Below are positions 1 to 64,000 of a stretch of DNA of 64,000 nt, one piece after another. The stretch lies in assembly GCA_022393335.1 (NCBI GenBank), contig JAJEKB010021383.1, positions 1,911,687-1,975,686 of the forward strand, in the 5' to 3' direction. A program made the position numbers and the translations under genes. Each line of letters opens with the position of its first letter. The first letter of the stretch is position 1. The notes beneath the pieces are model-generated. The model worked only from the letters and a program-made list of their open reading frames with translations. It made no database searches and had not been told where the DNA came from. The DNA is from Macrotrachela quadricornifera. Taxonomy: Eukaryota > Rotifera > Eurotatoria > Philodinida > Philodinidae.

Positions 1-1537
1 GGACATGCTATTCGTACAATATATAAAGGTACACGTTGTACAAGTGCAGATTTTATTTCTAATTTTGAAAAACCAAATCTCAAAGTACAAACAAATGTAT
101 TTGTGGATCGAATCATTCTAGAAAAGAATAATGATAAAGATGAATACAAAGCAATTGGTGTAGAAGCGCATGATGATATAACTGGTGAGACATTAATTAT
201 GAAAGCAAGAAAAGAAATTATTTTAAGTGCTGGGTAAATGAGATTTTTGAAAAATTAATTTTATTCATATTTTTAATAATAGTGCTTATAATTCTCCAAT
301 GATTCTTATGCATTCTGGTATTGGTTGTAAGAAACATCTTGCCGAAGTAGGTATCAACTGTAAGATTGATTTGCCTGGTGTTGGTAGTAATCTTCTAGAT
401 CATCCAATTGTATGTATAATATTCATTAGTTTATTTATAAGATATTCAAAAATAGTTTTTAGGTTTATACATCTTATCAAATTTCTGATCCAAGTCTGAC
501 ATTAAATCAATTTCGTTATCATAATTCAGATGTTCTTGAATCATCAATCAAAGAGTGGCATGATAGTAAAACAGGATTCATGTCAAGATTTCCGTTTGGT
601 CCTTTTGCACTTACACGAATTGATAAGACAATTCAAGATCCTGTTTGGGAAGCTGAAAAATCTCTACATCAGAATGATAATCAGTCAAACAATGATCCAA
701 GTGGACAATTACCAAATCAACCTCATATTGAGTTTTGGACTACTGAAATATACATCGGTCCACCGCATTGTCAACATACAGGTAAGCTAATTATATTTAA
801 AAGAATTATTCTATCGAATACTTGTAAATTGAAGTCATTCTAGAATAAACTCTATGTTTCGAATTCATAATCTTAGTTATATTAATAATTAAAATTGTAT
901 AGAATAGATCAATGTTTAGATACATAAAATTAAAGAAAGAACGTAGTTTCTATTTAAAACATTTAATTTCATGGTATTTTTTTTGTTTTTTTTAAAATAT
1001 TTCAACATTTTAGAGGAAACTCCGTATAATCCAGTAAATGGTGAAGGTTCTTTTACATTAATTACTTTTCTTTGCGGAGCACAACAGAGAGGCTCAGTAC
1101 GTCTTTCATCAAATGATCCAACAAGTAAACCAATCATTGATCATGCTCATCTTGATAATGAGCTTGATGTTGCTGTACTTGCTGAGGGTTGTCGTTTGGG
1201 TCACGAAGTAGTAATGAAAGGTTGTGGAACAAAAGATATTGTTATGGGTTTATGGCCAAAAACAGCACCTCTTCCAAAGGATACAGCTAGTTGGAAAGAG
1301 CATGTGCGAGCATTTTCGAGTACTTGTTTTCATCCAGGTGGTACATGTAAAATGGCTCCTGATAGTGATTCTATGGGTGTAGTGGATAGTCGTCTTCGTG
1401 TGCGAAATGTAGTTGGTTTACGAGTGGCTGATGTTTCAATTTTACCTATACTTAATAGTGGACATACACAAGCACCTGCCTATGCCATTGGTGAAAAAGC
1501 AGCTTATATGATATTACAGGATGCTAATACTTCGTAA
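1..1537 (+). CDS. GMC oxidoreductase (choline dehydrogenase-like), 5'-truncated by the window edge
   Basis: Likely an FAD-dependent alcohol/choline-type oxidoreductase; only the C-terminal part is in the window. Exons read 1-233, 283-409, 463-781 and 1014-1537, with GT-AG introns of 48, 53 and 232 nt and a continuous phase. The first exon ends in EIILSAG and the second continues [14 protein letters not shown], the conserved GMC signature-2 region. The last exon carries the C-terminal GMC domain: HPGGTCKM holds the active-site His, and [17 protein letters not shown] matches the second catalytic His/Asn region and the C-terminal FAD-contacting stretch. These motifs are characteristic of GMC_oxred_N/GMC_oxred_C proteins. 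The substrate cannot be told from sequence. The FAD-binding N-terminus must lie upstream of base 1. No frameshift or internal stop is seen, so it looks functional. Fold assignment is very safe; the exact enzyme is not. Confidence 0.93.
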
Positions 1538-1748
1538 TATACAGAAAATTTTACAAACAAACTCTTCTTTCAACGTTGACAGAGCAACAATATGTATTTA
1601 ATCATTTTATTTAAGTTATTCTTTCTTGTTATATTTTATTTCAATTGATCAGTAATTCTTTTTCTTTAAATTTTTATGGCATCGGTGAACTAAAATAAAT
1701 AACTTAGTTTACTTTGTGAGTTGATATATTGATTAGATATGTGGATTT

Positions 1749-3056
1749 TTTAGGTGGTGCCATGCGAATTTCAAGTGGAGATTTTTTTCGCAGTCATTTT
1801 ACATCATTGGATAGAGTGTGAGCTGCTGATTACGAAAATTCATCTTTTAGCCTTAGGAAACATTTTCTGTCAGTTACGAAATATTTGAGAGGTATCGGTT
1901 TTCGAGAAAAACACCACTTTTCTCGAAATATGCAGAATTTTCAGCTTTTGTTTTTATTTTACATCTGAAAATAATGTTTTCAGATTCAGCATCAAAGACT
2001 GAATAGGAAAACGTTCTTAAACCGACTCGACACTGTAAACCCAACTGGTGGTGGCGCTTCGAATTGCATCGAATGCCTACGTATAGGTCAGTTTTGTAAA
2101 CCTATCTAGTTTTTCTACGTAAGTGACAAAGGCAAATATTTTATCTCATTTAACTCACTACACTACCAGTGACAAAGTTACCTATCCTTTTTTATTTTGA
2201 GAAAACTCGTTTTTACTGTTACCATAATCGTTTTAGACAATACTTAACAATTTTTGAATTCAAATAAGGCTTTTAGTCAAAAAATATAATACAGATTCTG
2301 AATCAGCACAATAACTGAGTGAAATGAAGTATCTTTCAAGTTAATTTGATAACTTTCATTTTTTGACATATATATAAAACTTTTAGTTCTCTGACGATAC
2401 CTGAAAAAATGAAGAAAAATGAAAGTTGTCAAATTAACTTGAAGGATAGTTCATTTGACTCAGTTTTTTGTACTGACCCCGAACCTGTATCTAGTTTCCG
2501 ATAAAAAGTTTTATTTGAATTCAAAAATCATTGGATGATCTCTAAAATGGTTACGCAACAGTAAAAACGAGTTTTCTCAACATCGAAAAAGAAAGAAAAA
2601 TAAAGGATATGTGACTTTGTGACCAGTAATATGATGAATAGAATTGAATAAAATATTTGACTCCATCGCTTAAGCAAAAAAAACTAGATTAGTCTACAAG
2701 ATTGATCTATATATGGTGCATTCGATCCGGTTTGAAGCGCCACCACCAGTAGGGTTTTGAGTATCCAGTCGATTTAAGAAATTTTTTCTATTCAGTTTTT
2801 GTTGCTGAATCTGAAAATATTATTTTCAGATGCAAAATAAAAGAATAAAGTAGAAAATTCTACACATTTCGAGAAAAGATGTGTTTTTCTCGAAAAACGA
2901 TACCTCTCAAATATTTTGTACTTTTCGATCGAATGGAAGTATTTGCTAAGCCTTAAAAGTGGATTCTCGTGATCAACAACTCACACTTTATCCGATAATG
3001 GAAAAAAACTACGAAAAAGGCTTTACTTGAAGTTTGAATTGTCTACACCTTACTAA
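1749..3056. mobile_element. 1.3 kb foldback (long inverted repeat) element
   Basis: Two arms of about 600 bp are reverse complements of each other: left about 1751-2365, right about 2417-3056, with a loop of about 50 bp. Matching landmarks include GGTGGTGGCGCTTC near 2049 against GAAGCGCCACCACC near 2736; TTTCGAGAAAAACACC near 1902 against its complement near 2890; and the inner pair CTTTCAAGTTAATTTG near 2334 and CAAATTAACTTGAAGG near 2428. The arms are diverged, so this is an old insertion. No protein is encoded. It looks like a non-autonomous foldback/MITE-type DNA element; the superfamily is not assignable because the ends and target duplication are unclear. Confidence 0.85.
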
Positions 3057-5314
3057 ACTTGAAATTTTCATTTATAATTAAGTTGCTATTAAACAGTTCA
3101 TTTTCGGAAAGTTGTAAATATCTTTATCAAACGAATGAATGATTTTTAATATTTTAGATGATCCGTGGCACGAAAATTGTATCTTTGTCAAATATAAGAT
3201 AAAACTTGTAAAAAGGAACAACAATTCAAACAAGTTTTATTCAAAAACGACTAGTTTTAAGTATCCGTTTTATCATCTCATTTTAAATAAATTAAACATT
3301 AACGAATAAGAATTAAAACTAATATTTACATTGTGGCGCAGAGTTAGAATCAGATCTGCTATTTTGCCAGCTGTTGAGCTGGTTGAACTTCTAAAATTAG
3401 CTGTTGGTCGTTGATTTTTAGACTATTAACGATTCAAAAATACGAACTTTAGAGGTGTGTCAGCTGGTAAACCTCTAGAAATCATTAAAGTCGCACCTAG
3501 AAATTTTAGCTCAAACTTTCTTATCATATAATGAGCGTCTTGAACTATGTTTAACGTATTGGCTACGATCATAAAAGATTAACAGTCATCAGAAGTAAAA
3601 TTTATTTTAATTATGGAATTTCCACCTCCAAATTCCCAGATCACTCTTTTGATTTGATCTTAATTGACTGTTAGAAACTCTTCATAAAAAATAATTTTCA
3701 ATTTATGTTTTTATTAAAAAAAAATTAGAACAGTCTTATACCATTATGAAAGTTATGCCAACTATTAGGCTCATATCATTTTGAAAAGTATATGGTTAAT
3801 CCAAATTTGATCGAAAAGAGAAATGTCGCCAGGTGAAAATATTGAATGATAAATATGCCGAAATGTTGAAAGGTCGACAGGCATAAAATCTCTTGGGGTA
3901 GTGATGAGAGTGCGAGTGAAGTCAAAGTAAGGATGAGGAATAAAATGAAGATGAAAGCTAGAGTAAGAATAGCATCAGAGTGAGATCATACTCATCCTCA
4001 CAGTTTTACTTACAGCATCGTCTTCGATGATTTTACACATCGACCTTTTTATTTTTCGCTATTTTTTTCTTTCGATAGTTTTTTCGATAATCCTACCTTT
4101 GATATTTTTGCTGTCTACATTTTACTTTCGACATCAGTTGGGGGAATCATACTAGACTATCAACACTGATTAAGTCGGTCTTTATAAAGAAAACCATTCA
4201 AGTCGAACTGTTTCTTTTTAAGATGAAAAAATTACGTTCGCAACCGTCTGTTAATATAGCCGAACAAGTACCTTGAATATGCTCTTTTGCTGCACGCTAT
4301 CAACATATTTCTATTATTGTCAGATGCATAAAGTGGGTAATGTGACGAATAAGATCGAACCATAAGACATTTTTTAATCAACAGATGAAACTTATATTTC
4401 GACGTGTTTTCCGATTGTATTAATTTTGATCTATTATCGATTTTGATGAACCAAAGAAATAACACTATGTAACTAGTTTCTCTTTGATATTTTCACATAA
4501 GTGCTCAATTTTTTCAAGCATTAATTAGATACACTTGTGGTTATCCAAAGACGAATCCAGGACCTTTTCTAATTGTCTAGAATGTTTGTCACATTTATTT
4601 CTCTTTATTATCAAATTTGTAATTACATTGGTCTTTATTTTATCTCGTAATTTTAATTTTGATGTATTCTTTGTTTCCACCACTCTTTCACAGAATACCA
4701 TTTCCATTAGTTTGTGGTTTTCTTATTACACTAGTATGTATAAGACAAGAAAGAAAAGATTTACATTCCTTATTACATTACATAGCATACTTGCATTAAC
4801 GTTATTTGAAATCGATTAAAGTTTTTTATGACTGAATACGACCTAGTCTTGTGTATCAAATAAAAATTGTACACTTATGTACCAATCAGATATCTGTCTA
4901 GGCACGCTATTGATCTAAACCATGTGGGAATTTTCTTAGTCTCAATAAATGTTACTCATAAGCAAAATATGAAATTAAACCGCGTCCAACTGGTTGATAG
5001 GTTCTCTTATATGATTTTTTTAAGCTTTCAGATATTCTAGGCAACTCTTATTTCAACAGCCATTCAACATGTCGAACTATTTCCTCATTAGTACTATTGT
5101 TAGTAAACGAGAATGCAATATTTTTTTTGCAAAATAAACGAAATATATTGATCGAACCATATTGTTTTTCATTCTTCTTCGTCGTCGTCATATATGTAGT
5201 AATGACGATAAAATGAAAAAAAGAAAGAAAGCATCATTATGCTCTTGAGTAACTCGATACTGCTGTTTAGATCGTCTCACACAGGTTTGCATGTCTTATC
5301 ATTATCATCGTTAC
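3057..5314. other. Intergenic, no gene recognised
   Basis: AT-rich sequence with only short unsupported open frames. A purine-rich + strand stretch lies at about 3897-3990. Nothing else stands out. Confidence 0.6.
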
Positions 5315-5321
5315 TATAAAA
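5315..5321 (+). promoter_or_regulatory. TATA box of the secreted-protein gene at 5372
   Basis: TATAAAA lies 51 nt upstream of the ATG, which places a start of transcription near 5345 and leaves a short 5' UTR. This is inferred from spacing only. Confidence 0.5.
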
Positions 5322-5371
5322 GTCAATGATATTCTGCGCAGTCGTCAATATTTTATCTTTTCTTACTCATC

Positions 5372-5836
5372 ATGTCACCCACTATATTATTCATCATTTT
5401 GCTTGCTATAACGGCTGCTCGAGCAGTGCCCATCCAAGATGGACCATGCGATGTACAAGCATATAAAAGTAATGATTGTGTAGCAACTTTCTTTGTCTCA
5501 CGTGATTGCCCATCGGCTATTCTTGATTTGACTCACATTGATTTTCTTATATCGTGCAGTTCGGTCAATTTGCGTTGGGCCTATCCAGCAAACAATCTGA
5601 CTTTGGTCATTGGAACACAGCCAAATCGAGCATTCACAGTTACTATTGATAACGATCAATTGATAAATGTTGTCTCACATATCTATCGAATTATTGACAA
5701 TCAAGAAATAGAAGTGACAACGAAAGATCATAAGTTAGTTCAAAAATCGGATTCACATGATCAAGTTAAACTCAAATTAGACGTTCCACCAGAATTGATG
5801 CCTTATCTACTCTTTGTCAACTATGATATTAATTAA
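5372..5836 (+). CDS. Small secreted protein, unknown function (154 aa)
   Basis: Intronless frame of 154 residues. Residues 1-18 form a clear signal peptide (MSPTILFIILLAITAARA, with a cleavage site after the Ala), so the product is predicted to be secreted. The mature part is about 135 residues, acidic to neutral, with four cysteines in its first half (CDVQ, NDCV, RDCP, ISCSS) that could form two disulfides. The rest is rich in beta-branched residues and may be a beta-sandwich. No family is recognised. A TATA box lies at 5315, the ATG context is good, and an AATAAA at 5872-5877 follows the stop by only 35 nt. A perfect 9-bp hairpin (5840-5859) sits between stop and poly(A) signal. Gene-like structure is well supported; function is unknown. 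Confidence 0.8.
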   Translation: MSPTILFIILLAITAARAVPIQDGPCDVQAYKSNDCVATFFVSRDCPSAILDLTHIDFLISCSSVNLRWAYPANNLTLVIGTQPNRAFTVTIDNDQLINVVSHIYRIIDNQEIEVTTKDHKLVQKSDSHDQVKLKLDVPPELMPYLLFVNYDIN

Positions 5837-5839
5837 ACA

Positions 5840-5859
5840 GTGAAATCAGTTGATTTCAC
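5840..5859 (+). other. Perfect hairpin in the 3' UTR of the 5372 gene
   Basis: GTGAAATCA, then a 2-nt GT, then TGATTTCAC: a 20-nt palindrome starting 3 nt after the stop codon and ending 12 nt before the AATAAA signal. It could be an mRNA stem-loop or a DNA-binding palindrome; its role is unknown. Confidence 0.5.
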
Positions 5860-5879
5860 CGATATTTGATGAATAAAAT

Positions 5880-7189
5880 GTAGAGAAAAGCAAATCATGC
5901 CGAATAGAATTAGTTTTGAATAAGGCTCTTTCATGTATACAAAGACATTCTACATGCTGAATGATAGACTTCTGATATAAATCACCAATGCTCTCAACAG
6001 ATGCGAGAGAACTAATGAATTTAAACATCTATAGAGAGGTCTTAGATGAATGCTTGTATATTTGTAGTCTGACAACCATACTCTTAAGAAAACTATTTTA
6101 TAATATAAGATATGGGTGAGTGCGAGCCATAGATTGGATAAGCACTTGAGCTTACAAGAGAGCTTCTCACGTGAGGGTGAGAGCGAACAATGCAATATTG
6201 ATATCTTCGCACCAAAGAATGATAAGGTTTTACAATTTTTTTGCATAAACTATATTTCATAGTGGACATAGAAAACGTATTGTTTTGGCACTGACATAGA
6301 TCTCTAACCTCAAATGTTAGGCTTTTTTTGCCTAGAATGCATAGCAATTTCCTCACCTACTCAATAAAATTATCTTGGACGTACAGGAACTTATGGGAAA
6401 AATAGAATGACCTTTAGAATCTTCATTATATCGAAAAAAGTGTATTGTTTGTGACTACTGCACAATATTGTTCACACAAAAAAAGAACTATAGAATCTGT
6501 ATTTTTGAGGAGTTCATTCATTAGTAATAGTAGATCGATATTCATTGATGGAACTCATTATTGTTTACGCAATCAATTCTTAAATTCCTATTTTTCTAAG
6601 ATTCACGTTGTAATTTTTCAAATTGAATCTACAATTATCTAAAATATGTTATTAATTTACTTCAATTTAATCCATAGACTTCACAAGATTATTCTCAGTT
6701 TAATGCAATCCTCTATTTCTAAAAATTATTTTCAATTTAACTTATTTAAATGATGAAGTAACATAAATTGATGCAAATAAATGGATCATTTGTTAAAACA
6801 AAATATATAATTTAACATTCACTAATATAAATAGTGAAATATTACTCGTTTTCTCTTATGCTTCTGTTCGTCTATTTATCAACAAATGATATTTGCTGAA
6901 GAACATGCAAAAATGAGGCAACAGTAAAATGCGCATGTTAGAAAGATAACTGATACATGTATATCTTATTTTTCGTTCAAGACAAACCTTTACCTTAATG
7001 TTTATACCAAAAAAAAGCAAGAAGTTGTTCTTGCTGCATAAAATCGAATAAAAAGAAACAAATTTTTTTATTTTTTTTCCTGTAAAAATATTTTATATAT
7101 AACGCACCATGAATCATTCATACAAATTGTGAATTGTAATATAAATATTTGTTGTACAGACATCCATTTGAAGCTAAATAATATAGTGG
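5880..7189. other. Intergenic, no gene recognised
   Basis: AT-rich; the open frames are short and overlap on both strands without codon-like composition. No repeat structure noticed. Confidence 0.5.
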
Positions 7190-8500
7190 TGCTAGTCGAA
7201 CATTTCTATTGAACAATTTATTGATACATTATTCACACAACTATAGTTGAAAAATAATTGAAACCGACACCTGAACGTGATAGTCAAACACTTACAGTAA
7301 CGCTTTCGGAAATGAAATTTTTTAAATGGCTTGGCATCAATGGAACAATGGCGTTTCAAGCTAAGCAACGTCAATATCATGAGTTTTGGTGCAAACATAA
7401 AAAGCTTTTTGAATTAAATATGAAACGTTTAGACAGCTATTATCAAACTTGAAACATCCTGTCGTGTATCTGGATATGTGAAATTGAAGCGCAGATTTGA
7501 TATTATATCAATCGAACAATCAGGTCATGATGTCACAATTTATGCAAAATCCATTTACAGGAATTTTGAAACTTCAACATAAGTTGATTACAGTCGATCT
7601 AAAATAGTTCTCAACCCCAGTCGTCTGCATGGTTCCTTTCCGTTTGCAGGTAATCGTTTTAGATTTGTTCTAAGAGTAAATGTGAATGAAACATGAGAAC
7701 ATAATAGCTCCACTTTATGGTCATTTTCAAGATCTGGAGCTTTTATGGACTAATAGATTTCGTCTTGATCAACAACAAAGTGAAAGTTATATAAAGGATC
7801 GTTGAATTTTAGCACGACGATGTCTTATATGCAATGGAACTATCTGCTAGTTCAGGCATGTAGGTCGGATTATTAGGTGCTTAGTGTTTGGCATGGCATA
7901 TTGGTTATGGAATAATATATTCTGAACATCGTCATCCTCTGTTGATTGATTATAATCATGAGCACCAACAGGCAACAGAGTAAGTTTAATTTGAAAATGA
8001 GATTATATTTCGCAATATAGGTGTTAGTTCGACAATTTTAAGCTCAATCCGAAATTTTATATTACAAACTACTAATATTTTGATTGAACTTAATGATATA
8101 ATAGCAACATCATTGACCCTTGAAGGTTTGAAAGTTAACACTATACAATTGTTCAATTATTTGGCTCTTTCTTAAATTGAGCATTTATCGAGTTTTCAGA
8201 AATAGGAAATTAGTGTAAAACCAGATGTTGAAGTGATTAATCGTCTTTCAACGTCTTTAACAGATAATGTTCTTTATCATATTTTAATTCCGTTCGCTCC
8301 ATCAGCAGTAACAACACTTGAAGTAGTCCGTCAACTTATAAATCAATACGTCTCACTGTTATTCCTGATTTTGCTATAGAAGACGAATCATATTTGGCAG
8401 CAGTTTTTGCTATTATTCGTTCTAATTCAATAATTGTTACCATTTATAAATTGAATATGTATGATACCGTTTATTAAGCCAAATCAGACTACGTGATAAA
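7190..8500 (+). pseudogene. Decayed protein-coding remnant, family not recognised
   Basis: The stretch 7258-7452 is an open frame with a protein-like composition (for example SEMKFFKWLGINGTMAFQAK). Past its stop the reading continues in other frames with coding-like segments: near 7456 (SCRVSGYVKLKRRFDIISIE), near 7610 (NPSRLHGSFPFAGNRFRFV) and near 8215 (ISVKPDVEVINRLSTSLTDN). Stops and frame changes separate these pieces, so it is unlikely to be expressed as one protein. No family could be named. It may be a dead cellular gene or the coding part of a dead transposon. Confidence 0.4.
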
Positions 8501-8509
8501 GTAGAACAA

Positions 8510-9929
8510 AAGAAGCATAAATGAGTCATAATAAGGTTTATCTGTTGTTATTTTACTATTCTGAACATCCTTATTCGACATACTTTGTCAAACTCGTATG
8601 ATTAGAGACATTAGATTTCATACACAGATTCGAAATCGACTTCATATATTCTGATAATCAGTTAGATATTTTAGTGTTAAATGATCCAATTGGCTCCTCA
8701 CCCACAGAATAACTACATATTATCATTCAAAATAATTAAAGAAACAGACCAAGAAAGTAGTGAGCCAGTACATTTTTCTCAATCTTTTATCATACGAAGA
8801 CATACCCTTATTGTATCTTAAGTAACTAATTTTAAAACAGTAACACCGAATTTAACAAAAAGTCATCTGTAACTTATTATTACATTTAAATCGAGAACTG
8901 ATACAATAAATCTTAATTCTTGTAAGAAGTTTGTAAACACACGGAATACGAAGGATATTAGTAAGATTTAGAATAAGACCTGGTAAACATAATCTCTTCT
9001 ACACATAGATTGCATCCGTTTCAACTAGTCAAGTAACTAAACTATTCAGAAAGCCTTATAAAAATGATCTAAAGTTGGTAAAATGAACTTTGTATTCAAC
9101 TAATTAACTACCGATTGACTAACATTTGAGTTGTGTACCAGTGTCGATTAAGACATCGATGATCAGCTAACAGAATGCGTTAGGTAGGTTCAGAAGTCAA
9201 TTGAATTTGAATTCGGATTTCGATATTGAAATTATGAATCTAATAGAGTCTAGTTCAGAGTAAGATCAAATTATAGTTTCACTATTGTGAAAGTATCATT
9301 GAGAAACTCTGAGAAATGCATAAAATATCCTATCAGTGTACTAGATATAATCTGGGAAAAGTAACTATTATCTTTGAAACAACTACAGGGTTCGTCTTGG
9401 AGAATTTCTTCAAGGATAGTGAAAGTGTGATCCCAATCCGAGACTAAAAGCGTTTATCTAAACCCAAAATGGTTTTATTAACGCGATTCAAATCTGAATT
9501 CGAAAAACTTAGATCTAATAAACTCTATCGGTTAGTCTGATCCAGTATGAACTTTTTGAATTGGTATCAATACCATTTGTTGGAATTTTAGGATCATTTT
9601 CAACTCTGAGAAATACTGCGTTAATACATTTTCATCTTACACCAGCATATATGTTATAAAGCGCTTTTTATTGAATAATGGGCTCTGTGAATCTTTGGGT
9701 CTGTGTTTGCTAGTTATTACCCACTTATTTAAGGTTATTTTTTTATAAAAATCTATTCGACTTGTTTTTACTGTAGTGCTGGAGGCGTTTCATACTATTA
9801 CAGAATGTTCTATATAAATACGATAAATGAAAATAAAAAAAATCTTACATTGATACTTTATCTTTAATTATAGAATGAAAAATGATATGCTCGTGAGAAT
9901 ATAATCATCTGTTTTTCTTTTCTCAAATC
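8510..9929. other. Intergenic with a weak diverged direct repeat
   Basis: No gene is seen. Segments at about 9195-9330 and 9480-9620 share several short blocks in the same order (TCTAATA...CTCT, GATCATT, AACTCTGAGAAAT), suggesting an old tandem duplication with a period of about 290 bp. This is by eye and weak. Confidence 0.35.
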
Positions 9930-9936
9930 TATAAAA
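9930..9936 (+). promoter_or_regulatory. TATA box of the cysteine-rich peptide gene
   Basis: TATAAAA lies 19 nt before the upstream ATG (9949) and 64 nt before the in-frame ATG at 9994. With a start of transcription about 30 nt downstream (near 9960), the 9949 ATG would fall outside the mRNA. This favours 9994 as the real start. Confidence 0.5.
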
Positions 9937-9993
9937 CACGAAACAACTATGCATATTGCATTGTTTCTTCTAACGAAATCTGAATTCAGCATC

Positions 9994-10191
9994 ATGACTT
10001 TCACAAAGTTAATTCTATTTACAGTAATGGTGGTATTCATGATTGGTTGCTATACAATGATGGTTCAAGGTAGTCCTATGGTCGAGTCCCGAGCAACCTG
10101 CAGAGGACTGTTTGATGCACCATGCAAAGGTATGTGTATCTGTGGATTTGTACCACCATGCACATGTATGTCCGGCGGCATCGGAAAATAA
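9994..10191 (+). CDS. Small secreted cysteine-rich peptide (65 aa)
   Basis: From the ATG at 9994 the frame gives 65 residues: a hydrophobic signal peptide (MTFTKLILFTVMVVFMIGC, continuing to about VQG) and a mature segment of about 35 residues with six cysteines in the pattern C-x7-C-x3-C-x-C-x5-C-x-C, ending GGIGK. The spacing suggests a compact disulfide-rich fold. Such secreted peptides can be antimicrobial, toxin-like or structural; nothing in the sequence decides between them and no family is recognised. The upstream ATG at 9949 would add 15 residues ahead of the signal and is disfavoured by the TATA position. AATAAA lies at 10267-10272, 75 nt after the stop. Single exon. Confidence 0.7.
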   Translation: MTFTKLILFTVMVVFMIGCYTMMVQGSPMVESRATCRGLFDAPCKGMCICGFVPPCTCMSGGIGK

Positions 10192-10272
10192 TCATATGAA
10201 GTGGTAATATAGACATTTAATGTTGTTTTGATTCATGTTTTATGTAACATCTATAATGTTCACGTGAATAAA

Positions 10273-11915
10273 CACTATATTGAAAATCTGATTGTCAAAT
10301 ATTCTATCATATTTTAAGAAAAGTGAAAAAATTTTCGTATCGAAGCTAATGTCAATTTTGTTTCATCTAGAGAATGGATAGTGTACAAAAAAAATTGTCG
10401 ATTTCAAGTGATTTCTGTGCAAAATGATTCAATCCATAGAAAAAACATTTGTTCGTGTAAACGTCAAACCAGAAGATTTGCAGAATGAGATATTTTTCTA
10501 TGATACGTAAATATAAGATTCCAACATACTCTTCTCTTTTCCTTCATCATTGCACCTCCTCCTACATTCTCTCTGTGATGTCTCTCCTTCTTATCATTGC
10601 GAATAGTTTACATATATTTACGCTTTGCTTGTATGCAGTGTGTGTGGATTGGTGCAATAAACATGTACATATAGAATAAGCACATCACTACATTTATATA
10701 CAAAATATAACAAGTAACCAGAAAAAAACATTCGTCTTGTTTTACAAACTATCAAGAAAGAAAATTTCTTCATACTACGTTAAAACATTTGCTTCGTTAA
10801 AAACAAAATCAGTCAGTTTTTTGAAAGACTAAAATTACTACATTTCACATTAAACTCATGTTATAGCACTTATGATTCTACTGAATTTGTCGATCGCTTA
10901 ATACTGACATCTATTATTATCAACTGATTTAATACTTGTGTGGCTATTGAGCAAGTTTTCCTCCTCATGTTAAATAAGCTTTATTTGATAAAGTGTAAAG
11001 TGCATGGATATGCACATGGATAGTTACTTTTTTTGCTTCTAAAGCTTTGTATAGGACTTTGAACTTCAATTCTGACGAAATTATAATAATGCAACAATGA
11101 GATTTTTTTCTTCTTACAAAATTAAAAATTTACAAATAAATATAATATTGAAGAGAAATTCATATAAATGAATTGCTAGAAAAAGTACATGAAGTAGCTT
11201 AGATATTATTTGAGTATTTAAAAAAACTGTTGAATTTTCTAAATACCTATGATATACTAGTTTTGCCGTATATGTAATGAAATAGAATAAGGAATATTCA
11301 TGCGTTTTTTCATTACACATATTTCTGTGACTTTTCTTTATCTATTCGATTGGTATTTTCCGTTTGTTTTTTACTTGGTATTTTCTTTTCGTTTTTCTAC
11401 ACTTGGTGTTTTCCTTTTCTGTACTATATGTATTTTTTCTTCATTATTATACTTAATGGAATTGTTCCTTGCTTGTTCTGTAACACTCTATGGTTCTTTC
11501 CAATCCAAAGAATTTATCCAAGTCCTGTATGCATATATATATATATACTTTTTTTTTCTGTCCCTTCTTTCTTTCTTCTTTTTTACCTGTCCTTTTCATA
11601 TGCCACGTTGTGTTTGCCTTTCGCCGACACCTTTCTACATTGGAAAAAAACACTGCAGCATATGCTTCATGCACGTATAGAGTCTTTTTCTTGTTCTTTA
11701 TTTTGTTTTTTGCAACTGACGTCAATGATGACACGTTTGCTTACTCATTGAAGGTCTTTATATTGATAAAAATATTAGACTACACACCCATGTATGTATA
11801 TATGTTTTACTTTTTATTCTTTTAATTTCCTTTTGTTCTATGAAGTTGAATAATTGTTCAAGTAAATACTCTTATGAGTTGTAATATGAATCTTTTTATA
11901 CCCTTGTTATTTAGT
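10273..11915. other. Intergenic; pyrimidine-rich + strand at 11300-11840
   Basis: No supported gene. From about 11300 to 11840 the + strand is strongly T-rich with TTTT/CTTT runs and a short TA repeat near 11534. The overlapping frames in this tract, all rich in F/S/Y/C, are composition artefacts. Confidence 0.6.
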
Positions 11916-12513
11916 CACTGCCCATTTCAAAATAAAAGACGGGTGAGTATTTTTTAAATAACTTTTGATAGGAACTAGATAGAGAGCTGTAGTTTTCACC
12001 GTTAGAAAGACGCTGATTCAACGCATCGATTCATATAAAATAATTGAGACTTATTTCATAAATAGTGAGTGATCTATGAACATTTTGGAAGAATAGACTG
12101 TTGCTCTATAAAGATAGAAGAAATCTTAAACTTTAAGGAGTTGATTAGAATCGCCAGCTAACCAGTTACAAAACTATACGTAAGACTTAATTGAAAACGT
12201 TACTGCTTTGGAAGTTCTGAGTATCATATCCGACAATTCGAATCCATTTTGCTGGTAATTTCTATAAAAAACTCAGTTTGGTTTTAGTTTTTTTCGTTTT
12301 TTTTTCTAGGAAAATCAGATCTGTTTTTAAGAGATTTTATTATATAATTATTGCAAAAGGTTTCAAAAGTCCAAGTGAAAAAATCATTGTCTTATACGGT
12401 TCGATGCGTTATTATTTGCTCTTTCCAACGATGAAAACTGTAGCTCTCTATCATTTTTCTATCAAAAGTTATTCAAAACAATACCCACCCGTTTTTTTTT
12501 TAAATGGACAGTA
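11916..12513. mobile_element. Inverted-repeat MITE, family A copy 1 (about 598 bp)
   Basis: The ends are imperfect inverted repeats: ACTGCCCATTTCAAAATAAA at the left, matched by the reverse complement of TTTTTTTTAAATGGACAGT at the right. The arms continue inward with GGGTGAGTATTTTTT, AACTTTTGATAG, GAGAGCTGTAG and TTTTCACCGTTAGAAAG on the left and their complements on the right. It has no coding capacity. A second copy with the same inner blocks is at 22367-22958. Confidence 0.8.
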
Positions 12514-14636
12514 GATACTAGGGTAGATTGGAAAAAGCAGTCTATTGATATTAGCTATTTATTACTGCATAGTATTTTTCGTAAATTGGTCATCACGAAG
12601 GTATGAGGGGAATCAATCGAGATACAAGCTCGGAGGAGGATTGCAGTATAGTGCGTAGTTAAAATATATTAAAATGATTGTTAACTAGAGTTTCAATCTA
12701 ACCGATTGATAACGAACTAACTATTTATTTTCAAAGTGGCCACTGTATATATACATGAACCATTTAGAAAATACTCAACTATGCCTGGAAAAAAAAGTGA
12801 GTAATAGGGAAAAAAAAATTTGAGTCATAATAAAGGAAAAAAACCTTGGTGAGAGGTTATGTAAAAGTGAAAGAAAGGAAAGGAAAAAAAATAATGCCTA
12901 CATGCGTGCCGCATTTGTCATTTGTACCACATGACAGAAGAGAGATGGGACAAGAAATATCCAACATAAATAAATCCCACTACAACAGCAATATATTTTC
13001 TTTTTCAATATTCGCTGGTGGAATATAAAAGCAAGGATATTAAACGTGTATGTTTCTATTCCTACTTCCTATAAACAAATATATACTAACAAGTACAATG
13101 TATGGTGGGAAAAATTTTTGCAAAAACATAGCTTGTAAAAAACCATCGTAAAAGAAAACAGTTCACAGAATAGCATCTCTTCAAGGAAAATTAACTGAAC
13201 AGCCTTAACAGTCTGTTTCGGTCGATTTTTCTTGTCTCTTCAGCTTGCCAAAATTTTACCAATAAAACTTTCTCCAACGGAACATTTATCACTGGCGAAA
13301 AGTTTCAAATTATTTGACTAGCATCTAAAAAATGTTCTGAAAATGGTATCAAGGCTAGAACTCTACAAGGATTATTATGTCATTTTCTTTTTACAGAATG
13401 CCAAACGTTCGGTTAGTGATATTTGGATATGCCTATTTTTATACATGTTTATCTTACTACGAGCAGAGAGACGTGCGAACCAGAAAGAGACAACTTCAAC
13501 TCGAAATTGAATTGATATCAGCGAAGTTGCCACCTTTTTTACACACAGAATTTGAGTAGTACGATGAAGTTGTCTCGTAACAATGCATTTTTATCAATTT
13601 ACATCTGTATCTATGAGTTTCATCTTCACTGACTATTTTACCTTCGGCATACATCGAGGTCGAACTCTGGTCTAATACTCAATGCCGAGTGATTCATATT
13701 CTAATATGTTTTACGATCAAAGACTATTTTCCAAGATGTTTATGTTATCTCTCATTCCTTCTATTAATCAATTGAAAAAGATAGCACTTGAGACCAACTA
13801 TAGAAGTTTGGATTTAGTGCATGTCTAGTTTTGATCATAGCGATTTTTTATCTTGTTCTAGCATCTTTTGGTATATATTACTACATATATAGTGCATATC
13901 TAAAAAGCGAACGAAAGAGGTGACTACTGATAAGAAAAATCGCCGAAAGAAAGATCGTTGATAGAGCTCGTAGAAAAAGATGTGGCGGTTTTCGTGCTCT
14001 AATCTTGCGTTTCAAAAATGTTTGATGCGACGGGAGTTTTGTCTATATCAGGTTTCGATGTTTTTGTTTTTTGGTGATGAATTATACATCCGTTACTCTG
14101 ATTTATTGTCGTGTCTATACTATACATCCTCTGTTCTTATCAAGAAAAAAGATATTCCTTTTCGAAACAACTGTGATGTCTTTAGCAAAACCTTTTCTAC
14201 AAAACCATTTTTTCATCATATCGTAAATATAGGATAATTGAAACAGATTACAGAGTTTAATTCTAAAGATGGTAGTACTATGATTAGATAGAATTGGAAA
14301 CAAAAGAAACTTATTGCTTGACCCAGTATTGATACCCATCTTTTTACCATTAATAGTTATTGTATAGTAACTAGTATCGATTTCCAAATAATTTGCATCG
14401 ATTTGCTCTTTAAAAAATGGTAGAACATAAGCTTTCATTAAGTTCTAACTGTAGATGTGTAAAAGAAGGATCATAATTCTTAGATAGGATGGATGACTAT
14501 TTTTCACTCTTCCTAACCTATAGACTAGTACTCCAATAAAAAGAAATAAATACCTAACGATCAGCGTAGCTCTAATTAGTCATCTTCGAATAAATTTATT
14601 TTCAGATTGATTAAAAACTTCCATATAAACAATTCA
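12514..14636. other. Intergenic, upstream of the kinase gene
   Basis: No gene recognised. The sequence TTATTTTCAG at about 14596-14605 looks like a splice acceptor and could end a 5' UTR intron of the kinase gene, since the first in-frame ATG follows 32 nt later. Confidence 0.45.
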
Positions 14637-17190
14637 ATGAATAATATACAACAACAAGAGTTGTTCAACGACAGCAGTGGCAATGCAGAAGGCATAGAAC
14701 CGACTTTTCATTTTACAAATGAAGAAACGAATATTAAGGAATTGTGTGCTGTTCAACCAGTCAATTTTTGTAAGTTTGATAGGATAAATATCTATCTGGA
14801 AATGACCGAATAATATATTTTTCTACCGTACTATTTTTAGTTGCGGAAACACAAAATGTGAAACCATCGACTGATAATGACGAAACTGAAAAAGGACTAA
14901 CATTATCCGGTGGAGTCATTCCTACATCAGTGGTTACAATTCCATCTGTCAGTAATCATGGCGTTCTACAAAAATCAGCATCGGGTAAGTTTAGTATCAA
15001 GTTTCTTACATAATAAAGAAAAAATCAATATTTATTTAACCTAGGCAATCGAGTTGAACAGGTTACTAGCCAAGTTACTGAGGATTCCCAACGAATGGAT
15101 CTCAATGCTGATCAGCAAAATCATTGCAGTATCAATCATCGAATCCTATGTCAAGAACAACCATTACTGCCAAGTGTACCATTAGGTCAAATCAACACTG
15201 TTAAACGTAAACGAGGTATGATTCTTCTAGACTAGTTTTCTTCAGAATTAAAACTCTGACGCATTAATTTTCACTTTCCTATGACTGATAGCGTTCCAAA
15301 ACTCGATATGAATTTATTATTCTTCAACTATAAATCAAATGCAATTTTCAAAAGACTAGCATCTAATTTGTTTGCCTTAGAAAATTCGTTTTTATTTAAT
15401 AAAAAATCTATCCGAATTTCTACAAAAGAAATCACACGCTTTTTCATATTAATCGAATCTCTCAAATAGAAAATAAGCATATGTAAGTTTTAAGTATTTT
15501 TCATCTGAAATTAAACTTCTTGTTATTTAAATTTAATAAGAAATAAAAATGTCATAGAGCATTTGGTAATTAACGTTAGGTTCTACAAGACAAGCAACTA
15601 TACTTTTCATAACTATACTTTGAGTAGAAAAACTTCGATTTGAGATTATTTTGTTAACCATATCTCTCGTAAGTAGTGAATAAGGATCTTGAACAGAGAG
15701 ATCATTGTATTCGTTATATGAATTTAACTTTAAAGATAATATATGATTTGATTTCAGGGAAACCAAACCGGCCTCAACACCGTATTGAAATTCAAATAGA
15801 CAAAAAGCCGGAAAATCCGAGCGAATATGGGTAAGTTATTATGGTTGACTAAATCAATCTCTTTCAATGCTATTTTTAGATTAAATATGCCTGAAGACCC
15901 AACTGAATTTCTATATCATGGAAAAACGATTCCAGCCAACATCAAAGAGTTAGATAAAGCTCCAATACTTGGAGAAGGAAACTATGGTGTAATTCGTCGC
16001 GTCATGATCAAAGAAGAACCTGATATTCATATGGCAGTTAAGGTACGTCATTCTTATGACGATAATGTCTTAAGGATTTTATTATTGTTGACTTTCAGCC
16101 ATACTCAATCAGATTTCTAAAACCTTGTTTATATTGATCTCAAAAAAGCTAAGAAAACTCTTTCTCTTCTACAAAAAACAATAAATAGATTCAAATTGTT
16201 CCATTTATCTATTCGACTATATGTCTTGAGTCAGAATGTTTATTTTGTAGCGTATTCCACGTCTAAAAGATGAAAATGGAGTCTCATCAGCAGATACAGA
16301 ATTAACAACATTGAAAAAGATTGGCACTGAAAACTCACCATATATTATTGATTACTACTGCACTTTGTTTGATCGCGTATGTACATATTTAACTTTTATA
16401 GCTAATTTTTATGCTATTCTATATCCTTTTCAAAGGCCAACAATGCTTTGTATATTTGCATGGAATTGATGGACACAACTGTAGCGAAATTCTATGAAAC
16501 TATGCATCCAATAAAAGACATTACTTTGGATCAGATCAATATGGTGGTGTGCCGTATTGCCCATAATGTAACACTATTACTATTAATTTATAGTCACTTA
16601 TATTTTTCTATACAGATTGCTTCTGGACTTCACTTTCTGAACACTAAAGGAATTGTTCATCGAGATGTCAAACCCACGAATATGCTTATCAACAAGAATT
16701 TTGTCATTAAACTGTGTGATTTTGGAATTTGTGGCGATTTGACTGAGATAAAATCAGATTTCGGTGTTGTTGTTGGTACTGCAATGTATTTACCACCTAA
16801 ACCTGAATATTGTGCCATTCAAGGTGATATGTGGGCATTGGGAATTAGTTTGCTTGAAGTTGCTAATGGAAAACATCCATTTACTGGTTGTCCATCAAAC
16901 AGTATACTCTTTAAAATTCAAGATTGGGAACCCACATTTTCGATAATGATCTCTTACGATATACAACAACTTATTTTACACTTGTAAGCAGTTCTTCTTT
17001 AACTATTATTTTTTAATAGTTTAAATATTTTTTTAGGTTGAAAAAAGAAGCTCAAGATCGACCTAACTCTTACATTGAGATTTTGAACAAAGCTTCCATT
17101 TGCAATGTGTCCACAGTACCATCAAATGAGGAATGTAATTTTGCTCGTCGTATTATCGAAAATATTCTTCTGAACAGCAGTTCTACATAG
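14637..17190 (+). CDS. MAP kinase kinase-like protein kinase, nine exons (487 aa)
   Basis: Dual-specificity MAP2K-like kinase, closest by eye to MKK3/4/6. Exons: 14637-14769, 14841-14984, 15045-15215, 15758-15830, 15880-16042, 16251-16376, 16436-16567, 16616-16983, 17037-17190; all phases close. The N-terminal 170 residues are polar and disordered. A basic stretch followed by HRIEIQI just before the kinase domain resembles a MAPK-docking (D) motif. Kinase domain: GEGNYG loop at 205-210, AVK lysine K228, alpha-C E245, YICMELM hinge region, HRDVKPTN with D331, DFG at 349-351, DMWALG in subdomain IX. Odd points: the activation segment lacks the canonical S-x3-T at its usual position (T357 and S361 are nearby), the APE motif reads PPKPE, and the stretch from there to DMW is about half the usual length. 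It may therefore be regulated differently from a classical MAP2K. AATAAA signals follow the stop near 17212. Kinase assignment is firm; subfamily is likely. Confidence 0.9.
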
Positions 17191-17219
17191 TAACTCTTTA
17201 TTCTATTAGAAATAAAATA

Positions 17220-19015
17220 AATATTTAATAAAATATTATAGAATTTAAATTCCATAGTATGATATTTTTTTTCATACTTTCTTTCAATAAATTATATATG
17301 CATAGCTGCACTCAATATTCTCGACGTTTTGTCGTCTTTGGCTTGATTGATTAAATTCATTTATTATAAATACACTTATCATGGAAACAAAAATGAAACA
17401 AGACATTATATCAAATGCTACAAAATGAAAAAAAAAATTAGCTAGAATATTAATATTTTCTGTTCATTCAATTCTTATCATGATCAAGAAAATCTTTCCG
17501 TCGATAATAAAATGTTCATCAAGATCTTCGTGATTACAATTTTTCGAAAAAAAAGACAGACAATTCAACATATCTTATTATTTTTATGTAGATTATGTTG
17601 TTGTGTTATTAAAAAACATGAATTATACTATTTTATTAAACTCTTGAATAAAATTATTTGATACTAAACTATAATATTCTATTATATACAATTGCAATAC
17701 AAAAATAACCTTCAACATGATTGAATATATATTCAAATTGATGCAATTTCGTTCTATCTGAAAAAGCTTTTCTACACAACTCAACTCTAAAAACTATTTA
17801 AACCAATATTTTTTTTTTAATTTGATTTGAATTTGAGAACTAAAATTGATAATCTCTAGTTCACATGTTAATTATTTACAGTATGAAAATTGTTATTTTA
17901 TAGTTACCATTGATTCTGTATTCAGTTTGAACATCAGTATCCCCAGTACAATCACCACTGAAAATACATTAATACATAATAATCCATGGCACAGAGCAAT
18001 ATTAATTGCAGCATGTTCTGATGTCGGGAGATTCAGTTCTTGTCAGACATACGTACGCTTATACGTTATAGGAGATGTATAGCAGTACAATATAAAGAAT
18101 CACAAGATTGGACATGTTAAGCATTGTGAAAAGAACTGTATAACATCAACTAAAATGTGTCGTTTTTTATAATCTGTGAAATGTAACTCAGTGCAAAAAA
18201 CTAGATTATGATGAGCAAACTTAAAAGCTACTAAAGACTTTAATCGTAAGCTTCTATTATCATCATGGCTTAACTATTTTCTTTTTCATTTTTCAATTAA
18301 GATTAAATTAGTTAATATTATTCGCTTTTGACTTGCGACAATGATTGTATTACATCAAACGAACCTTCGTCAACGTAATTAGATGTATTCAAATTTAGAG
18401 AAGACTAAATTTCAAAATGGTGCATATACAATTCCAATTAATTCAAATGTATGTAGAAATAGTTGAATTATTTTTTTAATTTGTTGCAATATTAACCTAT
18501 ATTACCACCGTTCGTGAGCTAACACCGACACACCCCTATTTGAGAGTAGTCCTCTTATATGGTGCATATTGTTATCAATAAGAATTCTAAATAAGAATTA
18601 ATACTAATAAACGGTGGAATGTTGGATACATACTGATACATATGAATATATGATATTGAATACCATTATCTACAATAGAAATCATCCAATTCGTTGATCA
18701 ATAAAAAGCACTTTAAAAACATTTTTATCAATAGTTTGAAGTATAACATACGATGAATCACTTTCATTTTTTTTTCTCTTCTTTATTTTTACATTTACAT
18801 CGAAGATAATTTATGAAAATATAAGTGCTCTTTTTTTCTATCCATTTGTTTGATCTATTTAGTTTAATTTTCTTCTGTCCTTATCTTACATAAAAACATG
18901 TTATAAGTGGATGACGATGCATAGATAACAATTAGTCAACAATTTAAAACGTGTAATAAACACAAACACTTTTCATTGTTCTATTACCAACAATTAAAAA
19001 AACAAAGTTAAAAAA
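17220..19015. other. Intergenic, no gene; small TIR-like pair
   Basis: AT-rich with no supported frame. CCACCGTT near 18505 and AACGGTGG near 18611 form an 8-bp inverted pair about 110 bp apart, which might be a tiny MITE, but the inner sequence does not pair. Confidence 0.5.
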
Positions 19016-21091
19016 ATGATATTACGTTATTTATTATGTTTATGTGTGTAAGTATTAAAAATAAAGTTGTACACTAAAGAGATAGGTTTAATTCAAAACT
19101 TTAGTATTGAATTTTTTATATCTATAATTCATTTAATCTAATAGACGTATATAATTAAAATTTTACTTTATTTTTTTAGAGTAATCGCGACAAATAATGG
19201 TAAGTGTATAATAAGTTTTTAAAAATACAAATTAATTTTTTTTTAATTCGTCTCTCTTCTAGGTCAACCTGTTTATAAACAATCAAACGATTGTAAGTGA
19301 ATATAAATTTCTTATACATCTATATTCTTAAATATTTTGACCTTTTGTAATAATATGTACAGATTTCTTCATATAAACTTAATCGAATATTTTTCAACTG
19401 ATAGTTTTTCATTTCACAAAAAAATCCTTAATTTTATAAATCTTTTGACAAAATAAAACAAATATTCTTCGAGTTTTATCAATAGAATACTAATTTAAAG
19501 GTCGGAGAAAAGTTAATTGAAATTAGAAACGGTGAAATAAAATTATTAAAGATTGATTTTTTTTCGTCACATATATACGAAATGCTCAGCTAAAAGAGAC
19601 TAAAAATTCATTGACTAATCTCTTATAGTTATCGAGAAATCTTATAAATAAAGTAAAAAAATTTATTGTGACGTTTACTAGAAAATTAGTCATTCTTTTC
19701 TCTTGTTTTTTGTCTTTTAGTCTATCGAACAGTAACGAATACTTTGAGTTTGTTTTTCAATTAGCTTTACTAATTTCAATTTAATCCTAAGTAGTATTAG
19801 ATAGTCAAAGTGTATGTCTAGATAAATTTTTTCAAGTTTTGGTAGATAAATCAGCACCAAACTTTTGATCAATTTATATAGTTAGAAAGGTAATTTTTAC
19901 CTTTCTTGTTTGAAAACACTGTATAAGGAGTATATGAAAAAAAAATGATTAAAATTCATTGAGATAAGAATATTTCGTTTTCAGAATGCAACTGTACAAT
20001 ATGAGTATAGTTCACCCATATATATGTATATGAACTTTATATCTCAGAAGAAAAACTAAACTTGCTTATTTTGGTTGAAATTCTAGGCCCAGGTAATCTA
20101 AGATGGAATACAGTAGGAACAACGATCATTGGTAATGGTCCTGGTAAATCTTCAAGTCAATTACTATATCCTGGTGGTATATTTATTGAACCTAAAACAC
20201 AAGTTTTATATGTTGCCGATGTTAACAATAATCGTGTTCAAAAACGTTATCCAAATGGTGATATAGAAACAGCTGCTGGTAAAGAACATGGTGAAGGTGG
20301 ATCAACACCAGAAAAATTATGGGGTCCAGTAGATATATTTGCAGATGAATATGAAAATGTTTTTGTTGCTGATTGGAATAATCAAAGAATTCAATATTGG
20401 AGAAATAATGTTAAAAGTGGAGTAACAGTAGCAGGAAATGGTACTCGTGGTTCAGAATTAAATGAATTTAGTTATCCAAGTAAAGTATTAATCGATTCAA
20501 AGAAAAATATAATAGTTGCTGATTTACAAAATCAACGTGTAACACAATGGCCATTCACACTTGATCCAAAATCATCAATAGGCACAATCATAGCAGTATG
20601 TTATTGATTTCTATCTATATTAAATGAAAAATTCTTTGTTTTTATTCTAGGGTGGTAATGGTCAAGGACTTAATCCATCTCAATTAAATAATCCAATGGG
20701 TTTATATTATGATGAACATATTAATATTTTATATATAGCTAATGGAGGATCTCATTCAATAACACAATGGGTTATTGGTGATTATGAACCACGAAATATT
20801 TATGCTGGTATACCAGGAAGACCTGGTAATACTTCAGTTCAATTAAACGGACCTCAAGGTATAACTTTTGATCAATATGGTAATTTATATGTTACTGATT
20901 GTCTCAATCATCGAATACAAATGTTTTGTCCAAATTCAGTATTTGGTATAACAATTGCTGGTACTGGTCGATATGGAAATAATACCTATGAATTACATTC
21001 TCCACGTGATATTGCATTTGATTCACAAATGAATTTATATGTTTCAGATACATACAATAATCGTATACAAAAATTTGACAGAGTACAATAA
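19016..21091 (+). CDS. Secreted NHL-repeat protein, five exons (343 aa)
   Basis: Exons: 19016-19047, 19180-19199, 19263-19292, 20087-20595, 20651-21091; phases close to a 343-residue product. The first two micro-exons give a signal peptide (MILRYLLCLCVVIATNNG), so the protein is probably secreted. The rest is a beta-propeller of NHL repeats, recognised by recurring GI(T/F)FD.YGNLYVTD..NHRIQ-type units: VLYVADVNNNRVQKRYP, VFVADWNNQRIQYW, IIVADLQNQRVTQWP, LYIANGGSHSITQW, LYVTDCLNHRIQMF and LYVSDTYNNRIQKF, about six blades. NHL propellers bind proteins, carbohydrates or RNA; this one has no added catalytic domain. Intron 3 (794 nt) is far longer than its 132-, 63- and 55-nt neighbours. A dead paralogue of the last exon lies at 50876-51298. 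Function beyond a binding scaffold is unknown. Confidence 0.9.
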
Positions 21092-22215
21092 AAAAATTTA
21101 TTAATTAATATAATTTGAAATAATTCTCGCATATTTTATGTAATGCAATATTTTTAAAAATTAAAAAACATATCCATAAAACATACGAATTATTTTGATT
21201 TTTCCAATATTTGCTTTTATAAATTGAAGATATATATTTATTTTAGCGAATTACTTATAAATGAATATTATTGATCTCTAGATTTGGCAGAAGTTAAAGA
21301 ATTTTTATATTACTTTTACAATTGCACTATGTAATAAATCTTACAAAAAAAGATCTTCACATATGTATGAATTTTGGAGCATAATAGACGTAACTTATTT
21401 TCTGGTGAAATTGTATTTTTTTTTCATAAAAATATTAATTTATATTATGTAAGAAAAATAATTATATAGTAAAAAACAATATTTTATGAAGAATGACTTG
21501 AAAAAGATTTTTATCTTAAAATGTTGTCAAAAAATTTTTGCTTTAAAAATGAATGCATTATGCATTCTATGATGTAGTTTTGTACAGTGATTTTGAATGC
21601 GATTCATTTCTTTTTAGAAGTATTTTTAGCTGAAAAAATGAAAGTTTACCTCAAAAAACAAACTAAGAATTTTTGCGAGCTTATGTTGATCTTAAAAATA
21701 CTTATAGTAGTTATAATTATATTAGGAAGAAAACCGATAAAAACAAATGGGTTCTATTTAAATGATCAGTACTTTTTGATCAGTAGATATATGTTTTTTG
21801 ATAAGTTATTTCTTTACTTGTATCAGTAAAAAATTGTACAATTACAATTAACGAAAAGTTTATTAAATAGATAATGCTTTTATAGCTTTTGAAGATCAAC
21901 CAGGACGTGTTTTTTTTCGAATTTTAATATCTTTCACCGCACGGTAGGTGAGGGTGAGAATGTTGAACAGAAATTGTTACCTTTACTCACAGCCTCACGT
22001 TTTTAAAAATCCCTTTGGGAAACATCATGCTTCGAAAAAAACAAAAATTGAGTTTTTAATCTGAAGTAGATGCAAAATCTATCCGTATGCGCGACTGATC
22101 GGTCAGGGAAAATGTTTGAAAGATATGTGTTAGAAGTGCAAAATCTATCTATCTGCGCGATTGACTGGTGGGAGAAAAATTTTATCTGTACGGTAAATTC
22201 TGCACCTCTGATTTT
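21092..22215. other. Intergenic; short direct repeat near 22070
   Basis: No gene. GCAAAATCTATC followed by a GCGCGA-containing block occurs at about 22071 and again at about 22137, an imperfect 66-bp direct repeat. Confidence 0.5.
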
Positions 22216-22365
22216 CTGTACGAAGAAACTCAGAAGTTTTAAACAAAGTTTCGTCAAAATAGAGCGATTCCATTATATAGGTTCTTTCCCATATAGAATA
22301 CATATTTTGAGAAGTATTATATTTCGACGAAACTTTGTCTAAAACTTCTGAGTGTCTTCGTGCAG
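22216..22365. repeat. Inverted repeat with 48-bp arms
   Basis: Arms 22216-22261 and 22318-22365 pair with a few mismatches (CTGTACGAAGAAACTCAGAA against its near complement at the right end). The structure abuts the MITE starting at 22367, so it may be a nested or older piece of a foldback element. Confidence 0.7.
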
Positions 22366-22366
22366 A

Positions 22367-22958
22367 CTATTATCGGAATTCAAAAAAAAGACCAGTGGGT
22401 AAAATGCTTATAACTTTTGAAGGGAAGGTGATATAGACCTGCTTTCTTCACCATTGGATAGAGCCTGACACGGCACGTAATAGTATGGGAAAAACGGGCC
22501 ATGAGATACAGTTTATTCTGGTGAATGTTTAAACTCAAGCTTGTTGAGGCTCCTATTCTTTGAAAATATGTTCAGTTATAATTTCCTCACAGTGAGATCG
22601 ATAGCTTGGATCCATATCTACAATCCTACACCAACCCCAGGTTTGTATCTTTTACAGCTCAGGAGTTATATTCATTTTACTGGTACCTTCTATCTAGTTT
22701 TTCAACAAATTTGAGGAAAAAAACATATTTTTCACAATTTTTTGTGAAAACGATAATTTTTTCAACTTTTTAAAGCATCGTTTTTTTTAATAATTGAGAT
22801 AAAACCATGATACACTATGTCAGAAAAATCTTTATTATACAGTTCGATGTGCCTTGATCTCCGCTTTCTAACGGTGAAAACCGCAGGTCTCTCACATTTC
22901 CTTCAAAATTTATAAGCATTTTACCCATTAGCCTTTTTTTTTTTAATTCCGATAATAG
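22367..22958. mobile_element. Inverted-repeat MITE, family A copy 2 (about 592 bp)
   Basis: CTATTATCGGAATT at the left is matched by AATTCCGATAATAG at the right. The arms continue with AATGGGTAAAATGCTTATAA and TTTTCACC(A/G)TT blocks. The inner block of its right arm (complement of CTTTCTAACGGTGAAAACCG) is the same as in the element at 11916-12513, as is the following CATCGAACTGTATAA block, and total length is nearly equal. No coding capacity. Confidence 0.78.
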
Positions 22959-23482
22959 GAAGCAAAATTCGATATTACAAAATGATAATAAAATTGAAAT
23001 AATCAATCATTCATATAAATTATATTTCAAGCATCCTGAGTTCAGAAATCAAAAACTTAGTAATATTTAAAGCTGTACGATAGAATCTACTCTAACTAAC
23101 CAAGATGATGATCGGAAACGACACAAATTAGATGCCCAGGAAGTAAAATCCGAACGCACTTTATGCCGTCCTGAATCGATAGCTTATAGAAGTTCATAAG
23201 ATCATTATTTTCCAATATCTTAAGCATAATGTATGAAATTTTTGTGACCAATATCGGGTACCTCCGCTAGTTTCTTATACTAGACGATCAAATGAAATAC
23301 AAATCACAAAAGAAAAAGAAATATAATATAATAATAAAAAGCAACATGACCGACTTATTATTTTATTAACATGAGCTGTTATCTATTCGATGACAAATGA
23401 ATTATTGTGAAACAGCCAGATAGAATAAATCAATTAACATCAACCCTATAAAAATCTATCGTATTCTCATCAATTAAATGGT
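22959..23482. other. Intergenic, nothing recognised
   Basis: AT-rich sequence without supported frames or clear repeats. Confidence 0.5.
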
Positions 23483-23552
23483 TTATTTCTATGTATATTG
23501 TATAACTTTTACTGTTCCAAATGTAATAGTTATTCAATATACATAGAAATAA
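23483..23552. repeat. 24-bp stem hairpin
   Basis: 23483-23506 and 23529-23552 are reverse complements with one mismatch, separated by a 22-nt loop. It lies downstream of the 3' end of the ART-TPR gene (which is on the minus strand). Confidence 0.75.
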
Positions 23553-23580
23553 TCTATCCAATTCATGAGATTTCTTCTTC

Positions 23581-23642
23581 TTTATTAATATAATGAATTA
23601 TTGTTGTATTGGAAGAGGACAATAATTCATTACATTAATAAA
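23581..23642. repeat. Second 24-bp stem hairpin
   Basis: 23581-23604 and 23619-23642 are reverse complements with one mismatch, separated by a 14-nt loop. It lies 28 nt beyond the first hairpin; the two stems differ in sequence. Confidence 0.75.
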
Positions 23643-23937
23643 GAATTCTTTTTTCTTTCATCTTCTTATTTTTTTTTTTGAAACCTGTCGGATGGCTATA
23701 TATTCGACATAGAGAAACTCTTCCTGTTGAATAACAAATTATACGGTGAAAGTCGTTTTACTATTACATGTACATGTATAGGTATGAGTTACCTTACTGG
23801 TGGGCATCATCCTATTGTGTTTTTTCAACTTGACAGAGTTTCTCTGTACACTTGCGTGCCTTTTTAAATAATAAAAATAATTTCTATTTTTTAAAATCTT
23901 TATTTTCTAATAAAAATAATAACACACACACACACAA

Positions 23938-26196
23938 TTATAATTCATTTTTTATACTTTCAACATTTTTCTTATATATAAATAGATCAGGATGATTTTC
24001 AGGTAGTGCATGTTGTCCTATATCCAGAGCTCGTTCACAAAATAAAAGTCCTTTCTTATGGTCACCAATTTTAGAATATACACTACCTATATAACTGTAA
24101 GACAAAGCCAAATCAGGATGATTTTGAGGAAGAATTTTTTGTCGAATTTCAAGTGCTTTGTCATGAGATGAAAGTGCTTTTGAATAATCACCCATATTGT
24201 AATATACCAAACCAATATTACTATAAGAAATAGCCCAATGAGGATGATTTTGAGGAAGAGTTTTTTCGTAGATTTCAAGTGCTTTTTCATGAGATGATAG
24301 TGCTTTTGCATACTCGCCCATGTTGTTACACACCAAACCAATATTATTGTAAGAAATAGCCAAATGAGGATGATATTGAGGAAGAGTTTTTTCGTAGATT
24401 TCAAGTGCTCTTTCATAATATGAAAGTGCTTTTGAGGACTCTCCCATGTTGTCATACACTAAACCAATATTACTGTACGAAGTAGCCAAATGAGGATGAT
24501 TTTGAGGAAGAGTTTTTTGATCAATTTCAAGGGCTTTTTCATAATATAAAAGTGCTTTTGAATACTCGCCTATTTTGTAATACACACTACCAATATTATT
24601 GTAAGATTCAGCCATATCAGGATGATTTTGTGGAAGAGTTTTTTGTCGTATTTCAAGTGCTTTTTCATGATATAAAAGTGCCTTTGAATAGTCTCCCAAG
24701 TTGTCATACGTCAAGCCAACATCATTGTAAGAAGAAGCTAAATCAGAATGTATAGGAGTGAGAATCTTGCGGTTGATTTCAATTGATTTTTCATAATATG
24801 TAAGTGCTTGTGCATATTTTCCTTGGCATCTTTTGATTATTCCGAGCTCATAACAAATATATGCTTCTTCGCGCTCATCATGCTTTTGATCAAGCATGAT
24901 TTCACACACTTGTTGAGCTTTATCAAATTGAGCAAGCTTAATCAATAATTTAATCATTCGATGCCATCCTTTCAGATCTGGAAATGTCTCTTTGCGTATT
25001 TGTTCCGTTAAAGAATGCAAATCAGGATCCTTGTCATTTGTTAGTGTCAATGTTACCTCCCAGAGACGATTATTATTATTTTCCATTTGTTTGATGTCTC
25101 CGATTCGAAACACGGAATGCATAGAAAAGAGAATTTCTTCTTCACCTTCAAAATAACTAACATCACGAACATTGGCAAAAGGTGTTGATGGTATTGATGG
25201 ATCAATTTTCATGACGAACAAAATGCCCACTAAATCAGAAGTTTTCATTGTTTCACGAGTAAACTTAAGAGATACTTGTCGATTCATACTAGTGGATAAA
25301 AAATTATTAAAAGATAATAAACCACCTTTTGTGTTAAATAATTTATCAAAATCCTTTTGCGAGAGACGTTGACCACGATATACGATAAATGTGTTGGAAT
25401 GAGTAAGCCCAGCGTATTGTGTGAAATGAAGTTGCTCAATATGCTTATGTAAATCTTTAACAAAAAAGCCCATATTAACGATGAGATCTGCCTCCATCAT
25501 TCGTAAAACTCGATTCAGCATAGAATAAAGAAAACAGTCATACGTATACCACCATATTGGAAGATGCTTATGGTATTCTTTTTCGAGTTTTTCGATATTT
25601 TTCAGTTCTTTATTATTACCGACAAATTGTTCCCGACAGTAGACAATAAAGTCTTTGACGTGCTGTTGTTCAAAATCAATCGTTAAAAGAATTTCCTTTA
25701 GTATCTGAGTATACATAAAGGATTGGTCAAGTTGATCGAGGTTTTTATTTGTTGCATCATTATTTGTGACTACAAAGCTCATTGAAATGGTGTTTTGATC
25801 ACACTCTTCGGTACCCTTTTTCAGTGCTTCACAGATCGGTTTAATGTCTGTGAAAACACCTTTTACTTTTGGCCAGTTTCTTGCCCATTGCTCATGGCGG
25901 GCTTTATTTCCACAAAAAATAAAGATTGCACTGATCTGTGACATATTATGAACATCAGGTACTGTTGTTTCTCCAAGTACGCCCGATGAAATCATAAATA
26001 TTTTTTCTTCTTTAATGCTGTTGATAAAATTGATACATTCATCTGCAGCAGTGAATGTATGTATTGTATTAATAACTTCTTGTAATTTTGACATTGACTT
26101 ACTCGAGTCCTGATTGTTCGTATCGTTGATGGTGCTATCAAGCCAAATCAACAAAAAATTTTGAATTCGACGAGTACTGCGTTTTTCCTGACTCAT
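23938..26196 (-). CDS. Arginine ADP-ribosyltransferase with C-terminal TPR array (752 aa)
   Basis: Intronless. The start is the ATG at 26196 (MSQEKRSTRR); the frame stays open upstream, but the next start-like codon there is TTG and overlaps a TATA-like element. Residues 1-240 form an N-terminal region common to rotifer proteins of this type. Residues about 265-390 are an R-S-E class mono-ADP-ribosyltransferase domain: YRGQR with R274, FLSTS with S301-T302-S303, and EGEEEILF with the ExE glutamates E352 and E354. These are the NAD-binding and catalytic residues of the arginine-specific ART family, so activity is plausible. Residues 443-752 hold seven 42-residue TPRs of kinesin-light-chain type (ALEI..KTLPQNHP spacing), likely a partner-binding scaffold. 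No signal peptide, so probably cytosolic. The TPR units are also visible as 126-bp DNA repeats. Poly(A) signal AATAAA on the minus strand at 23904-23899. Target protein unknown. Confidence 0.93.
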   Translation of the reverse strand: MSQEKRSTRRIQNFLLIWLDSTINDTNNQDSSKSMSKLQEVINTIHTFTAADECINFINSIKEEKIFMISSGVLGETTVPDVHNMSQISAIFIFCGNKARHEQWARNWPKVKGVFTDIKPICEALKKGTEECDQNTISMSFVVTNNDATNKNLDQLDQSFMYTQILKEILLTIDFEQQHVKDFIVYCREQFVGNNKELKNIEKLEKEYHKHLPIWWYTYDCFLYSMLNRVLRMMEADLIVNMGFFVKDLHKHIEQLHFTQYAGLTHSNTFIVYRGQRLSQKDFDKLFNTKGGLLSFNNFLSTSMNRQVSLKFTRETMKTSDLVGILFVMKIDPSIPSTPFANVRDVSYFEGEEEILFSMHSVFRIGDIKQMENNNNRLWEVTLTLTNDKDPDLHSLTEQIRKETFPDLKGWHRMIKLLIKLAQFDKAQQVCEIMLDQKHDEREEAYICYELGIIKRCQGKYAQALTYYEKSIEINRKILTPIHSDLASSYNDVGLTYDNLGDYSKALLYHEKALEIRQKTLPQNHPDMAESYNNIGSVYYKIGEYSKALLYYEKALEIDQKTLPQNHPHLATSYSNIGLVYDNMGESSKALSYYERALEIYEKTLPQYHPHLAISYNNIGLVCNNMGEYAKALSSHEKALEIYEKTLPQNHPHWAISYSNIGLVYYNMGDYSKALSSHDKALEIRQKILPQNHPDLALSYSYIGSVYSKIGDHKKGLLFCERALDIGQHALPENHPDLFIYKKNVESIKNEL
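24050..24830 (-). repeat. 126-bp direct repeats encoding TPRs
   Basis: Within the ART-TPR gene, about six units of 126 bp (42 codons) remain similar at the DNA level, with the block encoding KTLPQNHP recurring. This implies expansion by in-frame tandem duplication and makes the array prone to copy-number change or collapse in assembly. Confidence 0.8.
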
Positions 26197-26246
26197 ATTG
26201 TATATCAAATGGACGACTGAAATAAATAATGATAAAAAGGCCTTGA

Positions 26247-26253
26247 ATTTATA
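26247..26253 (-). promoter_or_regulatory. TATA-like element of the ART-TPR gene
   Basis: TATAAAT on the minus strand, 51 nt upstream of the ATG at 26196. This is the same ATG spacing as in the gene at 5372, which supports 26196 as the start codon. Confidence 0.4.
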
Positions 26254-26259
26254 CAATGT

Positions 26260-28135
26260 TGAATATATTTCTAGATTCTCTATTTGTTGTTTTTATCGTC
26301 AATCGTCTTTTTCTCTTCTTACTCAAGAGCTTTCGTCCTATTATGTTACCTATATTGATACAAGAAAAATGAAACAACGAAAATAAAAAATACATTAAAA
26401 TTCTGTTTTTTGTTGTCAATAAATGCATGAAATCCGAGAAAAAAAATCAAACACTTTCTTTTCTTCTTTTTCCGTAGTTTTTCAAGAACATTTCTCCCAC
26501 TATTGCAATATGTTGTTATAAATATAGGAATGAAAAGATCACTTTTATCATTTCAAAATACGTTACTAAGCACGAAAGAACAGTTCAAGATGTAATAAAT
26601 GACTACCAAATATAATAAAATCATTATGTTGCCGAGAATATAAAAAGATATTTGAAAAAGAGAAAGATTCTTATTTATTTGTACGAAAACTACGTTCTAT
26701 AAGTTTAAGATTATATCAAATTTTACTGTTTTTGTTATCTATGTATGTGCAGGTAGTAAATGGAAACAAGTAATATCTTTCTTTATTTTGCATTATACTG
26801 TTTTATACGTAAAAATGAAAGTAATACTTTTTTTTTCCGAAGTTTTCTTATTTATAAAAGAAGAATATTGTATTGGAATTTGTACTATTAAGATGACATG
26901 ATTAATATTAAAAATATTCTTTGCGAGTATACTTAATATCAGTATATAAAAAGTAGAAGTATCATCATTTGTTGGTTGATGAAAAGAAGCATGTTAATAT
27001 TTGATTTGGTTGTTTTTATTTTTATCGTTATTCTTATTTCTTCACAATGATGAATGTTACCGTATATGGTTCTCATATTACGATTAGAAAAATTTGTTTT
27101 TTTTTTAATAGAGGTCGAAACGTTGTATCTAAGCAATTTGTCTTAATAGTAGCGTTCATGATGGTTTATTTCATGTTTTAGAAATTATTTTGTAATAGAA
27201 ATATTAAGTGCAGATATGTGAATATTTCTGTAACCTAGATGTTGACTTAATGGTATTTTCCTAAATTATTTTTCTATTTATTGAAATTAGATTTTATGTA
27301 ACTGTTCTAGAAAGCACAATCTGCACTGAAGTATGTTCATCAGACCGATGCTTTTGAAAGTTATTTGAGTTGGCTATTAACTACTATCTTGGCTTTTGAT
27401 GTTTATAAAAAATAGTCTGACTTCATATTCAGACTTAGCATAAAAGGAGGATAGGTAATGAGGTCCTAAATCCACCTATAGGACATTTTCCAAGAAGATC
27501 TCTACCTTTTTATATCAAATGAAAGATCTCATTGAGATAAACAATTTTGTGACGGAACCAATTGTTGTTTAACGTATAACAAAAAAGTTCCAGAAGGACC
27601 AATACTCATGCTGTTTTGAGTTTATTACACTTTCGCGACTAATGTTATGTAGTGCTCCTATGCACATATAGAAAACCACAAATAGAGATATTTTTCATTT
27701 CGATTGGTACACGGTATGATTCTTGAAAAGTAATCATTATCTCTAGCAATTCTTTCAATTACATTTGACAGACATAAGAATTAACCGGTGCGAATTTCGA
27801 CAAGCCAAACGCAATCTCTTTAATAAAGATATGCTATGCAAACTGTACACAGATTGATCACGACTCTGGATAGCATTATTTTACGAAACATATGTTGAAA
27901 ACTAATACTTTTACTAAGACAGAAAAAAGTAAAGAAGAAAACAATGGTTCTCCACAACAGATTAGTAAAATAGATGATTAAAGTTATTGAACAATAAATT
28001 CATCGACTATTGTCTATTTAATGATATTAATGAATTGTTCATCTGACTCAATATTGTTGAGGACTGTTTGTTCTGGTTTGTGAATTCGAAAGCTAAATAG
28101 AGAGAGAATAAAAAAAACGATATGGTCACCATGTA
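26260..28135. other. Intergenic, no gene recognised
   Basis: AT-rich. A short hairpin-like block (GGTCCTAAATCC...CCTATAGGAC) lies near 27451-27485. No supported coding frame. Confidence 0.5.
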
Positions 28136-30935
28136 TTAGGTAACTGACCATCCTAAATTCATCTGGTTCACTTCAGCTACTGATTGTGGCAATGGTCTAT
28201 TCAATGTTTCAGGAAGTATCAATGCAAGAATAGCAGCAATAAGAGATACGATTCCATAGACCAATGCTGGAAGATGAATCCATATGCGAGTCTAAAATGG
28301 AATATACAAATCAAACAATAAAATACATATATAACATATCTGAGATCACTGACAAGATAATCGTTGCAAAAAGTACCAATAATGGCACCCACCCGTGCAA
28401 CCATAGAGCATATGCCCATACCTGTATTTCTAACATTAGTTGGGAAAAGTTCATTAGCATAAATATAAATATTAGTATAAGTTGCGGAGGCAAGAAATTT
28501 CAGTGCTCCATTGATAACATTCATTGTAATTGTTTGAGCTAAAATTGAATAGTTATATATTTTTGTCATAGAAAGATATTAAATAAAGAAATTGAAAGCC
28601 AAACCTCTTCCATCTTTTTCCATCAAACTTTGAACGGGTAAGATAAGAAGAGCAACAAGACAGAACAATATGCTAAAGACACAATATGGAATTTTTCGGC
28701 CAACATGATCAAGTATCGAATGAACCAGTATGCACGCTAACAATTCAACAACAGCACTGATGGTAAATGACAAGTAAGGATCCAATTTCCAAGAGCCTAT
28801 TAAACAGAACGTAATTATAGAGTCGTCACACTATAGAGGCTCCTCCCTCTTCAAATATTGATTTGAGTGCAGAGACTGCTGTAATCGCATGAAACTTTCA
28901 GAATATATTGGAGCTCTAGTGAAGAGACTATGATAAAATTTCCAGTCATACACCATGGAGTTTGAGGGAAATATTAACTAAACAAGAGTCAAAAATAGCT
29001 TATTTGGCAAACTAAATTTCTCTTTCAGCACTGCGACAATGTACTTAACATTTTTTTTTTATTTGAAAGAGCATCGCAGGATGCAGTGCAATACAGAACT
29101 CTTTTTTAAATTTCGTACTTTTTAAGCGAATAAAACGGATTACAAGTTAAATGTCTCGAAAACCTCTCTAAAAAAAGCGCTCGAGTTATATAATTGCCTG
29201 TATATATATATATATTTAAAAACGAAACTTGACAAAAATTTTGACCGAAATAAAAGATGTTGGAGAGAAAATCATATCATTTCTCAAAAACGTGAGGACG
29301 TGCTATCTTTTCATGCATTTATCTCAATTTAGGAATTTCTGCCGAAAATTAACTTTTTTGAAATAAGTTTTTATGATGTAGAAACTTGAACTTTCTTGAG
29401 ATGACCGTAAATAGATCTAGATTACTTAGTCAAATTTGAAAAAGTATAGAATATAGTACCTGTGTTTTGCGAAATACCATAAAAGACAAGATTCTGGATT
29501 AACCTAAAATAAGAAAAGAACAGACGAGGAAGTCAAATATGAAGATTCTCATAAGATGAATTTACCATTGGGAGAACATATTTATGCTAATAATACACAT
29601 AATCTTCGATCTAAACAAGCACATAAAACCTTCAGTATTGCTCTTTTCAGCCATTATCTATCATTATGGAACAAGAAATAAATAACAGAAAATCATTGTT
29701 CAAATTTCAAATATTTTAAGTTTACTTTCTGTTGTTCTTCTTTCACTTTTTGATAGGCATTACTGTCGAATATTCTTTTATTAACCATTGCAATACGTTT
29801 TAAAACGATTTCTGCTTCATCAAATCGACCTTTGCTAATTAACCATCGAGGACTTTCAGGTAGAATGCTAAATAAATAAAGTTTCTTTCTCAAAAGTATT
29901 AATTAAATTTTTATGCATTTACTTACAAGTAGAAAGCAAGAAACGGAATAGTAAATAATCCGATAGCCCATGTTAATGTTCGCCATGTTCGAATAAAATA
30001 TGCAAAGATAACTAGAAAAAGTTGACCAATAGCAAAAAAATATTTTATGACAATGCCAGCTAATAGACGTTTCTTTGGTCCAACTAGAAATCAATCATTA
30101 GGTTTTAATGATAGATTAATGAACAATTCTTTTTACCTATTTCAGAACCAAGAACAAATCCTGACACAGAGACACCCCGTGTTGAGCAAGCAATTAAGAA
30201 ACGTGCTACAACAAAAATGATGTATGAATGCCGAAAACCATACTGTGGTTGTGGACCGAAAGCACATAGAAAAACAGATATACTCATTACAATGAAACTC
30301 ACACCCATAATGGGTCGACGACCATATCTGAATTAATATTGAATATAACAATCTTTGAACTATCATATATTTATTATTTACTTATCCGCTAGTACACCAA
30401 AAATAATTGAACCAATCATATAACCGAAAAAAAAGATCATTTGTACCCATGATCGATGGGTCACTCGATCGCAAATCATTGTCCACTGAATTTAGAAAAG
30501 TACAAATAATCGAATAATGTATACTCAGAATTAAATAATCATCACCTCTTCAACTAACGTCTTCTTATAATATCGTCGATCGTATACATATGAATCACAA
30601 GCTTTCAATGAACTATTTCTAGATTCGCTGTTATTGAAAGTCAACTTCATAAAACATCGTTGACATTCTTTAATTGATATTGATTTTTGATTTAATGAAC
30701 ATTCATCCTTGGTTGGTTGATAATTTCTATTAAAAAGATCGTTATCCGCTTTCAGATATTGATCAATGGATGATCTTGCTGGATTTCGACAACGAAAATT
30801 GGGTGTTGCTGCACTGAATGTATATGTATAAACCATAATAGCTGGTAGTGTGTACGTCAAACAGATGAGCGAATATTTTATTTTTTGGAATCTGCCCCAG
30901 TCATTGACTGTAGCAAAAAAATTATCAAATTTCAT
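28136..30935 (-). CDS. SLC22-type organic ion transporter, ten exons (550 aa)
   Basis: Major facilitator of the organic cation/anion/carnitine (SLC22) family, plasma membrane. Exons in order of transcription: 30935-30546, 30485-30382, 30327-30137, 30083-29927, 29867-29726, 29657-29566, 29503-29460, 28796-28605, 28538-28354, 28291-28136; phases close and the 550-residue length is typical. After TM1 there is a large extracellular loop with six cysteines and potential N-glycosylation sites (NNS, NSS), a family hallmark. LADKYGRRP is the MFS loop 2-3 signature; ILPESPRWLISKGR is the SLC22 loop after TM6; a second signature-like HVGRKIP follows in the C-terminal half; the C-terminus has LPETLNRPLPQS, another family motif. 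Substrate is unknown. Eight introns are 53-68 nt but the one at 28797-29459 is 663 nt and may hold an old insertion. Confidence 0.93.
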
Positions 30936-32271
30936 AGCAAGGATCTAATAAAAGAAATAATAGAGTATTTTTCAAGTAGACTTTAAAAAGAAAAAACCTC
31001 TTTCTAGAAATTGAAACACCTTTGAAGATTCATAAATTTATTAGAAAAAGTTTCTGGATCAAAACCTCACCATTATACCTAGTCACTGCTTTCGATTTAG
31101 AAGCCTTCTCGGAAATTGTAGTCGTATCCTTGAAATCTTTGAGTCTCTAAAAGAAGTTCCTGAATATTTATATAATATTATGGAAAACCTATATAGTTTT
31201 CGAATGTTTTCTTTTACATTTTCATGTTCTCATAATTTAATTCACAGGTTTGGGAGCTATTCGACATGCATGAAATAAATATTGCTCAATGTATATGGAA
31301 TTCTTTTGTAAAAATATATCAACTCTGAGAATTTCCAAAAAAAAGAACACTTAGTTTCAAAGAGAATCCTGACTTTATCTTTTGTGTGTTCAATGTCTAT
31401 AAATTTCAATAGATTATGAGAAATTTTATTGTGAGAATCTAAAAAGCTGCCCTAAATTCTAACATCATTTTTCCCTTTCTTCATTGATTTATTTCATCCA
31501 ACGAAATATAGTGCAAGTCTCTTCTATTTTAAGATCTTTTCTATCAATTTACACAGAAAACTGATAGACGAGGAATGATTCACACACGGCGCGAGGGGGG
31601 GGAATAGAGGAGTCACTTCTCCTGCTTCGGAAAATTTTGATTGAAGCATTCTCCGAATTTGAAAATTTTGGTAGTACCAATTTTCTTCAAATTTTGCGGG
31701 GTTTTCAGATGATTTTCTTTGATTTTGGAGAAAACCAGTAGACAAATGACCCTAATCTAAGTCCGTGTTTAAGTAAGAGATTAGTATTATAACTAGATTC
31801 ATTTGTTATCAATAGCAATATATGATACGTGGATCATGGATGTTAACGATAACTGAACGCAAAAGAAAATCACCCTTCACCCTCACCCTCAGATTAGGGC
31901 AATATCTTAGTAACTAAAATGTGAAACACGATATACCCATTGCTAATTCTCTGAAAACCTCATCTTTTCATGTATATGGAAATATACTTCGGCATTATTC
32001 CTTACTTTAGAGCGTACAACTTCAACAGGAAAACATTTCGAAGATATTTTAACTAGACTTTTACTAATTATTTTAACTAAATAATTAAGATGTCGGTCAT
32101 TGTCTGTAACGAATTTTAAAATAGATGGATGGAACTATTTCGTTACGGCTGCGGCATGTTTTTTATTTTATTGTGATCACAATGACAAACTGGTAGAGTA
32201 GCTTTATTGCTATCTTCGGTATACGATGTTTACTCCACTAATACATCATTCAGCTGTGTTGATTTCATATA
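30936..32271. other. Intergenic, nothing recognised
   Basis: No supported gene. A G-run of nine lies near 31593 and CACCCTCACCCTCA near 31878; no known regulatory meaning. Confidence 0.5.
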
Positions 32272-32273
32272 TA

Positions 32274-32831
32274 GGGTGTCCAGTAAGTCTTTAGCCAAAG
32301 AAAAATTCGAATACAAATCTTCGCCATATTTTTGACCAAATGGTTTGATATTCTTATGATTGATAAAGGAGTATACATAGATCATATTCATAAAGGAAAC
32401 TATCAAAAACTATTATGAAGTAGTACAACAAACTTCAACAAAAACGATAACCTTTCATGAATTAGGGAAAAACAACATATTTATTCTCGCAGCTAAAAAT
32501 AAATGACATCTATTTGTTCTCAATCACTCTGTCACACTAGTGCCCTTCGGTCTTATACTTATACTAAAGATACATGTCTTGTTATTCATTGTGCTCAGAA
32601 AGCTTCAGTCACTGACAAAACTATAGTATTTATTTTTCATAAGTCGTGAAAGGTAACAATTTTTGTTGAAGTTTGTTGTACTATTTCTCAATAATTTTTG
32701 ACAAAGTTTCCCTTATGAATATGATCTATGTATACTCCTTTATCGATGATAAAAATATCAGACCATTTGATCAAAATATGGCGAAGATATACATTCAAAT
32801 TTTTTTTTCGCTAAAGACTTACTGGACATCC
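32274..32831. mobile_element. TA-flanked foldback MITE, Tc1/mariner-like (558 bp)
   Basis: Terminal inverted repeats GGGTGTCCAGTAAGTCTTTAG (left) and GGATGTCCAGTAAGTCTTTAG (right, reverse complement) are flanked by TA at 32272-32273 and 32832-32833, the target duplication typical of Tc1/mariner elements. Pairing continues well inward (GGAGTATACATAGATCATAT, TTGTTGTACTA and AGGTAAC blocks against complements). No transposase frame, so non-autonomous. Confidence 0.85.
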
Positions 32832-32833
32832 TA

Positions 32834-35544
32834 GAGAGAAAATAGAAACTGACGATATCAACGAGAGTATGATATTAATATCGGAACATTCATGTAAAAT
32901 GCATCAGCAATTGGATTATATTGAAAGTCAAGATATTTAACAATGATTAAAGAGATAATCTTCATTAAAAGTTAACTCACATTTAAAACCTCGCTAAAAA
33001 GTTCATGTATTCTTAACAATCGATCACAAATTAACAAAATTTAATGACATTCTTCTGATAAAACTTCATTAAAATGTTATTTAACACAGATATTCGCGTT
33101 AATTTCGACGAAAATCCCGTTAAATGTCTTATTATTTTGACACGAATTACTTTATTTGATAAAATGATTGATCTTTATAAATAATAGACTTTACATCTAC
33201 TGTAATAAATCTTCTTATTTTTCAAATGAATTTTGTCTTAAGTATATCATCGAATAGATGGCACAATAAATAAGAAAAGTTAAATGCCTCAAAACAGCAA
33301 ATTTATGATGAATAGACAGATAGTTTTAGTTCAAATTTATCTCATTTGTGAAAACTAATACAAATATTTAATGGTATACAATGTAGTCATGCTCGATGAA
33401 GATCAATTATAAATAAAAAATCGTCGAAAGAGTAACACATTTTCATGAATTTGTAAAAAATAGGAAAATTTCATTAGATTTTTCTCGTGAAACTCCGTTA
33501 AATGACTTCTCATTTTTACATGAGAAAGAAATTTGCATTTGTGATAGATCTAATCAAATTTCAAGAAACTAAAAGAAAACATGCATATCAGATATTGTAC
33601 TTTCTCACTCTGACATTGATATAAACGATTCAAAAACAGAAATTTATTATCTAAATTAGATCAATTATAGAAAAATTCATTAGTGAACACTATCATTCAG
33701 ACTAGGTGAACCTCTTCATGCTCAAAAATAGTTTGAGAGAAAATGAAACAAATGCAAAGTGCGATTGTTGTTTAGCTTTTCCAAAACACAATTCAAGTTT
33801 TTACGATGTGTCTTCGCAGAGATCGATGCTAAATACATATTATGTAAACATTATTTAACTTGCGATATAAGAAGAAGTAGCAATATTCATCTATGTCTTC
33901 TTTTAGTCTAACTAGATATGCATCAGTCCCAGTCCTGATTGATGGACTGGATTCCAGTCGCACTGGTATCTACCTATATGAAATGAATTTTACTGAACGA
34001 CTTTCACTTTCCCTCTTGCGAACATCTTATAACTGTCTGAATTTGAAGCTATTGAAATACTGTTGTAAATAATAAGACAATGCATGTAGAATAAATCGAT
34101 CGAACATGATACTCAATATTAGTATTTAAATACCTATAAGTTTAGACAATTACAAAGTGTTCAGTGTTCACAAAAGAAAAAGTAAGAGTTATTCAGCAAA
34201 ATTTATGCCATTTAGGTAGGTCCCAGTGCGACTATAACTGACGCGTGTCTATTTAGTTTTTCAAAACTCCATTAGAGCAGGTCAATACAAACTTTACATA
34301 TAGTTACCACAGAATATTTTCCGTCACGGATTTTAAAAAAATTCCACGATTTTTTGATTTATCGTTGATAAGGTATTTAAAAACTACTCAATGCTTTAAT
34401 CTTTTAGACTCACCCGCTATATTTATATATATATTTCTATATATTCAATTGGATAGAATAGCACTTCTGCACCAATGAATGTTTTAATCAAGATACGAAT
34501 TGTCGAAAGTGATCTTTCCATCGTTAATATGTTTATATATATATATATAGGGGCATAGAACATAATAAATTCTATTCTTTGATCTTTTCATTGCACAGTA
34601 CTACGAAATATCAACTTAAAAAGTCATTTCTTTTCAATGTATGATTAAATAGAAGACATTGTAAAAATTATTTTCACATCTATTTTCTTTTCTGTTAAGA
34701 TTAATAGCCCTCGAGTTATTACATATTGATATATCTTATCTTTACAAAAACAACATTCGACAAACGTGATCTTTCACACCATTTTTAGAATTTCATTTTC
34801 TTATTATCTATGCTGAAAGAAAGGCTATGCACGGAGCAGCTATTTATTATTACTAAATGTACGTTCGTCACAAAAGGAAAGATTATATAGTATAAATATA
34901 TTCACTCTGCCGAAAACAGCATGTTTTGCTACTTTATTCATAAATTGAGTTATATAAATCATAGAAAAATGCTTTTTATTTCCTTGGAAAGAACAAAAAT
35001 TTCGACATTGATCGAATCATAGATTTTCTTCGCGGATGAAAATATGCGATTTATTAAGTTCAATATTTATGTAAAAGAAACGAATGATTACAATAAAATT
35101 ACTTAAACAACAGCAAAATTAAAATTATACAGTATGTTCCAAAAGTTACACCCTAAAAAGGTTTTTCGTATATATTTACTATTTCATTCAATTTCATCAA
35201 TTATTTTTTTTAATGATGGATCCATGCTTCAAGTTCTTATTTACACGATTAACCTTCAAATCCACCTTTCAAAGGTATTATTTCTACACCAAATACAAAA
35301 AATTATCCTTTTTTTCTCTATACGGAGAAAAGCTGTTAGCGCGATCTCTGACGGGATTAAAAATGTGAAACAGGAGCTAACTGTTGTAAACGATCGCAAT
35401 AAAATAGTGATTGTGTATATACGGCTATTATGTTTTCTGTTTATATCCCTCCATAATTTCATATTTTTCAACTTAATAATATCCATACAATATGTTTTAG
35501 TAGGCTAAAATTAATCTCTTTAATAATGAGTTATATAATATCGA
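32834..35544. other. Intergenic; TA microsatellites, no gene
   Basis: AT-rich. A TA-rich microsatellite at 34533-34549. An inverted pair links 33956-33974 (CCAGTCGCACTGG, ACCT) and 34213-34235 (AGGT, CCCAGTGCGACT). The open frame at 35134-35508 has no protein-like support and covers composition-biased sequence. Confidence 0.5.
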
Positions 35545-35752
35545 TCACGGTCTGTAATTCTATGCTTACCTATCAGTCACGGTCCGTGATGCTATCCTCG
35601 TTTGTCTATCGCGGTCTGCGATGCTATCATAGCTTGTCGGTCACAGTCTGAGACACTCTTCTAGGTAGTCCGTCGTGATCTATGATGCCATCCTAACTTG
35701 TTGATCATGATTTGTGACACTATCCTAACCTTTCGGTCACGGTCTGTGGATG
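35545..35752. repeat. 32-bp minisatellite, six and a half units
   Basis: Units start at 35545, 35577, 35609, 35641, 35673, 35705 and 35737, exactly 32 bp apart, with consensus about TCACGGTCTGTGATGCTATC then CTAACTTGTCGG. The first 13 bases of a unit are a near palindrome (TCAC...GTGA). Units are diverged by substitution but not by indels. It is not a CRISPR: there are no unique spacers and the genome is eukaryotic. Confidence 0.9.
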
Positions 35753-36003
35753 GAGAAGTGGGTCCAAATTTCCATCCCTACACTTCAACACTGCTTTTAG
35801 ATAGTGTTTCACAAATGAGTAAGTAGGATTGTATGTAAGAAGATAATTATCATTTAGTCTTTGATTGTTTTCTAAAACAGAAACGATACACTAATACACA
35901 CTGGAAGGCAAAAAATACTATTTTATACAAGTCAATATAGCAAGTAAATAAAATAAAAATTAGGCTAAGCGATTGAGATAATAAAATTTTGTGATTCATA
36001 AAA

Positions 36004-36204
36004 ATGGAACTGAGAGATAAGTTATTTAGCTCTTGGAGAAATGGTGGTGACGGTCAAACAATTGAAAAACAGATCGTTCTATCTCTTGAAGAAGGAGCCA
36101 AGTTCAACCCATTAGTGCAACTTGTTTTTCATTACTCAGGTGAACTAATCCGAGAGTCGAATCCGATAACGAATGCGCAAAATTTAATAATTCATGTTCA
36201 CTAA
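36004..36204 (+). CDS. Possible short gene or gene fragment (66 aa)
   Basis: ATG-initiated frame with protein-like composition (MELRDKLFSSWRNGG, EKQIVLSLEEGAKFNP) ending 7 nt before a 1.3 kb foldback element. It could be the start of a gene cut by that insertion, or chance. No family recognised. Confidence 0.25.
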   Translation: MELRDKLFSSWRNGGDGQTIEKQIVLSLEEGAKFNPLVQLVFHYSGELIRESNPITNAQNLIIHVH

Positions 36205-36210
36205 TGCAAC

Positions 36211-37508
36211 TAGTTGGGTAATTCTTTCGAGAAGGTAGCACAATTGCATTGATTTTCTTCAAATCGAAGAAAAACTTTTGAGTTTGTAGGAATTGTAAAT
36301 GTAAGCATAACTGGTGAAGTAAAGAATTCTAAAAACTTTGCAAAGAGGTTCAAATAGAGGGGACAACTTACATTCTCCCAGCTAAAATCTGATTCCTGAA
36401 ATTTCACCATTTGAATTGATAGAAAACTGAAACTTTTAGGGTAGATGCTATTCAATGAGATAATCACTTTATTAAGGAAAATTTTTCTTGTCCGACGTTT
36501 CTCTCTTGGATCAAAAAGTTTCTTACCAAAATTAACTTTTGAAAGTTTTTGGAAGCTAAATTTCTCTGACAAGAAACAAGACTTAATTAACGGTTTTATA
36601 TACCTATATTAAAATTATCTTTGGAAGTACTATACATTCATGAGATTTGGAAGGATTTAAAACCAAAGCTAATCGCAAAAATAGGGGTGAGGAGATCTAT
36701 TTTTACATTTGCCTAAACTTTTTAGAGACGTTTAATGAGAGAACTAGAATTGTTGCGAGGAGAGCAATGTATGCTCATAGTCTATTCCAATAGAACTAAC
36801 AAAAACAATGATATTTCAACACTGCCTCAATACTTTTAAAATCGACGACTTTCTCGATGATATTTTTACAAGGATTTTTATAGAATTTTTAAAGCTATTG
36901 GACACTGAAGAAAACACATTTTCGTTGTAGCTCACGGCAAAGCAATCTCAAACATATGATTCTTTTCTGGCAATAATTCTTTATTTGTTCAGTAGACAGT
37001 CATGAAGTTTAATCAAAAATGAAAATCGACACCCTAAAATCCTTGCTTTTTTTTATCAGTTTCGGTTTCAAATTCTTCTAAATCTCATAACTGGATAGTA
37101 CTTTCAAAATTGATTCTAATGCATATAAATTCGTCAATTCAATCTTTTTTTCTTGCCAAAAAAATTTAGCTTCCAAAAAGTTGATTTTTACGAGGAACTT
37201 TTTGGTGCAAAGAAAAGGTCGGACAGAAATTTTTCCACTAAATGAAATGATCACCTTATTGTGTAGTATGTATTCTAAAAGTTTCAGATTTTTGTCATTT
37301 AAAATGGAGAAATTTTCAAGAATCAAACTTTTACTTGGAGTTTCTATATTGTGTTTCCTATTCGAATTCCTTCGTAAGGTTTTTAAAAATTTTTTAATTC
37401 ACCAACTATGCTTATATTCACAAGTTCTACAATCTCAGAAAATTTCATTCGGTTTGAAGAAAGTCTATGCAAAGTCTAGTACATTTTCAAAAGAATTATC
37501 CTGCAGCC
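36211..37508. mobile_element. 1.3 kb foldback element, second type
   Basis: Arms of about 500 bp: left about 36216-36710, right about 37020-37508. Landmarks: GGTAATTCTTTCGAGAA (36217) against TTCAAAAGAATTATCC (37487); ATTGTAAATGTAAGCATAAC near 36291 against TGTGAATATAAGCATAGT on the complement near 37417; GAAAGTACTATCCAG-type block near 36625 and its complement near 37094. Loop about 300 bp. No transposase. Sequence differs from the element at 1749-3056. Confidence 0.82.
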
Positions 37509-38520
37509 TTATGTCCTTATAGCCTTATCCCTTGATTGTCCTACACACTTCAGCATCTATGGATATTTTATATGGTGATCCTTGAGGATCTATGTGCGCG
37601 CTCATATAATAGTCCGTAACATTCTATGGGTACCTGCATATAATAATTTTTGATGCCTTGTCCTTATAGTTTTATTCAACAATTTCCCTTGATCTTTCAT
37701 ATTTGTCCTTTAATCCATCACAGACAGACAGACACTACACATTATATATATATATATAGATTTATTCAAATCACCGAATATTCCTTTCAACTAACGAATA
37801 ACAATTATATTTGATTAGAAAAAATAAAATTAAGAATTTATTATTCTTGCATAATGATCAGAAGATTGTATAAATGTTTCTCGTATAGTTATGAAAGATA
37901 TAAAATTACAAATAGAGGGTATTAGATCTTAATCTAATGCATCGAAAACAAATAGTAGAACTTTTCCTCCGTTTATATCATGAATATATTAGTTATATTA
38001 TTATTATAGACCGAAGAAAACTTGAGCTTTTCCTTTAATCAATAATTCGATAAGCACGAGTTTATTTTCTTTTTGATACTGATGATTTTAAAACAATTTT
38101 TATTAAATTCTTTTAGATTTTGTTAAACTTTATGTGAAGAACGTTATGTACCTGTTGCTATAATTATATAATCTACTTGAATTTGAATGTCATTATTAGA
38201 TTGAAATAAATTAACGAAAAAGCTCTTTTCTTAATTGAATGAAAAATTCTCTTTATTTACCTAGCTTTGTTTTTTTCTATGTAAATAATTGTAAAACAAG
38301 AAAAATAAAGATTTTTCGTTAAACAAATTATTATCAAATTATCTGATAAATGAGAAATGAAAAAGATTTTTTATACATTTTAACTCAATAGAAATTCAAT
38401 TTCCAAAAATTCCATATTGAATTTCAAAATGAAAGATAAATAAAGAAGCACATGTGTGTATATATTTTGTTTTGAATTGTTCATCTTTTTTTTCCAATTA
38501 AAATGAAATTGTTTTTTTTC
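37509..38520. other. Intergenic; (TA)n microsatellite
   Basis: A TA microsatellite at about 37744-37759; no gene. The 3' end of the PPR gene on the minus strand faces this region. Confidence 0.5.
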
Positions 38521-41500
38521 TTAGAAATAATCATTACATGAACATTGTCCATTTGTATGAAAATAATGTATTCGATTTGCATCACGAACAATAATTTCAC
38601 ATTGACGAATATTAGCAATTAATTTAGTTGCTCGATCTATAAAGGAAAAAAATACAAGATAAAAAGCAAATATAATTGAAGAAATTTTTATTTACGACAA
38701 TCGCCACAAATACGAAGATTTTTTGTAATTTGAATTCGTGATACATTTGGATTTCGAAGAAAATTAAATGCAATAGCAATTCTTTCACTATGTCCACACA
38801 GTACTGATGAAATAGTTTCATCTTCATTTAGTGGTCGTGTTACCCAACTTGAATCATATTCATGACCATGTTCGATAAGTTCCCTAGAGATTTTTTCTAA
38901 TTCATTATAAATTTCATTCGATTGAGGATGAGATTGATCATGAGCTTGAAATTGCTAAAGAAATCATTTTATTTTATTTTATTTCTATAGAATATAATTA
39001 TTTATTTAAGACTTACGAATAATTCTCCATTAACCATAGTCCATGTTAAACCAATTTGTTTCTTTACACCTGATTGTATTAATTGTTTTCTAATATTTGA
39101 TGCTTTTTCAATATTACCTGACGATGCATAAACATTAGCAAGAAGAATTGTAGCAGATATTAATGGATCAATTAAATGAGGAAAAATTTTTTTCATACGA
39201 TAATAAATATTTTCTGCTAAATTATTTTTTTTTTCATTTCTAGCACCTGATAACAATGACACTAAAAATAAAATAATACAATGAATTAATATTTGTCTCA
39301 TTTATTCTTTATTATATCTTTTCAATCAAAATACTTTTTTTTTCTTTTATTTGCAGAAACAATGTTTTTATTTAGATATTCATCTATAAAATAAGTTTTT
39401 TTTTCTATAATTAAGTAACAGAAAATCTTTAAATGAATTGAAATACAAAATTGTTTATATGAAAAATTAAAGAATGAATTATTTGATTTGAAAATATATT
39501 ATTAGTAAATAGTTTTTGTTTTATTTAATTAAATATTTGTAAAATATACTGACTGTACATAGGCCATGAAGGTGAATGATCACATTCATATTGATCAATT
39601 ATTTGTTGTGCTTCTTGAAAAAGAGATCCACGACTAAGACAATCAACCTATTCGAATAAACAAATAGAATATTATTAAAAAATACAATGGATTTTTAATA
39701 AACCATTGCACCATAAATTTTTTCTGTTTTAATTTGAATATTTTTAAAAATTGAACGTGCTTGATCAATTAATCCTGAATGTGAACATGCATTTAAAATC
39801 GAAACATAAGTTGATTCTTCAATTAATTCGAATGGAATTTGATGAAAAAGTTCAAGTGCTTCTAAGCCCATTCCATTTAAACCATAAGAATTAACTAAAT
39901 AAAAAAGAAAAAATATTTTTTGAAAAAGAAAATAAATAAATAAATAATACAAACGAACCCATTGTTGTATAACTAATATGATCTAATTGAGTAATATTTT
40001 GAAAAATTTCTTTTGCTTTTTCAATAGAACCAACTTTTCCCTTAATTTCATATTTTGTTTTTTTTTTTAAATGAAAAGAAAAAAAATGATGAAAAAAAAT
40101 GAATTTAAACATACCCACATATCAATTAATGAATTTTGAATTATATGATTAGACAATAAATTTTTTGGCATTTGTTCAACAATTGATTGAGATAGTGAAT
40201 AAATTCCAATTTGAGATAATGCATTGATTGCATGGAGATGAATAATAATATTTGATTGAATATCATCACTTTTCGTTTCATTTATTATATTTAATTTTTT
40301 ACTTTTGATTTTATTATAAAGATTAATTGTTTGATATGGCATCTCATTCTTATTGAAACCTAAAAGAAAACAAAACAAATGTCAATAAAATTCTTTTTAA
40401 TTGTTAAAATATATCGAACCTCTCATCATTGCTCCATACATAGGTAAAACTTTTTTACTTGACATATTAAATAATGATTCAGCACTTTTCACATTACCAC
40501 ATACCATTAATGCATCTATTAAAGATGTTAAAATATAAACATTTGAATGAAACTGTTTTGGTATTTGTTGCCAAACTTTTTTAATTAAATCTAATGCTTC
40601 ATCCGTTCCTAATTGAGCGCAAGCATTAAACAATAATACAAAAATAACTTCATCAGGAGTTTTTATTTGATAAAAAAGTTCAATAGCTTTTTCGATCATT
40701 TGATTTTTAATATAACCTTAAAATAATTTAATCAAATTATTTCAATATATAAAATTAAATTTAACCTTTCATCATTGCTCCATACATTTCTACTGTTTTT
40801 TCTTTTGATCTATCAAATAATAATTGAGCACTTTCGATATCCTCACATTTCAATAATGCATCAATTAAAGATGTTAAAAGATAAGTATTTGAATAAAATT
40901 TTTTTGGTATTTGTTTCCAAATATTTTTAATTAAATTTAATGATTCTTCAGTTTTTAATTGTGCAAAAGCGTTAAATAATAATAGAAAAATCACATCATC
41001 TGGATTTTTTATTTGATAAAAAAGTTCAATTGCTTTTTCAGCCATTCCATTTTTAATATAACCTAAAAATAATTCAATCAAATTATTTCAGTATATAAAA
41101 TTAAATTGAACCTTTCATCATAGCTCCATACATAAATAATGTTTTGTTTGTTGATAAATCGAATAAAGATTCAGCATGTTTTACATTATTACATTGCACT
41201 AAAAAAAAAAGAAATGAAAAATAAAATTGATATGTATACTAATAACTTACTATAGAAGTGGATTAATGATGTTAATATGAAAGAATCAGTTTTAATCCGA
41301 GATGATACAAGATTGTGAATATTTGAACCACGTTGAAAATCACCCATTGCAGTACATGCTTTTAAAGCTTGTGTAATTGCTAAACTTGATAATTGTTGTT
41401 GTTTATTTGTTTCTATAGATTTATCAAATAAATCAAGTGATTCTTTGAATTGTTTTTTCTGGTTTAATATTTTCATTCGATGACCCAAGTTAAAAGATTC

Positions 41501-41572
41501 AATAGTTGATAAATATTTTATATTAACTATAAAAGATTTTAAATAATTGTTTAATAATCTGTTCAACATCAT
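38521..41572 (-). CDS. DYW-type pentatricopeptide repeat protein (PPR-E-DYW), eleven exons (744 aa)
   Basis: Homologue of plant organelle C-to-U RNA-editing factors. Exons in transcription order: 41572-41251, 41198-41112, 41062-40766, 40716-40420, 40359-40115, 40040-39959, 39894-39704, 39647-39554, 39261-39017, 38954-38696, 38636-38521; every phase closes. The N-terminus (MMLNRLLNNYLKSF) is basic and amphipathic, compatible with mitochondrial import. Residues about 35-530 are PPR motifs in P-L-S-like triplets of about 99 residues. Residues about 538-620 match the E region, with a PG-box-like GVKKQIGLTWTMV. The DYW cytidine-deaminase-like domain runs from about 621: SHP at 628-630, HSE with H675 and E677, CGDCH with C703 and C706, IIVRDANRIHYFH, CSC at 738-740, and terminal DYF instead of DYW. 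Zinc and catalytic residues are all present. DYW proteins have been reported in a few non-plant eukaryotes, including bdelloid rotifers; horizontal acquisition is the usual explanation. Editing activity here is inferred. Confidence 0.95.
40420..41111 (-). repeat. 346-bp tandem duplication of an intron plus exon in the PPR gene
   Basis: Intron 2 (49 nt) plus exon 3 (297 nt) and intron 3 (49 nt) plus exon 4 (297 nt) have identical lengths and similar sequence, introns included. The two encoded 99-residue blocks share ELFYQIK, LTSLIDAL and MYGAMM and differ at scattered sites. Unit boundaries are exactly 346 bp apart. Confidence 0.9.
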
Positions 41573-42744
41573 CAAATAATCTTGTTTGACATTTTTTCAT
41601 ATAAGAATATCTAAAATGAAACAAAACTTTTCCGATCAACTGTTTATTGAAGTAAATATATTAAATATTAAACTATAAGCAATATGTTTTTTTTAAATTT
41701 TATTAAGTTCTTTATCTTAACTAATTCTTCATCAAATTCATTAATATTACATCAACCAATATCCTACAGATATTCTCAAGAAAAATTGTTTCAATAGTTG
41801 TCACTAGTGATTGGGAAAATTTTTTGAAATAAAGGTTTCCGATGGATAAGATCATGAATCTGCAACTTACTAGATTTCCGATCTCAGTTATATAGAAAGA
41901 TAGAGCTTGAGATTCTGCACTTTTTTTTATAGAATTCCCACCGATTTAAATGAATACGAAACAAAAATTTTATGGACCATTTTATTATTACAGTATGTAC
42001 TCGTTTCCACGTATTAGAGGGTGATTCGTTTATTATTGCTGCCTTATAATTTTTGTTTCATCAATTCGATACCCAGATTAGCTAGCTGGGTTGACAGAGC
42101 TTTCGATATTCTACAAAACGGTATATCTTTGATAGTTCTATGCAAACTCTTTTCAGATCATTCATCGTTAGTAATTCTTTAGTACAATACTTGTATTACG
42201 CAAGTGCATCGAAATTTACTTATGTTTGTTGGGGTTTTTTATCTTCTAAAATCGACTTAGTGCCAAATGGCTTTTTGATAGAAAATTGCATCGTGCCAAG
42301 CTCTATATTTCTACACTAAGATTCCCATTTTCCCTAAACATTATCAAAACATGCCGTAATTTTAATAATGAAAAGCATCAATTTTAATCATTCTTATATA
42401 GAGCCTTATAATATTTTCAGTTTTAATTCTATGCTTATACTTCGCATGAATAGCTACTTCCATTAAGAGATTTTTTTCTCTTCGTTTATGCTATAAAGTA
42501 TGGTAGCTATTAATGTTCTGTACAAAATCTACCAATAACATTCTGTACCATTTAAACGTTGCCGAGTACTTGTTGATTATATCGACCATTTCAAATTACA
42601 ATATTTTTGAAATGTCTTTCATATGATAATTTTTTGATGCTCTTAATCATTAGAAATGTTGAATGATAGCAAAGAAAAAAAAACAACAAGTTTTTATTCT
42701 GTACTTTTCGATTATAGTAGAAATGAAAAGTGAATCTCTAAATC
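41573..42744. other. Intergenic, no gene recognised
   Basis: AT-rich; may contain the 3' terminus of the transposon ending near 42745, but no terminal inverted repeat was found by eye. Confidence 0.45.
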
Positions 42745-43095
42745 TTATTCATTATCTTCTTCATCTGAATCAGCCGATGTATCTTGTTCTGTAATGATTC
42801 TTTCTGATATGACTTGTTGAATTTGATGTCCAACCATAGATAATGTAAAGTTACTCTAACGAGCGTATGACAAGTATCATACAATAGATAATACATGATC
42901 ACAAGCACCAATTGTAATAGTTCTGCTGGGACACGTACAATACCAAGAATTAATTGGATAACCATATAGTGAGTATTGTATCCAACACTTATATTTCGTT
43001 GAATTAGAGTAGCGACTTTGTATAGTACAATGTAGAATGTTACTGCTATTGCCATCCAATTCAACAACATACTCGCCTTCGTGATGCAAATATTC
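42745..43095 (-). pseudogene. C-terminal SWIM zinc-finger part of a DDE transposase, broken
   Basis: The minus strand encodes TKYKCWIQYSLYG, then WYCTCPSRTITIGACDHV, a CxC...CxH SWIM-type zinc finger, followed by an acidic C-terminus (DSDEEDNE) and stop at 42745. In-frame stops after the finger (in the HVLSIV*YLSYAR stretch) mark it as dead. It is the probable distal end of the transposase whose N-terminal and DDE parts lie at 45757-47333. The two are separated by a LINE whose poly(A) tail ends exactly at this fragment. Combination of a DDE_Tnp_4 domain with a C-terminal SWIM finger is known in invertebrate transposon proteins. Confidence 0.65.
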
Positions 43096-45440
43096 TTTTT
43101 TTTTTTTTTTTTTTTTTTTCTTGTTGGCGTTTTTATTGCCCATCGACCGCCCTGGGTCCTATAGGGACATCATACATAACAGTTATTACATAGTAAGCTG
43201 TAGAGAAAAATTTAAAAAAAAAAGAATACAATTGCGAGAGCAGAGAGAATTTTATAATAAGACAAGAAGAGGAGATAATAAGATGGTCTGTAGTAAATCG
43301 CACGTCAAACAATTATTATTAACAACATGTAGAGTATACATCCGGTAGTACTTGATAGTGACACAAGGAGAAGAGCACAGAAAAGAACTAAGAGAAAAAG
43401 CATATACATATACAATATAGATATGAAGAGATAAAATGTGAAGCGACAACCTAGAAGGTTTCAGGAAAATGAAAAAGAAGATTTATTTCATCTGATTTAA
43501 TATCTGGTACTGAATCGATCAGATTGTTGTATGAATACCAGTTAAGACAGGTTGCCCAAACACTATTACGTTCGATAAATCTTTTATTGCGTCTCAATGA
43601 TATAATTATACAAAGGCCACTTAGCCAGTGTTGTCTATGAGAACTTTGTTCGACTTGTTCGAGCAATAATTGCCCGTCTTCAGACTTACTTAGAGCAGAG
43701 AGATAATTTTTCCAATATTTGTGACATTTGATATCCAGAGACTGTTCATTATATAGGATACTAAAAATAAAATCTTCCCAATAAAGACAACGGTACACTC
43801 TTTTCAGACACGTATAATACGTGTGAGAGAGATCTCTTTGTTGTCTAAACGAAAAAAGAGGAAAGATAGCAAATAACCATGTAAATAAAGGGAAGACAAA
43901 AGTGAAGAATAAGGTACGACGAGTTATCATTGAGGAGACATCATTGAATTTGCATTTATTACCTATAATAGTTCTTTGCCGTATCTTTAATAGAGTATGC
44001 CTTAATAAGGTTGACCAACCCAACTTTGTAGATATCCAGTAACCCAAATATTTAAATTGGTTAGTCCAATTAATCACGTGATCTCCACACTTAAGTGTTG
44101 GCATTGGGTTGGGAAAACCAACCGCACGAGCCGTCCACATAGCATTTGTCTTCTTATAATTTATTGGCTGGACAGTCAATATTGAGTAATACTCAAGATT
44201 GTCAAAAAACGCAGCCAATCTCCTTTCCAGGTCCAAGCATTGACCGGAATATTTTAACCCTATCTGCCCAGCCATCACCGCCGCCACATCATCGGCAAAC
44301 AAAAAGCCATAGCCATCGGAAAAGCTTCACTCATATCAGAGTGGTAAGTAATAAAACGCTCGGTGTTAGGCTGGACCCTTGCGGACTCCCCCTTTCAATC
44401 GGAAACCATCTAGAGTTGAGACCTTGTATGTCTATATATCCGCGTCTATTAATTAACCAATTTTTGATCCAAGCGACGTAGGCCGCAGGTATACCTAGCC
44501 TTGATAACTTGCCCACGCAATCATCGAACCAGAGTTGATCAAAGGCGCTGCGGAAATCTACGAATACAGTACAAACAGGTGAGCTATTTGCCATTAATGA
44601 GGAAATATGTTCGATTAAAAGTAACACCCTAGTTTGAAGACGATGATTAGTTCTAAAGCTCGACTGGTTATCTGGTAATAACCCACGAGCATTCAGCACC
44701 CTAAGAAAACGACTTAAAAATAATTTTTCGATTATTTTCAGATGTGAATCCAATAATGAGATGGGTCGAGTGGCATCCGGTGTACAAACTGGATCTTTTT
44801 TTGCCAAGATAACCATTCTAACATCTTTCCATTTGTCAGGCATAAATCCTGTTTGGAAGGACCAATTGAATAGAGGAATCATTAGATGCCAATAATTTTT
44901 AGGGCTGTGGTCAAGTAATACCGGAGATACGCCATGTGCATCACACGATGTCTTTTTCTTTTTTGTTTTTAACACCTGCAGTACCTCCGGGAAAGATACT
45001 AGCGGGATGGTATCATCCTTATTATCCCAAGACACAGGTTGAGCATCGACATATGGATGCGGACGGTACACTTCTGGCTCCGTCTTTAGGGTCTGTAATT
45101 ATTTCTCCAGAAGCAGATATAAGCGCTCGTAGAGTGGCTGATTTATCACAAAATTGTCGTTTGGACTTGTTCCAGAAGGGTGATTCAAATATTCTTCGAC
45201 ATATATAGGTGCTATTTTGATCTTGTGTGTAATGACAAAAAGGGAACACACGTCATAGAAGGATATGTCAGCAAAACCAGAATCTGCATCTTCAATTGCT
45301 TTTTGCCATCGAGAACTAGTTGAGACAAGATCAACTTCAATACGTTACTGAAGCAAGTTGCATTGTGTACTAGATGTACGCATAATTTGAGCGGGTTTGT
45401 GATCGTAGACAGAGTTTGAATTAGTGAATATGGGACCATG
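43096..45440 (-). mobile_element. Non-LTR retrotransposon (LINE), 5'-truncated, frameshifted
   Basis: Reverse transcriptase coded on the minus strand. Reading 45249 to 43451: a pre-RT segment; RPISLLDSHLKIIEKLF and SSFRTNHRLQTRV (RT motifs 1-2 region); VFVDFRSAFDQLW (motif A); GSPQGSSLTPSVL (motif B); then a frame change near 44335-44305; FADDVAAVM (motif C, YADD equivalent); and FKYLGYWIS of the thumb region, ending at a stop at 43451. A second frame change lies near 45070. An A24 tail (T-run at 43096-43119) marks the 3' end. No endonuclease domain is recognisable, so the copy is 5'-truncated and dead. It resembles Jockey/CR1/I-type LINEs by motif spacing; the clade is not decided. The 5' limit near 45440 is approximate. 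Confidence 0.88.
43451..45071 (-). pseudogene. Reverse transcriptase coding region of the LINE
   Basis: Two long frames, 45071-44331 and 44302-43451, hold RT motifs A and B and then motif C onward. One frameshift between the GSPQGSS and FADD motifs separates them, so no intact RT is made. Otherwise few stops occur, pointing to a fairly young copy. Confidence 0.85.
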
Positions 45441-45756
45441 ATGATAATGCTAAAAGCAGTAGAGGCAATTCTGATGACATCTTAAATTTATACAATGTTC
45501 CTTCATAAATGTTATGTGACATAGATTAAAGAGTGAATGTATTATATCAAATAAGATGTGCGCAAAGCACTTTTTCGCGCTGTTATCACATGTTTTTTTC
45601 ATTAATACATATTTATCTGTTCATCTGGCTTTTATGTTCACTACTGAATATATACGTATATTCAGTTTCATTTCGGAAATAACGGCTTAGCAATGTTAGT
45701 ACCTCCTCTGAAAGCTTTTATCTATCGTCATGCGTCTCAATCATCTGTAAAACAAT

Positions 45757-47333
45757 TCAATCAAAAATAAGTATTACGTTGAACTTTGATATAAATGAAT
45801 TTTGTAGTTTATTGTCATGAATAAGCCATTTCTTTATCATTCCATGAAAAGCTTCGACAGTCCAACGTATCTTAGCACACATTATCAAATTGCATATATC
45901 AACCGACAAAGATTGTTTTTCTCCATTTTTCAGAAAAGAAGGCATGTGTGTTTCGTAACCAAAGATTTCAAAAATCTGAACTATGTCTCCGAAGCCGCAA
46001 TCCACAACAATATGACCATTACCATCTAATCATGTAGCTAGGGCATCGTTCGTTTCAATATAATCTCTTTAGCAATGCTAGTGTCATTTAGATTTCCTTC
46101 GAAGGGTTCAATAATGTCAATTACATAACTATCGAGATGAATGATCGACATAAATTTTACGTAATGTCGCTTCTTATAACCACTATATGTAGAGCAATTC
46201 ATTTGGTGTGAGCTACTTTTTCCAATGAAGATTTATTAATTGAATGTTTTTCTGAGAATAATATATTCTACATAATATTACAACATCGATTTACGGACTG
46301 GAATCACATCTAAATGAAGACTCCTTTGAAATTTAATATTTTCATACTCTCTATTCTTATGTAATACAAAGCTTTAATAGTAATAATTATGAAGAATTTA
46401 CATTTAACCACTAATAAATATGAAAATGTATTTTTCTCATCACAACAACAAAAAAACATACTTTGCTGTAAGCTGTGTTATGATTTTTCGCGTCATCAAT
46501 TGTAATATATCGAATACCGAAATTTTTTGGAACAAAATGTTTGATAAATATTTCTCGCACAGAGTCATATATGTTAAATAAAGAACTAATCTGACGGAAA
46601 GATAAGTTGGTTTTAACCTTGATCCAAAATATTGCTAGTGCATTACGTTTCGTTCGATTCAATGATGATCAAAGATAGACAGAAAGTTCATTGTACATTT
46701 CATTGAACTGTTCTTTGAACCAACCGACCCAAGCTTTATAATTTTTATCCGTAATTGAGCCAACATCAAAATTGAGTTTAGATGAAGATCGCAATTTGTC
46801 AAGAGATCTCGAACTTCTTGAAGAGACAGTATTGTCGGAAACTTAAATCGATATCCCATACTAACATGTTCATTTAACTTAAGACAAGCATCATTAATTA
46901 GATGAGAAGAAAAACAACGCGTTCCATGCGGAGCCAATAACCGATGCACAAGTAAAAGATTTAGTCGAGCACTTTGTGGCATTACAAGCATTTCTGCTGA
47001 GACTTCCATTCGACAAATGACATATCTTTTATGATCCGAGCCAGCAAATAATATATTGTTTGATGTTAAACGATCATTCACTTCATCGATACTCATCAAA
47101 TCGGCAGATGGTGATTCAGACGCAGCAAGACTTCCAATATTTATTAAATCTTTTTTAATAATGTAAAGAGCATTAGTACAACGTTTACAATAAAATTATA
47201 AGTCATTTTAGTTAAAAATTTTGCCTTGTGATTGTAAATGGTGATGAAATCAGGCATGGGTTGAAGACGACAGTGATTTACATTCTTTTGGTTGTTTCCA
47301 ATAGTCACAAACGGCACATTTAACAAAAGGCAT
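45757..47333 (-). pseudogene. DDE transposase (IS5/Harbinger-type, DDE_Tnp_4), decayed N-terminal and catalytic parts
   Basis: Reading from 47333: MPFVKCAVCDYW and, after a frame break, CKRC near 47190, giving a probable N-terminal zinc finger. Then 47099-46659 encodes a long helical segment (DEVNDRLTSNNILFAG...). Then 46662-46411 has RNALAIFWIKVKTNLSFRQI, the typical helix-turn-helix region before a DDE_Tnp_4 core. Near 46190-46060 SGYKKRHYVKFMSIIHLDS and GNLNDTSIAKEI follow, and 46005-45757 has DCGFGDIVQIFEIFGYETHM, PSFLKNGEKQS and RWTVEAFHGMIKKW, which match the second Asp region and catalytic Glu (VE) of this superfamily. Several stops and frameshifts break it, so it is inactive. The C-terminal SWIM part continues at 43095-42745 beyond the LINE insertion. 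Confidence 0.75.
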
Positions 47334-47445
47334 GAGAATTGAAAGAATAGATTGAATATAGAAATTGTTTCTTAGATATAGTGATGAAATTTTCTAAACC
47401 TGTTCTTTTTACGAAAAATACCCAATATCGGAACAGTTTCAACAG

Positions 47446-47656
47446 TAACCACGATTCAGAAATTGGTAATTCAAGAAATTTAAGAAAATTCTAGAAAATC
47501 AAGGAATCTAACGAAGATGCATAAGCCGGTAACATATCAGTATACAATATAATGAGATTCAAACAAATCAAGAAAATTTCTTGAATTTCTAAAATTACTT
47601 GATTTTCTGGAAACTTTTTGAATTTCTTGAATTGCTAATTTTGTGGATCGTGGTTA
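47446..47656. mobile_element. Small MITE with TAACCACGAT termini (211 bp)
   Basis: Perfect 10-bp terminal inverted repeats TAACCACGAT...ATCGTGGTTA, with pairing continuing inward over about 60 bp (AATTCAAGAAATT and GAAAATCAAG blocks). The outermost TA may be the target duplication. Non-coding. Confidence 0.7.
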
Positions 47657-48077
47657 TATTTCATATTTTGTAAGGGATATTACAGTCCGAAGAATCAAAA
47701 TTTGGAGTTAAAATTTAAATTTCATATGCCTACCATTATAATCCTCCACTAGTCTTCTATTGGTAGTAGGTATGCACAATTATTGTATAATTTCCAGTAT
47801 AACAATTTTCATTTGTATATTAACCTTTTCAGGACCGATTTTTTTCTGATGGAAATCCCTTTTCTCCATTAGTTTATCGAATCTGACTCAAAATCTCTCT
47901 ATGTAGAGGTGGTCATCGTGTCTTTAAATCTGTCGCTGCTGCAATGATGTTCAAAAAAATGTTTTGGTTTGATTTTTAAGACTATGATCACTTTAAACTA
48001 GAACTACGGCAGCCAATCGATCAAACTCGTTAAATTTTCCAGTATAACACACATGATAACTGAGATTCTATGTAAAT

Positions 48078-48419
48078 TCATGGAATTTTGAAACCTCTTT
48101 CTGAAAAAACTGCCACCACCATGAACATTTCTCTGTCTATCAAACGTTTATAATATTCAAAAAAGTTTTTCTCCTCTGATATGAAGAAAGTCAGTTTACC
48201 ATTAGAGTATTCGATGATTGATAAAACTTGCACTTCGTTTGTGCTACAGTAAGCACATGTCTTACGTACTTCTTTGACAGACGAATGCATTCCACTATCC
48301 ATTTGAACAGCAGATTGTGTCGATACTAATTTACGCTTATTGTCTGTAGGAGATCTGTCAAGATTTATTCGGTGAACCCAGGAACAGATAGACTTAACCA
48401 CTGAAACTACATAAATCAA
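48078..48419 (-). pseudogene. Possible piggyBac transposase C-terminal remnant
   Basis: Frame of about 113 residues with VRKTCAYCSTNEV followed later by FFEYYKRLI. A CxxC and a terminal F..YY/H pattern recall the cysteine-rich C-terminal domain of piggyBac transposases, but most of the other expected cysteines are missing. Its position inside a TTAA-flanked element supports this reading. It could also be unrelated. Confidence 0.4.
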
Positions 48420-48463
48420 GTATGATAATTCATTCTGCTAATTGGTTGTAGCAGATAAATGAG

Positions 48464-48990
48464 ACGTTAGTGAAGTTAGCGGCAGATTCGAGTAATACCA
48501 GGAAACATTCGCCCACAAAGCTGTGTCAAAAACAACGACCAGTNNNNNNNNNNNNNNNNNNNNNNNNNNNNNNNNNNNNNNNNNNNNNNNNNNNNNNNNN
48601 NNNNNNNNNNNNNNNNNNNNNNNNNNNNNNNNNNNNNNNNNNNNNNNNNNNNNNNNNNNNNNNNNNNNNNNNNNNNNNNNNNNNNNNNNNNNNNNNNNNN
48701 NNNNNNNNNNNNNNNNNNNNNNNNNNNNNNNNNNNNNNNNNNNNNNNNNNNNNNNNNNNNNNNNNNNNNNNNNNNNNNNNNNNNNNNNNNNNNNNNNNNN
48801 NNNNNNNNNNNNNNNNNNNNNNNNNNNNNNNNNNNNNNNNNNNNNNNNNNNNNNNNNNNNNNNNNNNNNNNNNNNNNNNNNNNNNNNNNNNNNNNNNNNN
48901 NNNNNNNNNNNNNNNNNNNNNNNNNNNNNNNNNNNNNNNNNNNGAATGTTTCCTGGTTTTACTCGAATCTGCCGCTAACTTCACTAACGT
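48464..48990. repeat. Inverted repeat (47-bp arms) bracketing the N gap
   Basis: 48464-48510 and 48944-48990 are reverse complements (ACGTTAGTGAAGTTAGCGGC at the outer end; GGAAACATTC at the inner end) with only one or two differences. The N run is 48544-48943. The right arm abuts the gap directly. Confidence 0.88.
48544..48943. other. Assembly gap (400 N)
   Basis: Exactly 400 undetermined bases; open frames through it are meaningless. Confidence 0.99.
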
Positions 48991-49445
48991 AGACAAATGA
49001 GTTAGCTATACATCCATCGAAGAAAAAAAAAGAAAAACCGACGCTAGTTTCTGCCAGACTTTCAATCATATATAAGACAACACGTCTGACGAAGGGAATG
49101 AAACTGTGATTTCGTGATAAAATCATATAGGAAAAATCGGATATCTAAGATGATTATATACAAAATCAAGAAAAGATATCTATAACATGATAGTTGAAGC
49201 CCTTCATGACTTCCATATATAAGAAGTTCGAACACATAAGTGTAAACAGAATTTTTTTCCATCGGAAAAAGAGGTGGTACAACCCTTGTACCACGGTCCT
49301 CAAAAGGTTAAAGCAGTTTTAATGTATTTATTATATGGTGCATATAAACGAAATGATGTACTAATATAATCCGAAATAACATTTTAATGATGCTTTCTTT
49401 CTTGAATTATGATAATCAAAATAAAAACATTACACATGACAGAGG

Positions 49446-49737
49446 TTTTACGGTGATCGTAATAAACATATTGTTGTTACATTCGATATTGTTTTGAATA
49501 CTGTTGTATATAAACATGATATTAGTAACATATATATTAAAGAAAAGATTCAATTCGATGATATAGACAATGAATTAATAGTCAAATCTTCTATAGAAGT
49601 GATACATACTCCTGATATCATCAATGATCGGATGAATAAACTTGATGTTTTTATGTATGAAATTGAGGATGAATATAAAGAACAAAAGAAAACTGAAAAT
49701 GAACGTATATTGCAACACCATAACGTCTACTCTCTCT
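49446..49737 (+). pseudogene. Coding-like remnant interrupted by a MITE
   Basis: A frame reading FYGDRNKHIVVTFDIVLN, then KEKIQFDDIDNELIVKSSIE and ending near LQHHNVYSL has protein-like composition. It stops being coding exactly at the MITE inserted at TA 49737-49738. Sequence beyond the MITE (50695 on) does not continue the frame cleanly. No family recognised. Confidence 0.35.
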
Positions 49738-49738
49738 A

Positions 49739-50692
49739 CAAGGTTGGAAAAATATTTTGCCAGGGTGGTACCACTACTATTTCCAATAGGACATATAATG
49801 AATTTTGTACCAAATGAAAGCCCGTGAAAAATGGGATTTATTGATGATAAATACTGAGAGCTATGTAAACCTTTTAACATCGAACTTAAGAAACTTTCTG
49901 AAATTTTATAGATTTTTGTAGGTGGAAAAGGAAGGTGCTAGTAATTCAAAAATGGAGTAAAATGTTTTTCTCAGATATTTTTACATGGTTCGATAGAGCT
50001 CGTCAAACTCTACTAAATTGTATATATTAAAAGTTTTTTAAGTCATTTTTTTATGATAAAAAATCTAAAAAACTATTTGGAAAATCTGAAAAAACGTTAA
50101 AAAAATTGGTATTTTTGATATGGAAGAAGAACACTCGATTTTTCAATAAAATCAACTTTTTTGATTATTTTTACTCCATCAGGTGTTTCGAAATATACTC
50201 ATTCAATGCAGTGTGAAAAACTGCACCTAATGAGTATATTTTCAAACTTTTGCATAAGGATACTAATGGAAAACAACTGCATTTATTGAAAAGATCCCAC
50301 TTTCCCCCCCCCCCCAGAAAAAGTGTAAAAAAATGCGGTTTTTGGGGTACCTTTTTTATATAGTTTTCAGTGAATTTCAACCCAAGAATCCTATTTAAAA
50401 AATATTTTAATATATACAATTTAGTGGAGTTCGACGAGCTCTATCGAACCATGTAAAAATATCTGAGAAAAACATTTTACTCCATTTTTGAATTACTAGC
50501 ACCTTCCTTTTCCACCTCAAAAATCTATAAAATTTCAGAAAGTTTCTTAAGTTCGATGTTAAAAGGTTTACATAACTCTCAGTATTTATCATAAATCCCA
50601 TTTTTCACGGGCTTTCATTTGGTACAAAATTCATTATCTGTCCTATTGGAAATAGTAGCGCTACCCCCTGGCAAAATATTTTTCCAACCCTG
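49739..50692. mobile_element. TA-flanked foldback MITE, mariner-like (954 bp)
   Basis: TA at 49737-49738 and 50693-50694 flank termini CAAGGTTGGAAAAATATTTT (left) and CAGGGTTGGAAAAATATTTT (right, complement). The arms, about 450 bp each, are almost identical and pair along nearly the whole element: GGAAAAGGAAGGTGCTAGTA near 49924 and TACTAGCACCTTCCTTTTCC near 50496. Asymmetric changes include a C13 run near 50306-50318 in the right half. Arm identity suggests a fairly recent insertion. Open frames here are mirror images of each other and not genes. Confidence 0.88.
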
Positions 50693-50875
50693 TACGTATG
50701 ATCCAAAAACATCCTTTGGTACAATTATGACTGTAAGTTATTCATTTCACAGTCATAGTATAACAGAAAAATGATCCTATTTGATTATAATAAAAGGCAT
50801 AAATGAAATGAATGATAAAGAATTGAACTTATAGAATTATAAAGATCGACTGATACATTATATTTACTTGTTTTT

Positions 50876-51298
50876 CTTCATCAAATCAAATTAAATAATT
50901 CAATGGGTTCATACTATGATGAATCAAATCAAATTTTTTATATAACTCATCGCGATTCTCATTCAAAAACATTATGGATTATTAGTGATTAGGAATTACG
51001 AAAGATTTATGCTGGTATATTTGGAAGATATGGTAATACTTCCATTCAACTATTTTCTCTACAAGGAATAACTCTTGATAAACATGGTAATTTATATATT
51101 GCTGATAGTCAAAATAATCGAATATAAATGTTTTGACTGGATTGAGTATTTGGTATAACAATCGCTGGTACCGGACAATTAGATAATAGTAGTAATGAAC
51201 TAGGTTCTCCATCTGATATTGCATTTGATTCACAAATGAATTTATATGTTTCAGATACATTTAATAATCATATACAAAAATTTGAAAGAATAAAGTAA
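50876..51298 (+). pseudogene. NHL-repeat pseudogene, copy of the last exon of the 19016 gene
   Basis: Aligns with exon 5 of the NHL gene (20675-21091): AATGGGTTCATACTATGATG, then IYAGIFGRYGNTSIQLF, QGITLDKHGNLYIADSQNNRI, FGITIAGTG and DIAFDSQMNLYVSDTFNNH, ending with an ERIK-stop close to the parent DRVQ-stop. Stops after ISD, after NNRI and after MF, and loss of the upstream exons, make it non-functional. It lies 30 kb from its paralogue on the same strand. Confidence 0.88.
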
Positions 51299-51845
51299 AA
51301 AAACATTTTTATAAAACTAATAAACGAGATTGTAATATGCGATAAACGCGTGAGTATAAATGAAAAAATATAATTACATTTTGGAGTTTAATAATCTTCT
51401 TTTTTGTGCTATAGCAATAAGATTGATTTATGACTCATAATTTTTTTTATTGATCTTTATTAAATCCTAGTTGAATAAATTTTATTAATTCTAATTTTTA
51501 ATCGATTTAATAATGTTATATATTCTAAAACAAATATATTCTAGAAGATGACTTAATAATTATTATTTTGCTATTTTATTCTTATGTTAAACTGATTTAT
51601 ACATCAAACTGAAGCTTTATTAAATTCATACATAGAATAAGAGCTAAAAATATTGAAAAAAAATATAGTGTATTAGAAAAGTTTTTATTACCTAAAAAAT
51701 ATAGATTTATTCTGAATTGTATACCAATTGACAGATATGATCAATAATTATCAAAAGATAATGGAACATCTATAGGAAATCAGTGGGTGAGAAGGTGTAG
51801 TTCTCAAGCTAATAACAACAACGTCATGTATCATATCGTATTTTT
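51299..51845. other. Intergenic, nothing recognised
   Basis: Very AT-rich; no frame or repeat of note. Confidence 0.5.
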
Positions 51846-52225
51846 ATATGTCACAGGTCAATTTAAGATCTGAGTTTGAACTAGTTCAAACTTGAATTGA
51901 GTAAGAACTTTTAAATAAAGCTTAATTTTAGTTCTAAAACCAATATAGAATTCAGACATTTTGATTAACAAATTGTTAATGAATGATAACATTTCTTCTC
52001 ACATCCTTACGAGGGGAACACTTCAAGTTGAAGCTCAGTTTTACCTTGGGTTGTTTCCTCATGAGTATGTGGGAAGAAGTATCATTATCCATTGCCAACT
52101 CGCTAATCAAAAGTTCTGTATTCGGTATTGATTTCAGGACAAAAATTGAGTTTTATCTCCACATTCTTGCTTGATTCGAGTTTTGACTAGTTCAAACTCC
52201 AATCTTAGAATGGTCTGTGACATAT
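51846..52225. mobile_element. Foldback MITE with ATATGTCACAG termini (380 bp)
   Basis: Left ATATGTCACAGGTCA is matched by the complement of TGGTCTGTGACATAT at the right. Inner pairs GAGTTTGAACTAGTTCAAAC near 51871 against TTTTGACTAGTTCAAACTC near 52182, and GATAACATTTCTTCTCACAT against its complement. Non-coding. Confidence 0.8.
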
Positions 52226-52502
52226 ATTATGTTGAATATCTGCATATTCAAATGCAACTATAAATTGACCTAAAATAATTATTATTTTGTCACCTATTTA
52301 ATCTGGTATATTTAGTCATTTTCAATTTTTTTTTTATTAATCAAAAAATGATTTTCACTATATATAGAATTTTTGTAAATACGATGTTTAATCTTAATAA
52401 AATAACAATCAATTTTAATATCGTATGAAAATAACAGAAAGAAGATCGTCTTCAAGTAATAAAAAAATTAATCTTTTTTTTTTAATTTTAAAAAGTATAA
52501 AT

Positions 52503-53777
52503 TTAAAGAACATGAAATAATTCTAAAGTAGCTGCAATAATAGATCCAGATGCAATTCCAAAATATAAAGCTGCTGCCATTAAATAAGCCGCTCTTTCAC
52601 AATTATGTATTCCTACAATTGAATTTGGACGAACCATAAAAGTAACTGTTGCAAAAAGACCATTTGTTAAACCCATAATTACTATTAAAATAAGGAGAAT
52701 TATATTATTAATATTATTACGATAAAATATAATTAATATAAATAATGTTCTTAATAATGCACAAATTAAACAAATTTTTGATGAAAAATATTTTTGTAAT
52801 TTAATAGCAAGTATACGACCAATAAGATCACCAAGATTAAATGTACCAATAACAAATGGTGAACACCACCAAATATTTCCATTTGTACTAAACCAACCAT
52901 TTTTTGATACTTGACATGGAATACCAGGCCATAATAATAAACTTATAAATAAAACATAAAATTGTATAAATAAATGAATTTTTAAAATTTTTATTAATGT
53001 CCAAAAAGAAAGTTCATTTTCAATAATATTTAATTCATTTGTATTAAGAAAATTTGTTGATTGATATAATGCTATTTGTTGATTTAGTTTTGTACTAATT
53101 GTAGGTATACATATTAAACGATAATAAATATAAATTGCAATTATACATAAAATAATTAATATACTCATAAATATATAAAATGATAATTGATCTTCATCTA
53201 TTTTACTATGAAAATGAAAAATAATTAAACGAATTATTGTATATATTGAAACATTTAAAAATCCAGCCATACCATTCCCAACTTGAACAGCTTGAGTAAA
53301 TGAACCTATTTGAAATAATCCAGCAATACCATATATTGGAGATTCAGTTATTGTATTTATTGCACCAATACTTGCAAATGCAATAATTAAAATAATTTTA
53401 TTTTTTATTAACATAACTAATATTGCAATTATAATATAACCTATAAAACCAGGTATAATACGTTTTGAAAATCCATATTTATAAAATCCAAAATATAATT
53501 GAATAATATGAAGTAAAAACATTGTTGTACCTGATGATACTGTACCCCAAAATTCAAGATGATCATAATGAAAAAATTTTATATAATAATTTTGTGCAGA
53601 TATTAATGATTGATATGCCCATAATACAACTAAATTAAGAAAAAATAATGACCAATATATACCATTATGATGTTTAATTATATTATTATTATTATTATTT
53701 TCTTCTATAATAAATTGTTCTAATGGTTTTATATCTAAATTTTCTTCTTCTTCTTCTTTATTTTTCAAATGATTCAT
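52503..53777 (-). CDS. Equilibrative nucleoside transporter-like protein (SLC29/ENT), single exon (424 aa)
   Basis: Polytopic membrane protein with about 10-11 hydrophobic segments, as expected for ENTs, which move nucleosides or bases by facilitated diffusion. Family-like stretches: QVGNGMAGFLNVSIYTIIR (TM4-5 region, G.G.AG motif), FISLLLWPGIP (TM7), FNLGDLIGRILA (TM8, equivalent of the N..D..GR motif) and GLTNGLFATVTFMVRPNSIV followed by AAYLMAAALYFGIASGS (TM10-11). The cytosolic N-terminus has low-complexity runs (E5 and N6) that come from GAA and AAT repeats. The start at 53777 is the first ATG. Intronless, unlike most genes nearby. Length of 424 is within the usual 400-480. Substrate unknown. 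Confidence 0.8.
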   Translation of the reverse strand: MNHLKNKEEEEENLDIKPLEQFIIEENNNNNNIIKHHNGIYWSLFFLNLVVLWAYQSLISAQNYYIKFFHYDHLEFWGTVSSGTTMFLLHIIQLYFGFYKYGFSKRIIPGFIGYIIIAILVMLIKNKIILIIAFASIGAINTITESPIYGIAGLFQIGSFTQAVQVGNGMAGFLNVSIYTIIRLIIFHFHSKIDEDQLSFYIFMSILIILCIIAIYIYYRLICIPTISTKLNQQIALYQSTNFLNTNELNIIENELSFWTLIKILKIHLFIQFYVLFISLLLWPGIPCQVSKNGWFSTNGNIWWCSPFVIGTFNLGDLIGRILAIKLQKYFSSKICLICALLRTLFILIIFYRNNINNIILLILIVIMGLTNGLFATVTFMVRPNSIVGIHNCERAAYLMAAALYFGIASGSIIAATLELFHVL

Positions 53778-54715
53778 TTAATTCTATAAATAAAAATAAA
53801 ATTATTAACAAATTTTTATTAATAATCTCGATAAATTATACAAACTTTTCTATTGATCTATATACACAAAATAATGATGACTATTACTACATGTCACAGA
53901 ATGAAAAATAAATAAATCTTATATTTTTTTCTTATACTTATTTTATTAAATTTTCGTGATTACAAAAAAAATTTTTTTAACAGAAGTTCAAACATCGAAT
54001 GTATAAAGAAAAATATTCCAACCTACGTCACTAGGTTTTTTTTTGATATACTTTCACTTTTAAGTGAATGAATATTTATTAACTCTTAGAAAAATGTCAA
54101 AATTGACTTTCCCTAGATTTGTGAGTGTCCTCAAGCCGCTAGTATCAGCCATATCGTCTGTTTTCGCTTGATTTACGAATTTAAATATTTATTATAGATG
54201 GCGCCATAAAAAAAATAATTATAAGTTAGAAGATCAACCAATACAGAAAATTCCAATAGAATATTTTCACAAGGAATACTGTTAATTTTTTATTTATATA
54301 CATTATCTAGGTTTTACATTCACAAAATCATAATTGATTATTAAACAGATTTTCAAATGAAATATTTAATTTATTTTATTCCATAAAAAAAAGAAATATT
54401 TGTTCGATTAGGCTACCACAATCTATTTGACAAAGAAGCTTTTTTTTGTTTGATTCGTTTAAGCTCTAATTTATTGCAATATATGATAATAATGGATGAG
54501 AAAAATAATCCTTTAAGTATGAATATCAATATTTATTAATTTCTTCATTATCGTTAGATATTAACTACAGAAATAGTTAAATTCATATCAAACGAATGCA
54601 AGATCTTTGTTAAACTTAATATATATATATATAGATAAAATAATTGAATGCTATTATAATGACTAAACTATTACAAAAAAAAATACATTAGATCACTGTT
54701 CGATTTATTTTCATT
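53778..54715. other. Intergenic, nothing recognised
   Basis: AT-rich. A TA microsatellite near 54622-54634. No gene. Confidence 0.5.
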
Positions 54716-54892
54716 TTAATTATTGTTATTTGATTCATTTTGAGATGGTTGTGAATTGTACGCTACATTATAAATGACATTTTCAATTTTTTTAAATACA
54801 TCATTAGCTGCAGCTGATTGTTTATTATCGCAACAATTGTGATAAGATTGAAGTAATTGTTCAAATTTTAATGGACCGCATTCGTCAGACAT
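54716..54892 (-). CDS. Small acidic hypothetical protein (58 aa)
   Basis: ATG at 54892 (MSDECGPLKFEQLLQSYHNC, then DVFKKIENVIYNVAYNS), ending in an N/Q-rich tail with stop at 54718-54716. An AATAAA on the minus strand follows within about 12 nt of the stop (54709-54704), and a splice-acceptor-like TTTATTTAG lies just upstream of the ATG near 54909, suggesting a real transcript with a 5' UTR intron. No signal peptide or membrane segment. Family not recognised; helical prediction by eye only. Confidence 0.45.
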   Translation of the reverse strand: MSDECGPLKFEQLLQSYHNCCDNKQSAAANDVFKKIENVIYNVAYNSQPSQNESNNNN

Positions 54893-57800
54893 ATTGTTGT
54901 TTTATCTAAATAAAATATATTGATATTGTTAAAAATAATTTCTAAGGTCAAATAATATGATATGTTCTATTAAGTTTTGAATCTTGTCTTTTTCTGAGTA
55001 TATGGAAAACTAGTCATTTTAGTTAGGCTATAATCTAATTCATGTCTTAAATAAGTAATCATAAGACTTATCTACTTACTTTATTAGAATTTATAGTATG
55101 TAATGTATGATAGCAATTTTAATAGATATTTGGTCAGAATTTTTTGTTGAGATTTATCATATAAATCAAAAATACGATAGATCAAAATAACCTGTAGTTT
55201 TATATGTCGTAATGTTGTGTACTTGATTGTTGTCTATTTGTCGGTATTGAAATTATCTCATGAGAGTATCTGGAATCTTCATATAGCAAAAATGTTTGTG
55301 TCAAAAGTCAGTCAAATATTAATAAAGTCTATTAATATGTAATTTATAAATTTTATCTATTCCATTAATCAATAAACATTATAATAAATATAAAATTTTA
55401 GGTATTCATTTTTATGTCTAGCCTTCAATTATTAATCATATGTATTTCTATTTTTATAATGAATCTATTTTTTTATTATGATAAAAACCGAGCAAAAAAA
55501 TAACCAACAGATTATTTATTCTTTTTAATTTTCATAAAATCAAGCAAAAAAAAAGAAATCAATAGAACCGTTTATTAATTATTCAGATTTCACATATATT
55601 CAAGATCATAGACAACGATTGAAACGATTCAACAACGAAAACCAGCCAGACGTCTGTACTTGTGATAATTAGATGTCTGACATACTTTTTTTTAGGTGTG
55701 ATAGAATAGGAAAAACATAAAATCAATAGGTATACTTTAGATTCTTCACCATATGTATGATTGTATAGTTGCAAAAAAAAAGGAAAAAAAATACAATGTA
55801 ATGGTAGTTAATTGCACATACATATACCTCTTATATCAAATAGATCATTGATATTTTTGTCTTTTTTTGTTATGACTTATTGATAGAATACTCTTAAAAA
55901 ATTCTGAGATTTAATTGAAAATATCAACAAATTAATTAAAGAATTTAAATAATTTAATTTTATATTGACGCATCAATCTATTAATAGTAGTTCTAATTAA
56001 CATGAAATTTTAATGAACAGTGAAGAACATTGTTATTTTTAGGATTCTAAACTACAAAAATATTAGAATGGTCGTCTTCAACTGATAAAAACTTTCAAGA
56101 AAAAAAAAGTATGGGATGTTTCAAGAGATGAAACAGTTTAGTGTTATTCAGTCATCAATAAAGAAAGTCTTTCGAGATATTAAATATGATTTATCTCATC
56201 GTTCTTGAAGAATTCAAGCAGAGTATTGAATTTCGCTCCAATGATTTCTTCACCTTCATGTTACAAACAAGTAATGAAGACTCACATGTTCGGATGATAC
56301 TTGTTCATTCGTTTGTTGGAACAATTATTCTATCCTATTGAATGAAAAATGTATCCCGTTATAATATTTTATAACTTAAATAAGAGCTACTGATTCTCTA
56401 CACCGTTGTCGTTGCACACATTAATTTATAATGAATAATTTTGTTTAATGCTAATATTCAAAAGCAATTCTAATCGATAATATGATATAATTTGTATATA
56501 ATCATTTTTTTTTACTTTTATGATATTACATAAAACTATTTCCGCATCCTATAAAGCACCTGTAGGTCTAAGTCATTTTATTTAAACAGAGAAAAAATTC
56601 CAAATTCGAGTTCTATTGCGATCTAAATTCAAGTGTCTGCTATATAACAAGAAAACATTACCACTTTTATATGAAGCCATTGTTAAATTAAGTTTGAACA
56701 TAATAGTAGGTTCAAGTTTTCACCAATAAGTCTGTTAAAATTTGTCCATTTTGTGAAAAACTATATATATTATAGTAGAGGAGACTTCAGTGCATCTTCC
56801 TCTGAAATAAATCAATAACAACTTTATTTCAGAGAACCGTTCCCTTTTCTATCCTGCATAAGCTAAGAATGAAACAGCACAAAATAAATAATTCACTTCA
56901 ATTTTTTTTAAATAATCTTCTACATATAAATTGAAGTTAGGTCAATCGTCTTAAAACAAAAGATTTATACAAGATTCATATAAACTTGCATCATTGTGTG
57001 TTACCAATCAATCTTAATTATCACGTGAAGTATCCAAAAAGATGACATTTCTCGGCTTATTTTAATTTTTTATAAAAATTCATTTTAGCAAACAATCATA
57101 ATATTCCGTAAGATAATATGATATTACAATATATCTAATTTATATCATTTATAAAAGGTGAAAAAACCACTTATTCATTACAATGAATAGACTATTATAC
57201 TTTATCAGATAAGAATTATGGATTTTATTCGACTAAATGAACTATGATCTCAATAATATATGTTATATCACAGAGATATTCATAGGATCTGAAAATATAC
57301 CGCTGCCACGATGATCTTTGAAAAATCATTTTGAATTTGACTGTTACACCTCTAGTAGACAATCAATATAGCCAGGAATATATTGAATTCACTCAGTTCT
57401 ATATTGTTCTATTTGTAAACGCTGAAATTTATATCAAATTCATCTAGTTGTTTTATGTCCTGAAAAGAATTTACCGCTATACCTATCATAGCAGCGACAT
57501 GATGGACATCTGTTATAGTAGTAAAATACGTTCTGCAGATGTTTATAAACTCAGTTAGTTAAAAACAGAAATTTCTGCCTTTTTTAAAATATACATTTAG
57601 AAATGTTCTTTTTACTGAATTAGGACTGATTTTCTAGAAGTAAATATTTATATATAATTTAATATTGAAGATAGTTTTGTATTTTGATTAAGACTGCAAT
57701 GACTTGCTTGCAGGTTAGCTACATTCGATATTATCTATTAAGTTGAAGTCATTTCAATAGAACAAAGAAGATTATCATATATCCAGAAACGGATCAGTTG

Positions 57801-58057
57801 AGTTTACAGATGTAATAGTTCATTGATTGATTCTAGACTAAAAGCGAAAACAATCCCAGGCTACTTTTAGACTAATATTCACTAAGAAGCTGCAGTATTT
57901 ACAAATTGATCAGTTTAAAAGATCACATTTTTTGTTTTTATCTGTCACATTTCTAATTTTCTAGATATGTGATATTTTTGTTTGTAATCTTGAATATTTT
58001 TATTAAAAATAAATGTACATATTTTGGTAATGTAAAGCATATAAAAAACTTTAAAGA
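54893..58057. other. Intergenic; one short perfect hairpin
   Basis: No gene recognised in 3.1 kb of AT-rich sequence. A perfect 12-bp stem occurs at 56800-56811/56823-56834 (CTCTGAAATAAA...TTTATTTCAGAG). Open frames are short. Confidence 0.5.
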
Positions 58058-58685
58058 TTATGTAAATTTAGCAGAATAATGTAACGCATCAAGTGCATTA
58101 AGTATGCATGTATTACACAAACCTATATTTCCATTTTTTCGATGTTTCATACCTTCGTTGTAATAACATAACATACTTTTTGTACATAAATGACGCATTA
58201 ATTGTTTTTCATTATAAACTATTGTTATTTTATTCCACCAAGGTTCAGTAACTATGTCAAGTTTTTCTCCAACATTAAGAACATACAATGTATCCAAGGA
58301 TATATCAGTTAATACAGAAGATAATTCATTGAGTTTATCAGAAGTGCAAGCTATTGTAAGAATAGATTCTTTATATTTCCTTAATTCATTTTTTAAATCA
58401 TTAATAGTTGGACAATGTACAACTAAATGATTTATTTTATTGGTTGGAAGATGTGCTAATTCCAAAATGAGAATTTTTGCACTTTTTAGATTTGTATTAC
58501 CTAAAAAAAGAAAATATTATAATAATGTTTAAAATTCAATTAACTTTTAACAAAAAATAATTTATAAAAATGAAGTTTTTTGATTATTTATATTTGAAAA
58601 GTATTTAGAAGATTAAGAAAATATAATTGAAAATGATCAATTTTATTTTATTGTTAAAATATTCTTTGAATAACTTACTTGACAT
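58058..58685 (-). CDS. Uncharacterised two-exon protein (149 aa)
   Basis: Exon 1 is only 7 nt (58685-58679, ATG TCA A), then a GTAAGT donor. Exon 2 is 58500-58058 after a TTTTTTTAG acceptor, giving MSSNTNLKSAKILILELAHL and so on; the total of 450 nt closes in phase. Alternating hydrophobic strands and helices (INHLVVHCPTINDLKNELRK, SILTIACTSDKL, LDTLYVLNVGEK) suggest a small alpha/beta fold. The C-terminal part (LCTKSMLCYYNEGMKHRKNG) has five cysteines. The pattern loosely recalls the N-terminal region of rotifer ART/TPR proteins, but no catalytic motif is present and this link is weak. No signal peptide or membrane segment. Confidence 0.6.
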
Positions 58686-59090
58686 AATTAAATGGAAGTT
58701 ATTAAAAATCAAATAAAAATTAAGTAATAGAAGAGAAAAACAAAATATGACTGTAATTAATGCAAAAAATAATCGTTTGATTTATCGATAATAACCGTAA
58801 ATAATATATAAATTTCTTTTTACTCACCTTTTTTATGCATTAATCATACAATTTTTTTTCTTTTTCATTACATACATTATAAACACATGTGTCACTATGT
58901 AGGAAGTTACCGATAAATTTTATAATATTATCTATCATTATAGTTTCTTAATTTGTCAACAATAAGAATTCATTTAAAATGACTAAAATTGTACAACCGA
59001 TGTAATTTTGAAACGCAGTGAGAACTCGTCTAAATGCATATCTGATTTTGACACGATTCAGTTTTTGCATCACTAGAATATCGTTTGATG
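58686..59090. other. Intergenic, upstream region of the 58685 gene
   Basis: AT-rich; a possible second acceptor/donor pattern but no supported feature. Confidence 0.4.
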
Positions 59091-59405
59091 CCACCATGGT
59101 TGAGCGGTCACGTCACTTGGCACGCACCCACAAGGTTCTGTGTTTAAACCTCAGTAACATCATACATAGAATGATCCTGGACAAGTCATTAACGGCTAAA
59201 TTGTCTCAAATGATTCATTCCACATGAATCATTCGTGCTGGCTGTATCTTTAGTCAGTGTGTTGCACGGAAGAGGGTGCAGATACCTGCCCTCTGTGAAA
59301 AGAAAAGATGATAGAACCCAGCTGCATGTGGAAAATTAGTAATAATAACCGGGGCTAGCCTCAGTGGGCGATAAGCCTATGGAACGTTATTATTAATATT
59401 ATTAT
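59091..59405 (+). mobile_element. tRNA-derived SINE
   Basis: The 5' part resembles a tRNA gene: A-box-like TGGTTGAGCGG at 59097-59107 and B-box-like GTTTAAACCTC at 59142-59152, about 35 nt between the boxes. A body follows containing CCTGGACAAGTCATTAACGG (a motif often seen in tRNA SINE bodies) and AGAACCCAGCTGCATGTGG, then CCGGGGCTAGCCTCAGTGGG, and it ends in an ATT-rich tail (59387-59405). It is much richer in GC than the flanks. It is not a functional tRNA because the acceptor and anticodon arms do not fold cleanly. Such elements are transcribed by RNA polymerase III and mobilised by a partner LINE. Confidence 0.72.
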
Positions 59406-62405
59406 AGAATTGTATTTAGTAACGTTCTATACATAAACGCATTTTACCATGTTTTAATCGCCAGTCGTATTTAAAGACGTTTAAGGTATACAGATGCATT
59501 CTGCCGAAGAATTAAGTAAATACATCTAAATGCATTCAACCGAATTCAAATATCTCAAATGCGTTTACTTGCATTTCGAAATATAAAAAATCTAATTTAT
59601 CTAGTCGAATAATTATGACATATGGAATATTTGTCTATGAGTTGCTCTGTTTTGTAATGATAACTTAGTAAATAATGCTAGTTTGTATTTTCACATAGTA
59701 CAGCAGTCTAAAAAAGTATTCAAGTAACAATAATCTCAATAATATTCTTTTTTATTAAAAAAAAAAGAAAAAATCATGTTCATAATTATGAGCTCTCATT
59801 ATCCATATAAGTTGTAATGATTTATAAAAAGGAATCCTTTGTATAAATAAATAATAATCTTCCAGATGATCGAATAGCGCAGAAATTGAAGATATTGATT
59901 GTAAATACGACACAAAATGAAAGTTAAATAAATCAAATAGAAAAAACTTTTAAGTTTGTCTAATGAAATGTATATTAAGAATCATATTGAGTTATGGTTG
60001 GTTTTTTATTTTATAATTTTTTATTAAGAATATTTTTCTCATTCAAATATTTAATTTTCTCTCCCCCAAAAAAAATAAGGTTTATTTTTATTTGATAGTA
60101 ATCGATTTTTTATTTATGTATTTTTAAAAGAGAATCTTTATTTTCTTGATGTTTTGAGTGGATATATGAATTCAAATTCTTAGTACCGAATCTCAATCAT
60201 ATGTATATATGCATGATACATTCTATCAGATTAGTTCGATCAATTCTTGTAGATGTTTAATTTGCTTTGGAAGCAAACTCCACGATGATGGATTTTAAAG
60301 TGTTTATGGTTAACAACGAAAATATTTATACATCCATCGACTACAACGATAATATCAGATAGTAGGTATACGAAACAAATATTTATATTGACGATGACAT
60401 TAGCTTCGTCTGGTCTTTTTTATTGGTCTTTTCCAACTCAGAAATGCAGTCAAATCTTTAAAGAATAGATACGTTATACCTTGATTTATGATAAAAATAT
60501 AAATAGACATAGTTCTTATTTTTTTAAATACCACGAGCAAGACAAATTTTCTTTCTCTATATATTTTACATACTCTCTGATATCCATGTAGTAAAAATAA
60601 TTAGGATATGATTACAGAATCGGAAAAACATGACACATAATTAGAATTCACAACGTTCAATAAAATTTTACATTTAGCAACATTGGAAAGTCATTTAATC
60701 AAGACGCGAATGTTGAAAGATCTTCAGATAACATAAGACACGATTGAAATTTCTTTGTTAGTTCATACGAATTTTTTACATTATCATAGCATAGAATTGA
60801 GCAAATTTTAAGTAATAATCCAAACAGACATTAAGAAACATCCGATGAGTGATCGAATGTTTGAAATGTATTTTTTTGTTAGTCGGTTTCCTATCAAACT
60901 TCGAGCACTTGGAAATGATCTCCTATTGAACATTTAATTTTGACTCGTCGAATACAGTTCGATACGTCAATGAAATCAATCAAACAAAAATAGTTTCTAT
61001 TTTGAAAAAATTTCGATATTCTCGTATGCAATCATTCGAATGATCAAAGACTAATGATAGAAACTATCTATTGACGAGTTCTCAACCAATTGGATAACCA
61101 ATTAAGTGGGATAAATTTGTATTATTCATTTGCATTAGTTATATCGATTCTTTTTTTTTACTCAAAAGAGATTTTCAATATATTTTCATAGATCTGCAAT
61201 GACAAAGAAACTTTTTCGATGTGTCCATCATGAACAACTGAGAAAGATAGAGTTACAATACATTTTATGGTTTCAATTCTCGTTTTAATCTTCTTTTCCA
61301 CGTGCACTATCGAATCTATCATTTTTAGTTTGATCATATATCCAAACGAAAATTTGATGTGATATATCAATAACATTTCTTATAAGTCTGTCTGACTACA
61401 ATGATAATTCAGAACAAATATATATATCATACAATTAATTCATTCATCTAGGACAACTTTCATTTTCTAATCTGTATGTAGATGTAAATTTCAACTTGAT
61501 CCAGATTTAACTTTAGAAATTATTTAGATAAATATGAGTATAGATGGAGTTACAGTCGTTGATTATAAGTATGAGAATATGGGAAAGTTTTGGGTATCAT
61601 CAACACTTATATTTCAGATACTCATATTTTACTTCACAAGAGAACTCTTTAAAATTTGTCATCTATTGATTGTAGTGGTGTCTTGGTTACTCAACTTATT
61701 GCCTCTTTTTCTACACGTGGTAGGAAGTATAACACAAAATTATGAAATTCTTTTTTTTTTGTAGTCGACAAAAGAATAAACAACGCATAAAATATATAAA
61801 TTTCATTTTTAATCCAAATATTTTATTTCCAAACTTCTTCAATACAGGTATGTAGAAAAGAAACTAAATTGTTGAGTATAGAGAATCTAATGATGAAAAA
61901 CAAAACGATCGAAATAATGAATCCTTTCTTTTATGTGAATGATGACGTTTTATTTCATTTTTCTATCGCTTAATACATTATTGTTACAGAATAAAATGTA
62001 TTACAAAATACGGCGTGAAGAGGTCTATAGTTTATAAATGACAAATGACTTTCACAGGTGCATTTTTTATTTTAAAAAATAAACAAAACTGTGAGAACAC
62101 GATAATATTTTTTTCTTATTCCACCAACTACAAAATGTTTATTTATGATAAGCAAATTCGGATTATTCTTAAGATCGTGAATAAGTTTTAGATGCTAAAC
62201 GAAAAATGATTCTAATAAGAATTTTTAATTAATGAAGATCGAATCGATTTAAGTTTATAGTTTAGAATTTATAGAAATATTACCTACCTCTCAGGTTTAT
62301 TGTTCAGTATAAGAAAAAAGAATAATTTCAAGAAGTTGACCAAAACAGTGATTGTTTTTTCTGGTCTTCAGCATATGTTAACTTACTTGTTTTTTTATTA
62401 AAAGA
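59406..62405. other. Intergenic, no gene recognised
   Basis: Three kilobases of AT-rich sequence. The frame at 61534-61764 is hydrophobic but has no further support. No repeat structure noticed. Confidence 0.5.
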
Positions 62406-63710
62406 ATGAAATTCAAAATAAGTTGTAGGAATAATATAGCAATGGCTGAAAATTCAAGTGCACGTGTTTCTTCTAATGGTCCGTATAATAATTCTAAAGC
62501 TGCAGTTAACCATGTTGGAGCGTGTCTAACAAGTCATCCAAGCTATCAAGCTATTATACCGTCTTCGTCCGATCATCATGGTTTCACTTCTAAAGCATAC
62601 CGAAGAAATAATTCAAGCTACCAAGCTACTGTTGCGTCTTCGACAGGTTACGATACCTCATCAAGCAAACTTTATAGTTCACATGAATCGAGTTCGCAAC
62701 CTACCGATTCATATTCTTCAAGCTATCGTGATTCATCTAGTTATCCTAATAATTCATACAGATCCAGTTCAAAGTTTGCTCCCTCTGTCCACGCAACATC
62801 TAATGCACCGTCATATCACACTTCTAAATGGTCCAATCAGATTTCAAAAACTGAACATTCATTAGCAGCGAAAAATTATGATCTATCGGATACACGTTTG
62901 ACCTTAAAAAGACCGTATTCTCATTCGGCCGCGTTGCACTCAACTGATGATCCTAATCCAGATTTTATTCAACTTTTGCCAGTATCAACACAATTTCCAA
63001 ATTCTAAACTGTTACCTCAATCAATGCAGAACATGTCTATATCAGATCAGTTAGTCAATTTTTATCCAGTACACAAAAAAGGTCCCAATTATCGCCAATA
63101 TTGTGTAGGATGCTTATCCGATGAGGAAAAACCTCGTAGTAAGAGAAATTGTATTTGGAAATACACATCAGGCCCAAATTGGTATTGCACAGAAGTCAAT
63201 ATGGCATTAGCATCAGATTCACCCACACTAAAATCTTATGGATCATACATCAGACAATTAAAATATTCTATTGGTATGTCACAAATGAAATATTTTGGTA
63301 CTGTATTTCGAGGTTAGATTTTTTTATAGTTGTCAAAATATTTCAGTACAACATAGTTTTTCTTTTGAATAGGTGTAGATATGTCACCGAGTGAAATTCA
63401 AGCCTATGAAACGAAAAATATTTTTTTCATTCCAAGTTTCACATCGACATCGAAGTCAATGCCATTTACAGGCAAGAATACATTATTTCACATTAATATT
63501 ACACCAGAATGGTCTAAATTTTGTATGGAGATTCAACCGGAACATACAAAGTATCCTAATGAAGAAGAAATACTATTTTCTTGCTACAATCTCTATCAAT
63601 ATCAAAGAACAGAAAAGTCTAATGGACAACGAATTATAAAGTTAACTTTAATGAATTATGACAAATACTTTGACTATGAAACCAATGCTATCATAAATTA
63701 TTACGCTTAA
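62406..63710 (+). CDS. ADP-ribosyltransferase with Ser/Tyr-rich N-terminus, two exons (414 aa)
   Basis: Exons 62406-63312 and 63373-63710, with a 60-nt intron that splits the Gly codon of the FRG motif. An in-frame ATG at 62442 (context GCAATGG) is an alternative, perhaps better, start. Residues 1-150 are low-complexity, rich in Ser, Tyr, Asn and His (SSYRDSSSYPNNSYRSSS), probably disordered. Residues about 225-260 hold a cysteine/tryptophan-rich patch (YCVGCLSDEEK, NCIWKY, PNWYC). The ART domain has the R-S-E set: VFRG with R302, FTSTS with S327-T328-S329, and YPNEEEILF with ExE at E366 and E368. NAD-dependent arginine mono-ADP-ribosylation is therefore the likely reaction. No TPRs. AATAAA at 63713-63718 overlaps the region just after the stop. 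Targets unknown. Confidence 0.88.
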
Positions 63711-63744
63711 CTAATAAAATATCTTGAACTATATATTGTATTTC

Positions 63745-64000
63745 TTAACACATTCAACTCGATGAGACCCATCGGTGGGTCTCACTATATTTCAACAAAA
63801 AACTTAGCAGAAAAATATTTTCCTTTCCATTTTTCCTAGGCAAGAGATTACACATCATGTGTCATCTGCTCTATCTTCGCCATTGTTTGAACTATTTATT
63901 GTACAGGGTGATACTTTTCGTTAAAACAGTCTAGATAAAACAATTGCCACAATCAGAGCAGAAAATTCTTCTTTTCTTTGCTATTGCATGACTTACTTTT
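63745..64000 (+). mobile_element. Possible terminus of a piggyBac-like element with subterminal hairpin
   Basis: TTAA at 63745-63748 is followed by CACATTCAACTCGATGAGAC and a strong hairpin, TGAGACCCA-TCGG-TGGGTCTCA (63763-63784). TTAA plus a short subterminal palindrome containing GACCC/GGGTC is common in piggyBac-like ends. The other end would lie outside the window, so this is tentative. It begins 27 nt after the ART poly(A) signal. Confidence 0.35.

Follow-up and report, generated by a model that had tools for sequence, protein, structure and literature searches.

Plant-type C-to-U editing of organelle transcripts by DYW proteins has been reported from plants and a few protists. In land plants, the DYW factors of the PLS class include OTP86, DYW1, PPR56 and PPR65, and a synthetic counterpart (9kfx) is also known. 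DYW families are likewise scattered outside plants in Naegleria, Acrasis, Physarum and diplonemids. Editing has been shown in Naegleria and Acrasis, and bdelloid rotifers hold candidate genes for it. For example, Acrasis possesses 12 DYW genes for 2 confirmed sites, and Naegleria was found to group with the rotifers with a support of 0.93 (PMC4202320). According to the same source, bdelloid DYW proteins from Adineta ricciae and Philodina roseola have already been published (Schallenberg-Rudinger et al. 2013), and they are also mentioned in PMC5295000.

The gene described here, from the bdelloid Macrotrachela quadricornifera, is an additional member of this published class. It belongs to the same animal group and protein class as the known bdelloid proteins but comes from a different species and shares ~60% identity with them. 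With the land-plant PLS-DYW factors it has in common the PLS-E1-E2-E+-DYW order, the HxE and CxxC motifs, the zinc sites and the fold. In contrast to them, it carries F in place of the terminal W, a degenerate PG box, glycine at position 5 of its P motifs, and ten introns. The surprise is a clade-wide remodelling of a conserved enzyme rather than the presence of the gene. The terminal F, the P-motif glycine and the duplication of triplet exons are described here and go beyond the accounts in the available text of PMC4202320 and PMC5295000.

The window, i.e., the whole 64,000-nucleotide stretch of DNA that was analyzed, spans positions 1,911,687–1,975,686 of a 2.4-Mb contig in the 450-Mb assembly. 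The coding sequence lies on the minus strand, from window position 41572 to position 38521, and comprises 11 exons and 744 codons. Its ten introns are all GT-AG. The original prediction called them short, which holds for nine of them (49–74 bp) but not for the tenth, at 292 bp. As an independent check on the hand splice, a spliced protein-to-DNA aligner of our own was run with a protein of Adineta steineri (P0004) as the query. It returned an identical 744-residue model with identical splice sites and so bore out the splice proposed at the outset, together with its H675-x-E677, C703-G-D-C706-H and CSC (738–740) motifs. P0004 aligns end to end with the window protein (1–744 against 1–729) at 62% identity, and P0019 of Rotaria sordida aligns over essentially its full length at 61%. 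Altogether, the best 25 BLAST rows, which are annotated Adineta and Rotaria homologues, show 51–62% identity over nearly the full length.

Exon 1 (322 nt, 41251–41572), supported by both the spliced model and the aligner, supplies the start codon, a basic stretch resembling a mitochondrial presequence, the first L motif and the start of an S motif. The remainder of that motif and the start of a P motif lie in exon 2 (87 nt, 41112–41198), and an 87-nt exon is also found in paralogues. Exons 3 (40766–41062) and 4 (40420–40716) are 297-nt cassettes of symmetrical phase (1-1), each the length of one P-L-S triplet. They are preceded by intron 2 (41063–41111) and intron 3 (40717–40765), respectively, both of 49 bp. 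Exon 5 (245 nt, 40115–40359) finishes a P motif, covers an L motif and begins an S motif. The latter is completed in exon 6 (82 nt, 39959–40040) with the pair N,D, followed by the start of P2. The remainder of P2, L2 and the start of S2 occupy exon 7 (191 nt, 39704–39894), and S2 ends in exon 8 (94 nt, 39554–39647), upstream of the 292-bp intron. The E1/E2 region is encoded by exon 9 (245 nt, 39017–39261), as is the greater part of the degenerate PG box. Exon 10 (259 nt, 38696–38954) carries E+ and the DYW deaminase with HSE (675–677) and CGDC (703–706). Finally, exon 11 (116 nt including the stop, 38521–38636) provides the remainder of the DYW domain, the zinc-2 CSC (738–740), the terminal DYF and a TAA codon.

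The domain content of the product is that of a complete plant-type DYW PPR protein with an E region, as originally predicted, since the PPR, E, E+ and DYW segments all exceed their Pfam cut-offs. The profile search that had been proposed gave a full-length DYW_deaminase match at residues 650–744 (profile positions 1–93 of 93, 104.3 bits, E 3e-30). PPR scored 143.9 bits, E_motif 34.4 bits (cut-off 27.3), and E+_motif 29.3 bits (cut-off 24). Both Pfam and a hand parse of the motifs place tandem PPR motifs in PLS triplets. The PG-box-like segment noted earlier, IGLTWTMVNGELFQF, is degenerate: it lacks the P and, by our own count, matches the consensus PGxSWIEVxGxxHxF (taken from PMC4202320) at 5 of its 10 fixed positions. 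By sequence, the nearest solved DYW structures are the synthetic PPR-DYW protein 9kfx, the OTP86 DYW domain (7o4e) and DYW1 (7w86). An AlphaFold2 model of the homologue P0004, built from a 40-row alignment (pLDDT 89.8, pTM 0.79), forms a helical array, and its best match in the PDB is again 9kfx (E 1.1e-28; TM-score, normalized to target length, 0.71).

The intact active-site set reported earlier for the window protein withstands comparison with OTP86, as HxE, CxxC and both zinc sites are present. Its zinc-2 site (H707, H730, C738 and C740) corresponds to H924, H947, C954 and C956 of the plant protein. Fifteen other OTP86 residues that were mapped, either named in PMC7611903 or zinc-binding, are all found in the window protein, and the terminal W alone is absent. 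Conservation is equally marked among homologues. In the best 120 of 1,481 matches, H and E of the HxE motif are kept in 120 of 120, the zinc-1 cysteines in 115 and 118, and the zinc-2 cysteines in all 113 proteins that align there. Of 43 models built from the M. quadricornifera assembly, 38 have E at the glutamate position, two have I and three have no aligned residue. H, E and both cysteines occur together in 28 of the 43, and the other models are fragments, have mis-modelled junctions or carry substitutions.

The name-giving terminal tripeptide of the family, D-Y-W, is not strictly invariant. For instance, OTP86 ends in DSW (PMC7611903). W is the constant letter of this variable tripeptide and is replaced here by F, so the window protein, which ends in D-Y-F, is best described as a DYW-family member with a diverged terminus. 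The replacement is clade-wide: among the best 120 of 1,481 homologues, all bdelloid, 113 end in F, the other seven are models without a DYW end, and none ends in W. F is also the last residue in 37 of the 43 M. quadricornifera models; of the other six, four stop before the terminus and two (L038 and L040) end in CSCEYS. Among the 113 non-bdelloid hits listed (those named are from land plants), W is the final residue in 112 and F in none. The terminal W of OTP86, W960, stacks on a zinc-2 ligand, and the W960A mutation lowers OTP86 activity; in vivo, the terminal W is reported to be essential for DYW1 and PpPPR65 (PMC7611903). The terminal F may preserve stacking on the zinc-2 ligand.

Recognition of RNA by plant PPR proteins follows a code in which position 5 and the last residue of each motif form a pair, with position 5 helping to read the RNA base. 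In a hand parse of the window protein, S motifs mostly carry T,T or T,V, P motifs G,D, and L motifs L, V or H followed by N. Standard pairs were found in two of the 14 motifs parsed: N,D in the S motif at residues 406–436 and T,D in the first L motif. Since most code positions are non-canonical, target prediction by the standard code, which the original prediction had proposed, is unsafe and proved unworkable. Among P motifs selected by sequence pattern, 227 of 362 from the 120 listed window-type homologues (best 120 of 1,481) carry G at position 5, versus none of 302 from the 113 listed non-bdelloid proteins, where 287 have N or T. With P-motif position 5 mostly G, sequence-specific RNA binding is uncertain. 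The glycine signature is ascribed only to the window-type family, because the pattern matched no motif in seven L031-type proteins (see below) and a looser pattern found only 11 P motifs in eight L034-type proteins (7 A, 3 S and 1 G at position 5). The idea that code positions are diversifying fastest was contradicted in 19 close homologues from the 120 listed, where P- and S-motif code positions were more conserved than other repeat positions (0.68 vs. 0.57).

Exons 3 and 4, with the introns before them, arose by tandem duplication. The two exons are 81% identical (240/297 nt), and the introns preceding them are 92% identical (45/49). Pairwise comparison of 84 introns (the window gene and 14 chosen paralogues, with paralogue introns of up to 90 bp) gave 3,486 pairs, of which only six, all from the recent duplicates L022 and L055, were as similar. 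The next-best pair reached 74%, and the median was 56%. As this intron similarity exceeds that of nearly all other pairs, exon 4 with intron 3 is a tandem copy of exon 3 with intron 2. Within the duplicated cassettes (40420–41111), the introns appear less diverged than the exons, although the difference (4 of 49 vs. 57 of 297 positions; Fisher p = 0.069) is not significant as a sign of positive selection between them.

Most well-modelled paralogues share a common exon series of 82, 191 or 197, 94, 245–248, 259 and 113 nt. The exon preceding this series is symmetrical (phase 1-1) and 297 or 300 nt long, equivalent to one motif triplet. It is absent in L043, L045, L046 and L047, single in L048, L033, L044 and L039, and double in the window gene. 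Exons 4 and 5 of the latter (542 nt together) occupy the place of one paralogue exon of ~506–512 nt, which makes the triplet number equal to that of L048. Duplication accompanied by loss, or conversion, fits this layout. Intron positions, scored as shared when in the same phase and within three residues, are widely held in common: introns 1–3 occur in 7/9, 7/13 and 13/19 of the M. quadricornifera models covering them, and introns 5–10 in 19/25, 22/26, 26/28, 21/29, 29/36 and 30/38. Intron 4, which precedes exon 5, was found in none of 22. Similar events may have taken place in relatives. A test of 12 homologues from Adineta and Rotaria found four (P0004, P0005, P0056 and P0057) whose two triplets resemble each other (0.76–0.83) more than those of the window protein (0.56–0.63), which suggests recurrent homogenization or duplication. 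In the other eight, identity between the two triplets was 0.47–0.68.

A search of the assembly with the DYW profile returned at least 73 matches, which were grouped by hand into ~44 loci including the window gene. Some form near-identical pairs, e.g., L031/L032 and L046/L047, that may be alleles. Selection was compared across domains in eight paralogue pairs hand-picked from close pairs, with codons resampled for the bootstrap. The pooled omega was 0.33 (0.23–0.47) for DYW, 0.67 (0.46–1.08) for E, and 0.66 (0.53–0.83) for PPR, and when bootstrap values were paired at random 5,000 times, the PPR value never fell to or below the DYW value. The pool omits L025/L026 (no differences), L034/L036, L038/L040, L056/L057, L024/L062 and L037/L039 (DYW omega 0.51–0.75). 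Single pairs are noisy, as in L033/L049 with a DYW omega of ~1.1, and the models L041, L042 and L050 were retained with one stop each. The DYW domain is the most constrained part of the protein, and purifying selection acts on it more strongly than on the repeats.

Several subfamilies depart from the window type. L031 and L032 (C4614 and C4447) represent a slow-evolving DYW gene with seven bdelloid hits at 81–86% identity over E-DYW, six of which are 665 residues long and all of which end in F. Identity to non-bdelloid hits (land plants where named) is 36–44% among the best 120 of 864. This conservation makes the L031 type a better first candidate than the window gene for a fixed editing target. 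In L034 and L036 (C2224 and C4014), HIA replaces HSE while CxxC and CSC are kept behind a basic N-terminus. The catalytic glutamate is absent from all seven relatives examined, six of them from Rotaria and Adineta at 60–73% identity and one at 45%, and the L034 type is a putative conserved pseudo-deaminase. L038 and L040 (C563 and C564) are a divergent paralogue with HTE and CNEC motifs, modelled as two long exons. Broken or fragmentary copies also exist (L060 with three stops, L061, L064, and the fragments L052 and L053), which suggests ongoing birth and death in the family.

Other frames in the window include parts of a GMC oxidoreductase and of a transporter, a kinase, NHL repeats, an ADP-ribosyltransferase with TPRs, and a reverse transcriptase. 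The ADP-ribosyltransferase and its TPR repeats form one long frame (23938–26292), and a weak ART match just under the cut-off lies at 63369–63707. The RVT_1 reverse-transcriptase frame (44331–45098) is located ~2.8 kb upstream of the start of the PPR gene, and the frame adjacent to it on the same strand (43451–44326) matched no Pfam family.

Homologues of the window protein numbered 1,481, and all 120 listed came from Adineta and Rotaria. No protein among these best 120 matches came close to identity with the window protein. Copies from Adineta, Rotaria and M. quadricornifera intermix in an 80-row tree, on which ground a recent transfer of the window gene was rejected. The phylogeny suggested earlier was carried out in part: in a 71-row tree, a single branch (SH-aLRT 99) separates 35 bdelloid from 36 plant rows, the trees having sampled plants and bdelloids only. 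The plant rows were the first 35 of 112 W-ending non-bdelloid hits plus OTP86, the bdelloid rows were hand-picked, and the tree came from a short search without bootstrap. This topology is compatible with a single old acquisition by bdelloids. The original prediction of horizontal transfer stands with respect to an ultimately horizontal origin, on the published view, but the gene is neither isolated nor fresh, given ~44 loci in this genome and a family shared with Adineta and Rotaria. Its status as a native gene was upheld, with introns common to its own paralogues.

With respect to localization, the first 24 residues of the window protein include three basic and no acidic residues, and 14 of 696 other positions along the protein show a comparable stretch. 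Among 21 homologues with a comparable start, 16 lack acidic residues in the N-terminal stretch, with a mean of 4.1 basic residues. Six L031-type orthologues have 3–4 basic and no acidic residues, and six L034-type proteins have four basic and 0–1 acidic. The N-terminus thus looks mitochondrial, and import of the protein is predicted.

These features are assembled in the following scheme. The bdelloid lineage would have acquired the family ancestor horizontally, from a land-plant-like source, either directly or via a protist. The family would then have gained introns and expanded by duplication, both ahead of the divergence of the sampled genera and afterwards. Within the bdelloid lineage, the DYW motif would have become D-x-F, and window-type P repeats would largely have lost the residue that contributes to base selection. 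The present-day product would be a nuclear-coded PLS-class PPR protein imported into mitochondria, where its repeat array may bind a segment of mitochondrial RNA and the cytidine deaminase at its C-terminus may convert a cytidine just downstream to uridine. That the window gene encodes a mitochondrial C-to-U editing factor is the favoured reading, to which we assign a probability of roughly 60%. Counting against it are the terminal F in place of W, the degenerate PG box and the position-5 glycine. A fuller proposal would have plant-type editing at work in bdelloid mitochondria with a remodelled enzyme, comprising a “DYF” deaminase fixed in the clade ancestor and window-type P repeats with position-5 glycine, in arrays whose length changes by duplication of symmetrical one-triplet exons. 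This is offered tentatively, at somewhat below even odds.

Also weighing against mitochondrial editing, the mitochondrial coding sequence of Rotaria rotatoria contains only 862 C in 10,050 nt, and such C-poor DNA leaves little scope for ~44 DYW loci. A COX1 search of the assembly gave no matches, the control being positive in 8 of 14 genomes, all prokaryotes. A search for the MORF cofactor was uninformative, as it gave no matches and its control likewise gave none anywhere. No bdelloid editing site, nor any search for mitochondrial ones, was found in the accessible text of the literature surveyed, which did not extend to subscription papers. PMC3701536, in its available text, mentions RNA editing in passing only. 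In a study of Adineta vaga trehalose genes, no RNA editing was seen in the cDNA of three broken nuclear gene copies, according to the text available (PMC4498783).

The strongest alternative to mitochondrial editing, though an unlikely one, is that the protein binds mitochondrial RNA for processing, stability or cleavage and retains its DYW domain for structure or regulation, without editing. Such functions are raised in PMC4202320 for the surplus DYW proteins of Acrasis. The clade-wide change from W to F and the degenerate PG box would agree with this, as would the retention of the L034 type despite loss of its glutamate. However, structure alone fails to explain why the glutamate persists in all 120 listed window-type homologues (best 120 of 1,481) in the face of fast change.

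Somewhat less probable still is an active deaminase working mainly outside canonical mitochondrial editing, e.g., on nuclear, cytosolic or transposon RNA, with fast-evolving arrays that reflect changing targets. The ~44 loci, the higher omega of PPR (0.66) than of DYW (0.33), the variable number of triplet cassettes and the C-poor mitochondrial DNA of a relative are in line with this possibility, and Lesch et al. 2022 (PMC9508816) report that nuclear transcripts of human cells can be edited by plant DYW factors. Yet two further subfamilies and most comparable homologues have the mitochondrial-type N-terminus of the window gene, the conservation of code positions (0.68 vs. 0.57) is unlike diversifying specificity, and the A. 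vaga cDNA of three nuclear gene copies showed no editing in the text available (PMC4498783). That the gene is a contaminant or a degenerate, non-functional copy is highly improbable: while some paralogues are broken (e.g., L060 with its stops and the L052/L053 fragments), contamination is excluded by the 2.4-Mb contig, a frame open over 11 exons, shared introns (intron 7 in 26/28 and intron 10 in 30/38 models), the ~44 loci, and end-to-end homologues in Adineta and Rotaria.

For mitochondrial C-to-U editing, the favoured reading, the value of the locus lies in an intact catalytic center combined with rotifer-specific changes, which make plant-like mitochondrial editing in an animal testable. 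Bdelloids hold dozens of candidate editors, with the full catalytic set present in 28 of the 43 modelled here, and the clade-wide W-to-F change and the position-5 glycine are specific, readily testable departures from the plant enzyme. If bdelloids do edit, they would be, to our knowledge, the first animals with plant-type DYW editing machinery. If they do not, a whole family of deaminases would have been retained for some other purpose.
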